From Stappia sp. WLB 29 (lineage in GTDB: Bacteria; Pseudomonadota; Alphaproteobacteria; Rhizobiales; Stappiaceae): a stretch of DNA of 64,000 nt. The first letter of the stretch is position 1. Each line of letters starts with the position of its first letter. The position numbers and the translations under genes were made by a program. Of the stretch, positions 1 to 64,000 are shown in pieces. The stretch covers positions 310,001-374,000 of the forward strand of contig NZ_JALBGD010000004.1 of NCBI RefSeq assembly GCF_023507705.1, read 5' to 3'. The notes beneath the pieces are model-generated. The model saw only the letters and a list, made by a program, of their open reading frames with translations, was not told the DNA's origin and did no database searches.

Positions 1-380
1 ACCATGTCCGGGATCACCGCCTGGCAGCACAGCAGCGTGCCGGTGACGTTGACCTCCATCACCCGTGCCCAGTCGGTGGCGGCCAGTTCCGCCGCCGGCA
101 CGTTGGGGCCGGGAATGGCCGCGTTGCACACGAGGATCGAGATCTCGCCGAGCATCTTGCGGGTGGCGGTCAGCGCGGTCGCCACCTCCTCCGGAGAGGT
201 GATGTCGACGGCGCAGGAATGGGCCGGGCCGATATCGGAAAGCTGCTCGGCGCAGTCCTGTGCCGCCTCGCCGTCCTGGTCCCAGATCGCCACGCGCGCC
301 CCTTCCTCCAGCAGCTTGCGGGCGATGGCCTGGCCGAGCCCGCGGGCCGCGCCCGTGACGATTGCGGAACGCCCCTTCAT
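1..380 (-). CDS. short-chain dehydrogenase/reductase (SDR), 3' end outside window
   Basis: This is the first ~126 residues of an SDR oxidoreductase; the C-terminal half lies beyond the left edge. The N-terminus reads MKGRSAIVTGAARGLG, giving the TGxxxGxG NAD(P)-binding motif, and NAA (the NNAG equivalent) follows near residue 85. The YxxxK active site would lie outside the window. The start ATG overlaps the livM stop in an ATGA arrangement, so it is the last visible gene of the liv operon and is probably translationally coupled to it. A role in metabolising the imported solute is inferred from position; the substrate cannot be read from the sequence. Confidence 0.85.
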   Translation of the reverse strand, partial: MKGRSAIVTGAARGLGQAIARKLLEEGARVAIWDQDGEAAQDCAEQLSDIGPAHSCAVDITSPEEVATALTATRKMLGEISILVCNAAIPGPNVPAAELAATDWARVMEVNVTGTLLCCQAVIPDM

Positions 381-1348
381 CGGTTGCCCTCCCGTCCGGC
401 TTCGGCGGCGGATTCCTTGCGGGCGCGCATCTTCTCGATCCAGGCGCCGATCTCGCCGACGAAGCCCTTGCGGAAGGCGAGGATGCAGGTGAGGAACACG
501 ACGCCGATGATCACCGACAGCCATTCGCCCACCTTGTCGGCGAGGAAGTTCTGCAGAAGGATCACGAAGAAGGCGCCGGCCACCGGCCCGCCCAGCGTGC
601 CGAGGCCGCCGAGGATGCACATCATCACCACCTCGCCGCTCAGCGCCCAGTGCAGGTCGTTGAGCGACTCGTAGGACAGCGCCAGCGCCTTCAGCGCGCC
701 GGCAAGGCCGGACAGCGCCCCCGACAGGGTGAAGGCCAGCACCTTGTAGCGGTCGACGTCGTAGCCGAGCGAGATGGCGCGCGGTTCGTTCTCGCGGATC
801 GCGGTCAGCACCTGGCCGAAGGGCGAGGTGACGATGCGGTGGATCGCGAACAGCGCCAGCAGGAAGCAGGCGGCGACCAGGCCGTACAGAGCCATGTCGT
901 CCTGCAGGTCGATGACGCCGAACAGCGTGCCGCGCGGGATGCCGTGGAAGCCGTCGTCGCGCCCCGTCCACTCCATCTGCATGGCGACGAAGTAGATCAG
1001 CTGCGAGATCGCCAGCGTGATCATGGCGAAGTAGATGCCCTGGCGGCGGATCGCCACCGATCCGGCGAGGAAGCCGATCAGGGCCGCTACTGCGACGCCG
1101 GCGAGGATGCCGAGTTCCGGAGGCCAGCCGAGATGCTTCATCGTCAGGCCGAGCGCATAGCCGGCCGAGCCGAAGAACATCGCATGACCGAAGGACAGCA
1201 GCCCCGTATAGCCGAGCATCAGGTTGAAGGCCGAGGCGAAGATGGCGAAGCACAGGAGCTTCACGATCAGCATCGGGTAGATGAGGGCCGGGGCGACGGC
1301 GAGCGCCGCGACGGCCAGCACGATCATGAGGGTGCGGGTGTTGAGCAT
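377..1348 (-). CDS. livM: branched-chain amino-acid-type ABC transporter permease LivM
   Basis: Inner-membrane permease of a HAAT-family importer, 323 residues, close to the usual LivM length. It is strongly hydrophobic from the N-terminus and has the family hallmark GYTGLLSFGHAMFFG near residue 46. A polar, charged C-terminus (EKMRARKESAAEAG) ends it. The start is preceded by AGGACAGGCC. It follows livH by 9 bases and overlaps the downstream SDR. It would form the heterodimeric channel with LivH. The solute may be a branched-chain amino acid, but this family also carries amides, urea and aromatic compounds, so specificity is open. Confidence 0.93.
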   Translation of the reverse strand: MLNTRTLMIVLAVAALAVAPALIYPMLIVKLLCFAIFASAFNLMLGYTGLLSFGHAMFFGSAGYALGLTMKHLGWPPELGILAGVAVAALIGFLAGSVAIRRQGIYFAMITLAISQLIYFVAMQMEWTGRDDGFHGIPRGTLFGVIDLQDDMALYGLVAACFLLALFAIHRIVTSPFGQVLTAIRENEPRAISLGYDVDRYKVLAFTLSGALSGLAGALKALALSYESLNDLHWALSGEVVMMCILGGLGTLGGPVAGAFFVILLQNFLADKVGEWLSVIIGVVFLTCILAFRKGFVGEIGAWIEKMRARKESAAEAGREGNR

Positions 1349-1357
1349 GGCCTGTCC

Positions 1358-2242
1358 TCACTGCTTTCCGAACAGGCCGTGCGGGCGAACCAGCAGGACC
1401 AGGATCATCAGGACGAAGATCGCGGTGGACGAGGCCTCCGGGTAATAGACCTTCGCCAGCCCCTCGATCAGGCCGAGGCCGAGACCGGTGACGATGGAGC
1501 CGAGGATCGAGCCCATGCCGCCGATCACCACCACGCCGAAGACGGTGATGATGATGGAGTGGCCGATCTGCGGGGTGAGCTGCATCAGGGGCGCGGCGAG
1601 CACGCCGGCGAAGGCGGCAAGTCCGACGCCCCAGCCGAACACCAGCGTGACCAGCAGCGGCACGTTGACGCCGAAGGCCTGCACCAGGCTCGGGTTCTCC
1701 GTGCCGGCGCGCAAGGTGGCGCCGAGGCGGGTCCGCTCGATCACCAGCCAGGTGACGAGGCACAGGCCGAGGGCCGCGACGATCACCCAGATGCGGTAGA
1801 TCGGCAGCCGCATGAAGCCGAGATCGACCATGCCCTGCAGCGACGGCGGCACCGCGTAGCGCAGGCCCGACACGCCGAAATACACCCGCACGAAGCCCTC
1901 GATCACCATGGTCAGGCCGAAGGTGACGAGCAGGCCGTAGATGTGGTCGAGCTTGTAGATGCGCTTGAGGATCGTCCGCTCGATGACGATGCCGAGACCG
2001 GCCGCCAGCAACGGCACCAGAAGAATGGCCCACCAGTAGCCGAGTCCGAGCGGCTCCAGCAGCAGATAGGCGAGAAACGCGCCCAGCATGTACATCGTGC
2101 CATGGGCGAAGTTGACGATGTTCAGCAGGCCGAAGATCAGCGACAGGCCGAGCGACAGCAGCGCATAGAAGCTGCCGTTGACGAGGCCCAGCAGCAGCTG
2201 GCCGTAGAGCACGGGGGCGGGAACGCCGAAGATCTCGGTCAT
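1358..2242 (-). CDS. livH: branched-chain amino-acid-type ABC transporter permease LivH
   Basis: Second permease of the importer, 294 residues. It carries the LivH-type signature LGLSLIFGLLNIVNFAHG near residue 32 and about eight hydrophobic segments. I chose ATG at 2242 because GGGAG sits seven bases upstream. An in-frame GTG at 2248, which overlaps the livF stop as GTGA, lies almost on top of that ribosome site and is less likely. Gene order livG-livF-livH-livM implies one transcript from the substrate-binding-protein promoter. Confidence 0.93.
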   Translation of the reverse strand: MTEIFGVPAPVLYGQLLLGLVNGSFYALLSLGLSLIFGLLNIVNFAHGTMYMLGAFLAYLLLEPLGLGYWWAILLVPLLAAGLGIVIERTILKRIYKLDHIYGLLVTFGLTMVIEGFVRVYFGVSGLRYAVPPSLQGMVDLGFMRLPIYRIWVIVAALGLCLVTWLVIERTRLGATLRAGTENPSLVQAFGVNVPLLVTLVFGWGVGLAAFAGVLAAPLMQLTPQIGHSIIITVFGVVVIGGMGSILGSIVTGLGLGLIEGLAKVYYPEASSTAIFVLMILVLLVRPHGLFGKQ

Positions 2243-2244
2243 GG

Positions 2245-2957
<713 letters not shown>

Positions 2958-2958
<1 letters not shown>

Positions 2959-3722
2959 CAGTGCGCCCCCTCCAGCTCGGTCTCGCTGCCCATATAGGCC
3001 TCCAGGACCCGCGGGTCGGCGGAGACCTCGGCATAGGTCCCTTCGGCGAGCAGGGCGCCGCGTTGCAGGACCGAGATGCGGTCGCAGATGCCGGCGACGA
3101 CCTTCATGTTGTGCTCCACCATCAGGATCGTGCGTCCCGCCGAGACCCGCTTGATGAGCTGGGTGACACGCTCCACGTCTTCGTGGCCCATGCCCTGGGT
3201 CGGCTCGTCGAGCAGCATCAGCCGCGGCTCCATCGCCAGCGTCGTGGCGATCTCCACCGAGCGCTTGCGCCCGTAGGGAAGGTCGGCCGCCTTGGTCTGG
3301 GCGAAGTCCTGCATGTCGACCTGCTCCAGCAGGTCCATCGCCCTGGCGTCGAGGCGCGACAGCACGCTCCCCGGCAGCCAGAACGCATAGGTCGGCGCGT
3401 GGCGCCGCTGCAGCGCCACGCGCACGTTTTCCAGCACCGTCAGGTGGGGGAAGGTGGCCGAGATCTGGAAACTGCGCACCATGCCCTGGCGGGCGAGGGC
3501 GGCGGGTTTCTCGCGGGTGATGTCCCGGCCATCGAACACGATCCTGCCCGCGCTGGGCGACAGGAACTTCGTCAGCAGGTTGAAGACGGTCGTCTTGCCG
3601 GCCCCGTTGGGCCCGATGAGGGCGTGGATATCGCCCTCCCGGACCCGCAGGGAGACGTCGTCGACCGCCCGGAACCCGCGGAACTCCTTGCAGAGTCCAA
3701 CCGTTTCCAGGATATGGGTCAT
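2958..3722 (-). CDS. livG: ABC transporter ATP-binding protein LivG
   Basis: ATPase subunit of the importer, 254 residues. It has intact Walker A GPNGAGKTT near residue 39, Walker B LMLLDEPTQGMGH, switch VEHNM and the long LivG-type insertion between Walker A and signature. The signature is degenerate (DLPYGRKRSVEIA rather than LSGGQ), which is usual in LivG. ATG at 3722 (MTHILETV) is chosen because the open frame upstream is only an antisense shadow of the substrate-binding-protein gene. It follows that gene by 11 bases and pairs with LivF as the nucleotide-binding heterodimer. Confidence 0.93.
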
Positions 3723-3733
3723 GGACTGTATGC

Positions 3734-4939
3734 TCAGCCCTTGTTGACCAGCGAGCACTTGCTCTGGTCGAGCGGCAGGAAGGCTTCCTCCGCCGGAATG
3801 GTCTCGAGCACCTTCAGGTAGTCCCAGTCGTACTGCGACTCTTCCGGCGTCTTGACCTGCACCAGATACATGTCGTGCACCATCATGCCGTCTTCGCGGA
3901 TCTTGCCGTTCTCGGCGAACATGTCGTTGATCGGCATCTCGCGCATCTTGGCGAGAACCGTCTTGGCGTCGGTGGTTCCGGCCGCCTCGACCGCGCGCAG
4001 ATAGTGCAGCGTGCCGGAATAGTCGCCGGCATTGACCATGTTCGGCATCTTGCCGACGCGCTCGAAGAAGCGCTTGGACCACTCGCGCGTCTGATCGGTG
4101 CGATCCCAGTAGAAGCCGTCGGCGAAGAGCAGGCCGGACGCCTGGTCGAGGCCGAGGCCGTGGATCTCGTTGATCAGCAAGGTGAAGGCCACCATCTGCT
4201 GGTCGTCGCCGAGGCCGAATTCCTTCAGCGCGCGGATGCTGTTGGTGGTGTCGGACGAGGAGTTCGACAGGCCGATCGCCTTGGCGCCCGACGAGATCGC
4301 CTGCAGGGCGTAGGACGAGAAGTCGCTGGCCATGAAGGCGGGGTGCTTGACGCTGCCGGTGAGCGTGCCGCCGGCGTTCTTGATGGCGTCGGACACGGCC
4401 GCCTCGACCGACAGGCCATAGGCGAAGTCGGAGACGATCAGGTACCAGTCGTTCACGCCGTTCGCGGCCAGCGCCTTCACCGGCGAGTTGGCGAGCGAGT
4501 AGGAGTTGAACGCGAAATGGACGGTGTTGGGCGAGCAGGCATCGCCGGTGATGCGGTCGGAGCCCGCACCGGTGACGATCACCACCTTGTCCTTGGCCAG
4601 GCCGATTTCCATCACGCCGAGAGCGGCGGCCGAATTCGACAGGTTGATCACCATGTCGGTGCCGCTGTCGAAGGCCTCGCGGGCCTTGGTGACGGCGATG
4701 TCCGGCTTGTTCTGGTGGTCGATGAAGTCGACATGGATCGGCTTGCCGTTCAGCGTGCCGCCGAAGTCCTCGATCGCCATCTTGACGGCCTCGACGGCAC
4801 CCGGCCCGCCGTAGTCGGCGGTCGCGCCGGCCAGATCGGTCATCAGGGCGATCTTCACCTGGTCCTCGTCCGCGAGGGCAGGCATCGTCAGCACGGTGCT
4901 CGCCATCAGGGCGAGCATGCGGCCATAAACCTTATTCAT
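3734..4939 (-). CDS. ABC transporter substrate-binding protein, branched-chain amino-acid type
   Basis: Periplasmic solute receptor for the liv importer, 401 residues. The N-terminus MNKVYGRMLALMASTVLTMPALADE is a Sec signal peptide with a probable cleavage after ALA. The mature part belongs to the type I periplasmic binding fold (Peripla_BP_6), with VKIALMTDLAGATADYGGPG at the start. ATG at 4939 is supported by GGGAGGA nine bases upstream; a longer in-frame start lacks such a site. It is the first gene of the operon and faces the LysR gene across the 4940-5227 control region. The ligand is not readable. Homologues in this family bind amino acids but also aromatic acids and ureas. Confidence 0.9.
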   Translation of the reverse strand: MNKVYGRMLALMASTVLTMPALADEDQVKIALMTDLAGATADYGGPGAVEAVKMAIEDFGGTLNGKPIHVDFIDHQNKPDIAVTKAREAFDSGTDMVINLSNSAAALGVMEIGLAKDKVVIVTGAGSDRITGDACSPNTVHFAFNSYSLANSPVKALAANGVNDWYLIVSDFAYGLSVEAAVSDAIKNAGGTLTGSVKHPAFMASDFSSYALQAISSGAKAIGLSNSSSDTTNSIRALKEFGLGDDQQMVAFTLLINEIHGLGLDQASGLLFADGFYWDRTDQTREWSKRFFERVGKMPNMVNAGDYSGTLHYLRAVEAAGTTDAKTVLAKMREMPINDMFAENGKIREDGMMVHDMYLVQVKTPEESQYDWDYLKVLETIPAEEAFLPLDQSKCSLVNKG

Positions 4940-5227
4940 CGTGTTTCCTCCCGTTTCAGGCTCGCGAGCATGCAGGCGCATCCACGGGTCCGGCGGGAAG
5001 TCCTCGTCTTCCTGCCGCCTTGAGCGGGGTGCCGTCCTGTGTCGCGAGAGGGTGCGCAGATGCTCCCGAAACTTGCGCTTTGGCTTGGGCGGGGAGCCGC
5101 GGATGCGACCCGTGCCGTTGCCCGACGAACGCTAGGCAGGTGCAAGGCATGTGTAAAATAGATAATTGACATGCAAACCATAATTAAAAGACATTTCAGC
5201 CCGGCGGCGCGCGGGGGAGGAAAAGCG
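4940..5227. promoter_or_regulatory. divergent control region between the liv operon and lysR
   Basis: This 288-base interval separates divergent operons. It is GC-rich except for an AT-rich core at about 5152-5200, which holds repeated TAATT/AATTA elements around 5164-5186. This is where a LysR protein would be expected to bind and where both promoters should start. A TTGACA at 5166-5171 has no well-spaced -10 box, so I do not assign promoter elements. The assignment as control region rests on position and base composition. Confidence 0.45.
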
Positions 5228-6157
5228 ATGAAAATCCGGCAACTCGAGTATTTCATGCATGTGGTGAACACGCTGAACATCACCCATGCGGCGGAGCGGG
5301 CGAATGTCTCGCAGCCCGCCCTCAGCCGCCAGGTGCAGCTGCTGGAGGAGGAACTCGGCACCCGGCTGGTCGACCGCCGGCCGCGCGGCGTGGCGCTGAC
5401 CCCGGCCGGCCAGCGGCTGGCCGATCATGTGCGCGCCCTGATGCAGAATGTCGAGCTGATCAAGGAGGACATCATCGCGGCCGAGACCATGCCGGCCGGT
5501 TCCTTGCGCATTTCCTCCGCCTATTCCCTGCGCGGGCTGCTGATCGCCGACGTGGTGGCCGAGTTCCACCGCCTCTATCCCCAGGTCAACCTCGAGATCC
5601 ACGAGGGCGTGTCGATCAATGTCCGGGAGGAGCTGGTCACCCGCCATGTCGACCTGGCGATCTATTCCGACCACGGCGCCTCGCGCGGGCTCAACCGACA
5701 GGCGCTGTGCTCCGAAGGGCTGGTCCTGCTCGCCTCGCCGACGGCGGGCCTGCGCATGGATACGCCCGTTCCCAGCGCCTCGCTGGTCGGTCTCGACCTG
5801 GTGCTGACGCCCTCGCCCAACGGGTTGCGGCGGGTGGTGGAGGACCTGCTGCCGCCGTCCGCCACCTTGCGCAATCCGCCGGTGATCGTGGAGACCAACT
5901 CGATCATCGTCGATCTGGTCTCGCGCGGCGGCCTGCACAGCATCCTGCCCTACAGCGCCTGCCACCAGGCCTATACGCGGGGCGAGATCTCCATCGCGCC
6001 CGTCGCCGGCGTCACCTGGCCCTGGGTCATCGCGACCTCGCGCGACCGGCCGCGCACCGCCGCCATGAGGGTGTTCACCGAGCTGCTGCTCGGCCATGCC
6101 CGGCAGCTGGCGGCGGACGGCGTCTGGATTACCGCCGAGTTGCCGCCCGAGGACTGA
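5228..6157 (+). CDS. LysR-family transcriptional regulator
   Basis: DNA-binding regulator of 309 residues. The N-terminal winged helix-turn-helix spans about residues 1-60 (MKIRQLEYFMHVVNTL, then AAERANVSQPALSRQVQLLE), followed by a LysR substrate-binding domain from about residue 90. ATG at 5228 is preceded by GGGGGAGGAAAAGCG; an ATG at 5171 would add residues outside the family's N-terminal pattern. It lies between the divergent liv operon and the downstream E1/E2 operon, so it may control either or both. The inducer is unknown, probably the liv solute or an intermediate of the dehydrogenase pathway (inference). Confidence 0.92.
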   Translation: MKIRQLEYFMHVVNTLNITHAAERANVSQPALSRQVQLLEEELGTRLVDRRPRGVALTPAGQRLADHVRALMQNVELIKEDIIAAETMPAGSLRISSAYSLRGLLIADVVAEFHRLYPQVNLEIHEGVSINVREELVTRHVDLAIYSDHGASRGLNRQALCSEGLVLLASPTAGLRMDTPVPSASLVGLDLVLTPSPNGLRRVVEDLLPPSATLRNPPVIVETNSIIVDLVSRGGLHSILPYSACHQAYTRGEISIAPVAGVTWPWVIATSRDRPRTAAMRVFTELLLGHARQLAADGVWITAELPPED

Positions 6158-6369
6158 ATGCGCGCCAGACGCGAGGATTCCTGAGGCCTGACCCCGCGTC
6201 CGCCGCCATTCGGCATAGATTAAACTGATCTTGAACTCACAGACATAACATCAGGTTATTTCAGACATATGCGCATTGATTTTGTCCTGCGCGCGCGAAC
6301 ATGCTTGCTTTCCCCGGAAATGGCCGCATCCCGCGGGTGCCGGCCTGCTACTCCCGGGAGGAAACATCC
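6158..6369 (+). promoter_or_regulatory. upstream region of the E1-E2 operon
   Basis: This 212-base gap turns AT-rich at 6205-6290. It contains TTGAAC at 6231-6236 and a small inverted repeat, ATAAC at 6245-6249 and GTTAT at 6255-6259. These make it the likely promoter/operator of the dehydrogenase operon, but no box pair is convincing enough to place a start site. Confidence 0.35.
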
Positions 6370-8448
6370 GTGGCAAGAAACGCCCGTTCGGCTGCCGGCG
6401 GCAGCCTGACCCTGCCTGTCGGCAGGAACACGCCCAAGCGCCTCAACCGCAACGTCCCCGAGCCGACCCGCGACGACATGCTGGCGCTCGCCCGCACGAT
6501 GCTGCGGATCCGCCGCTTCGAGACGCGTACCGAGGAACTGTTCAAGGCCGGCGTCATCAAGGGCACGGCGCATTCCTCGGCCGGACAAGAGGCGATTGCC
6601 GCCGGTGCCTGCCTGCCGCTGCGCCGCAGCGACTTCATCACCACCCATCACCGCGGCCACGGCCACTGCATCGCCAAGGGCGCCGACATCGACGGCATGA
6701 TGGCGGAGCTGTGCGGCAAGCTCGGCGGCATCTGCGGCGGCATCGGCGGTTCGATGCATGTCGCCGACGTGGAGCTGAACATCCTCGGCGCCAACGGCAT
6801 CGTCGGTGCCTCGATGGGGCTCGGCGTCGGTGCGGCGCTCGCCGCCAAGCAGCGCGGCTCGGACGATGCGGGCATCGCCTTCTTCGGCGACGGCGGCTCG
6901 AACGAGGGCATCTTCCACGAAGCGCTCAACCTGGCGGCCCTGTGGAAGCTGCCCATCGTCTTCTTCTGCGAGAACAATCTCTACGGCATGTCGACGCCGT
7001 TCGAGCAGGCGACGGCCGGCGGCTCGGTGGCGGGGCGCGCCGCGGCCTACGGCATTCCCGGCGAGCGGATCGACGGCAACGACCCGGTCGAGGTCTATGC
7101 GGCCGTCTCCGAGGCGCTGGCCCGGGCGCGGGCGGGCGAGGGGCCGACGCTGATCGAGGGCCTGACCTATCGCCACGGCGACCACTCGGTGCGCGGCAAC
7201 CTGCTCGGCTACCGGACCGACGACGAGATCCGCAAGTGGCTGGACGAAGACCCGCTGACCCGGATCGCCCGGCGCCTCGCCGAGGACTGGGACGTCGATG
7301 CGCAGGAATTCGCCGCGCTCGAGGCGGAGGCGTCCGAGGAGATCGAAACGGCGATCACAAAGGCCGGGACCCTGCCCGAGCCCGAACTGCCGATGCTGTT
7401 CGACAAGGTTCTGGCGCCGCGCCGCACCCCGCCGGCACCGCCCGCGCCGGGTTCGCGCGCGATCACCTATACCGAGGCGGTGCGCGAAGCGATCTCTCAG
7501 TCCATCGAGGGCGACGACACCGTGTTCCTGATGGGCGAGGACGTCGGCCCGGTCGGCGGCACCTTCGGCGTCACCCGCGGCCTGTTCGACAAGTTCGGCC
7601 CCGACCGCATCATGAACACGCCGATTTCGGAAGGCGTCATTTCGGGCGCGGCCGTCGGCGCGGCGCTGTCCGGCCGCCGGCCCATCGCCGAGATCCAGAT
7701 CTTCGACTTCGTCACCTTCATGATGGACCCCATCGTCAACCAGGCCGCCAAGCTGCGCTTCATGCTCGGCGGCAAGGCCTCGGTGCCGGTGGTGTTCCGC
7801 GGTCCCCAGGGCGGCGGCATCCGTCTTGCGGCCCAGCACTCGCAGTCGCTGGAAGCCTGGTTCGCCCACATTCCCGGCCTCACCGTGCTGGCGCCGTCCA
7901 CGCCCTATGATGCCAAGGGCCTCCTGATGGCGGCGATCCGCGACGACAACCCGGTCGTCTTCCTGGAGCACAAGCTGCTTTATCTCGGCGGCGCGGCGCC
8001 TGTGCCGGAAGCGCCTTACGAGATCGAGATCGGCAAGGCCGACATCAAGCGCGAGGGCACGGACGTCACCGTGATCGCGACGCTGGCGATGGTCGAGCGC
8101 GCCCTGACGGCGGCCGAGACCCTGGCCCGCGAGGGCATCAGCGTCGAGGTCATCGACCCGCGCAGCCTGCGGCCGCTCGACATGGACTGCTTCGTTCGCT
8201 CGGTGAAGAAGACCAGCCGCTGCCTCGTCGTGCACGAGGCCTGGCGCACCGGCGGCCTCGGCGCGGAAATCGCCGCCCAGATCACCGAGGAGGCCTTCGA
8301 CTGGCTCGACGCGCCGGTCGAGCGCATGGGCTCGGCCGAAGTGCCGATGCCCTATAACGACCGGCTGGAGCGCGAGGTGATGCCGAGCGCCGCCGGCATC
8401 GCCGAAACGGTGCGCCGCATGTGCCGCCGCGATCTGGCGGGGGCCTGA
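6370..8448 (+). CDS. thiamine-dependent 2-oxoacid/acetoin-type dehydrogenase E1, alpha and beta fused
   Basis: One 692-residue chain joins the two E1 subunits. Residues ~30-330 are E1-alpha, with the thiamine diphosphate motif GDGGSNEG near 174 and the closing NN (CENNLYG) near 200. Residues ~363-692 are E1-beta, starting RAITYTEAVREAI and including GPVGGTFGVTRG. E1 decarboxylates a 2-oxo acid or cleaves acetoin and passes the acyl group to lipoyl-E2. GTG at 6370 is chosen because GGGAGG lies eight bases upstream; the ATG at 6301 has none. Homologues are annotated as pyruvate, branched-chain or acetoin dehydrogenase. The adjacent SDR and the absence of an E3 gene lean toward acetoin or a similar ketone, but that is inference. 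Confidence 0.9.
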   Translation: MARNARSAAGGSLTLPVGRNTPKRLNRNVPEPTRDDMLALARTMLRIRRFETRTEELFKAGVIKGTAHSSAGQEAIAAGACLPLRRSDFITTHHRGHGHCIAKGADIDGMMAELCGKLGGICGGIGGSMHVADVELNILGANGIVGASMGLGVGAALAAKQRGSDDAGIAFFGDGGSNEGIFHEALNLAALWKLPIVFFCENNLYGMSTPFEQATAGGSVAGRAAAYGIPGERIDGNDPVEVYAAVSEALARARAGEGPTLIEGLTYRHGDHSVRGNLLGYRTDDEIRKWLDEDPLTRIARRLAEDWDVDAQEFAALEAEASEEIETAITKAGTLPEPELPMLFDKVLAPRRTPPAPPAPGSRAITYTEAVREAISQSIEGDDTVFLMGEDVGPVGGTFGVTRGLFDKFGPDRIMNTPISEGVISGAAVGAALSGRRPIAEIQIFDFVTFMMDPIVNQAAKLRFMLGGKASVPVVFRGPQGGGIRLAAQHSQSLEAWFAHIPGLTVLAPSTPYDAKGLLMAAIRDDNPVVFLEHKLLYLGGAAPVPEAPYEIEIGKADIKREGTDVTVIATLAMVERALTAAETLAREGISVEVIDPRSLRPLDMDCFVRSVKKTSRCLVVHEAWRTGGLGAEIAAQITEEAFDWLDAPVERMGSAEVPMPYNDRLEREVMPSAAGIAETVRRMCRRDLAGA

Positions 8449-8451
8449 GCC

Positions 8452-9729
8452 ATGAGCGTCAACATCCTGATGCCGGCCATCTCGCCGTCGATGACGTCGG
8501 GCAAGCTGGTGCGCTGGCATGTCGAACCCGGCACCCGGGTGCGGCAGGGCGATATTCTCGCCGAGCTGGAGACCGACAAGGCGGCGATGGACATCGAGGC
8601 CCCGGCCGATGGCGTGCTGGAGACGATCCTGGTGCCGGGCGGCACCGCCGACGTGCCGGTCGAGACCCCGATCGGCATCCTGGCGAGCGGCGCGGCCGAG
8701 CCGGCAGTGGAACCAGCCCCTGCGCCCGCGCCTGTTGCTGCCCCTGCCCCTGCGCCTGCAGCCGTTGCGGAGTCCGTTCCCGCTCCGGCACCGGTCGCGG
8801 TTTGCGCACCGGCCGTCGATCCGGACGCGCCGCCCCGGCGGATCTCGCCGCTGGCCCGCCGTCTGGCGCGCGAGATGGGCGTGGAGACAGACGGCCTGCG
8901 CGGCACCGGCCCCAAGGGCAGGATCCTCGCCGCCGACATCCGCGAGGCGGCCGAGCGGCCGGCCCCCGTACCGGCATCGCCCCCTGCTCCTGCACCTGTC
9001 GCGCCTGCTGCCGCACCCGCGCCGCAGGCAGCCCCGGCCGGCGAAGTGGAGCCGCACACGGCGATGCGGCGGACCATCGCCCAGCGGCTGGTCGAGGCCA
9101 AGCAGACCGTCCCGCACTTCTATCTGGAGGTCCGCTGCGAGGCCGATGCCCTGCTGGCGCTGAGGAAGGACCTCAACGCTGCGCTGGCGGCCTCCGGTTC
9201 GGACGCGAAGCTGACGGTCAACGACCTGGTGATGAAGGCCTATGCGCTGGCCATCGCCCGCACGCCCGATGCCATGGTGACCTGGAGCGAGGCGGGCCTG
9301 GTGCGTCACGCCAGCGTCGACATCGGCCTGGCCGTTGCGCTCGACGGCGGACTGATCACGCCGATCCTGCGCGACGCTGCCCGGCTGTCGCCCGGCGCCC
9401 TGTCGCAGGCCGCGCGCGATGCCATCGCCCGGGCCCGCGCCGGCCGGCTGATGCCGGAGGACTATTCCGGCGGTCTTGCCGGTCTGTCCAATCTCGGCAT
9501 GTACGGCGTCAGCGCCTTCTCGGCGATCATCAACCCGCCGCAGAGCATGAACCTTGCGGTCGGCACCACCGAGACGGAGTTGGCGCTGCGCGACGGCCAG
9601 GCGGTCGAGGTGCAGCGCCTGCGGCTGACCCTGTCGGTCGACCACCGCGCCATCGACGGGGCGGTCGGCGCGCAGCTCTTGCGGCAGCTCAAGACCATCA
9701 TCGAAAACCCGCTTCTGCTGGCCTCGTGA
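8452..9729 (+). CDS. dihydrolipoamide acyltransferase (E2)
   Basis: Core acyltransferase of the complex, 425 residues. The N-terminal lipoyl domain (about 1-76) has the lipoylated lysine in ETDKAAMDIEAP near residue 42. An Ala/Pro-rich linker follows, then a peripheral subunit-binding domain (RRISPLARRLAREMG, about 128-165), a second Ala/Pro linker, and the catalytic domain with DHRAIDG near 397, where the histidine and aspartate form the active site. It starts three bases after the E1 stop. The E3 (dihydrolipoamide dehydrogenase) must come from elsewhere in the genome, as none is present here. Confidence 0.94.
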   Translation: MSVNILMPAISPSMTSGKLVRWHVEPGTRVRQGDILAELETDKAAMDIEAPADGVLETILVPGGTADVPVETPIGILASGAAEPAVEPAPAPAPVAAPAPAPAAVAESVPAPAPVAVCAPAVDPDAPPRRISPLARRLAREMGVETDGLRGTGPKGRILAADIREAAERPAPVPASPPAPAPVAPAAAPAPQAAPAGEVEPHTAMRRTIAQRLVEAKQTVPHFYLEVRCEADALLALRKDLNAALAASGSDAKLTVNDLVMKAYALAIARTPDAMVTWSEAGLVRHASVDIGLAVALDGGLITPILRDAARLSPGALSQAARDAIARARAGRLMPEDYSGGLAGLSNLGMYGVSAFSAIINPPQSMNLAVGTTETELALRDGQAVEVQRLRLTLSVDHRAIDGAVGAQLLRQLKTIIENPLLLAS

Positions 9730-9730
9730 G

Positions 9731-10507
9731 ATGGCGATGCTGAAGGAGCTGTTCGACCTCGGCGACCGTGTCGCGCTGATCACCGGCGGGGCGCGCGGCA
9801 TCGGGCTGGAAAGCGCCCGGCTGCTCGCCGAGGCGGGCGCCGCGGTGGCGCTCGTCGACCGGGACGGCGAGGCACTGGGCGAAGCCGTCGCCGACCTTCA
9901 GGCCGGCGGCGCCCGCTGCCTTGCCGTCACCGCCGACATCGCCGAGCCGGGACGGCTTTCGGCTGTGGTCGAGGACGTCTCGGATTGGGCCGGTGCACCG
10001 GATATCCTGGTCAACAATGCCGCCCTGGTGCAGCGCGTGCCGGCGACCGAGCTGAGGCCCGACCTGTGGCGCCAGGCCATGGCGGTCAACCTGGATGCGG
10101 CGTTCGAGCTGAGCCGCCTCGTCCAGCCCGGCATGGTGGCGAAGGGGGGAGGCGCCATCGTCAACATCGCCTCGATCATGGCGCTGTCGGGCGGGGGCTT
10201 CTATCCCATCGCCTCCTACCACGCGTCCAAGGGTGCGATGGTCAACCTGACCCGCGGCCTGGCGATGGAGTGGGGGCCGCTCGGCATCCGCGTCAATGCG
10301 GTTGCGCCGACCTGGATCCGCACCGACTTCAACCGCGCGTTCCTCGACCAGCCGGGCGTTTCCGAACCGCTGCTCGCGTCCATGCCGCTCGGCCGTTTCG
10401 CCGCCCTGCGTGACGCGGCCGCGGCCGTGCTTTATCTGTGCGCCCCGGCGGCGGCCATGGTCACCGGCCATGTGCTGCCCGTCGACGGCGGCTATCTCGC
10501 CCACTGA
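9731..10507 (+). CDS. SDR-family oxidoreductase
   Basis: Classical short-chain dehydrogenase of 258 residues. It has cofactor motif TGGARGIG near residue 18, NNAA near 92, and the catalytic serine with YHASK near 160. The C-terminal VTGHVLPVDGGY is typical of the family. It begins one base after the E2 stop, so it belongs to the same transcript. A polyol, acyloin or gluconate-type substrate would fit the class, and acetoin/diacetyl reduction is a reasonable guess given the E1-E2 neighbours, but the residues visible do not settle it. Confidence 0.9.
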   Translation: MAMLKELFDLGDRVALITGGARGIGLESARLLAEAGAAVALVDRDGEALGEAVADLQAGGARCLAVTADIAEPGRLSAVVEDVSDWAGAPDILVNNAALVQRVPATELRPDLWRQAMAVNLDAAFELSRLVQPGMVAKGGGAIVNIASIMALSGGGFYPIASYHASKGAMVNLTRGLAMEWGPLGIRVNAVAPTWIRTDFNRAFLDQPGVSEPLLASMPLGRFAALRDAAAAVLYLCAPAAAMVTGHVLPVDGGYLAH

Positions 10508-10526
10508 ACGACATATGGGAGGATTC

Positions 10527-10964
10527 ATGTCCGTCACGCAAAACCACACCGGCATCACGGTCGCCGATCTCGACCGTTCCGAGGCGATGTTCCGCGACCT
10601 TTTCGGCTTCGAGACGATCTCACGCGCGCCGCGCGACCCGGACACCATCTCGCGGGTGATCGGCGTCGCCGGCTGCGAGGTCGAGATCGCCTATATGCGC
10701 AACGGCACCGCGACGGTGGAGCTGCTGTGCTACGCAGCGCCGCAGGAGCGCGGCGATTTCCGCCCGCGTCCGTGCGATCTCGGCTCGCTGCATCTCGGCT
10801 TCGATGTCGACGACATGGACGAGATGCTGAAGCGCTGCGCCGAGTGGTCGCTGGACCTTCTCGGCGATGTGGTGGTGGTCAGCGCCGGCCCGAACAAGGG
10901 CAAGCGCATCGCCTATCTGCGCAATCCGGGCGACGGTGTCGTGCTGGAACTGATCGAGCGGTAG
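10527..10964 (+). CDS. VOC/glyoxalase-superfamily protein
   Basis: Small metal-binding-fold protein of 145 residues with two beta-alpha-beta-beta-beta units. It starts MSVTQNHTGITVADLDRS and carries HLGFDVDDMDEMLKRC in the middle and a C-terminal IAYLRNPGDGVVLELIE. Conserved acidic and histidine residues at the expected metal positions (H8, E in VELL, H in LHLGF, E in LELIE) suggest a lyase, epimerase or dioxygenase. The ribosome site TGGGAGGATTC precedes ATG at 10527. It is the last gene of the E1-E2-SDR operon, just before a strong terminator, so it probably acts on an intermediate of the same pathway. Confidence 0.85.
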   Translation: MSVTQNHTGITVADLDRSEAMFRDLFGFETISRAPRDPDTISRVIGVAGCEVEIAYMRNGTATVELLCYAAPQERGDFRPRPCDLGSLHLGFDVDDMDEMLKRCAEWSLDLLGDVVVVSAGPNKGKRIAYLRNPGDGVVLELIER

Positions 10965-11024
10965 CCACGCCATTGTCGATCTGCATTGTCCTGCGTCCGG
11001 TGCCCGGCCGGTTGCAGGATGCAC

Positions 11025-11065
11025 GAACGCCCGCGAGGAACCTCCTCGCGGGCGTTCTGTGTTTT
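11025..11065 (+). terminator. intrinsic terminator after the E1-E2-SDR-VOC operon
   Basis: A perfect 15-bp stem (GAACGCCCGCGAGGA at 11025-11039 with its complement at 11043-11057) has a three-base loop and is followed by TGTGTTTTA on the plus strand. It also lies just after the convergent chemoreceptor gene and may help stop transcription in both directions. Confidence 0.88.
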
Positions 11066-11079
11066 ATCGGTGCGTCCGG

Positions 11080-12765
11080 TCAGGCCGCGCGGATGGTCGA
11101 GAGGAACTCGTTCATCGCCGCCTGCATCCGGGTGGAGCGGTCGTGCAGGTCGCTGATCGACTCGCGCATCTCGTTGCTGAGCGCGCCGGTCTGGTTCGCC
11201 TGCTCGCTGACCTCGACAATCGAGCCGCTGACGCTGCGCGTGCCCTTGGCCGCCTCGGCGACGTTGCGGGCGATTTCGTTGGTCGCCGCGTTCTGCTGCT
11301 CCGTTGCGGCCGCCATCGCCGAGGTGCGCTGGCGGATGGTCTGGACCATCTCGGCGACGGAGCCGGTGGCGACGATGGAATCGTCGGCCGCGTGGCGCAT
11401 TTCGGAGATCTGCGCGTCGATCTCCTCGGTCGCCTTGGCGGTCTGCTCGGCCAGCGCCTTGACCTCGGAGGCGACGACCGCGAAACCGCGTCCCGCCTCG
11501 CCGGCGCGTGCCGCCTCGATGGTGGCGTTGAGCGCCAGCAGGTTGGTCTGCTCGGCAATGTCGGTGATCAGCTTCGTCACGTCGCCGATCCGCGCCACCA
11601 CCTGCTGCAGCTTGCTGACCGCCTGGTTCGAGCGCTCGACCTCGGTGGAGGCTTCCGTCACCACCTTGGACGAGGCATGCACCTGTTCGTTGATCTCGGC
11701 GATGGAGGCGGACAGCTCCTCGGTGGCGCTGGCGACGGTGTTGACGTTCTCGGTCGCCTGCTGCGAGGCGGAGGAGACCGACAGCGCCTGGCGCGTGGTG
11801 CCCTCGGCGATGTCGGCCAGCGCGCCGGCCGTGCCGTTCAGCGTCTCCAGCCCGCCGATCATCTCGCGGGTGATGGTCATCACCGTCTCCTCGAAGCTTG
11901 CGGCCACGCGCTCCATCTCGATGCGCCGGCGCTCGGCCGCGTCGAGGCGCGCCTGCTCGGTCTCGGCTTCCAGCTCGCGGGTGCGGATCAGGTTGGCGCG
12001 GAACACGCCGAGCGCATTGCCCATACGGCCGATCTCGTCGGCGCGGTTGCCGAGGTCGATCTCCTCGTTCGTGTCGCCGTCGGCGAGCTTGCGCACCACG
12101 TCGGCAAGCCTTGCGAGCGGCCGCGAGACGATGGCGAAGTTCAGGTAGCCGAGAATGGCGGCAAAGAGCGTGATGAGAATGCCGCTGCCGAGCGCGATCA
12201 TCTGGGCGGAGGCGAGCTCGGCCCGCTGTTCGGCGAGCAGGGCGTTTTCGCGCGTCTGCAAGGTGGCCTGGAGCTCGGTCACGCCGTCGAACGTCGTGTT
12301 GAGCAAGCGCGCTCCGGTCGGCGTCAGTTCCATGGCACGGGCGAGATCGACCGTCTCCGGCACGCGCATCAGGCGGATCTGCTCGCTGGCGAAATCGGTG
12401 TGCCAGCCGCTCCAGGCGGTGCGGATCGTGTCGGCCTGGCCGGCAAGCGTGCCGTCGAGAGAGGCCAGGCTGGACTTCAGTCCGTCGATCCGTACGGAAA
12501 TGGCCGTGGTCTGGCTCTCGACCTGGCCGACCCAGTCGCGGTTGCCGGTCAACAGGAAGTTCTTGACCCACAGGGCCTGTTCCAGAACGGCCTGCTTCAG
12601 CTCGTCGGCATCGCGCGAGATCGCCGTCACCCGCTCGGCCTGGGTGACCGCGTCGGCGGCGGAAATGGTCTTGGACCAGGTGATGGCGCCGCCGACTGCG
12701 CCGATCAGCGCCAGACACGAGAAGGCGATTGCGCCCTTGGTGGAAACCGAAAGCTTGGCGAACAT
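11080..12765 (-). CDS. methyl-accepting chemotaxis protein
   Basis: Transmembrane chemoreceptor of 561 residues. There is a first membrane segment at about 11-30, a helical periplasmic region to about 185 consistent with a four-helix-bundle sensor, and a second membrane segment near 188-208. A HAMP domain ([17 protein letters not shown]) follows, then a cytoplasmic signalling domain whose hairpin tip includes [33 protein letters not shown]-type sequence ([14 protein letters not shown] visible). It controls CheA in the flagellar or a related signalling array. It lies 16 bases after the gene for a secreted sensor-like protein, and the two are probably co-transcribed. Confidence 0.93.
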
Positions 12766-12781
12766 GATATCCGTCCCGAAC

Positions 12782-13387
12782 TTAGCTGGCCGGAGCCGCG
12801 CGACGCGCGAGCTCGGTAAGGTTGATCTCGACGGTGACGGCTCCGATCGGCTTCGCGGTATCGTCCGCGATCGTCAGGTTGAGCTGGGCGCGCCAGATCC
12901 GGCGGTCGGCGTCCCATTCCGGCTCGTCGATGAATACGGCGTCGGGGCCATTGGGGAAGGTCTTCTGGAACTTCGCCTCGTCGCCCTGCCAATAGTCGCC
13001 GGTGATCGAACTCTGGCCGACATTGAGGCCATGCGCATCCATCACGAAGATTTCGGTATAGAGCCCCAGCGTCTGGGCCTGGACCCGCAGCAGGTAGATC
13101 GACAGGGGCGCTGACAGAGTGGCCGAAATCAGCGGCTTGTCGTCGCTCTTGCGCTCGGCGACCCATTGCTGGTCCAGCGCGTCGATCTCCGCCTGGCTGA
13201 GATTGCCGCGCAATTCGTTCTGCGCGTTGATCGACAGCGGCACGATCGGATTGGCAAGCCATTCCCGGGTCTGGGCGATGAAGGCATCGTCGACGAGCGC
13301 CTTGATGTCGGGTGCCGGCGGCTCGGCCGCCGCTTGTCCGCTCAAGGCGAGGGACGACAACACGCATATTCCCGCAAGACGTCGCAT
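12782..13387 (-). CDS. secreted PDC/Cache-like sensor protein
   Basis: A 201-residue exported protein. [22 protein letters not shown] is a clear Sec signal peptide, with no later membrane segment. The mature part resembles a stand-alone PDC/Cache ligand-binding domain: an N-terminal long helix region ([19 protein letters not shown]) and central [13 protein letters not shown] and [11 protein letters not shown], typical of periplasmic Cache sensors. ATG at 13387 is set by AGGAG eight bases upstream. It precedes the chemoreceptor gene directly, so it may act as a soluble ligand-binding partner for that receptor. The ligand is unknown. Confidence 0.75.
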
Positions 13388-13667
13388 TTTGAAGGCTCCT
13401 GTCCACAATAGGATCAGGTGAGGCTTCCCCTTCGCGGGTTAAGGGAACCTTTAGGTGGAACATTATTATTTTTGTATAATTGAAACAATAGTTTGTTGAG
13501 TTGCTGCCGAAGAAATGTGCAATTTGCAAGTTGCAATGATTCGTAAGATGTGACGCTGACACAGTTACCAGTTCGCTCAGGGGCGCGACGCAGCGGTGGG
13601 AAGGAACCTCGTCCTGCCGCTTTGCGCGGGGACGCGAGGACCTGCGATCGGCCTGCCGAAGCGCTTT
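13388..13667. other. AT-rich intergenic control region of the sensor/chemoreceptor operon
   Basis: No gene is visible here. The stretch 13435-13560 is markedly AT-richer than its surroundings and probably holds the minus-strand promoter for the sensor gene. It contains AAAC/GTTT inverted repeats near 13482-13495 and a heptamer repeated three times at 13518-13538. Specific promoter boxes are not clear. Confidence 0.4.
13518..13538. repeat. three tandem copies of a TGCAANN heptamer
   Basis: TGCAATT, TGCAAGT and TGCAATG follow each other with an exact 7-base period. Such phased half-sites can be regulator binding sites, but this could be chance in an AT-rich gap. Confidence 0.5.
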
Positions 13668-13696
13668 CTTGAACTCGCCGGCCGGTCTCGCCATAT
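13668..13696 (+). promoter_or_regulatory. RpoH (sigma-32)-type promoter for hsp20
   Basis: CTTGAA at 13668-13673, a 17-base spacer and CCATAT at 13691-13696 match the alphaproteobacterial heat-shock sigma factor pattern (CTTGAA and CCATAT-like boxes). A start site would fall near 13703, leaving a leader of about 127 bases before hsp20. Confidence 0.65.
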
Positions 13697-13702
13697 ATGA
13701 CG

Positions 13703-13829
13703 AGACGGAACCAGGTGTGTTCCGGCCGGATGCCGTCAGGGTCCGGCGTGTTGGACGTTTCGGTCGCGCCGGTCAGCCGGCGGACGGATCGTTCGGAACT
13801 GGGCCGCTTTGAAATAGGGCTTGAAGCAT
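13703..13829 (+). promoter_or_regulatory. ROSE-like RNA thermometer in the hsp20 leader
   Basis: The leader can fold into three upstream hairpins and a ribosome-site hairpin. GGAAC 13707-13711 pairs with GTTCC 13719-13723. CCGGA 13726-13730 pairs with TCCGG 13742-13746. CGCCGG 13767-13772 pairs with CCGGCG 13777-13782. In the last, GCC-g-CT at 13803-13808 pairs with AGGGC at 13816-13820, with a bulged G, hiding the AGGG ribosome site. A YGCU sequence with an unpaired G facing the ribosome site is the hallmark of ROSE thermometers, which are known from rhizobial small heat-shock genes. Melting on heating would open translation. This is a hand fold. Confidence 0.6.
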
Positions 13830-14258
13830 ATGACGCGCATGTCTGCGTTTTCCTCTCCCCTGCTTCTCGGCTTCGAGGATCTGGAACGGATGCTCGACAG
13901 GGTCAGCAAGGGCTCGAACGACGGCTATCCGCCGTACAATATCGAGCGGCTGCCCAAGACCGAGACGCGCGGCGAGATCATCCGCATCACCCTGGCGGTT
14001 GCCGGCTTCACCCGCGACCAGCTCGACGTCAGCGTCGAGGAGAGCCAGCTCGTGATCCGCGGACGCCAGGAAGACGACAAGACGCGGCAGTTCCTGCATC
14101 GCGGCATCGCGGCCCGGCAGTTTCAAAGAGCCTTCGTTCTGGCGGAAGGGATCGAGATCCTCGGTGCGGAACTGAAGGACGGCCTGCTTTCCATCGATCT
14201 CATCCGCCCGGAACCCGAGCGTATCGTGCGCCGCATCGAGATCGACGCGCGGGACTGA
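13830..14258 (+). CDS. small heat-shock protein Hsp20
   Basis: ATP-independent holdase chaperone of 142 residues that binds unfolding proteins in the cytoplasm. The alpha-crystallin domain spans about 34-135: YNIERLPKTETRGEIIRITLAVAGF, then a beta-strand ELKDGLLSIDLIRPEPE near the end. The C-terminal IxI-like anchor is weak (IEIDARD). ATG at 13830 is chosen because AGGG lies ten bases upstream; ATG at 13839 is an alternative. An RpoH-type promoter and a ROSE-like leader precede it, consistent with heat induction. A DUF1150 gene follows, a usual partner in this bacterial group. Confidence 0.93.
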   Translation: MTRMSAFSSPLLLGFEDLERMLDRVSKGSNDGYPPYNIERLPKTETRGEIIRITLAVAGFTRDQLDVSVEESQLVIRGRQEDDKTRQFLHRGIAARQFQRAFVLAEGIEILGAELKDGLLSIDLIRPEPERIVRRIEIDARD

Positions 14259-14334
14259 CCCCGTATTCGACCTTGGGCGCACGGACCGGAGCGGTGGTGC
14301 GGCGACCTGCCGGCCACGCGAAAGGAGCGATGCC

Positions 14335-14592
14335 ATGACGTGTGACGAACAGACTTTCACCATGAAGCCCGGCGAATTCCAGGCGCTCGGTACCGGGCAG
14401 ATCGCCTATGTGAAGCCGATGACCTCGGACGATCTGACGACGCTGTTTCCGCAGGCGCCGCGCATGCGCCCGGGGTTGAACCTTTGGGTTCTGCTCAACG
14501 CCGACGGAACGCCGATCATGCTGTCCGACAGCCGCGAGACGGCGCTGGCCAATGCGGCCGAGCATCAGCTCCACACCGTGGCGCTGCACTGA
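14335..14592 (+). CDS. DUF1150-family protein
   Basis: Small protein of 85 residues without membrane segments or signal peptide. Its sequence (GQIAYVKPMTSDD near residue 21, then LWVLLNADGTPIMLSDSRETALANA) matches the DUF1150 family, found almost only in Alphaproteobacteria and commonly next to hsp20, as here. No molecular function is established. AAAGGAGCGATGCC precedes the ATG. It lies 76 bases after hsp20 and ends shortly before a strong terminator, so it is likely part of the heat-shock transcript. Confidence 0.85.
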   Translation: MTCDEQTFTMKPGEFQALGTGQIAYVKPMTSDDLTTLFPQAPRMRPGLNLWVLLNADGTPIMLSDSRETALANAAEHQLHTVALH

Positions 14593-14645
14593 CGCGCCGA
14601 ACGGCCCCCGCGTGCCGCGGGCCGGTCTTCCGATCCCATGACGCG

Positions 14646-14686
14646 AAAGGCCCCGGTTCCGCCAAGGAACCGGGGCCTTTTCATAT
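14646..14686. terminator. bidirectional intrinsic terminator between DUF1150 and ptsN
   Basis: A perfect 15-bp stem (AAAGGCCCCGGTTCC at 14646-14660 with its complement at 14666-14680) and a five-base loop are flanked by A's on one side and T's on the other. It can serve both convergent transcripts. Confidence 0.9.
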
Positions 14687-14712
14687 CCGGGCGACAGGCG
14701 CCTTTCCCGGCC

Positions 14713-15177
14713 TCAGGCCGCGTTGGAGGCGACCGGCTGCGTCAGGATGGAATAGAGCGCGTCGGCGTCGCTGGTGGCGCGCAGCTTGGCGACCGTTCCC
14801 GGATCGCGCATGCGCCGGGCGATGCGGGCGAGCGCCTTGAGATGATCGGCACCGGCGCCTTCCGGCGCGAGCAGGACGAACACCAGGTCGACCGGCTGGT
14901 CGTCCAGCGCATCGAAATCGATGGGACGCTCCAGACGGGCAAACAGGCCGACAAGCTTGTCCAGACGAACCAGCTTGCCATGCGGAATGGCGATGCCGTT
15001 GCCCACCCCGGTCGAGCCGAGGCGTTCGCGCTGCAACAGCGTGTCGAACACATCCCGTTCGGGCAGGCCGGTGACGGCTGCGGCCTTGGCGGCGAGTTCC
15101 TGGAGCGCTTGCTTCTTGCTGTTCGCTTTCAGGCTCGGAACGATCGCTTTCGATGTGATGAGATCGTTGAGATCCAT
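14713..15177 (-). CDS. ptsN: nitrogen-PTS regulatory protein EIIA-Ntr
   Basis: Phospho-acceptor of the nitrogen-related phosphotransferase system, 154 residues. The phosphorylated histidine is in GVGNGIAIPHGK near residue 66, and the domain fills the whole protein. It receives phosphate from NPr and regulates potassium transport, sensor kinases and stress responses rather than sugar uptake. Start ATG at 15177 gives MDLNDLITSKAIVPSL, the usual N-terminus. It lies 91 bases after hpf and downstream of rpoN, the standard neighbourhood in Proteobacteria. It ends before a terminator. Confidence 0.96.
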   Translation of the reverse strand: MDLNDLITSKAIVPSLKANSKKQALQELAAKAAAVTGLPERDVFDTLLQRERLGSTGVGNGIAIPHGKLVRLDKLVGLFARLERPIDFDALDDQPVDLVFVLLAPEGAGADHLKALARIARRMRDPGTVAKLRATSDADALYSILTQPVASNAA

Positions 15178-15268
15178 AAGGCGACTCTTGGTTCGAGAAA
15201 CGGAAAGGCAACCGGCGCGCCGCCGCATCCCGCTGAGGGAATGCGGCGGGCCGGATTGCATCGATGGT

Positions 15269-15847
15269 CTATCGGGCTGCGTTGTCCGGGTCGATCCACC
15301 CGTAATTGCCGTCGGGGCGGCGGTAGACGACGTTCACCGTCCCGCTGCCGGCATTGCGGAACACCACCACGGGTGATTCCGCGAGATCGAGCTGCATGAC
15401 CGCCATCCCGACGGTCATGGTCTTCACCTTGGCGGTTGTCTCTGCGACCACCAGCGGGGTGAAGTCTGCCGGGACCTCCTCGTCCTCCTCCATGGAAGCA
15501 AGGACATAGGAGGTCGCCTCGAACACCTCGCGCCCGTTGGCGGCGCCATTGGCGTGATGATCCTTGAGCTTGCGCTTGTAGCGGCGCAGCCGCTTCTCGA
15601 TCCGCTCGGCGGCGGCATCGAAGCTCTGGCGCGGATCCGGGCTGTCGCCCGACACCTGCAGGTCGATGCCGGTGTCGAGGTGGAGGAGGCATTCGGAGCG
15701 GAAACCGGATCCTTCGCGCCCGACCGTCACGTGGCCGGTATAGCCGCCGTCGAAATATTTCGAGATGGCTTCAGCGACGCGATCCTCGATATGCGTCCGC
15801 AAAGCATCGCCGACATCGACGTTCTTTCCCGATATCCGCAGTGTCAT
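15269..15847 (-). CDS. hpf: long-form ribosome hibernation-promoting factor
   Basis: Ribosome-associated factor of 192 residues that pairs 70S particles into inactive 100S dimers in stationary phase. The N-terminal S30AE domain (MTLRISGKNVDVGDALRTHI to RRYKRKLKDHH) is followed by a linker and the C-terminal dimerisation domain (VGMAVMQLDLAESPVVVFRNA to IDPD). This makes it the long, HPF-L type normal for Alphaproteobacteria. ATG at 15847 is the family start. It has its own candidate promoter about 270 bases upstream, and ptsN follows. Confidence 0.96.
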   Translation of the reverse strand: MTLRISGKNVDVGDALRTHIEDRVAEAISKYFDGGYTGHVTVGREGSGFRSECLLHLDTGIDLQVSGDSPDPRQSFDAAAERIEKRLRRYKRKLKDHHANGAANGREVFEATSYVLASMEEDEEVPADFTPLVVAETTAKVKTMTVGMAVMQLDLAESPVVVFRNAGSGTVNVVYRRPDGNYGWIDPDNAAR

Positions 15848-16297
15848 GAGAACCTCTTCTTGTTCTGGTCGTACCGACCCATGCCTGAATATGGCGTGAT
15901 TCCCGCCAGTTTCATCATGGGCGACCCCACTGTGACAAACCGGGCTCCGAATTGATATCCGCAACCCGACCTATTGCATCCCGGTTCGGGGTCTTGCCTG
16001 CAGCACGACGCCTTGAAGCGGTTCGTCTGCCGGCCGCCTCTCGCGCCCGGATCGCGTCCAAGACGCCGTCCTTGCGCGCGATACGACCATACGTGCCGTT
16101 TCCGGCACGCATGAGCGCGGGTCTATAAGCGTGCGGCTGCGTTAAGTCAAATGGAGTCCGGCCGGCGGTGCGGCGGCAGCGGTCGGCGCGAAGGCCGACG
16201 GCCTCGCCAAGTGCCTGAAGAAACAAGGGTTTCATTGCCACCCTGCCTTTCCCTGCCGCCCCGGCCCGGCGCCGCGTCTGCGGCGTGCGCGCTGGTT
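15848..16297 (-). other. 450-base gap upstream of hpf, with promoter and leader
   Basis: No gene is supported on either strand. The left part would be the hpf leader (about 268 bases from a start near 16115). It contains a small hairpin CGTGCCG/CGGCACG at about 16091-16108, immediately after the predicted start. The right part (16151-16297) is the untranslated tail of rpoN. Open frames crossing this gap are antisense shadows. Confidence 0.5.
16122..16150 (-). promoter_or_regulatory. sigma-70-type promoter for hpf-ptsN
   Basis: Reading the minus strand, TTGACT (16150-16145), a 17-base spacer and TATAGA (16127-16122) form a near-consensus housekeeping promoter directed at hpf. This allows hpf-ptsN expression independent of the upstream rpoN transcript. 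Confidence 0.65.
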
Positions 16298-17881
16298 TCA
16301 GCCCCGGCTTGCCCTCTTCTCCCGTCGTCTCTGGACGGAAGAGGCGATGCGCAGGGACTCCCGGTATTTTGCAACCGTTCGGCGGGCAATGTCGATCCCC
16401 TCGTCCTTCAACATTTTGACGAGCGTGTCGTCGGAGAGGATGTCGTCCGGGCTTTCCGCATCGATCAGCACCTTGATGCGGTGGCGTACCGCCTCGGCGG
16501 AATGGGCATCGCCCCCGCCGGCAGAGGCGATGGCGGCGGAAAAGAAGTATTTCAGCTCGAAGATGCCGCGCGGCGTCGCCATGTACTTGTTCGAGGTGAC
16601 GCGGCTGACGGTGGACTCGTGCATAGAGATCGCCTCGGCGATGGTCCGCAGGTTCAGCGGCCGCAGGTGCTGCACGCCATGCACCAGGAAGGCGTCCTGC
16701 TGGCGGACGATCTCGCTCGCCACCTTGAGGATCGTGCGGGCCCGCTGGTCGAGGCTCTTGGCCAGCCAGTTGGCGGTCTGCAGGCATTCGGTGAGGAAGG
16801 TCTTCTCCGCCTCGTCGCGCGCCTGGCGGCTGATATGGGCGTAGTAGGTCTGGTTGACCAGCACCTTGGGCAGCGTGTCGGTGTTCAGCTCCACCGACCA
16901 GCCGCCGTCGCGCGCCCGGCGCACGATCACGTCCGGCACCACGGGCTGGATCAGGGTTTCGCCGAAGGAGCTGCCCGGCTTGGGGTCGAGCGCCTTCAAC
17001 TCGGCGATCATCTCCTTGAGGTCCTCGTCGTCGACGCCGCAGGCCTGGCGCAGCGCCGGATAGTCGTGGCGCGCCAGCAGGTCGATATTCTCGATCAGCT
17101 TTTCCATCGCCGGATCGAAGCGGTTCTTCTCGATCAGCTGCAACGCCAGGCATTCGGCGAGCGAGCGGGCGAAGACGCCGGTCGGCTCCAGCGTCTGCAG
17201 CACGGCGAGGATGCTGTCGAGGCGCGCGCGCTCGATGCCCATCCGCTCGGCCGTGTCGTCGAGGTCGAGGCGCAGATAGCCGGCATCATCGAGATTGTCG
17301 ATCAGCACCTGGGCGACGAGACGGTCCACCGGATCGGCGACGGCCAGCACCATCTGGTCGCCGAGATGCTGCTGCAGCGACACGTCGGAGGCGACGAAGG
17401 CCTCCAGATTGTAGTCCTCCGAGGCGCCGCCCGCGCCGGTGCGCGTCGTCAGGCCGGTCTGCCAGGGGTCGCGCTGCTGCGCCTCGCCCGCGCCCGTCTC
17501 CGCCCGGCCGGTGCCGGGATCGTCGGGATAGATGTTGCCGAGATCGGTGTCGAGGCGCTGGGCGATGTCGCGCGAACTGTCGGACAGCTCTGAACTCAGC
17601 CAGACATCGCCGTCGCCCTCGCTGCCGCCCTCGTTGCCGGAAGAGGGGGCCTCGGCCGCTTCCCGCTCGCCCGCTCCCTCGCTCTCGCCGCCGCCGTCGC
17701 CCTCGTTGGAGCCGCCCTCGCCGTCGGCGCGCTCCAGCAGCGGGTTGCGCTCCATTTCCGCCTCGACATAGCTCGTCAGGTCGAGCGACGACATCTGCAG
17801 CAGCTTGATCGCCTGCATCAGCTGCGGCGTCATGATCAGGGTCTGGCCCTGGCGGATCTCGAGCTTCGGCGACAGCGCCAT
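16298..17881 (-). CDS. rpoN: RNA polymerase sigma-54 factor RpoN
   Basis: Alternative sigma factor of 527 residues that directs polymerase to -24/-12 promoters and needs enhancer-binding activators. Region I is the Gln/Leu-rich start (LEIRQGQTLIMTPQLMQAIK). Region II is an acidic, low-complexity stretch (SNEGDGGGESEGAGER and surroundings, about 70-120). The core-binding and helix-turn-helix parts follow, and the diagnostic RpoN box ARRTVAKYRESL lies near residue 500. ATG at 17881 (MALSPKLEIRQ) is the family start; the open frame continues 56 codons upstream without homology. It sits in the conserved lptB-rpoN-hpf-ptsN order, 224 bases after lptB. Confidence 0.97.
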   Translation of the reverse strand: MALSPKLEIRQGQTLIMTPQLMQAIKLLQMSSLDLTSYVEAEMERNPLLERADGEGGSNEGDGGGESEGAGEREAAEAPSSGNEGGSEGDGDVWLSSELSDSSRDIAQRLDTDLGNIYPDDPGTGRAETGAGEAQQRDPWQTGLTTRTGAGGASEDYNLEAFVASDVSLQQHLGDQMVLAVADPVDRLVAQVLIDNLDDAGYLRLDLDDTAERMGIERARLDSILAVLQTLEPTGVFARSLAECLALQLIEKNRFDPAMEKLIENIDLLARHDYPALRQACGVDDEDLKEMIAELKALDPKPGSSFGETLIQPVVPDVIVRRARDGGWSVELNTDTLPKVLVNQTYYAHISRQARDEAEKTFLTECLQTANWLAKSLDQRARTILKVASEIVRQQDAFLVHGVQHLRPLNLRTIAEAISMHESTVSRVTSNKYMATPRGIFELKYFFSAAIASAGGGDAHSAEAVRHRIKVLIDAESPDDILSDDTLVKMLKDEGIDIARRTVAKYRESLRIASSVQRRREKRASRG

Positions 17882-18105
17882 GAAGGCTCCCGGACTGCTG
17901 CGGGGCGTTTCGATGCAAGGGATCTGCGGCCGTTGCAGGCACGCGCCTGCACGGATGCGGCCCGCGGACATGCCCCGTCGCCCGCCGGCTCCCCGGACCT
18001 GCCTCGCCGCCCGCGCGGTGCCTGCTGCGCATGCGGGAACGCGCCGCACCTGCCCCCGGCGCGATTGGTCCGCTTCTTGCTTTGTAGCCTAAGGGCGTTT
18101 TCGCA

Positions 18106-18909
18106 TCAAAGCGTAAACTGCTCGCCGAGATAGAGCCGGCGCACGTCCGGGTTGGCGACGATCTCGAAGGGGGAGCCCTCGGTCAGCACCTCGCCGGCGG
18201 CGATGATATAGGCCCGGTCGATGAGGCCGAGGGTTTCGCGCACGTTGTGATCGGTGATCAGGACGCCGATACCGCGATGGGTGAGGTGGCGCACCAGCTG
18301 CTGGATGTCGCCGACGGCGATCGGGTCGATGCCGGCGAAGGGCTCGTCGAGCAGCATGAAGGTCGGGCGGCTGGCCAGCGCCCGGGCGATCTCCACGCGG
18401 CGCCGCTCGCCGCCCGACAGGGCGATGGCGGGCGAGTCGCGCAGATGCGTGACGCCGAATTCCTCCAGCAGCGATTCCAGGTCGTGCTGGCGCTGCTTGC
18501 GGTCCGGCTCCACCACCTCCAGCACGGCGCGGATATTGTCCTCCACCGACAGGCCCCGGAAAATCGAGGCCTCCTGCGGCAGGTAGCCGATGCCGAGCCT
18601 TGCGCGCCGGTACATCGGCAGGCGGGTGATGTCGAAGCCGTCGAGGCGGATGGTGCCGTGGTCGGGCTGGATCAGCCCGGTGATCATGTAGAAGCAGGTG
18701 GTCTTGCCCGCGCCGTTGGGGCCGAGCAGGCCGACCGCCTCGCCGCGCTGGACCATCAGACTGACATGGCGGACCACCTGGCGCCGCTTGTAGCTCTTGC
18801 CGATGCCGTCGACGACGAGCAGCCCGTCCTCGCTCGCCGGATCGTAGGGCTGTGCGGCCTCGTCGGTCCGGTCCTGCGTGCCCTGGCGGAAGATGGAGAG
18901 GATTTTCAA
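18106..18909 (-). CDS. lptB: LPS export ABC transporter ATP-binding protein LptB
   Basis: Cytoplasmic ATPase of the LptB2FGC complex that pulls lipopolysaccharide from the inner membrane, 267 residues. It shows Walker A GPNGAGKTT near residue 60, signature LSGGERRRVEIARAL, Walker B MLLDEPFAGIDP and switch TDHNV. About 25 extra residues precede the usual LptB start (LLVVDGIGKSYKRRQ); a longer N-terminus is common in this order. It follows lptA by about 170 bases and precedes rpoN. Confidence 0.95.
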   Translation of the reverse strand: MKILSIFRQGTQDRTDEAAQPYDPASEDGLLVVDGIGKSYKRRQVVRHVSLMVQRGEAVGLLGPNGAGKTTCFYMITGLIQPDHGTIRLDGFDITRLPMYRRARLGIGYLPQEASIFRGLSVEDNIRAVLEVVEPDRKQRQHDLESLLEEFGVTHLRDSPAIALSGGERRRVEIARALASRPTFMLLDEPFAGIDPIAVGDIQQLVRHLTHRGIGVLITDHNVRETLGLIDRAYIIAAGEVLTEGSPFEIVANPDVRRLYLGEQFTL

Positions 18910-19083
18910 GGGATCGGTCCAGATCTGCGGGGGGCGCGGACCCTTGCGGACCGCCTCGTCGTTCTCGTCGTGCTGCTGCCTATTTGCATGAAAGGCGGCG
19001 GCCGTTCAATCCGGGTGCGGGGCCAGCGCCGGGCCGGCGCGGGGGGCTTGCCCCGCGCGAACGGACGGCGTGCCGCCCCGGCC

Positions 19084-19665
19084 TCAGTTCTGCGGCGTGC
19101 CCTGGCGCACCGAGTTCGGCTGGATCAGCACCTTCACCCGGCCGGTGTTCTTCGCGTCCAGGTCGGCCTTGCCGGTCTTCAGGTTGACCGTCAGCTTGTT
19201 GCCGACCACCACGTTCGGCCCCTGCGACAGCACCACCTCGCCGCCGGTCATCACCATCAACTGCTGGGTCATGTCGAAGGTGGCGCGCTCGCCGGTCGCG
19301 GTCTGGTCCTTGGAGGAGATGTAGACGCGTCCGCTCGCCTCCAGCCTGGAGATCCGCTGGTTGACGCCGCCGGCGGCCGAGCCGTCGTAATGCACGACCA
19401 GGCGCTGGGTCTTCAGGACCGCATCGCCCTGGGTGACGACCACGTCGCCGCTGAACACCGCGCTCTGGCTCTTATCCTGCACCTGCAGCTCGCGCGCCTC
19501 GATCTGGATCGGTTCGCGTTCGTTGGAGCCGAAGCCGGCGAAGGCGTCGGAAAAGGTCTGCGCCCCGGCCGTACCGGCGGCGAGCGCGAGGCCGAGCAGG
19601 GCGGCGCCGGCGGCGACGGCAAGTCGGGCGGAAAGGGCGGGCAGGGCGTGCCGCGATGGGATCAT
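19084..19665 (-). CDS. lptA: LPS transport periplasmic protein LptA
   Basis: Periplasmic bridge protein of 193 residues that carries lipopolysaccharide between LptC and LptD. It has an N-terminal signal peptide (LSARLAVAAGAALLGLALAAGTAGA) and an OstA/LptA beta-jellyroll domain, EPIQIEARELQVQDKSQSAVF through VLSQGPNVVVGNKLTVNLKTG. The start overlaps the lptC stop by four bases (ATGA), so the two are translationally coupled. Confidence 0.93.
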   Translation of the reverse strand: MIPSRHALPALSARLAVAAGAALLGLALAAGTAGAQTFSDAFAGFGSNEREPIQIEARELQVQDKSQSAVFSGDVVVTQGDAVLKTQRLVVHYDGSAAGGVNQRISRLEASGRVYISSKDQTATGERATFDMTQQLMVMTGGEVVLSQGPNVVVGNKLTVNLKTGKADLDAKNTGRVKVLIQPNSVRQGTPQN

Positions 19666-20414
19666 GGAGCTTTCTCCGCATTCGGCGGCATCACCGTCAT
19701 GGAGATGCCGTCGGTGAAGGTCAGTGTACCCGCGTCCTGGTCGAAACGCATCCGTCCGGCGGTCAGCGAGCCGAAAGAGGAGGTGAGCAGCGTCTTTTCC
19801 TCGCTGCGCAGATGTCCCGTCTTCAGGTTGGCGTCGAGCGTGCCGAAGCGCGCCGTCTCACCGCCATTGGTGGTGACATCGACGCCGTCGGCGAGCTTCA
19901 GGGTTTCCTCGGAACTGTTGTACGTGCCGCGTACGGCGACAATGCGGACCTGCTGGTCCGCCGAAAGGCGAAGGTCGGCGACGATCCGTTCCAGGTCGAT
20001 GATGCGCGGATCGCTGATGCGCTGGATCGCGCGGCTCGCGGACACCTTGTAGGAGCGGTCGCCGTCGTGGCCCGACAACTCCGGACTGTCCATCACCAGC
20101 CCGTCGGCGGTGATCGTCACCGTGCCGAAGCCGAGGCCCGAGAGATAGTTGCTGACGCCGATCATCGCGACGATGGCGAGCAGCATCAGGGCGCCGAGCC
20201 CGGGCACCAGCAGGCGCAGGCCGCGCACCCGGCGGCTGTGCCGCCGCGACGCCTTGCGGGCGGCCTCGCGGCGGGCGGCCTCGCGCACGGGATCGTACGC
20301 GCCCGCATCCTCGGGCCCGCCGAAATCCTGCCCGTCGAAGGCGGGCTGCAGTCTGTAGGCCTCCTGGTCCAAGCCGTGTCCGTCCGTTGGGTCCTGTCGG
20401 CACGCGCGCGCCAA
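19662..20414 (-). CDS. lptC: LPS export protein LptC
   Basis: Bitopic inner-membrane protein of 250 residues. An N-terminal cytoplasmic stretch rich in Arg is followed by one membrane segment at about 74-95 (LLVPGLGALMLLAIVAMIG), then a periplasmic LptC domain (SPELSGHDGDRSYKVSASRA to SLTAGRMRFDQDAGTLTF). It accepts lipopolysaccharide from LptFG and hands it to LptA. The start is uncertain. TTG at 20414 has GAGG upstream, while a TTG about 15 codons later is another possibility; no ATG is suitably placed. A minus-strand TATATA box near 20446 may belong to its promoter. Confidence 0.85.
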   Translation of the reverse strand: MARACRQDPTDGHGLDQEAYRLQPAFDGQDFGGPEDAGAYDPVREAARREAARKASRRHSRRVRGLRLLVPGLGALMLLAIVAMIGVSNYLSGLGFGTVTITADGLVMDSPELSGHDGDRSYKVSASRAIQRISDPRIIDLERIVADLRLSADQQVRIVAVRGTYNSSEETLKLADGVDVTTNGGETARFGTLDANLKTGHLRSEEKTLLTSSFGSLTAGRMRFDQDAGTLTFTDGISMTVMPPNAEKAP

Positions 20415-20530
20415 ATGCGCGCGCCTCGCGCTTTCGTCCTGCCCCTATATAGGCATGCGCAAGAGCGCTGTCTTCCTCCTGCCGAAACGGCAGGGCTCCC
20501 GGTCGTCTTGCCTCTCGCGAGGCGCGGGCC

Positions 20531-21166
20531 TCAGCTATGGGCGAAGATGTCCGTGTCGTCCCAGCCGGCAAGATCGAGCGCGGCGCGGGTCGGCAGGAAC
20601 CGGAAGCAGGCCTCGGCGATCTGCGTGCGCCCCTCGCGCTCCAGCCGCTCGGCCAGCTTGTCCTTCAGCGCATGCAGGTAGAGCACGTCGGAGGCGACAT
20701 AGGCGAGCTGCGCCTCCGTCAGGGTCTCCGCGGCCCAGTCCGAGCTCTGCTGTTGCTTGGAAATCTCCACGCCGATCAGCTCGCGGGCGAGGTCCTTGAG
20801 CCCGTGCCGGTCGGTATAGGTGCGCACCAGCCGCGAGGCGATCTTGGTGCACCAGACCGGCGCGCAGTCGATGCCGAGCCCGTGCGACAGCACGGCGACG
20901 TCGAAACGGGCGAAGTGGAACAGCTTGGTCTTGGCCGGATCGCCGAGCAGCCTTGCGAGATTCGGCGCGCTGGTCTGGCCGCGCGCGATCTGCACCACGT
21001 CGGCGCTGCCGTCGCCGGGAGAGAGCTGCACCACGCAGAGCCGGTCGCGATGCGGCTTGAGGCCGAGCGTCTCGGTGTCGATCGCCACGGCCCCGGCCGT
21101 CCGGTAGGCGGCCATTTCGGGCGAAGCGAGGTCGGGCAGGTCGCCGCGATGCAGGCGGATGGTCAT
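20531..21166 (-). CDS. rnd: ribonuclease D-like 3'-5' exonuclease
   Basis: DEDD-family exonuclease of 211 residues. Exo I is IDTETLG near residue 30, Exo II has FHFARFDVAVL near 85, and Exo III is YVASDVLYL near 170. This length covers the catalytic domain only; the HRDC domains of the E. coli enzyme are absent. The short form is usual in Rhizobiales and lies next to lptC there. It probably trims tRNA or other structured RNA 3' ends. ATG at 21166 (MTIRLHRGDLPD) is chosen; the long open frame upstream crosses the aquaporin gene as a shadow. Confidence 0.92.
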   Translation of the reverse strand: MTIRLHRGDLPDLASPEMAAYRTAGAVAIDTETLGLKPHRDRLCVVQLSPGDGSADVVQIARGQTSAPNLARLLGDPAKTKLFHFARFDVAVLSHGLGIDCAPVWCTKIASRLVRTYTDRHGLKDLARELIGVEISKQQQSSDWAAETLTEAQLAYVASDVLYLHALKDKLAERLEREGRTQIAEACFRFLPTRAALDLAGWDDTDIFAHS

Positions 21167-21321
21167 GAAAGGGTGCCTCCGGGCGGGATGCGTGTCAGTA
21201 CCTTGTCGAAAGTGACGCCCTTGATATCGGCGTTTTCCGGCCGCGTCCATCGTATGCGAGGCAAGGGAAGGAGACGCGGCATGCCGCGCCTCCTTGGGAC
21301 GATCGGCTTGGAGCCGCCGCG

Positions 21322-22008
21322 TCAGTCGCGTTCGCCCATCCCCTTCCAGATCAGGCCGCCGAGGACGGCGCCCACGACCGGGGCCACCCAGAACAGCCAG
21401 AGCTGCCCGAGCGCCCAGCCGCCGGCGAACAGCGCCTGGCTGGTGGAGCGGGCCGGATTGACCGAGGTGTTGGTGACCGGGATGGAGATCAGGTGGATGA
21501 GGGTCAGCGCCAGGCCGATGGCGATGGGGGCGAAGCCCGCCGGCACCCGGCCATGGGTCGAGCCGAGGATGACGATGAGGAAGCCCGCCGTCAGCACGAT
21601 CTCGATCAGGAGGCCCGAAACCATGGAATAGCCGCCGGGCGAATGCGCGCCGTAGCCGTTGGCCGCGAAGCCTCCGAGGTCCGCTCCCGCCTTGCCGGAG
21701 GCAATGACATAGAGGATCGCCGCCGCCGCCACTGCGCCGGCAAGCTGGGCGAGGATATAGGGAAGGAGGCTGGTTGCCGGGAACCGCCCCGCCACCACCA
21801 GCCCGACCGAGACGGCGGGATTGAAATGGCCGCCGGAGATGCCTCCGACCGCATAGGCCATGGTCAGCACGGTCAGGCCGAAGGCCAGCGCCACACCGGC
21901 GAAGCCGATGCCGAGTTCGGGAAAACCGGCGGCAAGAACGGCACTGCCGCAACCGCCGAAGACAAGCCAGAACGTTCCGATGGCTTCCGCCAAGAGTTTC
22001 TTTTGCAT
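21322..22008 (-). CDS. aqpZ: aquaporin Z
   Basis: Inner-membrane water channel of 228 residues with six membrane segments and two half-helices bearing the NPA motifs NPAVS (about residue 63) and NPARS (about 186). The N-terminus [21 protein letters not shown] is typical of AqpZ. The selectivity-filter arginine follows the second NPA (NPAR). A water-type rather than glycerol-type filter is indicated by the overall AqpZ similarity and the lack of the GlpF-specific NPARD. A terminator separates it from the upstream tRNA-Leu, so it has its own promoter. Confidence 0.95.
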
Positions 22009-22170
22009 TACGTTTTTACCCCCATGGGCAGTCAATCGATCATGCAAGGGGACACCGGGTAGGCGGCAAGTCAACTGGAAATTGCAAGTGCGGCTGCGTC
22101 CAACGTATGCGGCAGGCGCGCGCGGGTGCCGCGGCCACCTCTTCCGCCGGGGCAAGGCCCGCCGAAACGA

Positions 22171-22198
22171 AAAAAGGCCCGGCGAACCGGACCTTTTT
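22171..22198 (-). terminator. intrinsic terminator after tRNA-Leu
   Basis: AAAAAGG-c-CCGG at 22171-22182 pairs with CCGG-a-CCTTTTT at 22187-22198 around a CGAA loop, with one mismatch. The A and T tracts make it functional in either direction; it lies just after the tRNA on the minus strand. Confidence 0.8.
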
Positions 22199-22236
22199 CG
22201 TGTGCCTCGGACCTATTGGCATGTCCGAGACGAATT

Positions 22237-22323
22237 TGGTGCCCAGGAGAGGACTCGAACCTCCACGCCCTTTCGAGCGCTAGCACCTGAAGCTAGTGCG
22301 TCTACCAATTCCGCCACCTGGGC
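22237..22323 (-). tRNA. tRNA-Leu (anticodon CAG)
   Basis: An 87-base cloverleaf on the minus strand. The acceptor GCCCAGG pairs with CCTGGGC. The D-arm GCGGAATTGGTAGACGC and the anticodon stem CTAGC/GCTAG hold loop TTCAGGT. A long variable arm, T-arm GGTTCGAGTCC and an encoded CCA (22237-22239) complete it. The anticodon CAG reads CUG leucine codons. Its promoter and terminator are both visible. Confidence 0.96.
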
Positions 22324-22334
22324 TGTGAGGCGGG

Positions 22335-22363
22335 CTTGTAAGGAACGCTTGCCGGCTTGTCAA
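22335..22363 (-). promoter_or_regulatory. promoter of tRNA-Leu
   Basis: On the minus strand, TTGACA (22363-22358), a 17-base spacer and TACAAG (22340-22335) lie 12 bases before the mature tRNA 5' end. Confidence 0.7.
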
Positions 22364-22636
22364 CGGGGGTTTTCGAAACCGTCTGCGTATGTGCAAAACC
22401 GGCCTTCACAGATGCCGGTGCAAGGGCTATTGAGACCGGGCAGGCGGGTTTTTCGCAAACCTCTTGCCGTACGGCGCCGCGAATCGGTGCGTCGCCGGCA
22501 GGATGCGGACCCGTCTCGAAAGATTCGCAATCCGGTGGTGCGACGGCCAGCGTAGACGCTGCACGGGCAAGGCATCCAACCGACATCGGGGGCTTGCGCC
22601 CGCCGATACACAGATGGTCACAGAGGGAGCGACGTC
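22364..22636. other. non-coding gap between tRNA-Leu promoter and the NDUFA9-like gene
   Basis: Open frames here look like chance products of high GC. The interval should carry the plus-strand promoter for the gene starting at 22637, but I cannot pick out a convincing box pair. Confidence 0.4.
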
Positions 22637-23641
22637 ATGTCCGCGGCATCCGGTTCGAAGGCCCTGAACGGCAAGCTCGTCACCGTGTTCGGCGGGTCCG
22701 GCTTCATCGGCCGCCATGTGGTCCGGGCGCTGGCCCGGCGCGGCTATCGCGTCCGCGTGGCGGTGCGCCGTCCCGATCTTGCCGAACATGTGCAGCCGCT
22801 CGGCGCCGTCGGCCAGATCATGCCGGTGCAGGCCAACCTGCGCCATCGCTGGTCGGTCGACCGGGCGGTGGTCGGCGCCGACGCGGTGGTCAATCTCGTC
22901 GGCATTCTCTATGAGGCCGGCGCCCAGACCTTCGACGCGGTGCAGTCCTTCGGCCCGCGCGCGGTCGCCGAGGCGGCGCGCGCCGCCGGCATCGACCGCG
23001 TGGTGCACCTGTCGGCCATCGGCGCCGATGCCGCATCGCCCGCCGCCTATGGCCGGTCCAAGGCGGCCGGCGAGCAGGCGGTGCTGGAAACGGTGCCGCA
23101 GGCGGTGATCCTGCGTCCTTCCATCGTCTTCGGTCCGGAGGACGATTTCTTCAATCGCTTCGCCTCCATGGCGCGCCTGTCGCCGGTGCTGCCCCTGGTC
23201 GGCGGCGGCGTGACGAAGTTCCAGCCGGTCTTCGTCGGCGACGTCGCCGAGATGGTGGCGCGCGCCGTCGACGGCGAGCTGGCGCCGGGCACCGTCTACG
23301 AGCTTGGAGGGCCGGAAGTGCTTTCGTTCCGCGAATGCCTGGAGACCATGCTCAAGGTGATTCGCCGCAACCGGGTGCTGGTGCCGCTGCCCTTCGGCCT
23401 TGCCCGCATCCAGGCGCGGTTCCTGCAGATGCTGCCCAAGCCCCTGCTGACGGTCGACCAGGTCGAGATGCTGAAGGTCGACAACGTGGTCTCGGCGCAG
23501 GCCGAAGCGGACGGGCGCACGCTCAAGGCGCTGGGCATCGAGCCGCGGACCCTTGCCGCGATCCTGCCGACCTATCTGGAGCGCTACCGCGAGCACGGCC
23601 AGTACGACGCCAACCGCATGACGGCCGGCCCGGAAGTCTGA
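22637..23641 (+). CDS. complex I NDUFA9-subunit-like NAD(P)-binding protein
   Basis: Atypical/extended SDR of 334 residues. The nucleotide motif GGSGFIGRHVVRAL lies near residue 18, and AYGRSKAAGE replaces the classical YxxxK active site (Y and K present). It continues with PSIVFGPEDDFFNRFA and a C-terminal substrate region. This pattern matches the bacterial relatives of mitochondrial NDUFA9, a structural NAD(P)H-binding complex I subunit. In bacteria the role is not proven and may be epimerase- or reductase-like. CAGAGGGAGCGACGTC precedes the ATG. It stands alone between the tRNA and a strong terminator. Confidence 0.88.
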   Translation: MSAASGSKALNGKLVTVFGGSGFIGRHVVRALARRGYRVRVAVRRPDLAEHVQPLGAVGQIMPVQANLRHRWSVDRAVVGADAVVNLVGILYEAGAQTFDAVQSFGPRAVAEAARAAGIDRVVHLSAIGADAASPAAYGRSKAAGEQAVLETVPQAVILRPSIVFGPEDDFFNRFASMARLSPVLPLVGGGVTKFQPVFVGDVAEMVARAVDGELAPGTVYELGGPEVLSFRECLETMLKVIRRNRVLVPLPFGLARIQARFLQMLPKPLLTVDQVEMLKVDNVVSAQAEADGRTLKALGIEPRTLAAILPTYLERYREHGQYDANRMTAGPEV

Positions 23642-23665
23642 TCGCTCTCATTACGCAAAACGTCC

Positions 23666-23708
23666 ACGAGCCGGAGCGGCAGACCGCCGCTCCGGCTCGT
23701 CGCGTTTT
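23666..23708 (+). terminator. intrinsic terminator after the NDUFA9-like gene
   Basis: A perfect 15-bp stem (ACGAGCCGGAGCGGC at 23666-23680 with its complement at 23686-23700) with a five-base loop is followed by CGCGTTTTT. Confidence 0.92.
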
Positions 23709-23722
23709 TGCCGGACCCTGCA

Positions 23723-24127
23723 TCAGTCGAGCCCGTGTCGCCACAGGCCGAAGTCCGAGCCGAGGCGGCGGATTCGCAGCCGCTCGCGGCGGCTCAGCCC
23801 GTCATCCGGCTCGTAGCCGAAATAGCCGCGCGACAGGCCGATATCGCGCAACCCCGCCTCGTCCAGCCGCTCCAGCGCTGCCTGGGTGCGCCGCGCCGAG
23901 CGCCAGCGCTGCCAGCGGGCGGCGAGGACCCGGGCCATCCGTACCAGCAAGAGTGCCGGCAAAAAACGCGGGGGCGTGGGAAAGTCGTACGGGTCTGCCG
24001 CCCTGTGCCCGCTCCTCGGCGTTGCCTTGCGGGCGGGGCGGCTCTCGACCGAAGCGGTCTTGATGGCCCCCGTCTTGATAACCCCCGTTTTGGTCGCTCC
24101 CGTCCTGTTCACGCGCATGTCGGTCAT
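23723..24127 (-). CDS. DUF1127-domain protein with repetitive N-terminus
   Basis: Basic protein of 134 residues. The C-terminal part contains the DUF1127 motif (ALERLDEAGLRDIGLSRG), seen in small Arg-rich proteins of Alphaproteobacteria. Some of these influence RNA turnover and phosphate or nitrogen metabolism, but no general mechanism is settled. The N-terminal ~30 residues are low complexity, TKTGVIKTGAIKTASV, produced by a 15-bp tandem repeat. This extension is unusual for the family, so the true start could be further in, for example at a later codon near the DUF1127 region. It is convergent with the NDUFA9-like gene and divergent from the WYL regulator. Confidence 0.7.
   Translation of the reverse strand: MTDMRVNRTGATKTGVIKTGAIKTASVESRPARKATPRSGHRAADPYDFPTPPRFLPALLLVRMARVLAARWQRWRSARRTQAALERLDEAGLRDIGLSRGYFGYEPDDGLSRRERLRIRRLGSDFGLWRHGLD
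24057..24109. repeat. degenerate 15-bp tandem repeat inside the DUF1127 gene
   Basis: Three and a half units start at 24057, 24072, 24087 and 24102 (plus strand GTCTTGATGGCCCCC, GTCTTGATAACCCCC, GTTTTGGTCGCTCCC, GTCCTGTTC). The period keeps frame and encodes TG(A/V)(I/T)K units. Confidence 0.75.
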
Positions 24128-24219
24128 GGCTGGCTCTCCTGTTGCCTGGCCGCGTTTCCGCGGCGCCCGTCGAGGGCGCTGCGTTGTGGAAAGCGGCGAT
24201 GCGAAGCAGGATGGCAGTC

Positions 24220-24247
24220 CATACCTGACACCAGCGCGTCAGGTATG
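24220..24247. promoter_or_regulatory. palindromic operator candidate upstream of the WYL regulator
   Basis: A perfect 10-bp inverted repeat, CATACCTGAC at 24220-24229 and GTCAGGTATG at 24238-24247, has an 8-base spacer. It lies in the interval between the divergent DUF1127 and WYL genes, 45 bases before the WYL start codon. Such a site fits dimer binding by the adjacent HTH-WYL protein (autoregulation, inference). Confidence 0.65.
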
Positions 24248-24292
24248 TTCGGGCAGTGTTGGGGCAGGTGATTTTTTCCGGAGAAGAGAGCG

Positions 24293-25327
24293 ATGAACGC
24301 CATCGAACGGGCGCTCGGCATCCTGCTGCTGCTGACCGGCGGACAGCGCAGCGCGGTCGAACTGGCGGAGCGGTTCGGCGTCTCCGTGCGCACCATCTAT
24401 CGCGATGTCGACCGGCTGCTGGCGCTGGGCATTCCGGTGGAGGCCGAACGCGGGGCCGAGGGCGGCTACCGGCTGGCGCGCGACTACCTGCAGCCGCCGG
24501 TGGCGCTCACCCGCGGCGAGACGGCAGCGCTCCTGGTGGCACTGGCCCTGGTGCGGGGTCTGCGCGCGACGCCGCTCCTGTCGGAACTGGATGCGGCCGA
24601 GGCGAAGCTGCTGGCCTCCCTGCCGCGCGCGGCGCGCGAGCTCTTCGCGCAAGGCGAGCGCATCGTCGGCATCGAGTGTCCGCCCGCCGACATCTTCCAT
24701 CCCGAGCCGGACGGCACCGGCGAGGGCGATACGCAGCTTGCCGTCGACCGCTTCATGCAGGGGCTTCTCGTCTCAAAGCGCGTGCGCCTGACCCACGAGA
24801 ACCCCTATCGCGGCCGCAGCGCCGACTACGACATGGAGCCGCACGGCATCCTGTTCGACCGCGATCGCTGGTACCTGTTCGGCCATGATGTCGATCTGGG
24901 CTCGGAGCGGCTGATCCGCGCCGACCGGGTGCAGGCGATCGAGGTGTCCGGCTTCGCCTTCCGCCCGCGCGCCGCGCTCTCCGTGCAGAGCCAGATCGGC
25001 CGCGCCTGGCTGTCGCGCGCCATGCGCCGCTGGGAGGGCGAGGGGCGGGTCAGCCGCCTTCTCGTCACGCCCGAACAGGCGGCGCGCCTGCAGCGCGACT
25101 GGTATTACCGTCACGCGATCTTCGGGGTGCAGGACGAGGAGGCCGCGCAAAGCGCGGCGCAAGGCCTGCTGGAGGTGCGCATCCCCAGCACGGAGGCCGA
25201 AGTAATCCTGCCGCTGGTGCGCTGGCTGGGTCCGGGGGCGCGATTGCTCTCCCCGGACGGATTGCGCCGCCGGCTGGCGCACGAACTGGCGGCGATGGCG
25301 GCCGCGGCCTCAGCCGAAGAGATATAG
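24293..25327 (+). CDS. HTH-WYL (YafY-type) transcriptional regulator
   Basis: Regulator of 344 residues with an N-terminal HTH_11 winged helix ([17 protein letters not shown] and then [22 protein letters not shown]). A WYL domain around 140-220 contains DRWYLFGHD, and a C-terminal extension (WCX-like) follows. WYL domains sense ligands, often nucleic-acid-derived or small metabolites. GGAGAAGAGAGCG precedes the ATG. A perfect palindrome 45 bases upstream is its probable operator. The 3' end overlaps the convergent uppP gene by 18 bases. Target genes other than itself and possibly the DUF1127 gene are unknown. Confidence 0.9.
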
Positions 25328-26116
25328 GCCGGCGAACCCGGCCAGGCCGACGGCGATGCGCCACCAGGCGAAGGGCGCAAAACCGTGCCGGCTGACGAAG
25401 TCGAGCAGGCCGCGCACCACGAAGACGGCGGTGACGAAGGCGGCGATGAAGCCGACCGCGATGATGGTCACGTCGTCGACCGACAGGATGTTGCGGTTCT
25501 TGAAAAGGTCGTAGGCGAAGGCGCCGGCCATGGTCGGCATCGCCAGGAAGAACGAGAACTCGGCCGCCGAGCGCTTGTCGGTGCCCAGCAGCAGGGCCCC
25601 GGCGATGGTCGAGCCGGAGCGGGAAACGCCCGGCACCATGGCCAGCGTCTGGAAGAAGCCGATGGCCAGGCACAGCCACAGCGGATAGTGCATCACGTCG
25701 TCGTAGCGTGGCGCCCGCTTCATCCGGTCGACGGCCAGCAGCGCGATGCCGCCCAGCACCAGCGTCGTGCAGATCAGCGCCGGCGATTCGAACAGAACCG
25801 TCTTGATGAAGCCGTGGGCGAACACGCCGATCACCGCCGCCGGCAGGAAGGCGAGCAGGATGCCTGCGACGAAGCGGCGCGCCTGCGTCTCGTGCGGCAG
25901 CGCCATCGCGATGGTCCACAGGCGGTGGAAATAGACGGAGAGGATGGCGAGGATGGCGCCGAGCTGGATCAGCACCTCGAAGGTCTTGCCGGTGCTCTCG
26001 AATCCGATGAAATGTCCGAGCAGCAGGATATGCCCCGTCGAGGATACGGGAATGAACTCGGTCAGGCCCTCGACGAGGCCGAGGATCAGCGCTCCGACGA
26101 GCGTCTCCGATTGCAT
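25310..26116 (-). CDS. uppP: undecaprenyl-diphosphatase (BacA type)
   Basis: Inner-membrane phosphatase of 268 residues that recycles undecaprenyl diphosphate for cell-wall synthesis and confers some bacitracin tolerance. Diagnostic motifs are the Glu-rich [14 protein letters not shown] near residue 16 and [11 protein letters not shown] near 160, both part of the active site, among about eight membrane segments. ATG at 26116 gives [17 protein letters not shown]; the upstream frame is not conserved. It is convergent with and overlaps the WYL gene. Confidence 0.95.
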
Positions 26117-26249
26117 GGGCTGGACTCTCCGGTTCCTTGCGGGAATTGCCGCGTTGTACGACGGCGTGGTGCGGCGTATACGGGGCCCCTGGCAACGGTG
26201 CCGCCCGCTCTGCACCGTTTGATTAACCGTAACCGGTTACGATCCTCTT

Positions 26250-26942
26250 ATGCTGACGTTGTATCGCCATCCGTTCTCGCCCCAGTCGCGTTTCGTGCAG
26301 CTTGTGCTGGCCGAATATGGCGCAAAGGTGGAGTTCGTCACCGAGCGCCCCTGGGAGCGCCGTCGCGAGTTCCTGATGCTCAATCCGGCCGGATCCTTGC
26401 CGGTGCTGCGGGAAAACGACGGACCGCCCGTGTGCGGCGCCTTCGCCATCATGGAATATCTCGACGAGACGCGCGGCTATGCGGTCGGCGACCGCCGGCT
26501 GATGCCCGACCACCCGGACGCGCGGGCCGAGACCCGGCGGCTGGTCGACTGGGCTGTGAACAAGCTCGACAACGAGGTCGTCGGCCCTTTCGTGCGCGAG
26601 CGGATCTACAAGCAGGACATGCCGTCCTCGCAGGGCGGAGGATCGCCGGATTCTGCCGTCCTGCGCGCCGCACGCTCCAATATCGGCCACCATCTGCGCT
26701 ATTTCGGCTATCTTGCCGCCTCGCGCAACTGGCTGGCGGGCGAGCGGCTGACCTTCGCCGATTTCGCCGTGGCGGCGGAGTTGTCTTGCGCCGATTACCT
26801 GGGTGAGGTGCCATGGGCGGAGGAGGAAAACGTCAAGGCGTGGTACGCCCGGATGAAGTCGCGTCCGAGCTTCCGTCCGCTGCTGGCGGAAAAGATGCTG
26901 GGCATGCCGCCGGCGTCGGTCTACGCCGACCTGGACTTCTGA
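26250..26942 (+). CDS. glutathione S-transferase family protein
   Basis: Cytoplasmic two-domain protein of 230 residues. It has an N-terminal thioredoxin-like glutathione-binding domain ([20 protein letters not shown], with NPAGSLPVL as the cis-proline loop and [11 protein letters not shown] as the glutathione contact). The C-terminal helical domain includes [16 protein letters not shown], the usual GST C-box. Serine at the catalytic position (HPFSPQSR) suggests a serine- or other non-cysteine type. The substrate is unknown. The stop overlaps the proposed queG start. Next to queG in many Rhizobiales, this GST is a regular neighbour. Confidence 0.92.
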
Positions 26943-28120
26943 GCCCGCAACAGGCGGCCCGGCTGAAGGCTTCGCTTGCCGACAAGGCGCGGGCGCTGGG
27001 CTTCGACGACATGCGCGTCGCCCTCGCCGATGCCCCGCCCCGGACATCCGAAAATCTCGCTGGGTTCATTGCTGCGGGCCATCACGGCTCGATGGAGTGG
27101 ATGGCCGAGACGGCGGAGCGCCGTGCAGCGCCCCAGGCCCTGTGGCCCGCCGCGCGCCGGGTGATCAGCCTGGCGCTCTCCTACGCGCCGGACGGCGATC
27201 CGCTGGCGACGCTCGGCGCGCGCGATCGGGCGACCATCTCCGTCTATGCACGCAACCGCGACTATCACGACATCGTCAAGGGCCGGCTCAAGGAGCTGGC
27301 GCAGCATCTTTTGGCCCAGGCCCGGCGCATGGGGCTGGGCGAGGGCGAGGTGAAGGTCTTCGTCGACACCGCCCCGGTGATGGAAAAGCCGCTCGCCCAG
27401 CAGGCGGGCCTCGGCTGGCAGGGCAAGCACACCAATCTCGTCTCGCGCCGTCTCGGCTCCTGGTTCTTCCTCGCCGAGATCTTCACCGATCTGGAGCTGC
27501 CAGTCGACGAGGCGGAGGTCGACCATTGCGGCTCCTGTCGGGCGTGCCTTTCGGTCTGCCCGACGGACGCCTTTCCCGCGCCCTACCGGCTCGATGCGCG
27601 CCGCTGCATCTCCTATCTCACCATCGAGAACAAGGGGCCGATCCCGCGCGCCTTCCGCGCTGCCATGGGCAACCGCATCTACGGCTGCGACGACTGCCTT
27701 GCCGCCTGTCCCTGGAACAAGTTCGCGGTCGAGGCGCACGAGGCACGGCTGATCGCCCGCGACGAGCTGCGCGCGCCCGCGCTCGCCGACCTGCTGCAGC
27801 TGGACGATGCGGCGTTCCGCGCGCTCTTTTCCGGCTCGCCGATCAAGCGCATCGGCCGCGACCGCTTCCTGCGCAACGTGCTGGTCGCCGCCGGCAATTC
27901 CGGCTCACAGGCGCTTGGCGCAAGGGTGACGCCGCTGCTCGCCGACGCCAGCCCGCTGGTGCGCGGCGCGGCCGTCTGGGCGGCCTCGCGCCTGCTGCCG
28001 CGCGCGACCTTTGCCGTCCTTGCCGCGGCCGCGCTGGAACACGAAGCGGACGAGGAGGTGCGCGGGGAGTGGCAGGCGGCCCTCGCCGCCGCCGAGGATG
28101 ATCCGGCCGGGCCGGACTGA
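26939..28120 (+). CDS. queG: epoxyqueuosine reductase QueG
   Basis: Cobalamin- and iron-sulfur-dependent enzyme catalysing the last step of queuosine synthesis in tRNA, about 393 residues. It shows [10 protein letters not shown] and two 4Fe-4S clusters: [12 protein letters not shown] near residue 198 and [11 protein letters not shown] near 250. A C-terminal HEAT-like repeat region follows. The start is uncertain. The family needs the helix [17 protein letters not shown], and no ATG, GTG or TTG lies close upstream. CTG at 26939, overlapping the GST stop as CTGA, is the best placed candidate. Upstream in-frame GTG near 26840 and ATG 26813 lie deep inside the GST gene, and ATG 27011 would remove the helix. 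Confidence 0.9.
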
Positions 28121-28137
28121 GGTCAGACGGACCGAGG

Positions 28138-28902
28138 TCAGGCCAGCATGTGCCCGCCGTCGACCGGGATCGCCGCGCCGGTCATGAAGCGCGAGGCATC
28201 GCTCGCCAGCAGCAGGAACGGCCCGTCGAGGTCCTCGTAATGGCCGATGCGCCGCATCGGCACCTGGCGGATCATCGCCTTGCCGGCATCCGTGTCGAAA
28301 TAGCCCTGGTTGATCTCGGTCTCGAAATAGCCCGGCTCCAGCGCGTTGACGCGTACGTTCAGCCGCGCGAATTCCAGCGCCAGCGCCCGCGTCATCTGCA
28401 CGACGCCGGCCTTGGAGACCGCATAGCAGGCGGTGCCCATGCTCACCCGCTCGCCCAGGATCGAGGCGATGTTGACGATGTTGCCGGGCGTTCCCGTCTC
28501 GCGCCAGTGGCGGGCGGCGGAGATCGCCATCAGCCAGACGCCGCGCAGGTTCACCGACATCACCGCATCGAAATCCTCGGCCGTCTGGTCGACGGCGAGC
28601 CCGGCCCGGGCGATGCCGGCATTGTTGACGAGAATGTCGAGCCCGCCCAGCCTGGTCACGGCACCGGCAAGGCAGGCATGGATCGCCGCCCCGTCGCCGA
28701 CATCGAGCGCCAGCGCCGCCGCCTTTGGTGCGCCGAGCCCGAGCAGTTCCTCCACCAGCGCCTCGAGCCGGTCCTGGCGCCGCGCCGCCACCACGATGGA
28801 GGCGCCGGCCCGCGCCGCAACCCGCGCGAAATGCGAGCCGAGCCCGCTCGAGGCGCCGGTGATCAGCATCCGTTTGCCGGACAGGTCCGCTGAAAGTGTC
28901 AT
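28138..28902 (-). CDS. SDR-family oxidoreductase
   Basis: Classical short-chain dehydrogenase of 254 residues with TGASSGLG near residue 15, NNAG near 93, and catalytic serine with YAVSK near 164. The C-terminal FMTGAAIPVDGGHM is typical. ATG at 28902 (MTLSADLSGKRM) fits the family; the frame runs further upstream without homology. It is convergent with queG (17 bases apart). Such SDRs often reduce 3-oxoacyl or sugar-derived ketones, but the substrate is not evident. Confidence 0.9.
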   Translation of the reverse strand: MTLSADLSGKRMLITGASSGLGSHFARVAARAGASIVVAARRQDRLEALVEELLGLGAPKAAALALDVGDGAAIHACLAGAVTRLGGLDILVNNAGIARAGLAVDQTAEDFDAVMSVNLRGVWLMAISAARHWRETGTPGNIVNIASILGERVSMGTACYAVSKAGVVQMTRALALEFARLNVRVNALEPGYFETEINQGYFDTDAGKAMIRQVPMRRIGHYEDLDGPFLLLASDASRFMTGAAIPVDGGHMLA

Positions 28903-29106
28903 GATGTCCCCCGTGAGCGTGTTGCGCCGGAGCAGGGCATGCCTCCCGGGAAGGAGGCGCCGGTCCGGCAGGGTCGCGCGGGGCCGCAGGGCGCGGCCCG
29001 CAGGCGCGGGTGCGCGATCATGGCAGGCGGGGGCGCCGGGCGCCATGGCCGATTGGGTGAGCGCGGGCACGCATTGGCCTGCGGACCGGGCCTCGGGCCC
29101 GCAGTG

Positions 29107-29607
29107 TTATCGCGTGAAAGCGGAAAAAGCCTGCACTACGCCCTCGTAGACGGCGCGTTTGAACGGGATGACGAGCCCGGGCAGTTCCTCCGCCCGCCGC
29201 CAGCGCCACTCGCAGAATTCCGGCTTGTGGCCGTCGGGCGGCGTCAGGATGTCGATCTCGCTCTCGTCGCCCTCGAAGCGGAAGGCGAACCACTTCTGCG
29301 TCTGCCCCTTGTAGCGCGCCTTGTGGCGCATCGGCACGATGTCGGCCGGATAGTCGTAGGAGAACCAGGACGGCGCCTCGGCGATCAGCGTGATCGAGCG
29401 GATCGCCGTCTCCTCGTAGAGCTCGCGGCGGGCAGCCGGCAGCGGGTCCTCGCCGGCATCGATGCCGCCCTGCGGCATCTGCCAGCAATAGTCGGGATCG
29501 ACCCCGCCCTCGGGCGCGCGCTTGCCGGTCCACACCAGGCCGTCGGCATTGAGCAGCATCACGCCCACGCAGGGGCGATAGTCGGGCAGGGCGGCGGGGC
29601 TGAGCAC
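29107..29607 (-). CDS. rppH: RNA pyrophosphohydrolase RppH
   Basis: Nudix hydrolase of 166 residues that removes pyrophosphate from the 5' end of triphosphorylated RNA, starting RNase E-dependent decay. The Nudix box is GGIDAGEDPLPAARRELYEE (about 52-71), with the conserved RELYEE glutamates; the residue normally glycine after it is alanine. YRPCVGVMLLN and VWTGKRAP fit RppH. GTG at 29607 is chosen because AAGGAG lies nine bases upstream. It follows the yibQ-like gene by 56 bases in the standard order ctpA-yibQ-rppH. Confidence 0.94.
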   Translation of the reverse strand: MLSPAALPDYRPCVGVMLLNADGLVWTGKRAPEGGVDPDYCWQMPQGGIDAGEDPLPAARRELYEETAIRSITLIAEAPSWFSYDYPADIVPMRHKARYKGQTQKWFAFRFEGDESEIDILTPPDGHKPEFCEWRWRRAEELPGLVIPFKRAVYEGVVQAFSAFTR

Positions 29608-29663
29608 GCGGCAGGTCTCCTTGAGGCAAGTTGGTCGGAAAGGCCAGGTGGCGGCGGCGGCCG

Positions 29664-30848
29664 CTACTGGCCGGCGCGGTCGATGGAGGCGCTGATCGGA
29701 ATGAGCTGCAGCCCGCGCTCTTCCAGGTCGCGCGACCACTTCGCCAGTTCCTCGATGGTCACGGGAAGCGCGCTGGCAACGCCGACGGCGATGCCGCGCG
29801 CCCGCGCCGTGCCTTCCAGCTGCAGCAGCCGGGCGGTGATGTCCTTGGGCCGCGGCACGTCGTCGATGACGAGATCCGCATGGGAGAACGGGGTGCGCAG
29901 TCCGCTCGCCGTCGCCGTTGCGATGCTGCGCGAGGACGAGCCGTCGTCCACATACATCAGGCCGCGCCGGGTGACCTCGCCGAGCAGTTGCTGCAGCGAA
30001 CTTTCCGAGGCGGTGAAGCGGGCGCCCATATAGTTCATCACCCCGACATAATTGGTGATTCGGCTGAGCAGCCACGACAGGCGGTCGCGCAGTTCGACCG
30101 GCGTGTTGCTGACCAGGAGCGTGTGCGGGCCCGGATCGTTGTCGGGATAGTCGAACGGCTCCATCGGCAGCTGCAGCAGCAATTCGTGGCCGGAGCGGCG
30201 GGCCTGCTGCATCCACCGGTCGATGCTGGAGCCGTAGGGGGCGAAGGCGAGGGTGATGTCGGGGGGCAGCCGGTCGATCGCCGCCTGGGTGCTGGTCTGC
30301 GACAGGCCGAGGCCGCCGACGATGATCGCGATCTTGGGGACGGAGGCGAAGGACTGGCCGACCGGGCGGGCATAGATGTCGAGCGGCCGCAATCCGTTGT
30401 CCGAGACGATTGGAAGCCGACCGTGCGGCCCGCTTTCGCTCACCCTCGCATCGGGGCGCTCGGACAGTCCCTGGCCGCTTGCCAGCGACGGCATGTCGTC
30501 TTCGGGCTGCGCTGCAAGGTCCTGCTCGCCCATCGGCTTGGGCTCGAAGCGCGGGCCCAGCGTCTCGTCGCGGCCGCCATCGGCCTGCGATCCCGGCTCG
30601 CCCTGCTCCGGCAGGGTCGGGCGGATTTCCACCACGCCGAAATCGCGGGCGGTCAGGCCGTCGAGGGAGCGCTCCAGGGGGATCGAGGCGGTGGGCTCGC
30701 CGCCGAGCGGATCGTCGACGATGCCGATCCACACCAGCGCGGTCAGGCCCAGCAGGGTGATCATGCCGGCGCCGATCAGCCCGAGCGGCAGGTTGAGATA
30801 TTTCTTCTTGCTCAGCCCGAGGGGAGTCGAGAGGTCGTTTCCCGCCAT
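29664..30848 (-). CDS. divergent polysaccharide deacetylase family protein (YibQ-like)
   Basis: Protein of 394 residues with one N-terminal membrane anchor (about 20-43), a low-complexity periplasmic linker to about residue 165, and a DUF610/divergent polysaccharide deacetylase domain (IAIIVGGLGLSQTSTQAAI to the C-terminus). It lies between ctpA and rppH, as in most Rhizobiales, which suggests an envelope role such as peptidoglycan or polysaccharide remodelling. Enzymatic activity has not been established for the family. Confidence 0.88.
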   Translation of the reverse strand: MAGNDLSTPLGLSKKKYLNLPLGLIGAGMITLLGLTALVWIGIVDDPLGGEPTASIPLERSLDGLTARDFGVVEIRPTLPEQGEPGSQADGGRDETLGPRFEPKPMGEQDLAAQPEDDMPSLASGQGLSERPDARVSESGPHGRLPIVSDNGLRPLDIYARPVGQSFASVPKIAIIVGGLGLSQTSTQAAIDRLPPDITLAFAPYGSSIDRWMQQARRSGHELLLQLPMEPFDYPDNDPGPHTLLVSNTPVELRDRLSWLLSRITNYVGVMNYMGARFTASESSLQQLLGEVTRRGLMYVDDGSSSRSIATATASGLRTPFSHADLVIDDVPRPKDITARLLQLEGTARARGIAVGVASALPVTIEELAKWSRDLEERGLQLIPISASIDRAGQ

Positions 30849-30919
30849 GGTGCCTCATCCGCTTTCAAGACGGGCGGCTGCGGGCTCCCCTCCCCAGGGC
30901 GCCCGCAGCCGGTCGTTGG

Positions 30920-32254
30920 TCAGTTCGGAACGGCGGCCTTCTGGTCGCCGACCGGCGGGAAGGCGCTGTTCACCTGGACGCCGTTGAGCAGGTCGAGCGC
31001 CAGCTTCAGCTGGGCATCGTCCTTGGGATCCGGCGGCACATAGGCCTGGCTGCCGGACTGCTCCTCGCCGTCGCCCTGCAGGTGGCCGCGCAGGCCCGCC
31101 TCGCCCTTGGTCTCGGCGCCGTTGGCCCGCAGTTCCTCGGGCAGTTCCTGCAGCACCTCGATGTCCGGGGTGATGCCCTTGGCCTGGATCGAGACGCCCG
31201 ACGGGGTGTAGTAGCGCGCCGTCGTCAACCGGATCGCGCCGTTGGCGCCGAGCGGGACGATGGTCTGCACCGAGCCCTTGCCGAAGGACCGGGTGCCGAG
31301 CACGGTGGCGCGGCGGTGGTCCTGCAGGGCGCCGGCGACGATCTCCGAGGCCGAGGCCGAGCCGCCGTTGATCAGCACGATCACCGGCTTGCCGTTGGCC
31401 AGGTCGCCCGAGCGGGCGTTGTAGCGCTGGGTCTCGTCGGCGTTGCGGCCGCGGGTCGAGACGATCTCGCCGCGCTGCAGGAAGGCGTCGGAGACGGCGA
31501 TCGCCTGGTCGAGCAGGCCGCCGGGATTGTTGCGCAGGTCGAGCACGAAGCCCTTCAGCTTGTCGGAGCCGATCTGCTTGGCGACCTCGTCCATGCCGTC
31601 CTTCAGGCCGTCATAGGTCTGCTCGTTGAACTGGGTCACGCGCAGATAGCCGACATCGCCTTCCTCGCGGAAGCGCACCGACTTGATGCGGATGATGTCG
31701 CGGGTGATCGTCAGCTTGATCGGCTCGGCCACGTTCTCGCGGCGCAAGGTCAGCTCGATGCCCGTGTTGATCGGCCCGCGCATCTTGTCGACGGCTTCCG
31801 ACAGGGTCAGGCCCTGGATCTGCTCGCCGTCGAGATGGGTGATCAGGTCGCCGGCCATCACGCCGGCCTTGAAGGCGGGCGTGTCGTCGATCGGGGTGAC
31901 GACCTTGACCAGGCCGTCCTCCATGGTGACCTCGATGCCGAGGCCGCCGAACTCGCCGCGCGTCTGCACCTGCATGTCGCGGAAGTGCTTGGGCGACAGG
32001 TAGCTCGAATGCGGGTCGAGCGAGCTCAGCATGCCGTTGATGGCCGACTCGATCAGTGCCGCATCGTCGGGAACCTCGACATAGTCGGAGCGGACCCGCT
32101 CGAACACGTCGCCGAAGAGGTTGAGCTGCCGGTAGGTGTCGGAGGCGGCGGCATTCGCCACGCCGCTGACACGCACGGGCATCTGCGAGAGGGCGGTGAT
32201 TGTCGCGCCACCGATGAGCGCACCGACCAGCAACAGGGAAGCTTTCCGAATCAT
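30920..32254 (-). CDS. ctpA: carboxyl-terminal processing protease CtpA (S41)
   Basis: Periplasmic serine protease of 444 residues. It has an N-terminal signal/anchor (MIRKASLLLVGALIGGATI), a PDZ domain at about 90-170 (FGGLGIEVTMEDGLVKVVTP), and the S41 catalytic core. The catalytic serine is in NGGSASASEIVAG and the lysine in TRSFGKGSVQT. It trims C-termini of envelope proteins, likely including peptidoglycan hydrolases. The ATG overlaps the envC stop by four bases (ATGA), so the protease and hydrolase activator are coupled. Confidence 0.96.
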   Translation of the reverse strand: MIRKASLLLVGALIGGATITALSQMPVRVSGVANAAASDTYRQLNLFGDVFERVRSDYVEVPDDAALIESAINGMLSSLDPHSSYLSPKHFRDMQVQTRGEFGGLGIEVTMEDGLVKVVTPIDDTPAFKAGVMAGDLITHLDGEQIQGLTLSEAVDKMRGPINTGIELTLRRENVAEPIKLTITRDIIRIKSVRFREEGDVGYLRVTQFNEQTYDGLKDGMDEVAKQIGSDKLKGFVLDLRNNPGGLLDQAIAVSDAFLQRGEIVSTRGRNADETQRYNARSGDLANGKPVIVLINGGSASASEIVAGALQDHRRATVLGTRSFGKGSVQTIVPLGANGAIRLTTARYYTPSGVSIQAKGITPDIEVLQELPEELRANGAETKGEAGLRGHLQGDGEEQSGSQAYVPPDPKDDAQLKLALDLLNGVQVNSAFPPVGDQKAAVPN

Positions 32255-33633
32255 CCGCGAGCCTTTTCTTCTTCGGGCCGAACCCACCAAGGTGTGGGAT
32301 CGATCGAAACGCCGTCTTTCCTAAATTCAACATAGAGCACGGGTTGCGGTGCCGCGAGATCGAGAGTCGCCGCGCTTGCCACGCGCGTCTCCCCCATCGT
32401 CGCGACGGGCTCCCCTGCCAGCACGAACTGCCCCTGCTCGACATTCGTCCGGTCCATGCCGGCAAGCAGGATATGATATCCATCGCCGGCGTTCAGGATC
32501 AAGACCTGGCCGTAGGAACGGAACGGTCCGGCATAGACCACCCATCCGTCCACCGGGGCCACCACCTGGGCATTGGTACGGGTGGCGATGGAGCGGCCCT
32601 GCGTGGTGCCGCCGAAACCGTCCTGCGCCCCGAAATCCCTCAGCACCGTTCCGGCCACGGGCGCGCCGATGCGGCCCTTCGCCTGGGCAAAGGCGATGGC
32701 CGGCGCCAGCCGTCCCGGATCGCCGAACGGATCGGACGAGGGCGGTGCGTTGCGTCTGGCCTCGTCGGCCTTGCGGGCGGCTTCCGCCGCATTCCGCGCG
32801 CTGGTGATGTCCCGCTCCAGCGTCGCGATCAATTCCTTGAGAGTGCCCGCTTCCTCGGCGAGCTGGCGGGAGCGGTCGCGCTCCTGCGCCAGTTCCGCCT
32901 CGCTTCTCTCGCGGTCGCGCTTCTTCGAGGCGACCAGCAGTTCCACGCGGGTGCGCTCCTCGGCAAGGCGCTGCCCGTCGGCGACCAGCCGGTCGCGCTC
33001 GGCCGCGCTCGACACCTTGAGCTGGCGCAGCGAGGCGAGGTCGCTCGCCAGCGCCTGCGCTTCCACATGCAGCTCCGGCATCACCGCGTTGAGCAGCAGG
33101 GCACTGCGTACGGCGCCGAGCGCATCGCGCGGGCGCACCGCAAGCGGTGGCGGCGGATGCCGGCCGATGCGCTGCAGGGCCGAGAGCACCTCGGCCAGCA
33201 CGTCCTGTCGTTTGACCAGGGATGCGCGCACTGCGTCCTCGTTCTCTCCCAGGCGGCGCAGACGGGATTCCGTCGACGCCAGTTGCTCCTCGAGCCGGGT
33301 GACCCTTTGCGCGGTGCGCAAAAGATCGGCATTGAGCGCTTCCCGGTCGCGCTCGATGGCACGGATTTCCCGCGCCAGCGCTGCCTGCCGGTCGGCCGAC
33401 AGCGACAGGTCGCGGGTCAGCGTCGACAGTTCTTCCTCGCGGCGGGCCTTGCGGTCGGCCAGGCTCTCCGGTTCGGAGGCCGGGCCGGTCGACGGGCCGG
33501 CAGCGGCGGACGGCTCCTGCGCCGTCTCGATCTGTTCCTCGCTTGCCAGGCCCCGTCCGGGCCCTTGCGGCAACACGCCTGTCGCAAGCGCGACGGCGAG
33601 AGGAAGGATCAGCAGCAGATGACCTGTCCGCAT
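32251..33633 (-). CDS. EnvC-type murein hydrolase activator (M23 domain, degenerate)
   Basis: Exported protein of 460 residues: a signal peptide (MRTGHLLLILPLAVALATG), a long charged coiled coil from about 55 to 285, and a C-terminal LytM/M23 domain at about 325-450. The M23 metal ligands look lost: the HxxxD position reads TQGRSIAT and the HxH position reads LYVEFR. As in EnvC, it is therefore predicted to activate amidases at the division septum rather than cut peptidoglycan itself. It is coupled to ctpA and is the first gene of that transcript, 246 bases after rlmH. Confidence 0.9.
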   Translation of the reverse strand: MRTGHLLLILPLAVALATGVLPQGPGRGLASEEQIETAQEPSAAAGPSTGPASEPESLADRKARREEELSTLTRDLSLSADRQAALAREIRAIERDREALNADLLRTAQRVTRLEEQLASTESRLRRLGENEDAVRASLVKRQDVLAEVLSALQRIGRHPPPPLAVRPRDALGAVRSALLLNAVMPELHVEAQALASDLASLRQLKVSSAAERDRLVADGQRLAEERTRVELLVASKKRDRERSEAELAQERDRSRQLAEEAGTLKELIATLERDITSARNAAEAARKADEARRNAPPSSDPFGDPGRLAPAIAFAQAKGRIGAPVAGTVLRDFGAQDGFGGTTQGRSIATRTNAQVVAPVDGWVVYAGPFRSYGQVLILNAGDGYHILLAGMDRTNVEQGQFVLAGEPVATMGETRVASAATLDLAAPQPVLYVEFRKDGVSIDPTPWWVRPEEEKARG

Positions 33634-33879
33634 GGCTCTCGGCAGTTGGTCGTGCGTTCACCGCTCGCCCTGCGAACCGCTGGCGGCCTTGCCGAGGCGG
33701 TCTCGTCGGACACGGGGAGCCCGGGACGGGCTGACTAAGGATGACCAGCTTGCCCCAGGGACGTTAAAGAAACGTCAACCCTAACGAATGGTAAACCCTC
33801 GCTCCTGCCTGCGGAAAGAAGGCCTAGACGAGAAATAGGGCGGAATACGGGCAGTCCGCTGCGTCACGCCTGCTCCCGT

Positions 33880-34365
33880 TCACCCACCTCGATGGTAGGG
33901 ATGGCCCGAAAGGATGGTCACGGCCCGGTAGAGCTGTTCGGCCGCGAGCGCGCGCACGATCTGGTGCGGCCAGGTCATCCGGCCGAAGGCGAGCTTCATC
34001 CGCGCGGCTTCCAGCAGCGGCTCGCCGTGGCCGTCCGGGCCGCCGATGGCCACCGCCAGGTCCGCGGTTCCCGCATCGCGGATCTTCTCCAGCTCGGCGG
34101 CGAAGGCCTCGCTCGTCATGTCGCGTCCCGTCTCGTCGAGACAGAGGATCGCCGCGCCCGCGGGCAGGGCGGCCAGCAGCGCGCGCGCCTCTTCCGCCTT
34201 GCGGTCCTGGGCGCGGGGGCTGCGTGATTCGGGCAGCTCCGTCACCGACAGCGGGCCGAGCGAGACGCCCCGTCCGGCCTTGTCGATGCGCGAGGCGTAG
34301 CGGCCCATCAGCTCGCGCTCGGGGCCGGCCTTCATGCGTCCGATGCAGGCGATGTGGAGGCGCAT
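33880..34365 (-). CDS. rlmH: 23S rRNA (pseudouridine1915-N3)-methyltransferase RlmH
   Basis: SPOUT-class methyltransferase of 161 residues. It starts MRLHIACIGRMKAG, carries AVAIGGPDGHGEPLL near residue 105, and ends LYRAVTILSGHPYHRGG; this trefoil knot C-terminus is highly conserved. It methylates pseudouridine 1915 in helix 69 of 23S rRNA. ATG at 34365 is the conserved start. It follows rsfS, the usual partner. Confidence 0.97.
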   Translation of the reverse strand: MRLHIACIGRMKAGPERELMGRYASRIDKAGRGVSLGPLSVTELPESRSPRAQDRKAEEARALLAALPAGAAILCLDETGRDMTSEAFAAELEKIRDAGTADLAVAIGGPDGHGEPLLEAARMKLAFGRMTWPHQIVRALAAEQLYRAVTILSGHPYHRGG

Positions 34366-34520
34366 GGGCGAGCCGGGACTTTCCGCGTTCGGATCGGTTT
34401 TGAGGGCCGCGTTCGGATCGGCGTGGCAGTGTTGCAGGCGGCGCAAAACCTCTGTCCCGCCGGCTCGCGGCCCGGCGGGATCCGGTCTTGTCTGTCCCGT
34501 TCCGTCACGTCCGGCCGGCG

Positions 34521-34934
34521 TCAGCCGGCGTAGTGCACCGGCGCGCTCACGTCGTCCACGGACCACAGCTTCTCGATATTGTAGAAGGCGCGGACCTCTG
34601 GGCGGAACACATGGACGATCACGTCGCCCGCATCGATGAGCACCCAGTCGCACTGGGGCACGCCCTCGATCTGGGCATTGCCGTGGCCGGCATCCTTCAG
34701 GTCGCGCAGCAGGTGATCGGCGATGGCGCCGACATGCCTGTGCGAACGGCCCGAGGCGACGACGACCTGATCGGCCATCGGCGACTTGCCGGTGATGTCG
34801 ATGGTGACGATGTCCTCGGCCTTGGAATCGGCCAGCGAGGCGAGGACGCTATCGAGCAGGCCCGCACGCTGCTGCGTGCCGGCTGCTGCGGGACGAGGGG
34901 CGGTGGAAGCCGACGCCTCGGTTTCGAAGGTCAT
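34521..34934 (-). CDS. rsfS: ribosome silencing factor RsfS
   Basis: Protein of 137 residues that binds ribosomal protein L14 and blocks subunit joining under nutrient limitation. The core domain spans about residues 25-130 (LADSKAEDIVTIDITGKSPMAD to PEVRAFYNIEKLW). The first ~20 residues are Ala-rich and not conserved, so a slightly later start is possible. It is positioned between nadD and rlmH as in most Proteobacteria. Confidence 0.95.
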   Translation of the reverse strand: MTFETEASASTAPRPAAAGTQQRAGLLDSVLASLADSKAEDIVTIDITGKSPMADQVVVASGRSHRHVGAIADHLLRDLKDAGHGNAQIEGVPQCDWVLIDAGDVIVHVFRPEVRAFYNIEKLWSVDDVSAPVHYAG

Positions 34935-35173
34935 ACTCAGACGGATTGCCTTTCATCCGGTTCGTCCGGCCGCATGCCTTGAGTGCACCTCGCGGTGCAT
35001 TCCCTGGGGCTGCGGCCCGATGGATAGGGACGTCCTGCCTTCGGCAGACCGTCCGTTATCCGGCCTTGTACGCCGAAACGCGGTACGGCGCGACTCTTCC
35101 GGCGCAAGTAAAAGAGTGGCCTTCGTTGGTGGCGTTTTCAAGACATCGCCGGCAAGTTGCCGAACGGATCCTT

Positions 35174-35782
35174 TCACCGGTCCTGCGCCAGCGCGCGGAT
35201 CCGGGTGGAGGAGGAGGCATCGCGCGGTCCGGTCAGGAAGGTCCAGGCCGGCGGCGCCAGGCCCGGCAACAGCCGCGCGTCCGCCTCGTCGAGGCGAGAG
35301 CCGGCAAAGCTTTGCGCCGCCGGCGAGGCGAGCGCGGGCAGCGTCGCGCCCGGCCGGTCGACCACGGCGATGGGCACGCGGGCGAAGATGCCGCGCCAGT
35401 CCTGCCAGCGGTGGAAGCCGGCGAGATTGTCCGCCCCCATCACCCAGACGAATTTGAGCCGCGGCCGCAGCTGCGTCAGCCGGGCCAGCGTGCGCGCGCT
35501 GTAGGCGGTGCCGAGCTGCGTCTCCAGCGCGGTCACCGTCATCCGCGGATGCCGGGCGATCGCCTCCACCGCACCCAGCCGCCGGGCCAGCGGCGCCAGT
35601 TCCGCGTGGTCCTTCAGCGGATTGCCGGGCGTCACCAGCCACCACAGCCGGTCGAGCCCGAGCCGGGCCAGCGCGATGTCGGCGACCAGCCGGTGGCCGG
35701 AATGCGGCGGATTGAACGAGCCGCCGAACAGGCCGATGCGATTGCCCGGCTCGGCATGCGGAATGGCGAGCCGAGGGTCCAT
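35174..35782 (-). CDS. nadD: nicotinate-nucleotide adenylyltransferase NadD
   Basis: Enzyme of 202 residues that joins ATP and nicotinate mononucleotide to give deamido-NAD. The nucleotidyltransferase motif GLFGGSFNPPHSGH is near residue 17 and the second motif SSSTRIRA near 190. The start codon follows the proA stop directly with no gap, so it shares the proBA transcript. A 239-base gap separates it from rsfS. Confidence 0.96.
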   Translation of the reverse strand: MDPRLAIPHAEPGNRIGLFGGSFNPPHSGHRLVADIALARLGLDRLWWLVTPGNPLKDHAELAPLARRLGAVEAIARHPRMTVTALETQLGTAYSARTLARLTQLRPRLKFVWVMGADNLAGFHRWQDWRGIFARVPIAVVDRPGATLPALASPAAQSFAGSRLDEADARLLPGLAPPAWTFLTGPRDASSSTRIRALAQDR

Positions 35783-37063
35783 TCAGGGGCGCACCTGCCC
35801 GGTGCCGTGGACCCGGTACTTGAAGCTCGTCAGCTGCTCGACGCCCACCGGTCCGCGCGCATGCATGCGCCCGGTGGCGATGCCGATCTCCGCGCCCATG
35901 CCGAACTCGCCGCCGTCGGCGAACTGGGTCGAGGCATTGTGCGTGAGGATCGCCGAATCCACCTCGGCGAAGAAGCGGGCGACCGCCTGCGGGTCCTCGG
36001 CGATGATGCCGTCGGTGTGGTGCGAGCCGTAGGTCTCGATATGCTCGATCGCCGCCTCCAGCCCGTCGACCACGCGCACCGACAGGATCGCGTCGAGATA
36101 CTCGGTGCGCCAGTCGTCCTCGGTGGCGGCGCGCGCCTGCGGCACGGCGGCGCACACGTCCGCATCGCCCCGGATCTCGCAGCCCGCCTCGATCAGCGCA
36201 TTGCAGATCGGCACCAGCAGCGTGTCCGCCGCCGCCCGGTCTATCAGCAGCGTTTCCATCGCCCCGCAGATGCCGGTGCGGCGCATCTTGGCGTTGATCG
36301 CCACCTTCAGCGCCATCTCGGGATCGGCGCTGCGGTCGATGAAGATGTGGCAGAGCCCTTCCAGATGGGCGAAGACCGGCACGCGCGCCTCCTGCTGCAC
36401 GCGGGCGACGAGGCTCTTGCCGCCGCGCGGCACGATCACGTCGAGCGTGCCCTCCAGGCCGGCCAGCATCTCGCCGACGGCGGCCCGGTCGGTCACCGGC
36501 ACCACCTGGATCGCCGCTTCCGGCAGGCCGGCACGGGCGAGCCCGCGCGCCAGCGCGGCATGGATGGCGAGGTTGGAGCGGATCGTGTCGGAGCCGCCGC
36601 GCAGGATCACAGCGTTGCCGGCCTTCAGGCACAGCGCGCCGGCATCCGCCGTCACGTTGGGTCGGCTCTCGTAGATCACGCCGATGACGCCGAGCGGCGT
36701 GCGCACGCGCTCGATATGCAGCCCGTTCGGCCGGTCCCAGGCGGCGATCACCGCGCCCACCGGATCGTCCAGCGCCGCAACGGCCTCGATGCCGGCGGCA
36801 ATCGCCTCGACGCGCTCTTGCGTCAGCGTGCCGCGGTCGAGATAGGCGGCGGTCTGGCCGCCTTCCGTCATCGCGGCGATGTCCTGCGCATTCGCCGCAA
36901 GGATCTCGGCGGTTGACGCGCGCACCTCTTCGGCCATCGCCGCGAGGGCAGCGTTCTTCGTTGCCGCATCGGCCGTCGCCAGCCGGCGCGAGGCCGCGCG
37001 GGCGTCGCGGCCCATCTGCCGCATCAGCCCCGCGATATCGGTCTTCGCCACTCGTTCAAGCAT
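35783..37063 (-). CDS. proA: glutamate-5-semialdehyde dehydrogenase (gamma-glutamyl phosphate reductase)
   Basis: Second enzyme of proline synthesis, 426 residues, NADPH dependent. It belongs to the aldehyde dehydrogenase fold, with the catalytic cysteine in [14 protein letters not shown] near residue 265 and the family motifs [20 protein letters not shown] and [13 protein letters not shown]. It overlaps the proB 3' end by eight bases. The product spontaneously cyclises to pyrroline-5-carboxylate. Confidence 0.97.
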
Positions 37064-38261
37064 CGCTGCCGCCTCCCGTCGCCGTCTCTCCGGTCTGCCC
37101 GCTTAGCACGAGATCGTCCCGGTGCACCATCTCCGCCCGGCCCGCATAGCCGAGGATCGCCTCGATCTCCCGGCTGTTGCGGCCGAGGATCAGCCCCGCT
37201 TCCGGGTGGTCGTAGGCGACCAGCCCGCGGCCGATGTCGCGCCCGTCCGGGGCCACCAGCCGCACCGCGTCGCCGCGGTTGAAGTCGCCTTCCACCCGGC
37301 GGATGCCGGCCGGCAGCAGACTGCGGCCCGACTGCACGGCGCGGATGGCACCCGCATCCAGATGCAGCGCGCCGCGCGGCTCCAGATGGCCGCCGATCCA
37401 CGCCTTGCGGGCACTCGCCGGCGTCGACCTTGCGAGAAACCACGTCGCCCGGCCCCCCGCTTCCAGATGCGCCAGCGGGTTCATCCGCTTGCCGCTGGCG
37501 ATCGCCATGGTCGTGCCGGCGGAGGTGGCGATCTTTGCCGCGTCGATCTTGGTGCGCATGCCGCCGCGCGACAGTTCGGAGCCGGCGGCCCCCGCCATCT
37601 GCTCGATCTCGCCGGTGATCGCCGCGACCTCGGGCAGGAACACCGCGTCCGGATTGCTGGCGGGCGGTGCGGTATAGAGCCCGTCCACATCCGACAAGAG
37701 CACCAGGCAGTCGGCGCTGGCCATGGTGGCGACGCGCGCCGCCAGCCGGTCGTTGTCGCCGTAGCGGATCTCGGAGGTGGCGACCGTGTCGTTCTCGTTG
37801 ACGATGGGCACGGCGCCGAGCTTCAGCAGGGTGCCCAGCGTCTCGCGGGCGTTGAGGTAGCGCCGCCGCTCCTCGGTGTCGCCGAGCGTCAGCAGCACCT
37901 GCCCGGCGGTCAGCCCGCGCGCGCCGAGCGCTTCGGCATAGGCCTGGGCCAGCGCCACCTGGCCGACCGAGGCGGCGGCCTGCGCCTGCTCGAGCTTGAG
38001 CGGCCCGCGCGGCAGCTTGAGGACGCCGCGCCCCAGCGCGATGGCGCCGGAGGAGACGACGATCAGCTCCGTGCCGGCCCGCGCCAGCATGGCGAGGTCG
38101 TCGGCCATCGCGTCGAGCCAGTCGCGCTTGAGCCTGCCGTCCTCGACGAGCAGGGCCGAGCCGATCTTGACGACGAGGCGGCGGTGGGTGGACAGGCGGC
38201 CGGTACGTGTTGCGGTGTCGGCCTCGCTTTGGATGAGCGAATCGGAGAGGGGGGTGGACAT
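37056..38261 (-). CDS. proB: glutamate 5-kinase
   Basis: First enzyme of proline synthesis, 401 residues. It has the amino-acid kinase domain ([13 protein letters not shown] near residue 30, then [12 protein letters not shown] near 150 and FGDNDRL-like [12 protein letters not shown]) and a C-terminal PUA domain (about 290-380). Feedback inhibition by proline is known for this family. It overlaps proA and follows obgE by 178 bases. Confidence 0.97.
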
Positions 38262-38439
38262 CGGGTGTGGTCCGTCAGGTCAGGTGCGCGGCCCGTTGCA
38301 GGCGCGCGCGGAAGACAGGGGAGGGTGGGGCGGGGCGCCCTCGCGCGCCCGCTCATACGCTCCCGGTCATGGTCGGCCCATCACGGCCCCTCCGTTGCGG
38401 CCCGGATCTGTCCGGGCCTGGTTCCTGTCTTCGGCGCCT

Positions 38440-39519
<1,080 letters not shown>

Positions 39520-40080
39520 TCAGGCCTTGCCCGGGGCATGTCCCCGGTTCCGGTTCTCGTATGTCGTGCGGTCGAGCCGGTAGCGGCGCGCCGGCCGGCT
39601 TGTCCCGCAGGCCAGGCTCGCGCAGTCCGTCTCGCCGATATCGCGGAAGCCGAGCTTTGTCAGCACGTTCCGCGAGGCGGTATTCTCTGTCATCGCGCGG
39701 GCTTCCACGGCCCCCGCGTCTCTTGCCCCGAAAATCCAGGCAAGCGCGGTGCCGGCAGCCTCGCTCATGTAGCCGTGCCCCCAATAGGGCCGGCCAAGCC
39801 AATAGCCGATCACCGGCGTTTCGTCCAATCCGCGCAGCGACAGGCCTCCGATGAACCCGCTGCCGTCGTCGATGGCGAATTCGAGTTTCGCCGGATCCCG
39901 GCCGATGCCGGCAAGCCACGTTTCGCCGTCCGCGCGCGAATAGGGATGCGGCATGCGCTCCAGCATCCGGGCGATATCGGCATCGTTCGCCAGCTTTGCA
40001 AGCCGGTCGAGATCGGCAGGCACGGGCGCGCGCAGGGTCAGCCGCGCGCTCCTCAGCACGGGATGGGCGAGCGCGCTCAT
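39520..40080 (-). CDS. GNAT N-acetyltransferase (RimJ/RimL type), third of three
   Basis: Acetyl-CoA-dependent transferase of 186 residues of the Acetyltransf_3 group. It starts with a substrate arm (RSARLTLRAPVPADLDRLAKL), has the acetyl-CoA loop PYWGHGYMSEAAGTAL near residue 100, and ends with ENTASRNVLTKLGFRDIGE. The ATG overlaps the stop of the upstream acetyltransferase by four bases. Such proteins modify ribosomal or other N-termini, or small molecules; the target is unknown. Acetyltransferases between rpmA and obgE are common in this order. Confidence 0.9.
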   Translation of the reverse strand: MSALAHPVLRSARLTLRAPVPADLDRLAKLANDADIARMLERMPHPYSRADGETWLAGIGRDPAKLEFAIDDGSGFIGGLSLRGLDETPVIGYWLGRPYWGHGYMSEAAGTALAWIFGARDAGAVEARAMTENTASRNVLTKLGFRDIGETDCASLACGTSRPARRYRLDRTTYENRNRGHAPGKA

Positions 40081-40682
40081 ACCGCCGCCGCCTCCATCCG
40101 CGCGCCGGCGCCGTCCGCGGTGCCGTTCCAGTCCTCGCGTTCCAGCCGCAGCACCATGTTTTCCACCTCGCGCCCCAGCGCTAGGGATGCCCGCATCATC
40201 CGCCCCGTCTCGCGAAAGCCGAGGCGGTGCAGCACCTTGAGCGAGGCGGCATTGTCGGCGAAGGCGCGCGCCGCCATCGCCTTGCAGTCATGGGCGGCAA
40301 AGCCCCAGCCGAGCGCGGCCGCTGCGGCCTCGCCGGCATAGCCGAAGCCCTGGAACGGCCGGCCGATCCAGTAGCCGAGCGAGGGGCAGTCCGGATGATC
40401 TGCCAGATCCCCCGGCGCCTTGACGGCGACGAGGCCGATCAGGACGCCGCCGAGCGTGACGGAGAAGGCCGCCTCGCCGCGCAGCGGGTCGGCGTCGATC
40501 GCGGCGGCGACGAACTCCGCCGCCGCCCCGTCCTTCGGCGGCCAGGGCATGCCGGTCAGCCAGCGCACCAAGTCGTGGTCGCGGCTGCACAGCCTGTCGA
40601 TGGCCTCCGCGTCCGCCGTCTCCAGCGGTCGCAGCACCAGCCGCCGGGTGGCGATGCGCTCGTTCAGGCGGAGCTCAGGCAT
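40077..40682 (-). CDS. GNAT N-acetyltransferase (RimJ/RimL type), second of three
   Basis: Protein of 201 residues with the same layout as its neighbours: RLVLRPLETADAEAIDRL at the start, PFQGFGYAGEAAAAALGW as the acetyl-CoA loop, and NAASLKVLHRLGFRETG near the end. ATG at 40682 is chosen because it gives the family N-terminus. It overlaps the gene before it by 19 bases and the next by four, so the trio is tightly coupled. The similarity of all three suggests local duplication and divergence. Confidence 0.88.
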   Translation of the reverse strand: MPELRLNERIATRRLVLRPLETADAEAIDRLCSRDHDLVRWLTGMPWPPKDGAAAEFVAAAIDADPLRGEAAFSVTLGGVLIGLVAVKAPGDLADHPDCPSLGYWIGRPFQGFGYAGEAAAAALGWGFAAHDCKAMAARAFADNAASLKVLHRLGFRETGRMMRASLALGREVENMVLRLEREDWNGTADGAGARMEAAAV

Positions 40683-41284
40683 GTCATCCGCCCCCACTGC
40701 TTGAGGGCGCGCCAGGTGCTGCGGTCGATGGCGAAGCGGTCGACCGAGACCGCGCCGCCGGCGCCGCGGGAATGGATCATCCCCTGCTCGACGAACTGGA
40801 AGCCGCACTTCACCAGCACCCGCCGCGAGGCGGGGTTGGTGACGCGGGCCGCCGCGCTCAGCCGGTCGGCGCCCTGCACCGCGAAGACGTGGTCGACGAC
40901 CGACTGCGCCGCCTCGGTGGCATAGCCCTGGCCCCAGAACGGCTCGCCGACCCAGTAGCCCAGATGCAGCGGCTCGCCCTCGTCCAGCGCGCCGTAGCCG
41001 ATGGCGCCGATGACGCGGCCCGTCGACTTCAGGCGGATGGCGTACTTCGCCCGCGTTGCCGTCGGGTTCGCCGAAAGGGCGATGAGATTTCGCCCGTCGA
41101 CGACCGTGAAGGGATGGGGCATCGAGGCCACCATCGTGGCGATGCGGCGGTTGTTGGCGAGAAACACGATGTCGGCGAGGTCGTCGTGACGCAGCGCGTC
41201 CAGCCTCAGCCGCTCGGTTTCCTGCGGGCCGACAACCGCGGCCAGACCATCTTCTTCCAAGCCCTCTTCGAGATCCGCAACCAT
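40664..41284 (-). CDS. GNAT N-acetyltransferase (RimJ/RimL type), first of three
   Basis: Acetyltransferase of 206 residues. It contains ETERLRLDALRHDDLADIVFL, the acetyl-CoA loop PFWGQGYATEAAQSVVD, and NPASRRVLVKCGFQFVEQG. GGAGG lies five bases before ATG 41284, which decides that start over an in-frame ATG 15 bases earlier. A strong terminator for rpmA sits immediately upstream (41306-41341), so this gene heads a separate transcript or relies on readthrough. Confidence 0.88.
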   Translation of the reverse strand: MVADLEEGLEEDGLAAVVGPQETERLRLDALRHDDLADIVFLANNRRIATMVASMPHPFTVVDGRNLIALSANPTATRAKYAIRLKSTGRVIGAIGYGALDEGEPLHLGYWVGEPFWGQGYATEAAQSVVDHVFAVQGADRLSAAARVTNPASRRVLVKCGFQFVEQGMIHSRGAGGAVSVDRFAIDRSTWRALKQWGRMTCLSSA

Positions 41285-41305
41285 GGTGTCCTCCGGCATT
41301 GCGAC

Positions 41306-41341
41306 GAAAAGAAAAAGGGGAGATGGCGGCCCATCTCCCCT
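41306..41341 (-). terminator. intrinsic terminator after rplU-rpmA
   Basis: An 11-bp stem on the minus strand (AGGGGAGATGG at 41341-41331, complement at 41326-41316) with a four-base loop is followed by a T-rich run (41315-41306). It ends the ribosomal-protein transcript. Confidence 0.92.
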
Positions 41342-41420
41342 GATCCGTCGCGATCATGCCGGTTTTGTTCAAACCGCCGGGTCGATGGGACGCCGGCGGT
41401 TCGAACCAAACACGTCGGCG

Positions 41421-41690
41421 TTACTCTGCTGCGTCTACGAGTGGCGTCACGTTGATATACGTGCGTTTGTTGGCCTTGGCCTGGAACGTCACCGTGCCCT
41501 CGACGGTAGCGAAGATCGTATGATCCTTGCCCATGCCGACACCCGTACCCGGATGCCACTTCGTGCCGCGCTGGCGCGCGATAATATTGCCCGGGACGAC
41601 TGCCTCGCCGCCGAACTTCTTGATGCCCAGACGTCGGCCCGCGGAATCGCGGCCGTTACGGGACGAGCCACCTGCCTTTTTGTGTGCCAT
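41421..41690 (-). CDS. rpmA: 50S ribosomal protein L27
   Basis: Ribosomal protein of 89 residues whose N-terminus reaches the peptidyl-transferase centre. It starts [16 protein letters not shown] with GIKKFGGE and ends VDAAE. It follows rplU by 46 bases and precedes a strong terminator. Confidence 0.98.
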
Positions 41691-41736
41691 GACGAAACTC
41701 CTCGTCGAACCTTAGATCAGACCTGAGCGGCGGCAA

Positions 41737-42357
41737 TCACTTGCCGGCCAGCTCCGAAGCCTGCTGGACCCAGTTGTCGCGCTCGATGCGGCCCTTGAAG
41801 GAAAGGGCCTCGTCGACGCGGGCGATGTCTTCCGCGGTGAAGGCGGCGACCTGGGCGTAGGTCGTGATGCCCATCGCGTTCAGCTTCTTCTCCAGCACGG
41901 GGCCGACACCGGAGATCTTCTTCAGATCGTCGGCGGGCGCATCCGGTGCGGTGAACAGGACCGGGAGCTCGGCCTCGGTGCCTGCGTCCTCGGCCTTCTC
42001 CGCCTTCGGGGCAGCGGCCTTCTTCTTGGTCGCCGGCTTGGCGCCACCGGTCAGGATGTCGGTGATCTTGACCAGCGTGAAGCTCTGGCGGTGGCCGTTG
42101 CGGCGACGCGAGTTCTGCCGACGGCGCTTCTTGAAGATGATGATCTTGCGGTGGCGGCCCTGGTCGACGACCTCGCCGACGACGCTCGCACCCTCGACCA
42201 GCGGAGAGCCGATCATGGTGTCGGTCTCGCCGCCCACCATCAGCACCTCAGCGAAAGTCACGGTCTCGCCCGCTTCGGCCGAGATCTTCTCGACCTTGAG
42301 CAGGTCGTCCTGGGCGACGCGGTACTGCTTGCCGCCCGTCTTGATCACTGCGAACAT
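41737..42357 (-). CDS. rplU: 50S ribosomal protein L21 with C-terminal helix-hairpin-helix extension
   Basis: 206 residues, twice the usual ~103. Residues 1-103 are L21 proper ([18 protein letters not shown] to [12 protein letters not shown]), binding 23S rRNA. A Lys/Ala linker (about 108-130) leads to a C-terminal module [20 protein letters not shown], a helix-hairpin-helix of the type seen in DNA- or RNA-binding proteins. This extension is typical of many Rhizobiales L21 proteins; its role is not established. A promoter 290-320 bases upstream gives a long leader. Confidence 0.96.
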
Positions 42358-42646
42358 GTCTCGCACGTCCTTCTTTTCGTTTTGCTCGCCGGCAGGCCGT
42401 CTTTGGTCTGCCGGGCTTCGCCTCCTGCCCTTCGGCGTCCCTTGCGGGAACTTGACGAGGACATTGCCTCTCTTGGAACCGTCCTGCCGGCTCGTCGGGC
42501 GGGGCCCTTGAAAGCCTGGCGGAATGGTCTGCCGGTCGCCGGAAAAGCCGCAGTCAGGCCCCGTTTCAAGGGCGTTGGCTGTGGGTTGCGGGGAACGGCG
42601 GAGAGCCTCGGGCAACGGATGGGCCTTTTCGGACCCTTTGCGAAGC
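42358..42646 (-). other. long structured leader of rplU-rpmA
   Basis: About 290 bases between the predicted start site and the rplU ATG. No gene is supported. Hand folding shows GCCCTTGAAA (42504-42513) matching TTTCAAGGGC (42564-42573) and a hairpin CCGGCAG-rich at 42389-42398 with 42405-42414. Such length and structure suggest ribosomal-protein autoregulation (inference); no known L21-leader family could be checked. Confidence 0.45.
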
Positions 42647-42652
42647 AGCGCG

Positions 42653-42680
42653 ACTATACGGATCGGCGATGCAAAGTCAA
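42653..42680 (-). promoter_or_regulatory. promoter of rplU-rpmA
   Basis: On the minus strand, TTGACT (42680-42675), a 16-base spacer and TATAGT (42658-42653) form a good housekeeping promoter. A start near 42646 is predicted. Confidence 0.65.
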
Positions 42681-42844
42681 CGCTTGCAAGGGCGGTTTTG
42701 TGCGCTTTGCCGCGCGCGCCGGCGCTTTTGTGACACGCATGCCACCTTGGCGCCCTTCGTGCGCTCGCGCCGGCGCTTTCGTGCCGCATCGCCCCGTCCT
42801 GCCCCGCCACTTTGCTGGACCGGGGAAAAGTTGCAAGACGCCCC
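42681..42844. other. non-coding interval with a 17-bp direct repeat
   Basis: GCGCCGGCGCTTT(T/C)GTG occurs at 42716-42732 and 42767-42783, 51 bases apart, with one mismatch. No gene is visible between the divergent rplU and tRNA-Ser promoters. Confidence 0.45.
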
Positions 42845-42873
42845 TTGTGCGACCCCGCGCACTTCGCTATGTA
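42845..42873 (+). promoter_or_regulatory. promoter candidate of tRNA-Ser
   Basis: TTGTGC at 42845-42850, a 17-base spacer and TATGTA at 42868-42873 would start transcription about 29 bases before the mature tRNA. Confidence 0.5.
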
Positions 42874-42908
42874 CCGTCGCACTTTGAGACCACGACATCT
42901 CATATAGC

Positions 42909-42998
42909 GGAGAGGTGCCGGAGTGGTTGAACGGGGCGGTCTCGAAAACCGTTGAGCGCGCAAGCGTTCCGAGGGTTCGAATCCCTCTCTCTCCGCCA
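42909..42998 (+). tRNA. tRNA-Ser (anticodon CGA)
   Basis: A 90-base cloverleaf. Acceptor GGAGAGG pairs near the 3' end with CTCTCTCC, the anticodon arm holds loop CTCGAAA (anticodon CGA), and a long variable arm (class II) and T-arm GGGTTCGAATCCC follow. Discriminator G and encoded CCA (42996-42998) close it. It reads UCG serine codons. Confidence 0.96.
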
Positions 42999-43184
42999 CT
43001 TCCTTGATCTCGCGCCAGTTCGCTTCGCTCACGGCCCGCGAGGGCGAAATAACCGGCCGGTCGCGCACGTGCGCTCTTGGCTGCGGGTTCCGAACGTCTA
43101 CCCGAACCCCGCCATTCAGTTCCGCTCCGGCACTGCGTCTGCGTCGCTTTCCGCCGACTTCCGTCCTTGCAGGTTTGTCAGCGC

Positions 43185-43236
43185 CCGAAACCGGGTGAGC
43201 TCGCTCGCCCGCAAGCAAGCGCTCTCCCGGTTTCGG
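43185..43236 (-). terminator. long hairpin downstream of the MFS gene
   Basis: CCGAAACCGGGTGAGC (43185-43200) is complementary to 43221-43236 with one mismatch over 16 bases, around a 20-base loop that can pair further. It lies 22 bases after the MFS stop. No T-run follows, so it may be a transcript-end or RNA-protecting structure rather than a classical terminator. Confidence 0.5.
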
Positions 43237-43257
43237 ACGGAGCCCGGTCCGCCGCAG

Positions 43258-44718
43258 TCAGGGCATGCGGCCTTCGCGGGCTGCCAGTCGTGCCAGCAGG
43301 AGTGCGGCCATGGCGGCGGCAGCGGCGTTGTAGCTCATGCCCGCGACGAAGGCCGAGGCATAGCGTGCGGCTTGCCCTTCCGAGTGCGCCCCGAGCGCTG
43401 CTCCGAACAAGATTCCGACCACCGCAACACCGAGCGCTGCGCCAACCTGCTGCAGCGTGGAGACGACGCCGGAGGCCATGCCCGCCTGCCGTTCCTCCAC
43501 GAAGCCGAGCACGAGGTTGAGCAGCGGCGTCATGATCATCGCCTGCGCTCCGCCGACGACGATGAGCGCCGGAACGAGATGCGCGACCACGAGATCGGCG
43601 CCGGCGACCCAGACCTGCCCGATCAGCACGGTGAAGGAGACGGCATAGACCACCGCGCCCGTTGCTATGGCCGGGGTGCCGAAGCGCGCCACAAGGCGCG
43701 GTGCGCTCAAGGAAAGGATCACGAAGGCGATGGAGCACGGCACGAAGACGCTGCCGGCCTGGAACGGACTGAGGCCGAAACCCGTCTGCGCCAGAAGCGC
43801 GAAGCAGAGGAAGAAGGAGGAGGCCGTCGAATAGATCAGGAGCACCAGCAGTCCGCCTTGGGCGAAGCGCGGTTGTCGCATGAGCGCCATGTCCACCAAA
43901 GGCTGCTGCCCGGTTTTGCGGCGACGTTCCTGGTGGCGATAGAAGGCGGCGAGCAGGAGTGCGGCCCCGACGAGCGACAGGAAGCTCCAAAGCTGCCAGC
44001 CACGGGATGGGGCCTCGACCAGCGGCACGAGAAGCGCCGTCAGCCCGAGGCTGACCAGTGCGACGCCCGGCCAGTCGAGCGCGGGGCGCTCGGGTGAGCG
44101 CGTTTCCGGGATGAACCGCGCCATCAGGATTGCAAACACGCCGACGGGCACGTTGATGAGGAAGATCGTGCGCCATCCAAGATCGAAGATATCGGCCTCG
44201 ACGAGAAAGCCGCCGATGATTTGTCCCGCAATGGCGGCAAGGCCGAGCGTCATGCCGAGGAAGCCGAAGGCGCGGCGGCTGTCGTCGCCGGAGAAGTTCA
44301 CGCGGATCGAGGCATAGACCTGCGGGAAGAGCAGGGCCGCAGCCAGCCCCTGCAACACGCGTGCGCCGATCAGGATTTCCACCGTCGAGGCAATGCCGCA
44401 AAGAAGAGAGGCCGCCGTAAAGCCGGCCATGCCGATGATGAACAGCCGCCGCCGTCCAAAAAGGTCGCCGAGCCGTCCGCCCGCGACCAGCAGGACGCCG
44501 AAGGCCAGTTCGTAGCCCGCGACGATGAACCCGATCTGCGACAGGCTCGCTCCGAGTTCGGCCTGCATGGACGGGATCGCGACATTGACCACGAAAAGGT
44601 CGAAGATCGTCACGAAGCCGGCGAGCAGCAGGATGGACAGGCCGAGCCAGGGCGGGCGGCGGGCCGGATCGGCAGACGTGGGGGAAAGGGTATCGGCTGT
44701 GCAGGCGTCGGAATGCAT
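43258..44718 (-). CDS. MFS drug/solute efflux transporter (DHA2 type)
   Basis: Inner-membrane proton antiporter of 486 residues with about 14 hydrophobic segments, the DHA2/EmrB-QacA layout. It has ILLAGFVTIFDLFVVNVAIPS (first helix with motif D1), LGDLFGRRRLFIIG (motif A) and a central FINVPVGVFA-type LINVPVGVFAI. Drug or metabolite export is the family role; the substrate is unknown. It is divergent from an MmyB-type regulator across 97 bases, a typical arrangement for regulated pumps. A minus-strand GATAAT near 44758-44763 may be its -10 box. Confidence 0.92.
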   Translation of the reverse strand: MHSDACTADTLSPTSADPARRPPWLGLSILLLAGFVTIFDLFVVNVAIPSMQAELGASLSQIGFIVAGYELAFGVLLVAGGRLGDLFGRRRLFIIGMAGFTAASLLCGIASTVEILIGARVLQGLAAALLFPQVYASIRVNFSGDDSRRAFGFLGMTLGLAAIAGQIIGGFLVEADIFDLGWRTIFLINVPVGVFAILMARFIPETRSPERPALDWPGVALVSLGLTALLVPLVEAPSRGWQLWSFLSLVGAALLLAAFYRHQERRRKTGQQPLVDMALMRQPRFAQGGLLVLLIYSTASSFFLCFALLAQTGFGLSPFQAGSVFVPCSIAFVILSLSAPRLVARFGTPAIATGAVVYAVSFTVLIGQVWVAGADLVVAHLVPALIVVGGAQAMIMTPLLNLVLGFVEERQAGMASGVVSTLQQVGAALGVAVVGILFGAALGAHSEGQAARYASAFVAGMSYNAAAAAMAALLLARLAAREGRMP

Positions 44719-44815
44719 CTGGCGTCCTCTTGTGTTGACGCGCCAGCGATTCCACGATCATTATCCTTTTACAATTTAACTTCTTATGCTGTTGCTTTTC
44801 GTAATGGGCTAACCG
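44719..44815. promoter_or_regulatory. divergent promoter region of the MFS and MmyB-type genes
   Basis: A 97-base AT-rich interval. On the plus strand TTGACG at 44735-44740, an 18-base spacer and CATTAT at 44759-44764 would start the regulator gene; the minus-strand box pair is weaker. The regulator probably binds here (inference from layout). Confidence 0.5.
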
Positions 44816-45616
44816 ATGCGCACCCTCGAACGCACCCGACCCGAGCTTGCCGAATTCCTGCGTGCCCGCCGCGAGCGGCTGTTGCCGGAAGATGTCGGCC
44901 TGCCGAGCGCGAAGCGTCGGCGCACGCCGGGCTTGCGCCGCGAGGAAGTCGCGGCGCTCGCGGGCGTCGGGCTGACTTGGTATACGTGGCTTGAGCAGGG
45001 CCGCGAGATCGGGGTGTCCGCCGGTTTCCTCGACAATCTCGCCCGCGTGCTCAAGCTCGATGCGGCCGAACGTCGGCATCTGTTCATGCTCGCGCACGAG
45101 CGTCCGCCGGCGGAACCCGGCAAGACGTTCTGCATCGTGCCGTCGCTCGCCGCCCGGTTGGTGGAAGACCTTGCGCCCCACGCCGCCTACATCATCAACC
45201 TGCGCTGGGACGTGCTGGCCTGCAACGGGCCTGCCGACCGCCTGTTCGGGTTCGGCAGGTTCGATCCCGGTCGTCGCAATCTGCTTTGGGCCTTGTTCGC
45301 GGATGCCGGTTTGCGGGAAGCCTTCGTCGGCTGGGAGGAGCAGGCACCGGCAATGGTCGCGAGCTTCCGCCGCGACTTTGCTGCCGCGCGCCAGGACGCC
45401 GATGCCCGCGCCCTGGTCGAAGAACTGGAACGGGTCTCGCCCGAGTTCAAGAACTGGTGGCAGAGCCAGGACGTCCATGCGCCCTGCACGGGCACCCGCA
45501 CGATCAAAGTGGACGGCACGCCCGTCGATTTCGAGCACACGTCGCTCACCATCGACGGCGGACAGCATCTGCGTCTCGTTGTCTATGCACAGAAGCTGGA
45601 ATCTGCCGCTGGCTGA
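44816..45616 (+). CDS. XRE/MmyB-family helix-turn-helix transcriptional regulator
   Basis: Regulator of 266 residues. The N-terminal helix-turn-helix contains RTPGLRREEVAALAGVGLTWYTWLEQGR (the run GLTWYTWLEQGR is the group's signature) at about 40-67. The C-terminal MmyB-like domain (about 100-260) has VLACNGPADRLFG and ARTVDFEHTSL-type end (VDFEHTSLTIDG), a PAS-like fold thought to bind fatty-acid-like ligands. It usually controls an adjacent, divergent transporter or dehydrogenase; here that is the MFS gene. Confidence 0.92.
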   Translation: MRTLERTRPELAEFLRARRERLLPEDVGLPSAKRRRTPGLRREEVAALAGVGLTWYTWLEQGREIGVSAGFLDNLARVLKLDAAERRHLFMLAHERPPAEPGKTFCIVPSLAARLVEDLAPHAAYIINLRWDVLACNGPADRLFGFGRFDPGRRNLLWALFADAGLREAFVGWEEQAPAMVASFRRDFAAARQDADARALVEELERVSPEFKNWWQSQDVHAPCTGTRTIKVDGTPVDFEHTSLTIDGGQHLRLVVYAQKLESAAG

Positions 45617-45867
45617 CGAATGGATCGCGCTGCGCAGACGGCCCGTGCTCCCACCGCTGCCATCTCCGCGTGTGCCGGGGCGGGCAACGATATGCTCGCT
45701 GCTGCTGCGCCCGGCCCGTATGGACTTGCCCGACTCCGCGGAAAGTGCCGTAATACGGGCCAGTTTGATCTGTGAACGACGGTATGGGCATGTCGTTGGG
45801 CGAGTGGAGTTAAGAAAGGCGTAGCTGTTTCAACCGATCCTTGTAGTCATCTTTCGAGGATTTTCCC

Positions 45868-48252
45868 TTGCGCTTTTTCATTTGCCTCTTCACGGAGCAC
45901 GATCTCCGGCTGGTTGCCCTGGCTGCGGTCATCTGTGTTCTCGGCGCATGGATCTCGGTGCGCCTGTTCGTGCGCATCCGCGCGGCCGAGCGCGAGGCCC
46001 GGCCCTTCTGGGTCTTTCTCGGCTCCGTGGCGGCCGGCTCCACGATCTGGTGCACCCATTTCGTCGCCATGCTCGCCTACCGGCCGGGCGTACCCGTCTC
46101 CTACGATCCCACGCTCACCGGCGTGTCGCTGCTGATCGCGGTCGTCTCCGCCTCGCTCGCCCTGGTGGTCGCCTCCGGCCGCGGCCGCTTCGCGCCGGTG
46201 CTCGGCGGCGGCCTGTTCGGAGCCGGCGTCGCCGTCATGCACTACACGGGCATGGCCGCCTTCAGCATCGACGGCGCGATCGTCTGGGACACGACCTATG
46301 TGGCGGTCTCGCTCGTGCTGTCGCTGGCTCTGGGCGCGGCCGCCTTTTTCGCCGTCGCCCGCGAGCACGCCGACCCGCAGACGCGCGAACTGCTGGGCAC
46401 CGCGTTGCTGACGGCCTCCATCGTCGCGCTGCATTTCACCGGCATGGCGGCGGTCGGCATCGTGCCGGCCGTGCCGGTGCCGGGCGGCGCCACCAGCGAG
46501 GATGCCTATGGCGCGCTGGCGGTGGCGGTTGCCGGCGTCGGCCTGCTGGTGCTCGGCACCGGCATTGCCAGCCAGCTGCTCGACCGCCAGGCGACCCTTC
46601 GTGCCAGGACCCGCGCCAAGCACATCCTGGAAAGCTCGGTCGACGGCATCGTCATCGAGACCGCCGGGCGCATCGTCGATTGCAACGAGGCCTTCGTCCA
46701 GCTCAGCGGCCTGGAGCGCGAGGCGGTGGTCGGGCGCACCTTCGCCGAGCTCGTCCCGCGCGGGCCTTCCGCCGTCGACCAGCTGGTGCGCGCGACGCTG
46801 ATCACCGCGTCCGGCGCAGGCCTGCCCGTGGAGGTCGCGGCCCGCGACGACCGCTACGACCGCGACGAGATCGTCGCCACGCGCTTCTACTCGGTACGCG
46901 ACCTGCGCCAGCGCCTGGCGCAGGAGGAGAAGATCACCTATCTCGCCAGCTTCGACAATCTGACCGGCCTGCCGAACCGCTCCTCCTTCCTGGAGCATCT
47001 CGACGGCCAGATCGAGACGCGCCCGGCCAGTTCCCGCATCGCGCTCTTCGCCATCGACCTCGACCGCTTCAAGGAGGTCAACGACGTGCACGGCCATGCG
47101 GCCGGCGACCATGTGCTGCGGGTGCTGTCGGAGCGCATGCGCACGGCGGTCGGCAAGGAGGCCTTCGTCGCCCGGCTCGGCGGCGACGAGTTCGTCGCCA
47201 CCGCCCTGGTGCAGGACCGCGAGCAGGCGCTCGGCATCGCCTCGCGGCTGGAGCGCGAGCTCTTCGCCACCGTGCCTTACGACCATGCGGATCTGATCTG
47301 CGGCGCCTCCATCGGCATCTCGATCTTCCCCGACGATGCGGCGAGCCCGGCGACCCTCATGAACAATGCCGACCTTGCCATGTACCGGGCCAAGGGCTCG
47401 CACGGCGAGGCGATCTGCTTCTACGAGGAGGAAATGGACGAGCGCGTGCGCGAGCGTCGCGCCGTGGCGCTGCAGCTGCGCACCGCACTGGCGGAAGACG
47501 AGTTCTTCCTCGTCTTCCAGCCGCAGGTCTCGATCCGCGACAACGCGGTGACCGGCTACGAGGCCTTGCTGCGCTGGCGTCATCCGGAGCGCGGCGTGGT
47601 TCAGCCGATGGAGTTCATCCCCATCGCCGAGGACACCGGCCTGATCCTGCCCATCGGCGAGTGGGTGCTGCGCACCGCCTGCCGCGAGGCCGCCTCCTGG
47701 GACAATCCGCTCAAGGTTGCGGTCAACGTCTCGGCGCTGCAGGTCGGCAGCATCGACATGCCCGACATCATCCATGGTATCCTGATGGAGACCGGCCTGC
47801 CGCCCCAGCGCCTGGAGGTGGAGATCACCGAGACCTCCTTGATCCAGGATGCGGAGCGCACCTTGCACATCCTGCGAAGGATCAAGGCGATGGGCGTGTC
47901 GATCTCGATGGACGATTTCGGCATCGGCTATTCGTCCCTGTCGACCCTGCGCTCGTTCCCCTTCGACAAGATCAAGCTCGACAAGTCCTTCATGGAGGAT
48001 CTCGACCGCGGGCCGCAGGCCTCGGCGATGATCCGCGCCGTGCTGGCCTTGGGCGAAAGCCTCGACATCCCGATCCTCGCGGAGGGTGTGGAGACCCGGG
48101 CCCAGCGCGATTTCCTGGCGCAGGAGGGCTGCACCCAGATCCAGGGCTATCTCGTCGGATATCCCGCCGAAAGCACCGGCGAGACCGGTGCCGTGCCGAC
48201 GAGCGAGGCCGCGGCACTGGCGCGTATCCGAGGATCCCGCACCGGCGACTGA
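45868..48252 (+). CDS. bifunctional diguanylate cyclase/phosphodiesterase with MHYT sensor
   Basis: Membrane protein of 794 residues for cyclic di-GMP turnover. The N-terminal MHYT domain (about 1-240) has three copper/oxygen-type motifs: CTHFVAML, VMHYTGMAA and ALHFTGMAA. A PAS domain follows (about 250-340). The GGDEF domain has an intact active site RLGGDEF, but the inhibitory RxxD site is absent (GKEA at that position). The EAL domain has EALLR, EITETS, DDFGIGYSS and EGVET, all intact. Both activities are therefore possible. TTG at 45868 is the start, with GAGGA seven bases upstream. It stands alone. Confidence 0.94.
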   Translation: MRFFICLFTEHDLRLVALAAVICVLGAWISVRLFVRIRAAEREARPFWVFLGSVAAGSTIWCTHFVAMLAYRPGVPVSYDPTLTGVSLLIAVVSASLALVVASGRGRFAPVLGGGLFGAGVAVMHYTGMAAFSIDGAIVWDTTYVAVSLVLSLALGAAAFFAVAREHADPQTRELLGTALLTASIVALHFTGMAAVGIVPAVPVPGGATSEDAYGALAVAVAGVGLLVLGTGIASQLLDRQATLRARTRAKHILESSVDGIVIETAGRIVDCNEAFVQLSGLEREAVVGRTFAELVPRGPSAVDQLVRATLITASGAGLPVEVAARDDRYDRDEIVATRFYSVRDLRQRLAQEEKITYLASFDNLTGLPNRSSFLEHLDGQIETRPASSRIALFAIDLDRFKEVNDVHGHAAGDHVLRVLSERMRTAVGKEAFVARLGGDEFVATALVQDREQALGIASRLERELFATVPYDHADLICGASIGISIFPDDAASPATLMNNADLAMYRAKGSHGEAICFYEEEMDERVRERRAVALQLRTALAEDEFFLVFQPQVSIRDNAVTGYEALLRWRHPERGVVQPMEFIPIAEDTGLILPIGEWVLRTACREAASWDNPLKVAVNVSALQVGSIDMPDIIHGILMETGLPPQRLEVEITETSLIQDAERTLHILRRIKAMGVSISMDDFGIGYSSLSTLRSFPFDKIKLDKSFMEDLDRGPQASAMIRAVLALGESLDIPILAEGVETRAQRDFLAQEGCTQIQGYLVGYPAESTGETGAVPTSEAAALARIRGSRTGD

Positions 48253-48286
48253 CGCCGCCGGCCGGTCGTTGCCTTTCAGCGTGTCA

Positions 48287-49387
48287 TCAGCCCCTCGCTG
48301 CGCTGCGGCCCGGCCAGCGCTCGATGGCATAGCCCGCCTGCTTCGGCCACAGCGCCCGCGTTTCCGTGCCGAGCCGGCGCGCCGCATGCAGCGGCCAGTT
48401 CGGATCGTCCAGCGCCGCCCGGCCGAGACCGACGAGGTCGGCGCGTCCTTCCGCGAGCGCCGCCGCCGCCAGCTCCGCCTCGCCCATCAGTCCCACCGCC
48501 ATCACCGGCAGGCCGGTATCCTCGCGGATCTGCGTCGCCCAGGGCAGGTACATGCCCGGCCCGATCTCGAAGCGCGAGCCGGTGAAGCCGCCGGCCGACA
48601 CGTCGATGACGTCGACGCCGCGCTCGCGCACCTGGCGGGCGAAGGCGACGCTGTCCTCGATGGTGCGGCCGCCCTCCAGCCCATCGACGGCCGACAGGCG
48701 CAGGAACAGCGGCATGTCCTCCGGCATCGCCGCGCGGACCGCCTCCACCACCTGCAGCGGGAAGCGCATGCGGTTCTCGGCGCTGCCGCCATAGGCGTCC
48801 TCGCGCCGGTTGGACAGCGGCGACAGGAACTGGTTCAGCAGGTAGCCGTGCGCGGCGTGGATCTCGATCAGCTGGAAGCCGGCCTCGACGGCCCGCCTCG
48901 TCGCCGCGGCCCAGGCCGCCACCTCCGCTTCGAGGTCCGCCTCGCTCAGTGCGCGCGGCATCGGCGCGTCCTCGGAATGGGGCAGGGCGGAGGGCGCCAC
49001 CGGCTCCCAGTGCTCGGCGTCGGCCTCGCGCTCGCTGGTGCCCATCAGCCAGGGCGGGATCGACGAGGCCTTGCGGCCGGCATGGGCCAGCTGGATGCCG
49101 GCGACCGCCCCTTGCGCGCGCAGCAGCGCGGCGATCCGCGCCATGCCGGCGATCTGGTCATCGTCCCACAAGCCCGGGCAGCCGTAGGTGATGCGCCCGT
49201 CGGCCGTCACCGCCGTCGCCTCGACGATCACCGTGCCGAAGCCGCCCAGCGCGAAGCGGCCGAGATGCACGAGATGGTAGTCGCCGACAAGGCCGCCGCG
49301 CGCCGAATACTGGCACATCGGCGAGACGACGAAGCGGTTGGGCAGGGTCAGCCCGCGCAAGGAGAGGGGCGAAAAGAGATCGGTCAT
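48287..49387 (-). CDS. NADH:flavin oxidoreductase, old yellow enzyme family
   Basis: FMN enzyme of 366 residues reducing activated C=C bonds. It has the TIM-barrel start LFSPLSLRGLTLPNRFVVSP MCQYSA (cysteine of the thermophilic-like/YqjM group), the HAAHGYLLNQFLSP motif with the substrate histidine pair, and LVGLGRAALDDPNWP. ATG at 49387 (MTDLFSPLSL) has AGGAAGG upstream. It is convergent with the GGDEF-EAL gene. The substrate is unknown; quinone, enal or xenobiotic reduction is typical. Confidence 0.93.
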   Translation of the reverse strand: MTDLFSPLSLRGLTLPNRFVVSPMCQYSARGGLVGDYHLVHLGRFALGGFGTVIVEATAVTADGRITYGCPGLWDDDQIAGMARIAALLRAQGAVAGIQLAHAGRKASSIPPWLMGTSEREADAEHWEPVAPSALPHSEDAPMPRALSEADLEAEVAAWAAATRRAVEAGFQLIEIHAAHGYLLNQFLSPLSNRREDAYGGSAENRMRFPLQVVEAVRAAMPEDMPLFLRLSAVDGLEGGRTIEDSVAFARQVRERGVDVIDVSAGGFTGSRFEIGPGMYLPWATQIREDTGLPVMAVGLMGEAELAAAALAEGRADLVGLGRAALDDPNWPLHAARRLGTETRALWPKQAGYAIERWPGRSAARG

Positions 49388-49619
49388 CGAATGTCCTTCC
49401 TGGCGATCCGGACCGCACGGGCCGTCGCCCCGCAGCACCCCCGCCGCGCCGTGCGGCATCGCGGGGGATGCGGGCGCGCGTCGCCTCGAAAGGGCAAGAC
49501 CATGGGGGAGGGAGAGGGGATGGGCCGGCGGATCGGTTTCGCGTTTGGTTTCGCGTTTGGTTTTCCGGCCGAGTAGATGACGTCCGCCCCCCGCTTGTCC
49601 AGTGGGCAGCGGTTGCGTT

Positions 49620-50279
49620 TTAGCGCCCGCGGCAGATCCGGATGCCGGGATCCTCGCCGTCCTGCGTCTCCCAGTCCTGCAACTGCAGGGCGATGGGCGC
49701 GAAGGAGGTCTTGCGCTCGTTGACCACTCCGCGTCCGGTCAGGAGGTTGAGGTCGCAACTCAGCGGTTCCTTCTCCTGCAGCGTGTCGTAGGAGTTGAAG
49801 GTGAGGCCGGCGACCACGAACCGCCCCTCGCGATGGGCGAGCGAGATCGTGTGCTCCCAGCGGTCCCGGCCGATGGCGAAATTCTGCGTGGTGATGGCGA
49901 TGGAGCCGTTGGCCAGCGCCTTGATCGAGGGCTCCTGCCCATAGGCGGCGCCCTCGCCGCCGCGCCCGCCCCAGATCTTGTCCGGAACAGCGAGCGCCAG
50001 CGTCAGCAGGTTGCCGTCGGTCTCCTCCTCGCGCAGGTAGACGTAAAGGCCGACCTGCATGTCGTCGCCGTTCGTCACGGCGAGCAGCGCAAGATCCTGC
50101 CGCCCGTCCTTGTTCCAGTCGCCGACGGCGGCATCGAGCACGTCCTGCGGGCGGATCTCGCCCGGTTGTGCCCCCTCTTGCGCAGGGGCCTGCGGGCTGA
50201 GGAACAACGGCGCCGCGCCCACGAGCGCTGCGGCGATCTTCTGAACGGTCTTCTGGGCAATCCGGCGGAACATGGTCAT
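49620..50279 (-). CDS. exported VCBS/FG-GAP-like repeat protein
   Basis: A 219-residue protein with an N-terminal signal sequence (residues ~10-33) and one calcium-binding repeat motif, GDWNKDGRQDLALLA, near residue 52. The remainder is beta-rich with two cysteines (SCDL and IRICRGR), which may form a disulfide. Similar hypothetical exported proteins occur in Rhizobiales; the function is unknown. It is 104 bases after the FMN reductase gene and may share its transcript. Confidence 0.7.
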   Translation of the reverse strand: MTMFRRIAQKTVQKIAAALVGAAPLFLSPQAPAQEGAQPGEIRPQDVLDAAVGDWNKDGRQDLALLAVTNGDDMQVGLYVYLREEETDGNLLTLALAVPDKIWGGRGGEGAAYGQEPSIKALANGSIAITTQNFAIGRDRWEHTISLAHREGRFVVAGLTFNSYDTLQEKEPLSCDLNLLTGRGVVNERKTSFAPIALQLQDWETQDGEDPGIRICRGR

Positions 50280-50383
50280 CGGGCTCTCTCCCTGCCGGAG
50301 ATCCGGCAGGGAATCATATCGCCGTGTTCCGCGGCAAATGCCAGCCCCGTTTCAGGGGCGGGCACGATCCGGCATGGCCCCCC

Positions 50384-50968
50384 TCAGGCGACCGCCTCGA
50401 CGCTGCGTTCCTCCTGGCGGGCGCTGCGCAGCACGCGGCCCCACCAGGCGAGCTGGCCCAGCATCCGCTCCGCCGCCGTGCCCAGATGCGGCAGCGCCTC
50501 GAACCCGGTCCGGCCTTCGCGCAGCGCCAGATAGTCGCCATAGGAGATGTGGACGGCGGCCTTCACCGAGACCATTTCCAGCTCCACCGCGATCTGGCGC
50601 AGGTGCATCACCGCCCGCGCACCGCCGACGCCGCCATAGGCGACGCTGCCGGCCGGCCGGCGCGTCCAGGAGGCATGGTCGAGCGCGTTCTTCAGCACGC
50701 CCGTCAGGCTGTGATTGTATTCCGCGACGGTGAAGACATAGGCATCGCACGCCGCCACCTTCGCCGCGAAGGCGTCTGCCGCCTGCGTCTGCGCCGGGCT
50801 CGCCGCCGGGTCGCCGAAAAAGGGCAGGGAGAAATCGGCAAGGTCGATGACCTCGACGTCGAAGGCGCCGGTTTTCTCCGCCTGGGTGCCGATCCAGTTT
50901 GCGGGCAGGTCGGCGAAGCGTCCCTTGCGGGTGCTGCCGATGAGGAGGCCGAGCTTGAGTTTGCTCAT
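50384..50968 (-). CDS. NADPH-dependent FMN reductase
   Basis: Flavodoxin-like reductase of 194 residues. It has the phosphate-binding loop LLIGSTRKGRFAD near residue 8, AEYNHSLTGVLKNALDHAS near 82 (the flavin-contact PEYN-like motif) and VAYGGVGGARAVMHLR. It reduces flavins or quinones. It lies 29 bases downstream of a monooxygenase-like gene whose promoter carries a SoxR-type site, which suggests a role in oxidative or redox-cycling stress. Confidence 0.92.
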   Translation of the reverse strand: MSKLKLGLLIGSTRKGRFADLPANWIGTQAEKTGAFDVEVIDLADFSLPFFGDPAASPAQTQAADAFAAKVAACDAYVFTVAEYNHSLTGVLKNALDHASWTRRPAGSVAYGGVGGARAVMHLRQIAVELEMVSVKAAVHISYGDYLALREGRTGFEALPHLGTAAERMLGQLAWWGRVLRSARQEERSVEAVA

Positions 50969-50997
50969 GGGTTACGTCCTTTCCCGGTCCGACCGGA

Positions 50998-51375
50998 TCA
51001 GCCGCCCTGGGGGCTATGGGTTGCGATCAGCTCGACCGGGATCGAGTGGACCCGGGCGACCAGCGGCGCGATCCGCTCCAGATGCGCGGCGAAGTCCGGC
51101 GTCGCGCGCCAGTTGGCCGCCGCCGCCGCGTCGGTGAAGCGGGTGACGATGACGAGGCAGCTGCTGTCGGAGGCCCAGTAGACCTCGTTGCCGAGCCAGC
51201 CGGCCTCGCCGGCCGCCTCGCTCAGGCGGGTGATTTCCTGCATCTGCATGTCGAGCAGCCGGTCGGCGGTGCCGTCCGTGGGGGTGAAGATGTTGACCAT
51301 CGTATAGGGGGAGGGTGCCTCGCCGGGGTGGAGGCGGGACCGGCCGGTGTCGGCCGGGAGGGATCTTGCGGTCAT
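50998..51375 (-). CDS. antibiotic-biosynthesis-monooxygenase-like protein
   Basis: Small ferredoxin-like protein of 125 residues matching the ABM family: YTMVNIFTPTDGTADRLL, the central helix, then SSCLVIVTRFTDAAAAANW and FAAHLERIAPLVA. Members oxidise quinones or polyketides, or act as heme or signal enzymes. ATG at 51375 is supported by GGAG eight bases upstream; an ATG at 51396 is less likely. It is the first gene after a SoxR-type promoter and precedes the FMN reductase. Confidence 0.82.
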   Translation of the reverse strand: MTARSLPADTGRSRLHPGEAPSPYTMVNIFTPTDGTADRLLDMQMQEITRLSEAAGEAGWLGNEVYWASDSSCLVIVTRFTDAAAAANWRATPDFAAHLERIAPLVARVHSIPVELIATHSPQGG

Positions 51376-51407
51376 GTCTCGTGCTCCGGTTGTCATATCC
51401 GGACACC

Positions 51408-51438
51408 GTGATAAAAGTTCAAGTGCACTTTAAGTCAA
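51408..51438 (-). promoter_or_regulatory. MerR/SoxR-type promoter with operator in a 19-bp spacer
   Basis: On the minus strand TTGACT (51438-51433), a 19-base spacer (51432-51414) and TATCAC (51413-51408) form a promoter. The spacer is two bases longer than optimal, the hallmark of MerR-family activation. An imperfect palindrome, AGTTCAAGTG/CACTTTAAGT at 51416-51435, fills it; its core CAAGTnnACTT resembles known SoxR sites. It points at the monooxygenase/FMN-reductase genes. Confidence 0.72.
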
Positions 51439-51485
51439 CAGCCGGGCGGACGATTTTTGTCCGCCCGCCGCAAAGGCGCACTGTC

Positions 51486-51974
51486 ATGCCCAGCCCGCCC
51501 CACCGAGCCAAGCCGGATCCCGTCCTCACCATCCAGCAGGTGGCGCGGCGCAGCGGCGTTGCCGCCTCCGCTCTGCGCTATTACGAGGAGCGCGGGCTGA
51601 TCGCGGCCGAGCGCGCGGCCTCCGGCCATCGCCGGTTCGAGCGGTCGGTGCTGCGGCGCATCGCCTTCATCGTCTTCGCCCAGCGCCTCGGCTTCACGCT
51701 GGAGGAGGTGAAGCGGGAGCTCGACAAGCTGCCGAGCGACCACATTCCGACCGGTGCCGACTGGGAGCAGCTGTCGCAGGTCTGGTCCCGCCGCGTGGAC
51801 GAGCGCATCGACGAGTTGCAGCGGCTCAAACGCGGCCTTGCCCAGTGCATCAGCTGCGGTTGCCTGTCGCTCGCCCAGTGCAGCCTCGCAAATCCCGGAG
51901 ACCGCGCCGGGGCGCTCGGCCCCGGTCCGCGCTACTGGGTCGGCGCGCGCGACATCAAGCAGCTTCTCCCCTAG
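51486..51974 (+). CDS. soxR: redox-sensitive transcriptional activator SoxR
   Basis: MerR-family regulator of 162 residues. It has an N-terminal winged helix (VLTIQQVARRSGVAASALRYYEERGLI), a dimerisation helix (VDERIDELQRLKRGL) and the SoxR [2Fe-2S] motif CISCGCLSLAQC (C-x2-C-x-C-x5-C) near residue 120. Oxidation by redox-cycling compounds or nitric oxide switches it on. It is divergent from the monooxygenase gene across a promoter with a SoxR-type site, which is its likely target. The E. coli partner SoxS is not here, as is normal outside enterobacteria. Confidence 0.95.
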   Translation: MPSPPHRAKPDPVLTIQQVARRSGVAASALRYYEERGLIAAERAASGHRRFERSVLRRIAFIVFAQRLGFTLEEVKRELDKLPSDHIPTGADWEQLSQVWSRRVDERIDELQRLKRGLAQCISCGCLSLAQCSLANPGDRAGALGPGPRYWVGARDIKQLLP

Positions 51975-51977
51975 GCC

Positions 51978-53975
51978 TCAGCCCTCGACGGGCTCCAGCC
52001 GCACCAGGAGGCGGCCGGCCTCCACCGTGTCGCGTTCGGCAGCCGCGATCTCGGCCACCGTGCCGTCGGCCGCCGCCTTCAGCTCCATCAGCAGCTTCAT
52101 CGATTCCATCACCACCAGCGTCTCGCCCTTGGCGACCCTGTCGCCGGCCGCAACGCGGATCTCCACGACGAGGCCCGGCATCGGCGCGGCAATCCGCTCC
52201 GGCGACGCACCGTCGCCTGCCGCCCTGTCCTGGCCGAGATCGCCGAGCGGCAGCACCGCGCAGGCGATCTCCGTGCCCGGTCCGCACAGCCAGACCCGGC
52301 CGCCGTCGATGGCGGCGGCAAAGCTCTCCGCCACGCCATCGCGGGTGATGCGCACCCGGTCCGGCGCGGTCCACTGCGCGGCGATCTCCTGCGCCTCGCC
52401 GTCCGCGGCCAGGGCCCGCCAGCCGCCCGCCTCGCGCGCCTCCAGCACGACGCGGCTCTCGGGCGCGGCCGCATCCACATAGGTCACCCGCGCCGGGCAG
52501 CCGGCCTGCGCGAGCAGGCGAAACCCGGACAGCGCCTGCCAGGGCGTTGCTGCGGCGCGCGGCCGGCTCGCAAGCGCCGCGGCCGCAAGGGCGAGGCCGT
52601 CCGCCTTCGGCGCCTTCCACCCATCTTTCCAGCCTTCTGGCCAGTTGCGGGCGATGAAGTCGGTGGTGACCCTGCCGCTGGCGAAGTACGGCGAGGCCAG
52701 CGCGTCGCGCAGGAACAGCCGCGTGGTGGCCAGTCCCGCCACCTCCAGCCGGTCGAGGCCGGAGAGCAGCTTGCGCCGTGCCGCGTCCCGGTCGGGCCCG
52801 TGGGCGATCAGCTTGGCGATCATGGAATCGTACGCCGCGCCGATTTCCGCCCCCGGCTCGATGCCGGCATCGCAGCGCAGTTCCGCCGGCGGCGACCACA
52901 GCAGCACCTTGCCCGTGTCCGGGCGAAAGCCGGCGCTGGCGTCCTCCGCCGTCAGCCGCGCCTGGATCGCATGGCCGGTGCAGGTCACATCGTCCTGCGA
53001 AAGGGCCAGCTTCTCGCCGGCGGCCGCGCGCAGCTGCAGCTCCACGAGGTCGAGCCCGGTGATCTCCTCGGTCACCGTATGCTCCACCTGCAGCCGCGTG
53101 TTCATCTCCAGGAAGTGGACCTGCTGCGTTGCCGCATCCATCACGAACTCGACCGTGCCGGCGCTGTCGTAGCCGATGGCCCGGCCAAGCCGCAGCGCTG
53201 CCTCGAACAGCCGCTCGCGGGTCTCGGGCAGCAGCCCCGGCGCCGGCGCCTCCTCGATCAGCTTCTGGTGGTTGCGCTGCACCGAGCAATCGCGCTCGAA
53301 CAGGTGCAGCAAGGTGCCGTGCCTGTCGCCGATCAGCTGCACTTCCACATGGCGCGGATTGCGCACCAGCTTCTCGATGAGCAGCCGCCCGTCGCCGAAG
53401 GCCCGCTCGGCCTCCGTGCGGGCCGCATCGATGGCAGCCTCCAGCCCCGCCTCGTCGTGGACGGCGCGCATGCCCTTGCCCCCGCCGCCGGCCGAGGCCT
53501 TGACCATCACCGGCAGGCCGATCTCGCGCGCCGCCCGCGCAAGGTTGTCTGTCGACTGGTCTTCGCCGCTATAGCCGGGAATGCAGGGCACGCCGGCTTC
53601 TTCGGCCAGGCGCTTCGCCTCGATCTTGGCGCCCATCGCCGCGATCGCCCGGGCGTTCGGCCCGACGAAGGCGATGCCGTTTTCCTCGCAGGCCCGCGCC
53701 AGTTCCGGCCGCTCGGACAGGAAGCCGTAGCCGGGGTGGATCGCGCCGGCCCCGCTCGCCTTGGCGGCGGCGATGATCCGGTCGAGGCGCAGGTAGCTGT
53801 CGCTCGCTGCCGCCCCGCCGATGGCGATGGCCCGGTCGGCCATCCTTACATGCAATGCGTCGCGGTCGGCATCGGAATGAACGGCGATGGTGGCGAGCCC
53901 CATGCGCCGCGCGGTGCGGATGATGCGGCAGGCGATCTCGCCGCGATTGGCAATCAGCAGGCTGTCGAACATCAT
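51978..53975 (-). CDS. acyl-CoA carboxylase biotin-carrying alpha subunit (methylcrotonyl/geranyl-CoA type)
   Basis: Biotin carboxylase plus biotin carrier of 665 residues. The carboxylase domain (about 1-450) contains ANRGEIACRIIRTAR, ASAGGGGKGMR (ATP grasp loop) and ERDCSVQRNHQK. The carrier lies at the C-terminus, with the biotinyl lysine in VMESMKLLMEL near residue 627. It carboxylates biotin and hands it to the partner beta subunit. ATG at 53975, with a second ATG three bases later. It is five bases after the beta subunit gene. The class includes methylcrotonyl-, geranyl- and some other acyl-CoA carboxylases. Confidence 0.93.
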   Translation of the reverse strand: MMFDSLLIANRGEIACRIIRTARRMGLATIAVHSDADRDALHVRMADRAIAIGGAAASDSYLRLDRIIAAAKASGAGAIHPGYGFLSERPELARACEENGIAFVGPNARAIAAMGAKIEAKRLAEEAGVPCIPGYSGEDQSTDNLARAAREIGLPVMVKASAGGGGKGMRAVHDEAGLEAAIDAARTEAERAFGDGRLLIEKLVRNPRHVEVQLIGDRHGTLLHLFERDCSVQRNHQKLIEEAPAPGLLPETRERLFEAALRLGRAIGYDSAGTVEFVMDAATQQVHFLEMNTRLQVEHTVTEEITGLDLVELQLRAAAGEKLALSQDDVTCTGHAIQARLTAEDASAGFRPDTGKVLLWSPPAELRCDAGIEPGAEIGAAYDSMIAKLIAHGPDRDAARRKLLSGLDRLEVAGLATTRLFLRDALASPYFASGRVTTDFIARNWPEGWKDGWKAPKADGLALAAAALASRPRAAATPWQALSGFRLLAQAGCPARVTYVDAAAPESRVVLEAREAGGWRALAADGEAQEIAAQWTAPDRVRITRDGVAESFAAAIDGGRVWLCGPGTEIACAVLPLGDLGQDRAAGDGASPERIAAPMPGLVVEIRVAAGDRVAKGETLVVMESMKLLMELKAAADGTVAEIAAAERDTVEAGRLLVRLEPVEG

Positions 53976-53980
53976 GCGCC

Positions 53981-55525
<1,545 letters not shown>

Positions 55526-55607
55526 GAGCTGCTCCTCCCGTTCGCATCGCCTCGCCCGGTTCGGGGCCCGGCCGGCTTCCCGTCTGTCTCCGGCTCCGGT
55601 CGGGCAA

Positions 55608-55645
55608 TTGACAATCTACCTAACGGCCGTTAGAAAATATGTCAA
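55608..55645. promoter_or_regulatory. interlocked divergent promoters with a TetR-type palindrome
   Basis: Plus strand: TTGACA 55608-55613, a 17-base spacer, TAGAAA 55631-55636. Minus strand: TTGACA 55645-55640, a 17-base spacer, TAGGTA 55622-55617. The two promoters face each other and overlap. The perfect palindrome CTAACGGCCGTTAG (55620-55633) lies across both spacers and -10 boxes. A repressor bound there would block both operons; the TetR protein encoded at the end of the plus-strand operon is the obvious candidate. Confidence 0.78.
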
Positions 55646-55708
55646 CTGGACGGGAGCGAGCGCGGTCGCCGCCCACCACGGCCAGGCAATCGTGAGGGGA
55701 GGGATCGA

Positions 55709-56881
55709 ATGACAGCTTCCGGTTTCGATGTGACGAGCGCCAGCGACGTCTTCTTCGAGGAGGAGCACAAGATGCTGCGCGATCAGGTGCGCCGCTTCGT
55801 CGAGGAAGAGATCAAGCCCCATGCCGACCAGTGGGAGGCGGACGGCGCCACGCCGCGCGAGCTGCTGCGCAAGATGGGCGCGCTCGGCTTCTTCGGCATC
55901 CGCTATCCGGAAGCCTATGGCGGCAGCGCCATGGACGAGCGCGCCACCGTCGTCCTGTCGGAAGAGCTCGGCCGCTCGACCTATGCCGGCGTTGCCATCA
56001 CCGCGCTGGTCCACACGGACATGGCCTCGGTCCATCTCTTCAATGCCGGCAACGACGCCCAGAAGGCGAAATACATGCCCGGCATCGTCAGCGGCGAGAT
56101 CATCACCGCCGTCGGCGTCACCGAGCCGGACGCCGGCTCCGACGTCAAGGGCATCCGCACCACCGCCCGCCGCGAGGGCGACCATTACGTGCTCAACGGC
56201 ACCAAGACCTTCATCACCAACGGTGTGCTGGCCGATGTCTACTGCATCGCCGCCAAGACCGGCGGCGATGGGCCGGCCAGCAAGGCGGTGACCATGTTCA
56301 TCATTGAGAAGGGCATGGAAGGCTTCACCGTCTCGCGCGCCCTCGACAAGCACGGCTGGCGCAGCTCCGACACCGCCGAGCTCTCCTTCGTCGATGTCCG
56401 CGTGCCGGCCGAGAACGTCCTCGGCGAGGAGGGGCGCGGCTTCTACGAGATCATGAAGAACTTCCAGAACGAGCGCCTGGTGCTCGGCGCCATGGCGATG
56501 GGCGAAGCCCAGGCGGCCATCGAGCTGACGGTCGCCTATGTCCGCGACCGCAAGGCCTTCGGCGCCCCGCTCTGGGAGAAGCAGGCGATCCGCCAGCGCC
56601 TCGCCATGCTGTCGTCGCGCGTCGAGGCGGCGCGGCAGATGATCTATGCCACCGCTGTCCGTGTTGCGCGCGGCGAGCAGTTGGTGCGCGAGGTCTCGAT
56701 GATCAAGGCGCTGTGCGGCGAGCTGGTCAACGAGGTCATGTATGCCTGCGTCCAGTTCCACGGCGGCATGGGCTTCATGCGCGAGAGCACCATCGAGCGC
56801 ATGTCGCGCGATGCCCGCGTCCAGGCGATCGGCGGCGGGGCGACCGAGGTGATGCTCGAAGAAGTCGCCAAGCGCATGTGA
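55709..56881 (+). CDS. acyl-CoA dehydrogenase
   Basis: FAD enzyme of 390 residues that desaturates an acyl-CoA at C2-C3. It shows GVTEPDAGSDVKG near residue 136, TKTFITNG near 165 and YACVQFHGGMGFMRES near 350. The catalytic glutamate of the short/medium-chain class is absent at the C-terminal position (IGGGATEVM). A glutamate is present in NERLVLGAMAMG near residue 252, matching the isovaleryl-CoA type base. A branched or isoprenoid acyl-CoA is therefore plausible and fits the divergent carboxylase. It is the first gene of the plus-strand operon. Confidence 0.93.
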   Translation: MTASGFDVTSASDVFFEEEHKMLRDQVRRFVEEEIKPHADQWEADGATPRELLRKMGALGFFGIRYPEAYGGSAMDERATVVLSEELGRSTYAGVAITALVHTDMASVHLFNAGNDAQKAKYMPGIVSGEIITAVGVTEPDAGSDVKGIRTTARREGDHYVLNGTKTFITNGVLADVYCIAAKTGGDGPASKAVTMFIIEKGMEGFTVSRALDKHGWRSSDTAELSFVDVRVPAENVLGEEGRGFYEIMKNFQNERLVLGAMAMGEAQAAIELTVAYVRDRKAFGAPLWEKQAIRQRLAMLSSRVEAARQMIYATAVRVARGEQLVREVSMIKALCGELVNEVMYACVQFHGGMGFMRESTIERMSRDARVQAIGGGATEVMLEEVAKRM

Positions 56882-56886
56882 CCTTG

Positions 56887-57915
56887 ATGCGCGCCTTCGT
56901 GCTGGAAACCGGCTTCGGCCTCGACAACCTGGTGCTGCGGGAGCGGGAAACGCCGATGCCCGGGCTGGGCGAGGTGCTGCTGGAGATGCGCACCGCCTCG
57001 CTCAACTACCGCGACCTCGTGGTGGTGGCCGGCGGCCATGGCCGCGCCGTGCGTCCGCCGCTGGTCCCCCTGTCGGACGGCGTCGGCATCGTCGTCGAGA
57101 CCGGGCCGGGTGCGCGCGACCTTGCCGTCGGCGACCGGGTGGCACCGGCCTTCTATCAGCACTGGCAGGGCGGCGCGCCGCCCGACGATCTGGAGGCCGG
57201 CCGTCTCGGCGGGCCGCTCCAGGGCGTGCTCGCCTCCCATTGCGTCTTTCCCGAGAGCGGCCTTGTCCGGGTTGCCGAGGGTCTTTCCAATGCCGAGGCG
57301 GCGACGCTCCCTTGCGCCGGCGTCACGGCCTGGAGCGCCCTGTCCGAGCCCTGGCCGCTGCGCCCCGGCGAAAGCGTGCTGATCCAGGGCACCGGCGGCG
57401 TCGCGCTGATGGCGCTGGCGCTCGCCCGCCGCGCCGGCGCCCGCACCATCGTCACCACCTCCTCGCCGATCAAGGCGGCGCGCCTTGCCGCGCTCGGCGC
57501 CGATCTCGTCATCGACCGCAATGCAACGCCCGACTGGGCCCGCGCCGTGCGCGCGGCGACGGACGGGCGCGGCTGCGAGCGGGTGCTGGAGCTCGGCGGG
57601 GCGGCAACGCTCAACGAGTCGGTCAAGGCGGTGCGCACCGGCGGCACGATTCTACTGATCGGCAATGTCACCGGCTCGATGGCCGAGCTCTTCCTGCCGC
57701 TGGTCCTGACCCGGCGCATCACCTTGCATTCGGTGTCCTGCGGCTCGCGCCAGGCGTTCCAGGCGCTGATGGGCGCGCTGGCGGCGGGCGGCATCCGTCC
57801 GGTGGTCGACCGGGTCTTTCCCTTCGAGCAGGCGCACGAGGCTTTTCGCACCCTTGAAAAGGGCGAGCACTTCGGAAACATATGCGTCTCGCTCTCGCAG
57901 GACCCGCCCCGTTGA
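56887..57915 (+). CDS. zinc-independent MDR-family NAD(P)-dependent oxidoreductase
   Basis: Medium-chain dehydrogenase of 342 residues: GroES-like N-terminal domain (SLNYRDLVVVAGGHG, LSDGVGIVVETG) and a nucleotide-binding domain with IQGTGGVALMALALA near residue 167. The cysteine ligands of zinc-containing alcohol dehydrogenases are missing, so it resembles quinone oxidoreductases or enoyl reductases. ATG at 56887 is five bases after the acyl-CoA dehydrogenase stop. It may reduce or oxidise an enoyl or carbonyl intermediate of the same pathway; the substrate is unknown. Confidence 0.88.
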   Translation: MRAFVLETGFGLDNLVLRERETPMPGLGEVLLEMRTASLNYRDLVVVAGGHGRAVRPPLVPLSDGVGIVVETGPGARDLAVGDRVAPAFYQHWQGGAPPDDLEAGRLGGPLQGVLASHCVFPESGLVRVAEGLSNAEAATLPCAGVTAWSALSEPWPLRPGESVLIQGTGGVALMALALARRAGARTIVTTSSPIKAARLAALGADLVIDRNATPDWARAVRAATDGRGCERVLELGGAATLNESVKAVRTGGTILLIGNVTGSMAELFLPLVLTRRITLHSVSCGSRQAFQALMGALAAGGIRPVVDRVFPFEQAHEAFRTLEKGEHFGNICVSLSQDPPR

Positions 57916-58520
57916 CCGCCTCCCGTCCCAAGCCGCAGAAGAAGACGAAGAAGGCGCTCGAGGCCCGGCAGGTCATCATGGCGGCCGCCGCCCGGATGAT
58001 GCGCGAGCGCGGCTATGCCGACACTTCGCTGCGCGATCTGGCGGCCGAGGTCGGCATGAAGGCCGGCAGCCTCTACTACCATTTCGCCTCCAAGGACGAG
58101 CTGGCCATCGAGGTCATGCGGCTCGGCGTGCAGCTTGTCTGCGATGCAGTCGACGAGGCGCTGGCGCGGCGGCCCGATGCCGGCCCGCGCGAACGGATCG
58201 TCATTGCGCTTACCGTTCATCTGGAGACGCTGCTGTCGGCGAGCGACTTCGCCTCGGCCCATATCCGCTGCTACCCCTTCGTGCCGGAGGCGGTGCAGCA
58301 GGAGCTGCTGGCCACGCGCCGCAACTACGACAAGGTCTGGAGCGCGATCATCCGCGATTATCTGGGGCCGCAGGCCGACGGCCTGCGTGTCCGCTACCTG
58401 CGCCACGCCCTGATCGGCGCGCTCAACTGGTCGCTGGAATGGTTCGACCCCGCCCGCGACAGCGTCGCCGGCTACGTTGCCGCGCTCGAGCGGCTGCTGC
58501 CGCCCGAAACGAGGGCGTGA
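57882..58520 (+). CDS. TetR/AcrR-family transcriptional regulator
   Basis: Repressor of 212 residues. The N-terminal helix-turn-helix is TSLRDLAAEVGMKAGSLYYHFASKDEL (about residues 47-73 in the long version), followed by a helical ligand domain. The annotated ATG overlaps the MDR gene by 34 bases. An in-frame TTG at 57912, overlapping its stop as TTGA with AGGA nine bases upstream, is an equally good start and gives MTASRPKPQKKTKK. As last gene of the plus-strand operon it probably binds the palindrome at 55620-55633 and responds to an acyl-CoA (inference). Confidence 0.9.
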   Translation: MRLALAGPAPLTASRPKPQKKTKKALEARQVIMAAAARMMRERGYADTSLRDLAAEVGMKAGSLYYHFASKDELAIEVMRLGVQLVCDAVDEALARRPDAGPRERIVIALTVHLETLLSASDFASAHIRCYPFVPEAVQQELLATRRNYDKVWSAIIRDYLGPQADGLRVRYLRHALIGALNWSLEWFDPARDSVAGYVAALERLLPPETRA

Positions 58521-58563
58521 GGTTTTCAGACGACCATTGCGGCCATATTAATGGGTCCTGACC

Positions 58564-58881
58564 CTAAGCTTCTGCGTAGCGACGCAGGCCCATGCCGATT
58601 AACAACATCGACACAAAGAGAAGCCACGCAGCAAGCATCATGATGCGGAAGAAATTTGCGAGAGGTGAGACCTTGACCCTTGAAAGCTGGTTAGTAGGAA
58701 CTCCTTTGGGCTTAGTTGCCATGAGCCCCAGATAGCAAATTAGAGTGATGGCAACAAATGTTACCATGTAAGAATCCATCCAGTCTGGAACTCTTACGAA
58801 TCCGAAATTGAAGGCGTAAGACTGGGATGATGGAAAGGTGATTCCCAAAATTGCACATGAAATCAGTTTTATTTTATACAT
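58564..58881 (-). CDS. small membrane protein of unknown function, AT-rich
   Basis: A 105-residue protein with a signal-like hydrophobic N-terminus (MYKIKLISCAILGITF) and two later membrane segments (SYMVTFVAITLICYLGLMA and FRIMMLAAWLLFVSMLLIG). The loop between them is basic. ATG at 58881 is supported by GAGGGAAGATT upstream; a longer frame to 58986 is less likely. I do not recognise a family. Base composition here and in the flanks (about 58530-58990) is visibly lower in GC than all neighbours, suggesting recent acquisition. Two of its three hydrophobic stretches might instead be signal peptide plus hairpin. Confidence 0.6.
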   Translation of the reverse strand: MYKIKLISCAILGITFPSSQSYAFNFGFVRVPDWMDSYMVTFVAITLICYLGLMATKPKGVPTNQLSRVKVSPLANFFRIMMLAAWLLFVSMLLIGMGLRRYAEA

Positions 58882-59022
58882 AATCTTCCCTCGCGAGATG
58901 ACCTTAATTAGGCGAGGGTAGGTGGTGTGAGTTAAAAGGCTTTTAAAGAACCGTTTCCTTGGAACAGGTAAGGCTATCGGTGGCAAAGCTATTGGAAACG
59001 CGGCTTTGTGCGATCTGCCCGC

Positions 59023-59655
59023 TCAGCGTTGCGAGGCGGCGACCATCGCGCCGACGCCGATGAAGGCACCGCCGGTCACCCGGTTGAACACTTGTCCCCA
59101 GCGTGTCAGCCAGGGCGCCAGCCGTCCGGCCGCCCCCGCCAGCACCACCTCGTAGGCGAATTCCACCGCCGCGTAGGTTCCCGCGAAGATCGCGAACTGC
59201 AGCCAGAGCGAGGTGCCCGGCTGCATGAACTGCGGCAGGAAGGTCGAAAAGAAGATCAGCGCCTTCGGGTTCGACAGCGCCACCAGAAGGCCTTGCGTGA
59301 AGGCACGCCGGCGGCTGATCGGACGCGCCGCCGGCCCGCCCTCGCTCGCCGCCTGGATGCCGGCGGTGAAGGCCGGCGCCCGCCACAGCCGGATGCCCAG
59401 CCACACCAGATAGGCCGCGCCCACCCACTTCACGACGCTGAACAGCATCTCGGAGGTCAGCATCAGGGCGCCGAGGCCGGCGAGCGAGGCGCCGATCAGC
59501 AGCGTCATGCCGGTGATGCAGCCGAGCGCGGTGAACACCGTGCGGCCGAGCCCGTAACGGACCCCGTGATTGAGGCAGAGAAGACCGTTCGGCCCCGGCG
59601 TCAGCGACAGGGCGAGCGAGGCCAGCAGGTAGACCAACCACAGATCGAAGCTCAT
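59023..59655 (-). CDS. LysE/RhtB-family amino-acid exporter
   Basis: Inner-membrane exporter of 210 residues with six hydrophobic segments. The motif SLTPGPNGLLCLNHGVRYG near residue 15 is the LysE/RhtB signature, and GLLVALSNPKALIFF near 125 is the second conserved block. It exports amino acids or derivatives such as homoserine lactones. ATG at 59655 (MSFDLWLVY) is chosen over one 15 bases earlier. The region upstream carries a repeated GAGACGG element that might control it. Confidence 0.92.
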   Translation of the reverse strand: MSFDLWLVYLLASLALSLTPGPNGLLCLNHGVRYGLGRTVFTALGCITGMTLLIGASLAGLGALMLTSEMLFSVVKWVGAAYLVWLGIRLWRAPAFTAGIQAASEGGPAARPISRRRAFTQGLLVALSNPKALIFFSTFLPQFMQPGTSLWLQFAIFAGTYAAVEFAYEVVLAGAAGRLAPWLTRWGQVFNRVTGGAFIGVGAMVAASQR

Positions 59656-59788
59656 GCCGGCACTCCACAAGGGCGGGCGGGGAATAACGTGCGCCGGGCG
59701 CGAAAAGGATGCGCAGCCGAGCGGCGGACTCTAACACGCGCCGCGCCGTTGGAAAGGGGCTGCGCGCGGCTTGGCGATTTTGCGACGA

Positions 59789-59840
59789 TTGAGACGGGTT
59801 CGGCCGATTTCGAGACGGAATTTTGCAAAATCCGTCTCAA
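59789..59840. repeat. GAGACGG triple element with a palindromic hairpin
   Basis: TTGAGACGG at 59789-59797, a second GAGACGG at 59812-59818, and the inverted copy CCGTCTCAA at 59832-59840. The last two form a stem around TTTTGCAAAA (59821-59830), with one extra A. AATTTTCC follows on the plus strand. It could be an operator for lysE or a terminator-like element. Confidence 0.55.
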
Positions 59841-60118
59841 TTTTCCCGCACGGCCTTATCCCCGTGCGCGCCATTGCCGAGGGCGCTCCGCTGGTGTCCG
59901 CACCTGTGCGAAAAGCACCGGAACAAGCCGATCCGCGGCCCTTGCGTGCAGGTTCCTGCCGGGAAGGCGACCGATCTGTCCCCGAAAGCGGTACGTAAAA
60001 GCGGCGGTTTCTTGAGAAATCTTGCGCGGAGGCGTCAAGCCGGCTTCGTCGCACTTGTCCCCGTGGCCGGGCCGGTGGGCGCAGGTCTCGAGGACTGCCG
60101 CCGGGGTGGCGTTGGCTG

Positions 60119-60155
60119 CGCCGCGCGCTGCGGGTTGTCCCCGCAGCGCGCGGCG
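60119..60155 (-). terminator. GC-rich hairpin after the RND pump gene
   Basis: A perfect 16-bp stem (CGCCGCGCGCTGCGGG at 60119-60134, complement 60140-60155) with a five-base loop lies 17 bases after the pump stop on the minus strand. There is no T-run, so termination strength is uncertain. Confidence 0.55.
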
Positions 60156-60171
60156 TCGATCTGCCCGGCTG

Positions 60172-63100
60172 TTATTCGGCCGGCGCCCGGTCTGCGGCAG
60201 GGGACTTGTCCCCGGCCGCCGGCGCGGGATGGTCGTCGCCCTCGTGCTTCGGCAGGTGGCCGTCGATCGGAATGCGGCGGAACATCCGCATCACGAAGAC
60301 GAAGAACACCGGCACGAAGAAGATCGCCAGGATCGTACCGGAGATCATGCCGCCCATCACGCCGGTGCCGATGGCGTTCTGGCTGCCGGCGCTGGCACCG
60401 GAGGCGATGGCCAGCGGCGTCACGCCCAGGGTGAAGGCTAGCGACGTCATCAGGATCGGCCGGAAGCGCAGATGCGCCGCCTCGATGGTGGCGTCGATCA
60501 GCGAGCGCCCCTCTGCCATCAGGTCCTTGGCGAACTCGATGATCAGAATGGCGTTTTTCGCCGACAGGCCGACGATGGCGATCAGGCCGACGGTGAAGTA
60601 GACGTCGTTCGGCATGCCGCGCAGCGTCACCGCGGCCACCGAGCCGATCACGCCCAGCGGCACGACGAGCATCACCGCGAACGGGATCGACCAGCTCTCG
60701 TAGAGCGCGGCCAGCAGCAGGAACACGAACAGGATGCTGAGGCCGATCAGGAACGGTGCCTGCGATCCCGACTGGATCTCCTGCAGCGACTGGCCCGTCC
60801 ACTCGTAGCCGAAGCCGGCCGGCAGCTCGCCGGCAAGCCGCTCCATCTCGGCAATGGCATCGCCCGACGAGTAGCCGGGCGCCGCCTCGCCGGAGATGCG
60901 GATCGACGGGTAGCCGTTATAGCCGACGATCTGCGAGGGCCCCTTGCGCCATTCCACGCTGGCGAAGGCCGAAAGCGGCACCATTCCGCCGTTGTTGTTG
61001 CGGACGTTCAGGCGCAGCAGGTCGCTGGTCTGCATGCGGGCGTCCTGGTCGGCCTGCACCGTCACGCGCTGCATGCGTCCCGAGTTCGGGAAGTCGTTGA
61101 CATAGGTCGAGCCGAGATTGGCAGAGATGGTCGCGTTGATGTCGGCGAAGGCGACGCCGAACGCATTGGCCTTCTCGCGGTCGATGACGAGGTCGACCTG
61201 GGCCGCGTCCGGAAGGCCGTCGATGCGCAGGCCGGTCAGGATCGGGCTCTGAGAGGCCGCCCCCATCAGCTGGTCGCGCGCGGCGCCCAGCGCCTCGGTG
61301 CCGCGTCCGCCGCGGTCCTGCAGGCGGAAGCTGAAGCCGTTCGAGGTGCCGAGGCCCTGGATCGCCGGCGGCGACAGGGCGAAGGAAATCGCGTCCTTGA
61401 TGCCGAAGAGCTGGCCGTTGGCGCGGCCCGCAATGGCGCCGGCCGCGTCCTCGGGTCCGCGTTCGGACCAGTCCTTCAGCGTTACGAAGGCAAGGCCGGC
61501 ATTCTGTCCGGTGCCGGAGAAGCTGAAGCCGAGAATGCCGACGATACGCGAGACGGCGCTTTCCTTGCCGAAGATCGCCTCGACCTGCTCGATGACCTCC
61601 AGCGTGCGGTTGGCGCTCGCCTCAGGCGGGGCCTGGACGTTGACCAGGAGGTAACCCTGGTCCTCGTTCGGCAGGAACGAGGACGGCAGGCGCATGAAGC
61701 CCCAGCCGAGGCCGACCAGCAAGGCCAGATAGATGATCATCATCCGCCCCGCGCGGCGCGACATCCAGCCGGCGACCGAGCTGTAGCCGTTGGTCGTGCG
61801 GGCGAAACCGCGGTTGAACCAGCCGAAGAAGCCCGTCTTCTCGTGGTGGCCTTGCGGGATCGGCTTCAGCATGCTGGCGCACAGCGCCGGCGTGAAGGAC
61901 AGCGCCAGGAAGCCGGAGAACAGGATCGACACGACCATGGTCAGGCTGAACTGCTGGTAGATGACGCCGACCGCACCGGGAAAGAACGCCATCGGCACGA
62001 ACACCGCCGTCAGCACCAGGGTGATGCCGATGATGGCGCCGGAAATCTGCGACATCGCCTTGCGCGTCGCCGCCCGCGGCGACAGGCCTTCCTCGGCCAT
62101 GATGCGCTCGACGTTCTCGACCACGACGATGGCGTCATCGACGAGAATGCCGATGGCTAGCACCATGGCGAACATGGTCAGCACGTTGATCGAGAAGCCG
62201 GCCGCCAGCATGACGGCGCAGGTGCCCAGCAGCGCCACCGGCACCACCAGCGTCGGGATGACGGTGTAGCGGAAACTTTGCAGGAACAGGAACATCACCA
62301 CGAAGACGAGGGCGACGGCCTCCAGCAGCGTATGGATCACCTTCTCGATCGACGCCTCGACGAAGGGCGAGGTGTCGTAGGGGATCTCGTAGGCGATGCC
62401 TTGCGGGAAGAACTGGGCCAGTTCCTCCATCTTGGCGCGCACCGCCTCCGACGTCGCCATGGCGTTGCCGGTCGAGGCGAGCTGCACGCCGATGGCCGCG
62501 CTCGGCTGGCCGTTCAGGCGTGTGGAGAAGTTGTAGTCCTCGCCGCCGATCTCGAGGCGCGCGACATCGGAGAGACGGACCGTGGAGCCGTCCGGATTGG
62601 CCCGCAGCACAACCTGGCCGAACTCGTCGAGGGACGACAGCTGTCCCTTGACCAGCACGCTGGCCGAGATCTGCTGGGTGATCGGGTTGGGCAGCGCGCC
62701 GATGCGGCCGGCCGCGACCTGGGCGTTCTGTGCCCGAATCGCATTGATGACGTCGCTGGACGACAGGTTGAGGCCCAGCATCTTGTCCGGGTCCAGCCAG
62801 ACGCGCATGGACCGCTGGGTCGCGAAGAGCTGAGCGCTGCCGACGCCGTCGATGCGGCGGATCTCGCCGAGCACGTTGCGGCTGAGATAGTCGCCGAGAT
62901 CGACCACGTTGTAGGAGCCGTCGGTCGAGGTGACCGACACCACCATCAGGAAGCCCGCGCCGGCCTGCTCGACGCGGATGCCCTGCTGGGAGACGATGCC
63001 GGGCAGTCGCGGTTCGACGCGGCGCACTGCATTCTGCACGTCGACCGAGGCCTGCGACACGTCGGTGCCGGGCTGGAACGTCGCGGTGATCGAGATCCGG

Positions 63101-63357
63101 CCCGACGTTTCGGAGGTGGATTCGAAATAGATCAGCCCCTCGACGCCGTTCAGCTCTTCCTCGATCGGGCGGGTGACGCTGAGATAGGCGTCCTCGGGCG
63201 CCACGCCCGGATAGTTGGTCGAGATGGAGATCTGCGGCGGGGCGACGTTGGGATACTGGGCAACCGGCATGAAGGGGATCGCGATCACGCCGGCAAGCGT
63301 GATGAAGATGGCGATGACCCATGCGAAGACCGGCCGGTTGATGAAAAAGGACGGCAT
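60172..63357 (-). CDS. RND-family multidrug efflux permease (HAE1/AcrB type)
   Basis: Inner-membrane trimeric antiporter of 1061 residues. It starts MPSFFINRPVFAWVIAIF, as in AcrB/MexB. Proton-relay residues are in LAIGILVDDAIVVVENVERI (adjacent aspartates) near residue 405 and in GLSAKNAILIIEFAKD (lysine) near 945. Two large periplasmic loops carry the porter domains. The C-terminus is acidic and disordered. It exports drugs, dyes, bile-like compounds or signals with an adaptor and an outer-membrane channel. The adaptor gene lies 124 bases upstream; no regulator is in the window. Confidence 0.96.
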   Translation of the reverse strand: MPSFFINRPVFAWVIAIFITLAGVIAIPFMPVAQYPNVAPPQISISTNYPGVAPEDAYLSVTRPIEEELNGVEGLIYFESTSETSGRISITATFQPGTDVSQASVDVQNAVRRVEPRLPGIVSQQGIRVEQAGAGFLMVVSVTSTDGSYNVVDLGDYLSRNVLGEIRRIDGVGSAQLFATQRSMRVWLDPDKMLGLNLSSSDVINAIRAQNAQVAAGRIGALPNPITQQISASVLVKGQLSSLDEFGQVVLRANPDGSTVRLSDVARLEIGGEDYNFSTRLNGQPSAAIGVQLASTGNAMATSEAVRAKMEELAQFFPQGIAYEIPYDTSPFVEASIEKVIHTLLEAVALVFVVMFLFLQSFRYTVIPTLVVPVALLGTCAVMLAAGFSINVLTMFAMVLAIGILVDDAIVVVENVERIMAEEGLSPRAATRKAMSQISGAIIGITLVLTAVFVPMAFFPGAVGVIYQQFSLTMVVSILFSGFLALSFTPALCASMLKPIPQGHHEKTGFFGWFNRGFARTTNGYSSVAGWMSRRAGRMMIIYLALLVGLGWGFMRLPSSFLPNEDQGYLLVNVQAPPEASANRTLEVIEQVEAIFGKESAVSRIVGILGFSFSGTGQNAGLAFVTLKDWSERGPEDAAGAIAGRANGQLFGIKDAISFALSPPAIQGLGTSNGFSFRLQDRGGRGTEALGAARDQLMGAASQSPILTGLRIDGLPDAAQVDLVIDREKANAFGVAFADINATISANLGSTYVNDFPNSGRMQRVTVQADQDARMQTSDLLRLNVRNNNGGMVPLSAFASVEWRKGPSQIVGYNGYPSIRISGEAAPGYSSGDAIAEMERLAGELPAGFGYEWTGQSLQEIQSGSQAPFLIGLSILFVFLLLAALYESWSIPFAVMLVVPLGVIGSVAAVTLRGMPNDVYFTVGLIAIVGLSAKNAILIIEFAKDLMAEGRSLIDATIEAAHLRFRPILMTSLAFTLGVTPLAIASGASAGSQNAIGTGVMGGMISGTILAIFFVPVFFVFVMRMFRRIPIDGHLPKHEGDDHPAPAAGDKSPAADRAPAE

Positions 63358-63481
63358 CAGATCGGATCCTGTGAGACCGGCCCGCAGGCGGCGCGGGAGG
63401 GCGCCGGCGGCCGTGGGCGGGCCGTTGAGTCAGGACGGGGCGGGCGCGGCCCTTGCGGCAGGGCGTGCCCGTCCCGACAGG

Positions 63482-64000
63482 TTAGTTGGCCGCGACTTCG
63501 GCCGTCTTGCTTGCGCCTTCCCAGGGGGTCGCCGCGACCGGTGCGCCGGGACGCAGCTTCTGGAAGCCCTCGACGATCACCTTGTCGCCGGCGGAAAGGC
63601 CCTTGGTGATCACCCAGCGGGTGCCGACGATGCGACCGGTCTCGACGGAGCGCAGCTCCGCCTTGTCCTCGGCGCCGACCACATAGACCTGCGCCTGGCC
63701 GCCGGCATTGCGCTGCACCGCCTGCTGCGGCACGGCGAGGGCGTTGTTCTCGATGCCCTGCTCGATCAGCACGCGGACATACATCCCCGGCAAGAGGTCG
63801 CCGTCCGGGTTCGGGAACTCCCCGCGCAGCGTGATTTGCCCGGTCGTGGCGTCGACCGCCGCCTCGGAAAACAGCAGCCGCCCCTTGTGCGGATACGCTT
63901 GTCCATCATCCAGCTTGAGCTGAACGGCCGCCTCGCCGGCGCGCGGACCGGTCAGCGAGCCGACCTGCAGCGAGCGGCGCAGGCTCAGCAACTGATTGGC
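63482..64000 (-). CDS. RND efflux periplasmic adaptor subunit, 5' end outside window
   Basis: C-terminal ~172 residues of a membrane-fusion protein (AcrA/MexA type); the signal peptide and lipoyl/hairpin domains lie beyond the right edge. Visible are the beta-barrel part (FSEAAVDATTGQITLRGEFPN and LLPGMYVRVLIEQG) and the membrane-proximal domain (VPQQAVQRNAGGQAQVYVV to VIVEGFQKLRPGAPV). It precedes the permease gene in the same orientation and would form the pump with it. Confidence 0.93.
   Translation of the reverse strand, partial: ANQLLSLRRSLQVGSLTGPRAGEAAVQLKLDDGQAYPHKGRLLFSEAAVDATTGQITLRGEFPNPDGDLLPGMYVRVLIEQGIENNALAVPQQAVQRNAGGQAQVYVVGAEDKAELRSVETGRIVGTRWVITKGLSAGDKVIVEGFQKLRPGAPVAATPWEGASKTAEVAAN

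Follow-up and report, generated by a model that had tools for sequence, protein, structure and literature searches.

Which signals control the small heat-shock protein gene hsp20 is the question raised by this locus of Stappia sp. WLB 29. An earlier note on this DNA had proposed that the gene is controlled twice, by an RpoH promoter and by a ROSE-like RNA thermometer in its 5' leader. Our analysis of the whole 64,000-nt stretch (hereafter, the window) and of related genomes supports this proposal by comparison of the promoter, the core motif and the stem over the ribosome-binding site. Based on these comparisons, we consider it very likely that hsp20 is under the double control of an RpoH promoter and a ROSE-type thermometer, with translation expected to respond to temperature. 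The hsp20 product (142 amino acids counted from the conserved ATG) matches Pfam PF00011 (E 1.4e-16), and its matches begin at the residue of the ATG at 13830 in all 14 genus genomes. The features of the locus are as follows.

13668..13696, plus strand: RpoH (sigma-32) type promoter CTTGAA-N17-CCATAT (exact match, conservation)
13703..13829, plus strand: putative hsp20 5' leader with a four-hairpin fold, its start placed about 7 nt past the -10 box
13706..13724, plus strand: hairpin 1 (predicted fold)
13725..13747, plus strand: hairpin 2, CCGGAU-G-CC / GG-GUCCGG with bulged G13732 (fold, conservation, covariation)
13748..13799, plus strand: hairpin 3, extra and variable, between the two conserved hairpins (predicted fold)
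13801..13822, plus strand: final, putative thermometer hairpin, GGGCC-G-CU with AGGGCUU, G13806 bulged (fold, match to covariance model R1, covariation)
13816..13819, plus strand: ribosome-binding site AGGG within the final hairpin, 10 nt before the ATG (sequence)
13830..14258, plus strand: hsp20 (PF00011)
14335..14592, plus strand: DUF1150 gene, 3' of hsp20 (Pfam PF06620, E 5.7e-27)

Judging by the short gap between them, hsp20 and the DUF1150 gene perhaps form one operon; a literature search whose scope left out most subscription journals gave no report on DUF1150 with Hsp20. Beyond these two genes, the minus strand at 14713-18049 carries a PTS EIIA domain gene (PF00359; ptsN-like) together with hpf-like and rpoN-like genes, the latter two judged from their translations alone. 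A second hsp20 (IbpA-like; locus L039, G000:C12:108200-110200) is present in the same genome. It has its own, classical-looking leader with UUGCU over AGGA and an RpoH-like promoter (CTTGAA-N17-CCATCT).

For comparison, hsp20 orthologues were taken from all 14 genus genomes, from all 87 family genomes (genus included) and, at E 1e-35, from 117 of 150 order genomes (none in 33), together with the best 80 named loci and 28 leaders of the second hsp20. These 323 loci, less 41 duplicates, gave 282 unique leaders (14 genus, 73 other family, 58 named, 109 order and 28 paralogue leaders).

The promoter boxes, CTTGAA (13668-13673) and CCATAT (13691-13696), are separated by a 17-nt spacer and show 0 mismatches, which supports the reading as an alphaproteobacterial heat-shock promoter. 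The perfect form (spacer 16-18) occurs once in the 4.75-Mb genome, at this site, and a reversed control pattern has 0 copies. Within the window, six sites carry ≤2 mismatches, compared to 0.83 expected, and 13668-13696 is the sole perfect one. Read as TTCTTGAA-N15-CGCCATAT, the hsp20 promoter also fits the RpoH consensus NNCTTGAA-N(13-18)-CNCCATAT as given in the excerpted text of PMC3669281. All 12 consensus letters are matched in every one of the 14 Stappia leaders; among the 73 other family leaders, 72 match all 12 and one matches 11. Scores were lower outside the family: of the 58 named leaders, 25 had 12, 23 had 11 and 10 had 10; of the 109 order leaders, 64 had 12, 22 had 11, 19 had 10 and 4 had ≤9; and the 28 paralogue leaders had 10 or 11. 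The scan took the best site within 300 nt, so that scores ≤10 may be chance. The earlier note had held that a transcription start downstream of 13800 would speak against the thermometer. As far as the sequence tells, this objection does not apply: a sigma-70 type scan of 13300-14600 detected no other promoter. Transcription of hsp20 would start at about 13703 and would be expected to depend on RpoH.

The putative leader (127 nt, from 13703 to the base before the ATG) has a minimum-energy fold consisting of the four hairpins listed above. This is the structure that had been folded by hand, with three hairpins and a final one that places a bulged G over the ribosome site. The AGGG is paired in the final hairpin, and G13806 is unpaired in the arm opposite (hereafter, the anti-SD arm). 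For this stem, the proposed pairing of GCC-g-CT with AGGGC was right, with two pairs missed (G13801-U13822 and G13802-U13821). The folding energy of the leader is not unusual for its composition (z -1.90; 11 of 200 shuffles as stable), nor is that of the final hairpin alone (z 0.21; 111 of 200), and the case therefore rests on comparison. The ribosome site was at least as hidden in 3 of 14 control genes of the window (14 of its 45 ORFs have a usable site). Leaders are 121-144 nt long in the 14 Stappia, compared to a median of 81 nt (range 70-138) in the 73 other family leaders, only 3 of which reach ≥115 nt; the median is 75 nt in 105 order leaders. Outside the family, folding at 30 °C predicts a dominant final stem in only 67 of the 92 order leaders and 19 of the 34 named ones; with coding bases included, these numbers fall to 47 and 12, respectively.

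Sequence comparison brings out, besides the promoter, two conserved hairpins that covary. The first sign of the final hairpin is a fixed pattern near the ATG, YGCU...AGGR (hereafter, the anchor). It occurs in all 14 Stappia leaders and in all 73 from the rest of the family, in 95 of the 109 order leaders and 34 of the 58 named ones, and in 27 of the 28 paralogue leaders. YGCU with an unpaired G opposite the ribosome site, which the earlier note had called the ROSE hallmark, thus holds throughout the genus and the rest of the family; the WLB 29 leader departs from the stricter U(U/C)GCU in reading CCGCU. The pattern is lacking in 24 of the named, 14 of the order and 1 of the paralogue leaders; these were left out, and the pair counts that follow are conditional on the pattern. 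The pair next to the anchor is C-G in 14 of 14 Stappia (CCGCU vs AGGG), compared to U-A in 70 of 73 other family leaders (UCGCU-type core vs AGGA) and C-G in 3 of 73. Across the 216 anchored orthologous leaders, it is U-A in 150, C-G in 42, U-G in 20, C-A in 3 and G-A in 1. Final-stem pairs outside the anchor were formed in 936 of 1079 cells, compared to a mean of 812 (sd 8, max 839) in 2000 swaps of the 3' arm. The anti-SD arm pairs with the SD over 5.28 positions within leaders versus ≤4.65 when swapped (190 leaders; kinship ignored). Within Stappia, the final stem is nearly invariant, and the 4 consensus pairs (of 24) with two-sided changes all lie outside it. Tree-aware counts lean the same way without reaching significance: for the U-A/C-G exchange, only three independent contrasts are well supported, and they favour it by about 1.7 to 0; the final-stem pairs stand at 0.7 to 0 (p7), 2.9 to 0.3 (p8) and 3.6 to 0.8 (p9). 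Covariation of the final stem in relatives, on which the earlier note had made its reading depend, is present across the order in the pair counts, the arm swaps and the R1 alignment described below. Many of the named leaders without the pattern (Methylobacterium and kin; e.g., L129, L133, L175, L246) carry AAGUGCC...GGGCUU before the hsp20 orthologue. By eye, this looks like another variant, in which the bulged G is retained and the first or closing pair differs.

Hairpin 2 occurs in every Stappia leader (14) and in 71 of the 73 from the rest of the family. The named set has it in 42 of 58 leaders, the order in 81 of 108 (leaving aside an additional leader that lacks a usable promoter) and the paralogues in 27 of 28. 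The search demanded three outer pairs, and the free evidence is restricted to the pairs beyond them (k4 and k5), which are formed in 197 and 178 of 208 orthologous leaders, respectively, as C-G, G-C, A-U or U-A. The two arms pair over 5.78 positions within leaders versus ≤4.41 when swapped (190 leaders; hairpin chosen by pairing, kinship ignored). Tree-aware counts are about 6.8 to 0 for k5 (median p 0.016) and 4.9 to 0 for k4 (median p 0.06).

A covariance model (R1) was built from 34 leaders, picked from 56, without any of the 14 Stappia; the end of the window's leader is at most 0.68 similar to any training leader. In a search of the window and 26 loci, the top two matches in the window were 13779-13830 (21.6 bits, final stem) and 13725-13759 (20.8 bits, hairpin 2), and the next scored 10.2 bits. 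The two hairpins are matched separately because of the hairpin inserted between them. On whole Stappia genomes, the hsp20 leader was the best match in 10 of 14 and was listed at E≤1 in 11 of 14; it was unlisted in G000 (the genome of the window), G003 and G008, with 150 first-pass candidates scored. Among 150 order genomes, R1 gave 49 matches in 47 genomes at E≤0.01, of which 45 lie directly before an hsp20 orthologue, at least 18 of these 45 genomes having fed R1; under the stricter filters of this search, G000 and G002 had no match. The four matches away from an hsp20 orthologue (G156:C26, G134:C57, G110:C165 and G164:C27) could be further thermometers or chance. An alignment (A3) of 62 R1 matches (61 orthologous, 1 paralogue) from 100 non-training loci (92 orthologous, 8 paralogue) has 96.1% of its cells paired and 11 of 17 pairs changed on both sides, with 0 of 500 shuffles as high on any of five measures; it is fitted to R1, and its matches partly resemble the training leaders, with a similarity of ≥90% in 25 of the 62 (one of them identical) and of <80% in 14. 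The same signal is weaker in the unfitted training alignment (A1): 86.0% of its cells are paired, two-sided changes occur in 9 of 17 pairs, and as high a value is reached by 0 of 500 shuffles for four of the measures and by 10 of 500 for the remaining one.

Rfam, which the earlier note had proposed as a check, does not call the element: RF00435 scores the leader at 16.9 bits against a cut-off of 45. Neither the window nor any of 36 distinct loci (12 paralogues) has a match to an Rfam ROSE model at or above the cut-off of that model, loose thresholds bring up weak matches alone in the leader, and RF00435 gave no match at E≤10 among the 150 of 389 candidates scored on the whole genome. RF02523 (ROSE_3) had no match in the window, and its best in the genome (17.7 bits, cut-off 43) lies at another place. 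The weak RF00435 alignment sets hairpin 2 on the first hairpin of the model and the remainder on hairpin 3; the low score is probably due to the extra hairpin that parts the two conserved ones. Across the order, RF00435 exceeds its cut-off in 9 of 150 genomes. Of its 15 loci, 14 carry an hsp20, and 0 of 15 matches fall at the leader of the hsp20 orthologue. On the minus strand, antisense to the leader, 13671-13753 matched the c-di-GMP-II-GAG model at 22.6 bits (cut-off 40); this involves self-complementary hairpins, is probably chance, and was rejected.

Of the features that define ROSE elements, those of sequence and predicted fold apply to this leader with one change; a rise of translation with temperature that needs no protein factor would be expected of it. 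According to the part of PMC3669281 drawn on here, the motif opposite the ribosome site is U(U/C)GCU. The Stappia leader has CCGCU, in which the change of the first U to C is compensated by a change of AGGA to AGGG. ROSE elements are described as having two to four hairpins (in the passage used from PMC4166951), and four are predicted here. The element precedes a small heat-shock gene as part of a 5' leader that is probably transcribed, its 3'-most hairpin is predicted to pair imperfectly with the ribosome site around an unpaired G, and compensatory changes maintain the final stem in the sequence comparison. The hsp20 leader is a ROSE-type element below the Rfam cut-off, and its reading as a ROSE thermometer is an ordinary one that comparison of related leaders makes well supported.

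How such an element would work can be outlined as follows. Under heat stress, RNA polymerase carrying RpoH would start at about 13703, and the stable 5' hairpins would hold the leader in register. At growth temperature, the weak final hairpin with its unpaired G would hide the AGGG and keep the ribosome off. Warming would open this hairpin and allow Hsp20 to be made, and cooling would close it again.

Folding at 30 and 42 °C, another check that had been proposed, agrees with the hidden site and gives little melting. Based on nearest-neighbour energies (240 of 243 anchored leaders folded, leader only), the mean predicted chance of a free ribosome site rises from 0.04 at 30 °C to 0.08 at 42 °C in Stappia, from 0.07 to 0.11 in the other family leaders, from 0.17 to 0.21 in the order, from 0.21 to 0.26 in the named and from 0.12 to 0.18 in the paralogue leaders. 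The response is equally small in the leaders at RF00435 loci (0.22 to 0.24; 14 leaders, 10 over the cut-off, with one further over-cut-off locus left out that has no hsp20 match). The 14 control genes of the window stand at 0.35 at both temperatures. The model energies thus show a hidden site but fail to show a thermometer even for leaders called by Rfam, and thermosensing appears to lie outside what the program can settle. Two-state melting estimates of the final hairpin (medians 55-73 °C) were far above growth temperature in every group and were not used. One prediction speaks against a closed site in this strain: with coding bases past the start codon, WLB 29 is the sole Stappia of the 14 whose ribosome site is predicted to be open.

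Three other explanations have lower probability. The signal could be the Hsp20 protein itself, binding the leader and repressing its own translation as is reported for E. coli IbpA, with temperature acting solely by way of unfolded proteins that titrate Hsp20. IbpA of gamma-proteobacteria is reported to repress itself through the mRNA 5' leader (in the portion of PMC10474464 consulted), but in the ROSE elements studied elsewhere it is the bulged-G stem over the ribosome site that senses temperature (from the text excerpted from PMC3669281), and Hsp20 self-repression can coexist with a ROSE thermometer; we regard this explanation as quite unlikely. Less probable still is a two-state switch, in which hairpin 2 and the anti-SD arm swap partners and the open state is an alternative fold, not a melted one. 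When the ATG and 15 further coding bases are added to the WLB 29 leader, a fold is indeed predicted in which the anti-SD arm takes the 3' arm of hairpin 2 as its partner and leaves the ribosome site open in a loop (chance of an open site 0.93 at 30 °C). Pairing between the SD and the 5' arm of hairpin 2 is also slightly longer within leaders (3.30) than in any of 200 swaps (≤3.29). However, this excess is 0.09 of a pair with kinship ignored, the switch fold is predicted for WLB 29 only (1 of 14 Stappia, the 13 others being closed), and the 3' arm of hairpin 2 gains nothing comparable with the SD (4.96 vs 4.94 swapped) or, in the pairing that makes up the open fold, with the anti-SD arm (4.07 vs 4.07). 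As improbable as the switch is an ordinary GC-rich leader with chance hairpins and regulation of hsp20 by the promoter alone, to which the unremarkable folding energies and the equally hidden sites of three control genes would be congenial, and which is disfavoured by the conservation, the covariation and the match to a model trained without Stappia.

The probable ROSE-type thermometer, with its RpoH promoter, can then be set beside known systems. Among its closest counterparts is the rhizobial hspA type of RF00435, with which it shares the position in the leader of a small heat-shock gene, the bulged G that faces the ribosome site in the final hairpin and the conserved first hairpin, in which six pairs are followed by an unpaired base and two more pairs (structure line of RF00435). 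It differs in its core (CCGCU/AGGG instead of UUGCU or UCGCU with AGGA) and in the extra hairpin between the conserved two. ROSE_3 resembles these leaders in having sub-threshold matches at hsp20-orthologue leaders in G137, G206, G214 and G135 (4 of 24 matches), as well as in G029 and in the Stappia genomes G001 and G007. In contrast, 0 matches of RF02523 reach the cut-off of 43 in 150 genomes, hsp20 is found at only 7 of the 33 RF02523 loci taken, and 13 of 14 control genomes also have matches at E≤10. The short ROSE-like thermometer of Pseudomonas ibpA likewise combines a sigma-32 consensus promoter with a ROSE hairpin before one small heat-shock gene and has YGCU over the ribosome site; unlike it, Stappia has C for the first U of the ibpA U(U/C)GCU and four hairpins in 127 nt instead of two in about 62 nt (Pseudomonas data from the part of PMC3669281 drawn on). 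ROSE-G is a ROSE relative that also has altered letters opposite the ribosome site, but its motif is CUGCU, two bulged Gs oppose each other, and it precedes ABC-transporter genes, whereas Stappia has CCGCU with one bulged G before hsp20 (ROSE-G as given in the excerpt of PMC12857270).

The combination of the two controls has precedents. For Pseudomonas putida ibpA, both sigma-32 transcription and ROSE control of translation have been demonstrated, according to the same excerpt of PMC3669281. According to the sections of PMC3989490 used here, operons for small heat-shock proteins are preceded by ROSE elements in Mesorhizobium loti, Sinorhizobium meliloti and E. coli, and these genes depend on RpoH in S. 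meliloti. Agrobacterium hspL is under RpoH control (stated in the portion seen of PMC2885654). Because double control is published for other ROSE genes (in the cited parts of PMC3669281 and PMC3989490), its presence in Stappia is less surprising than the earlier note had held. The element went unreported among the matches listed in a search for Stappia heat shock or thermometers, whose scope again left out most subscription journals. Double control and the element class were thus already known; what is added here is the Stappia member, the changed core pair and the Rfam blind spot. The Stappia hsp20 leader settles no long-standing question.

These results extend the ROSE class to Stappia, with core letters that have changed together. 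They also point to a blind spot of public RNA models, given that RF00435 finds 0 of these leaders in 150 genomes and the 34-leader model finds 45. We lean slightly toward the view that the leaders of hsp20 orthologues constitute a widespread ROSE subclass in the order that Rfam misses, having two bulged-G hairpins, a U-A, C-G or U-G pair in the core, space for an additional hairpin between the two and, in nearly all cases, an RpoH-like promoter. The exchange of U-A and C-G in related species provides a natural series for how a thermometer keeps its set point under sequence drift.
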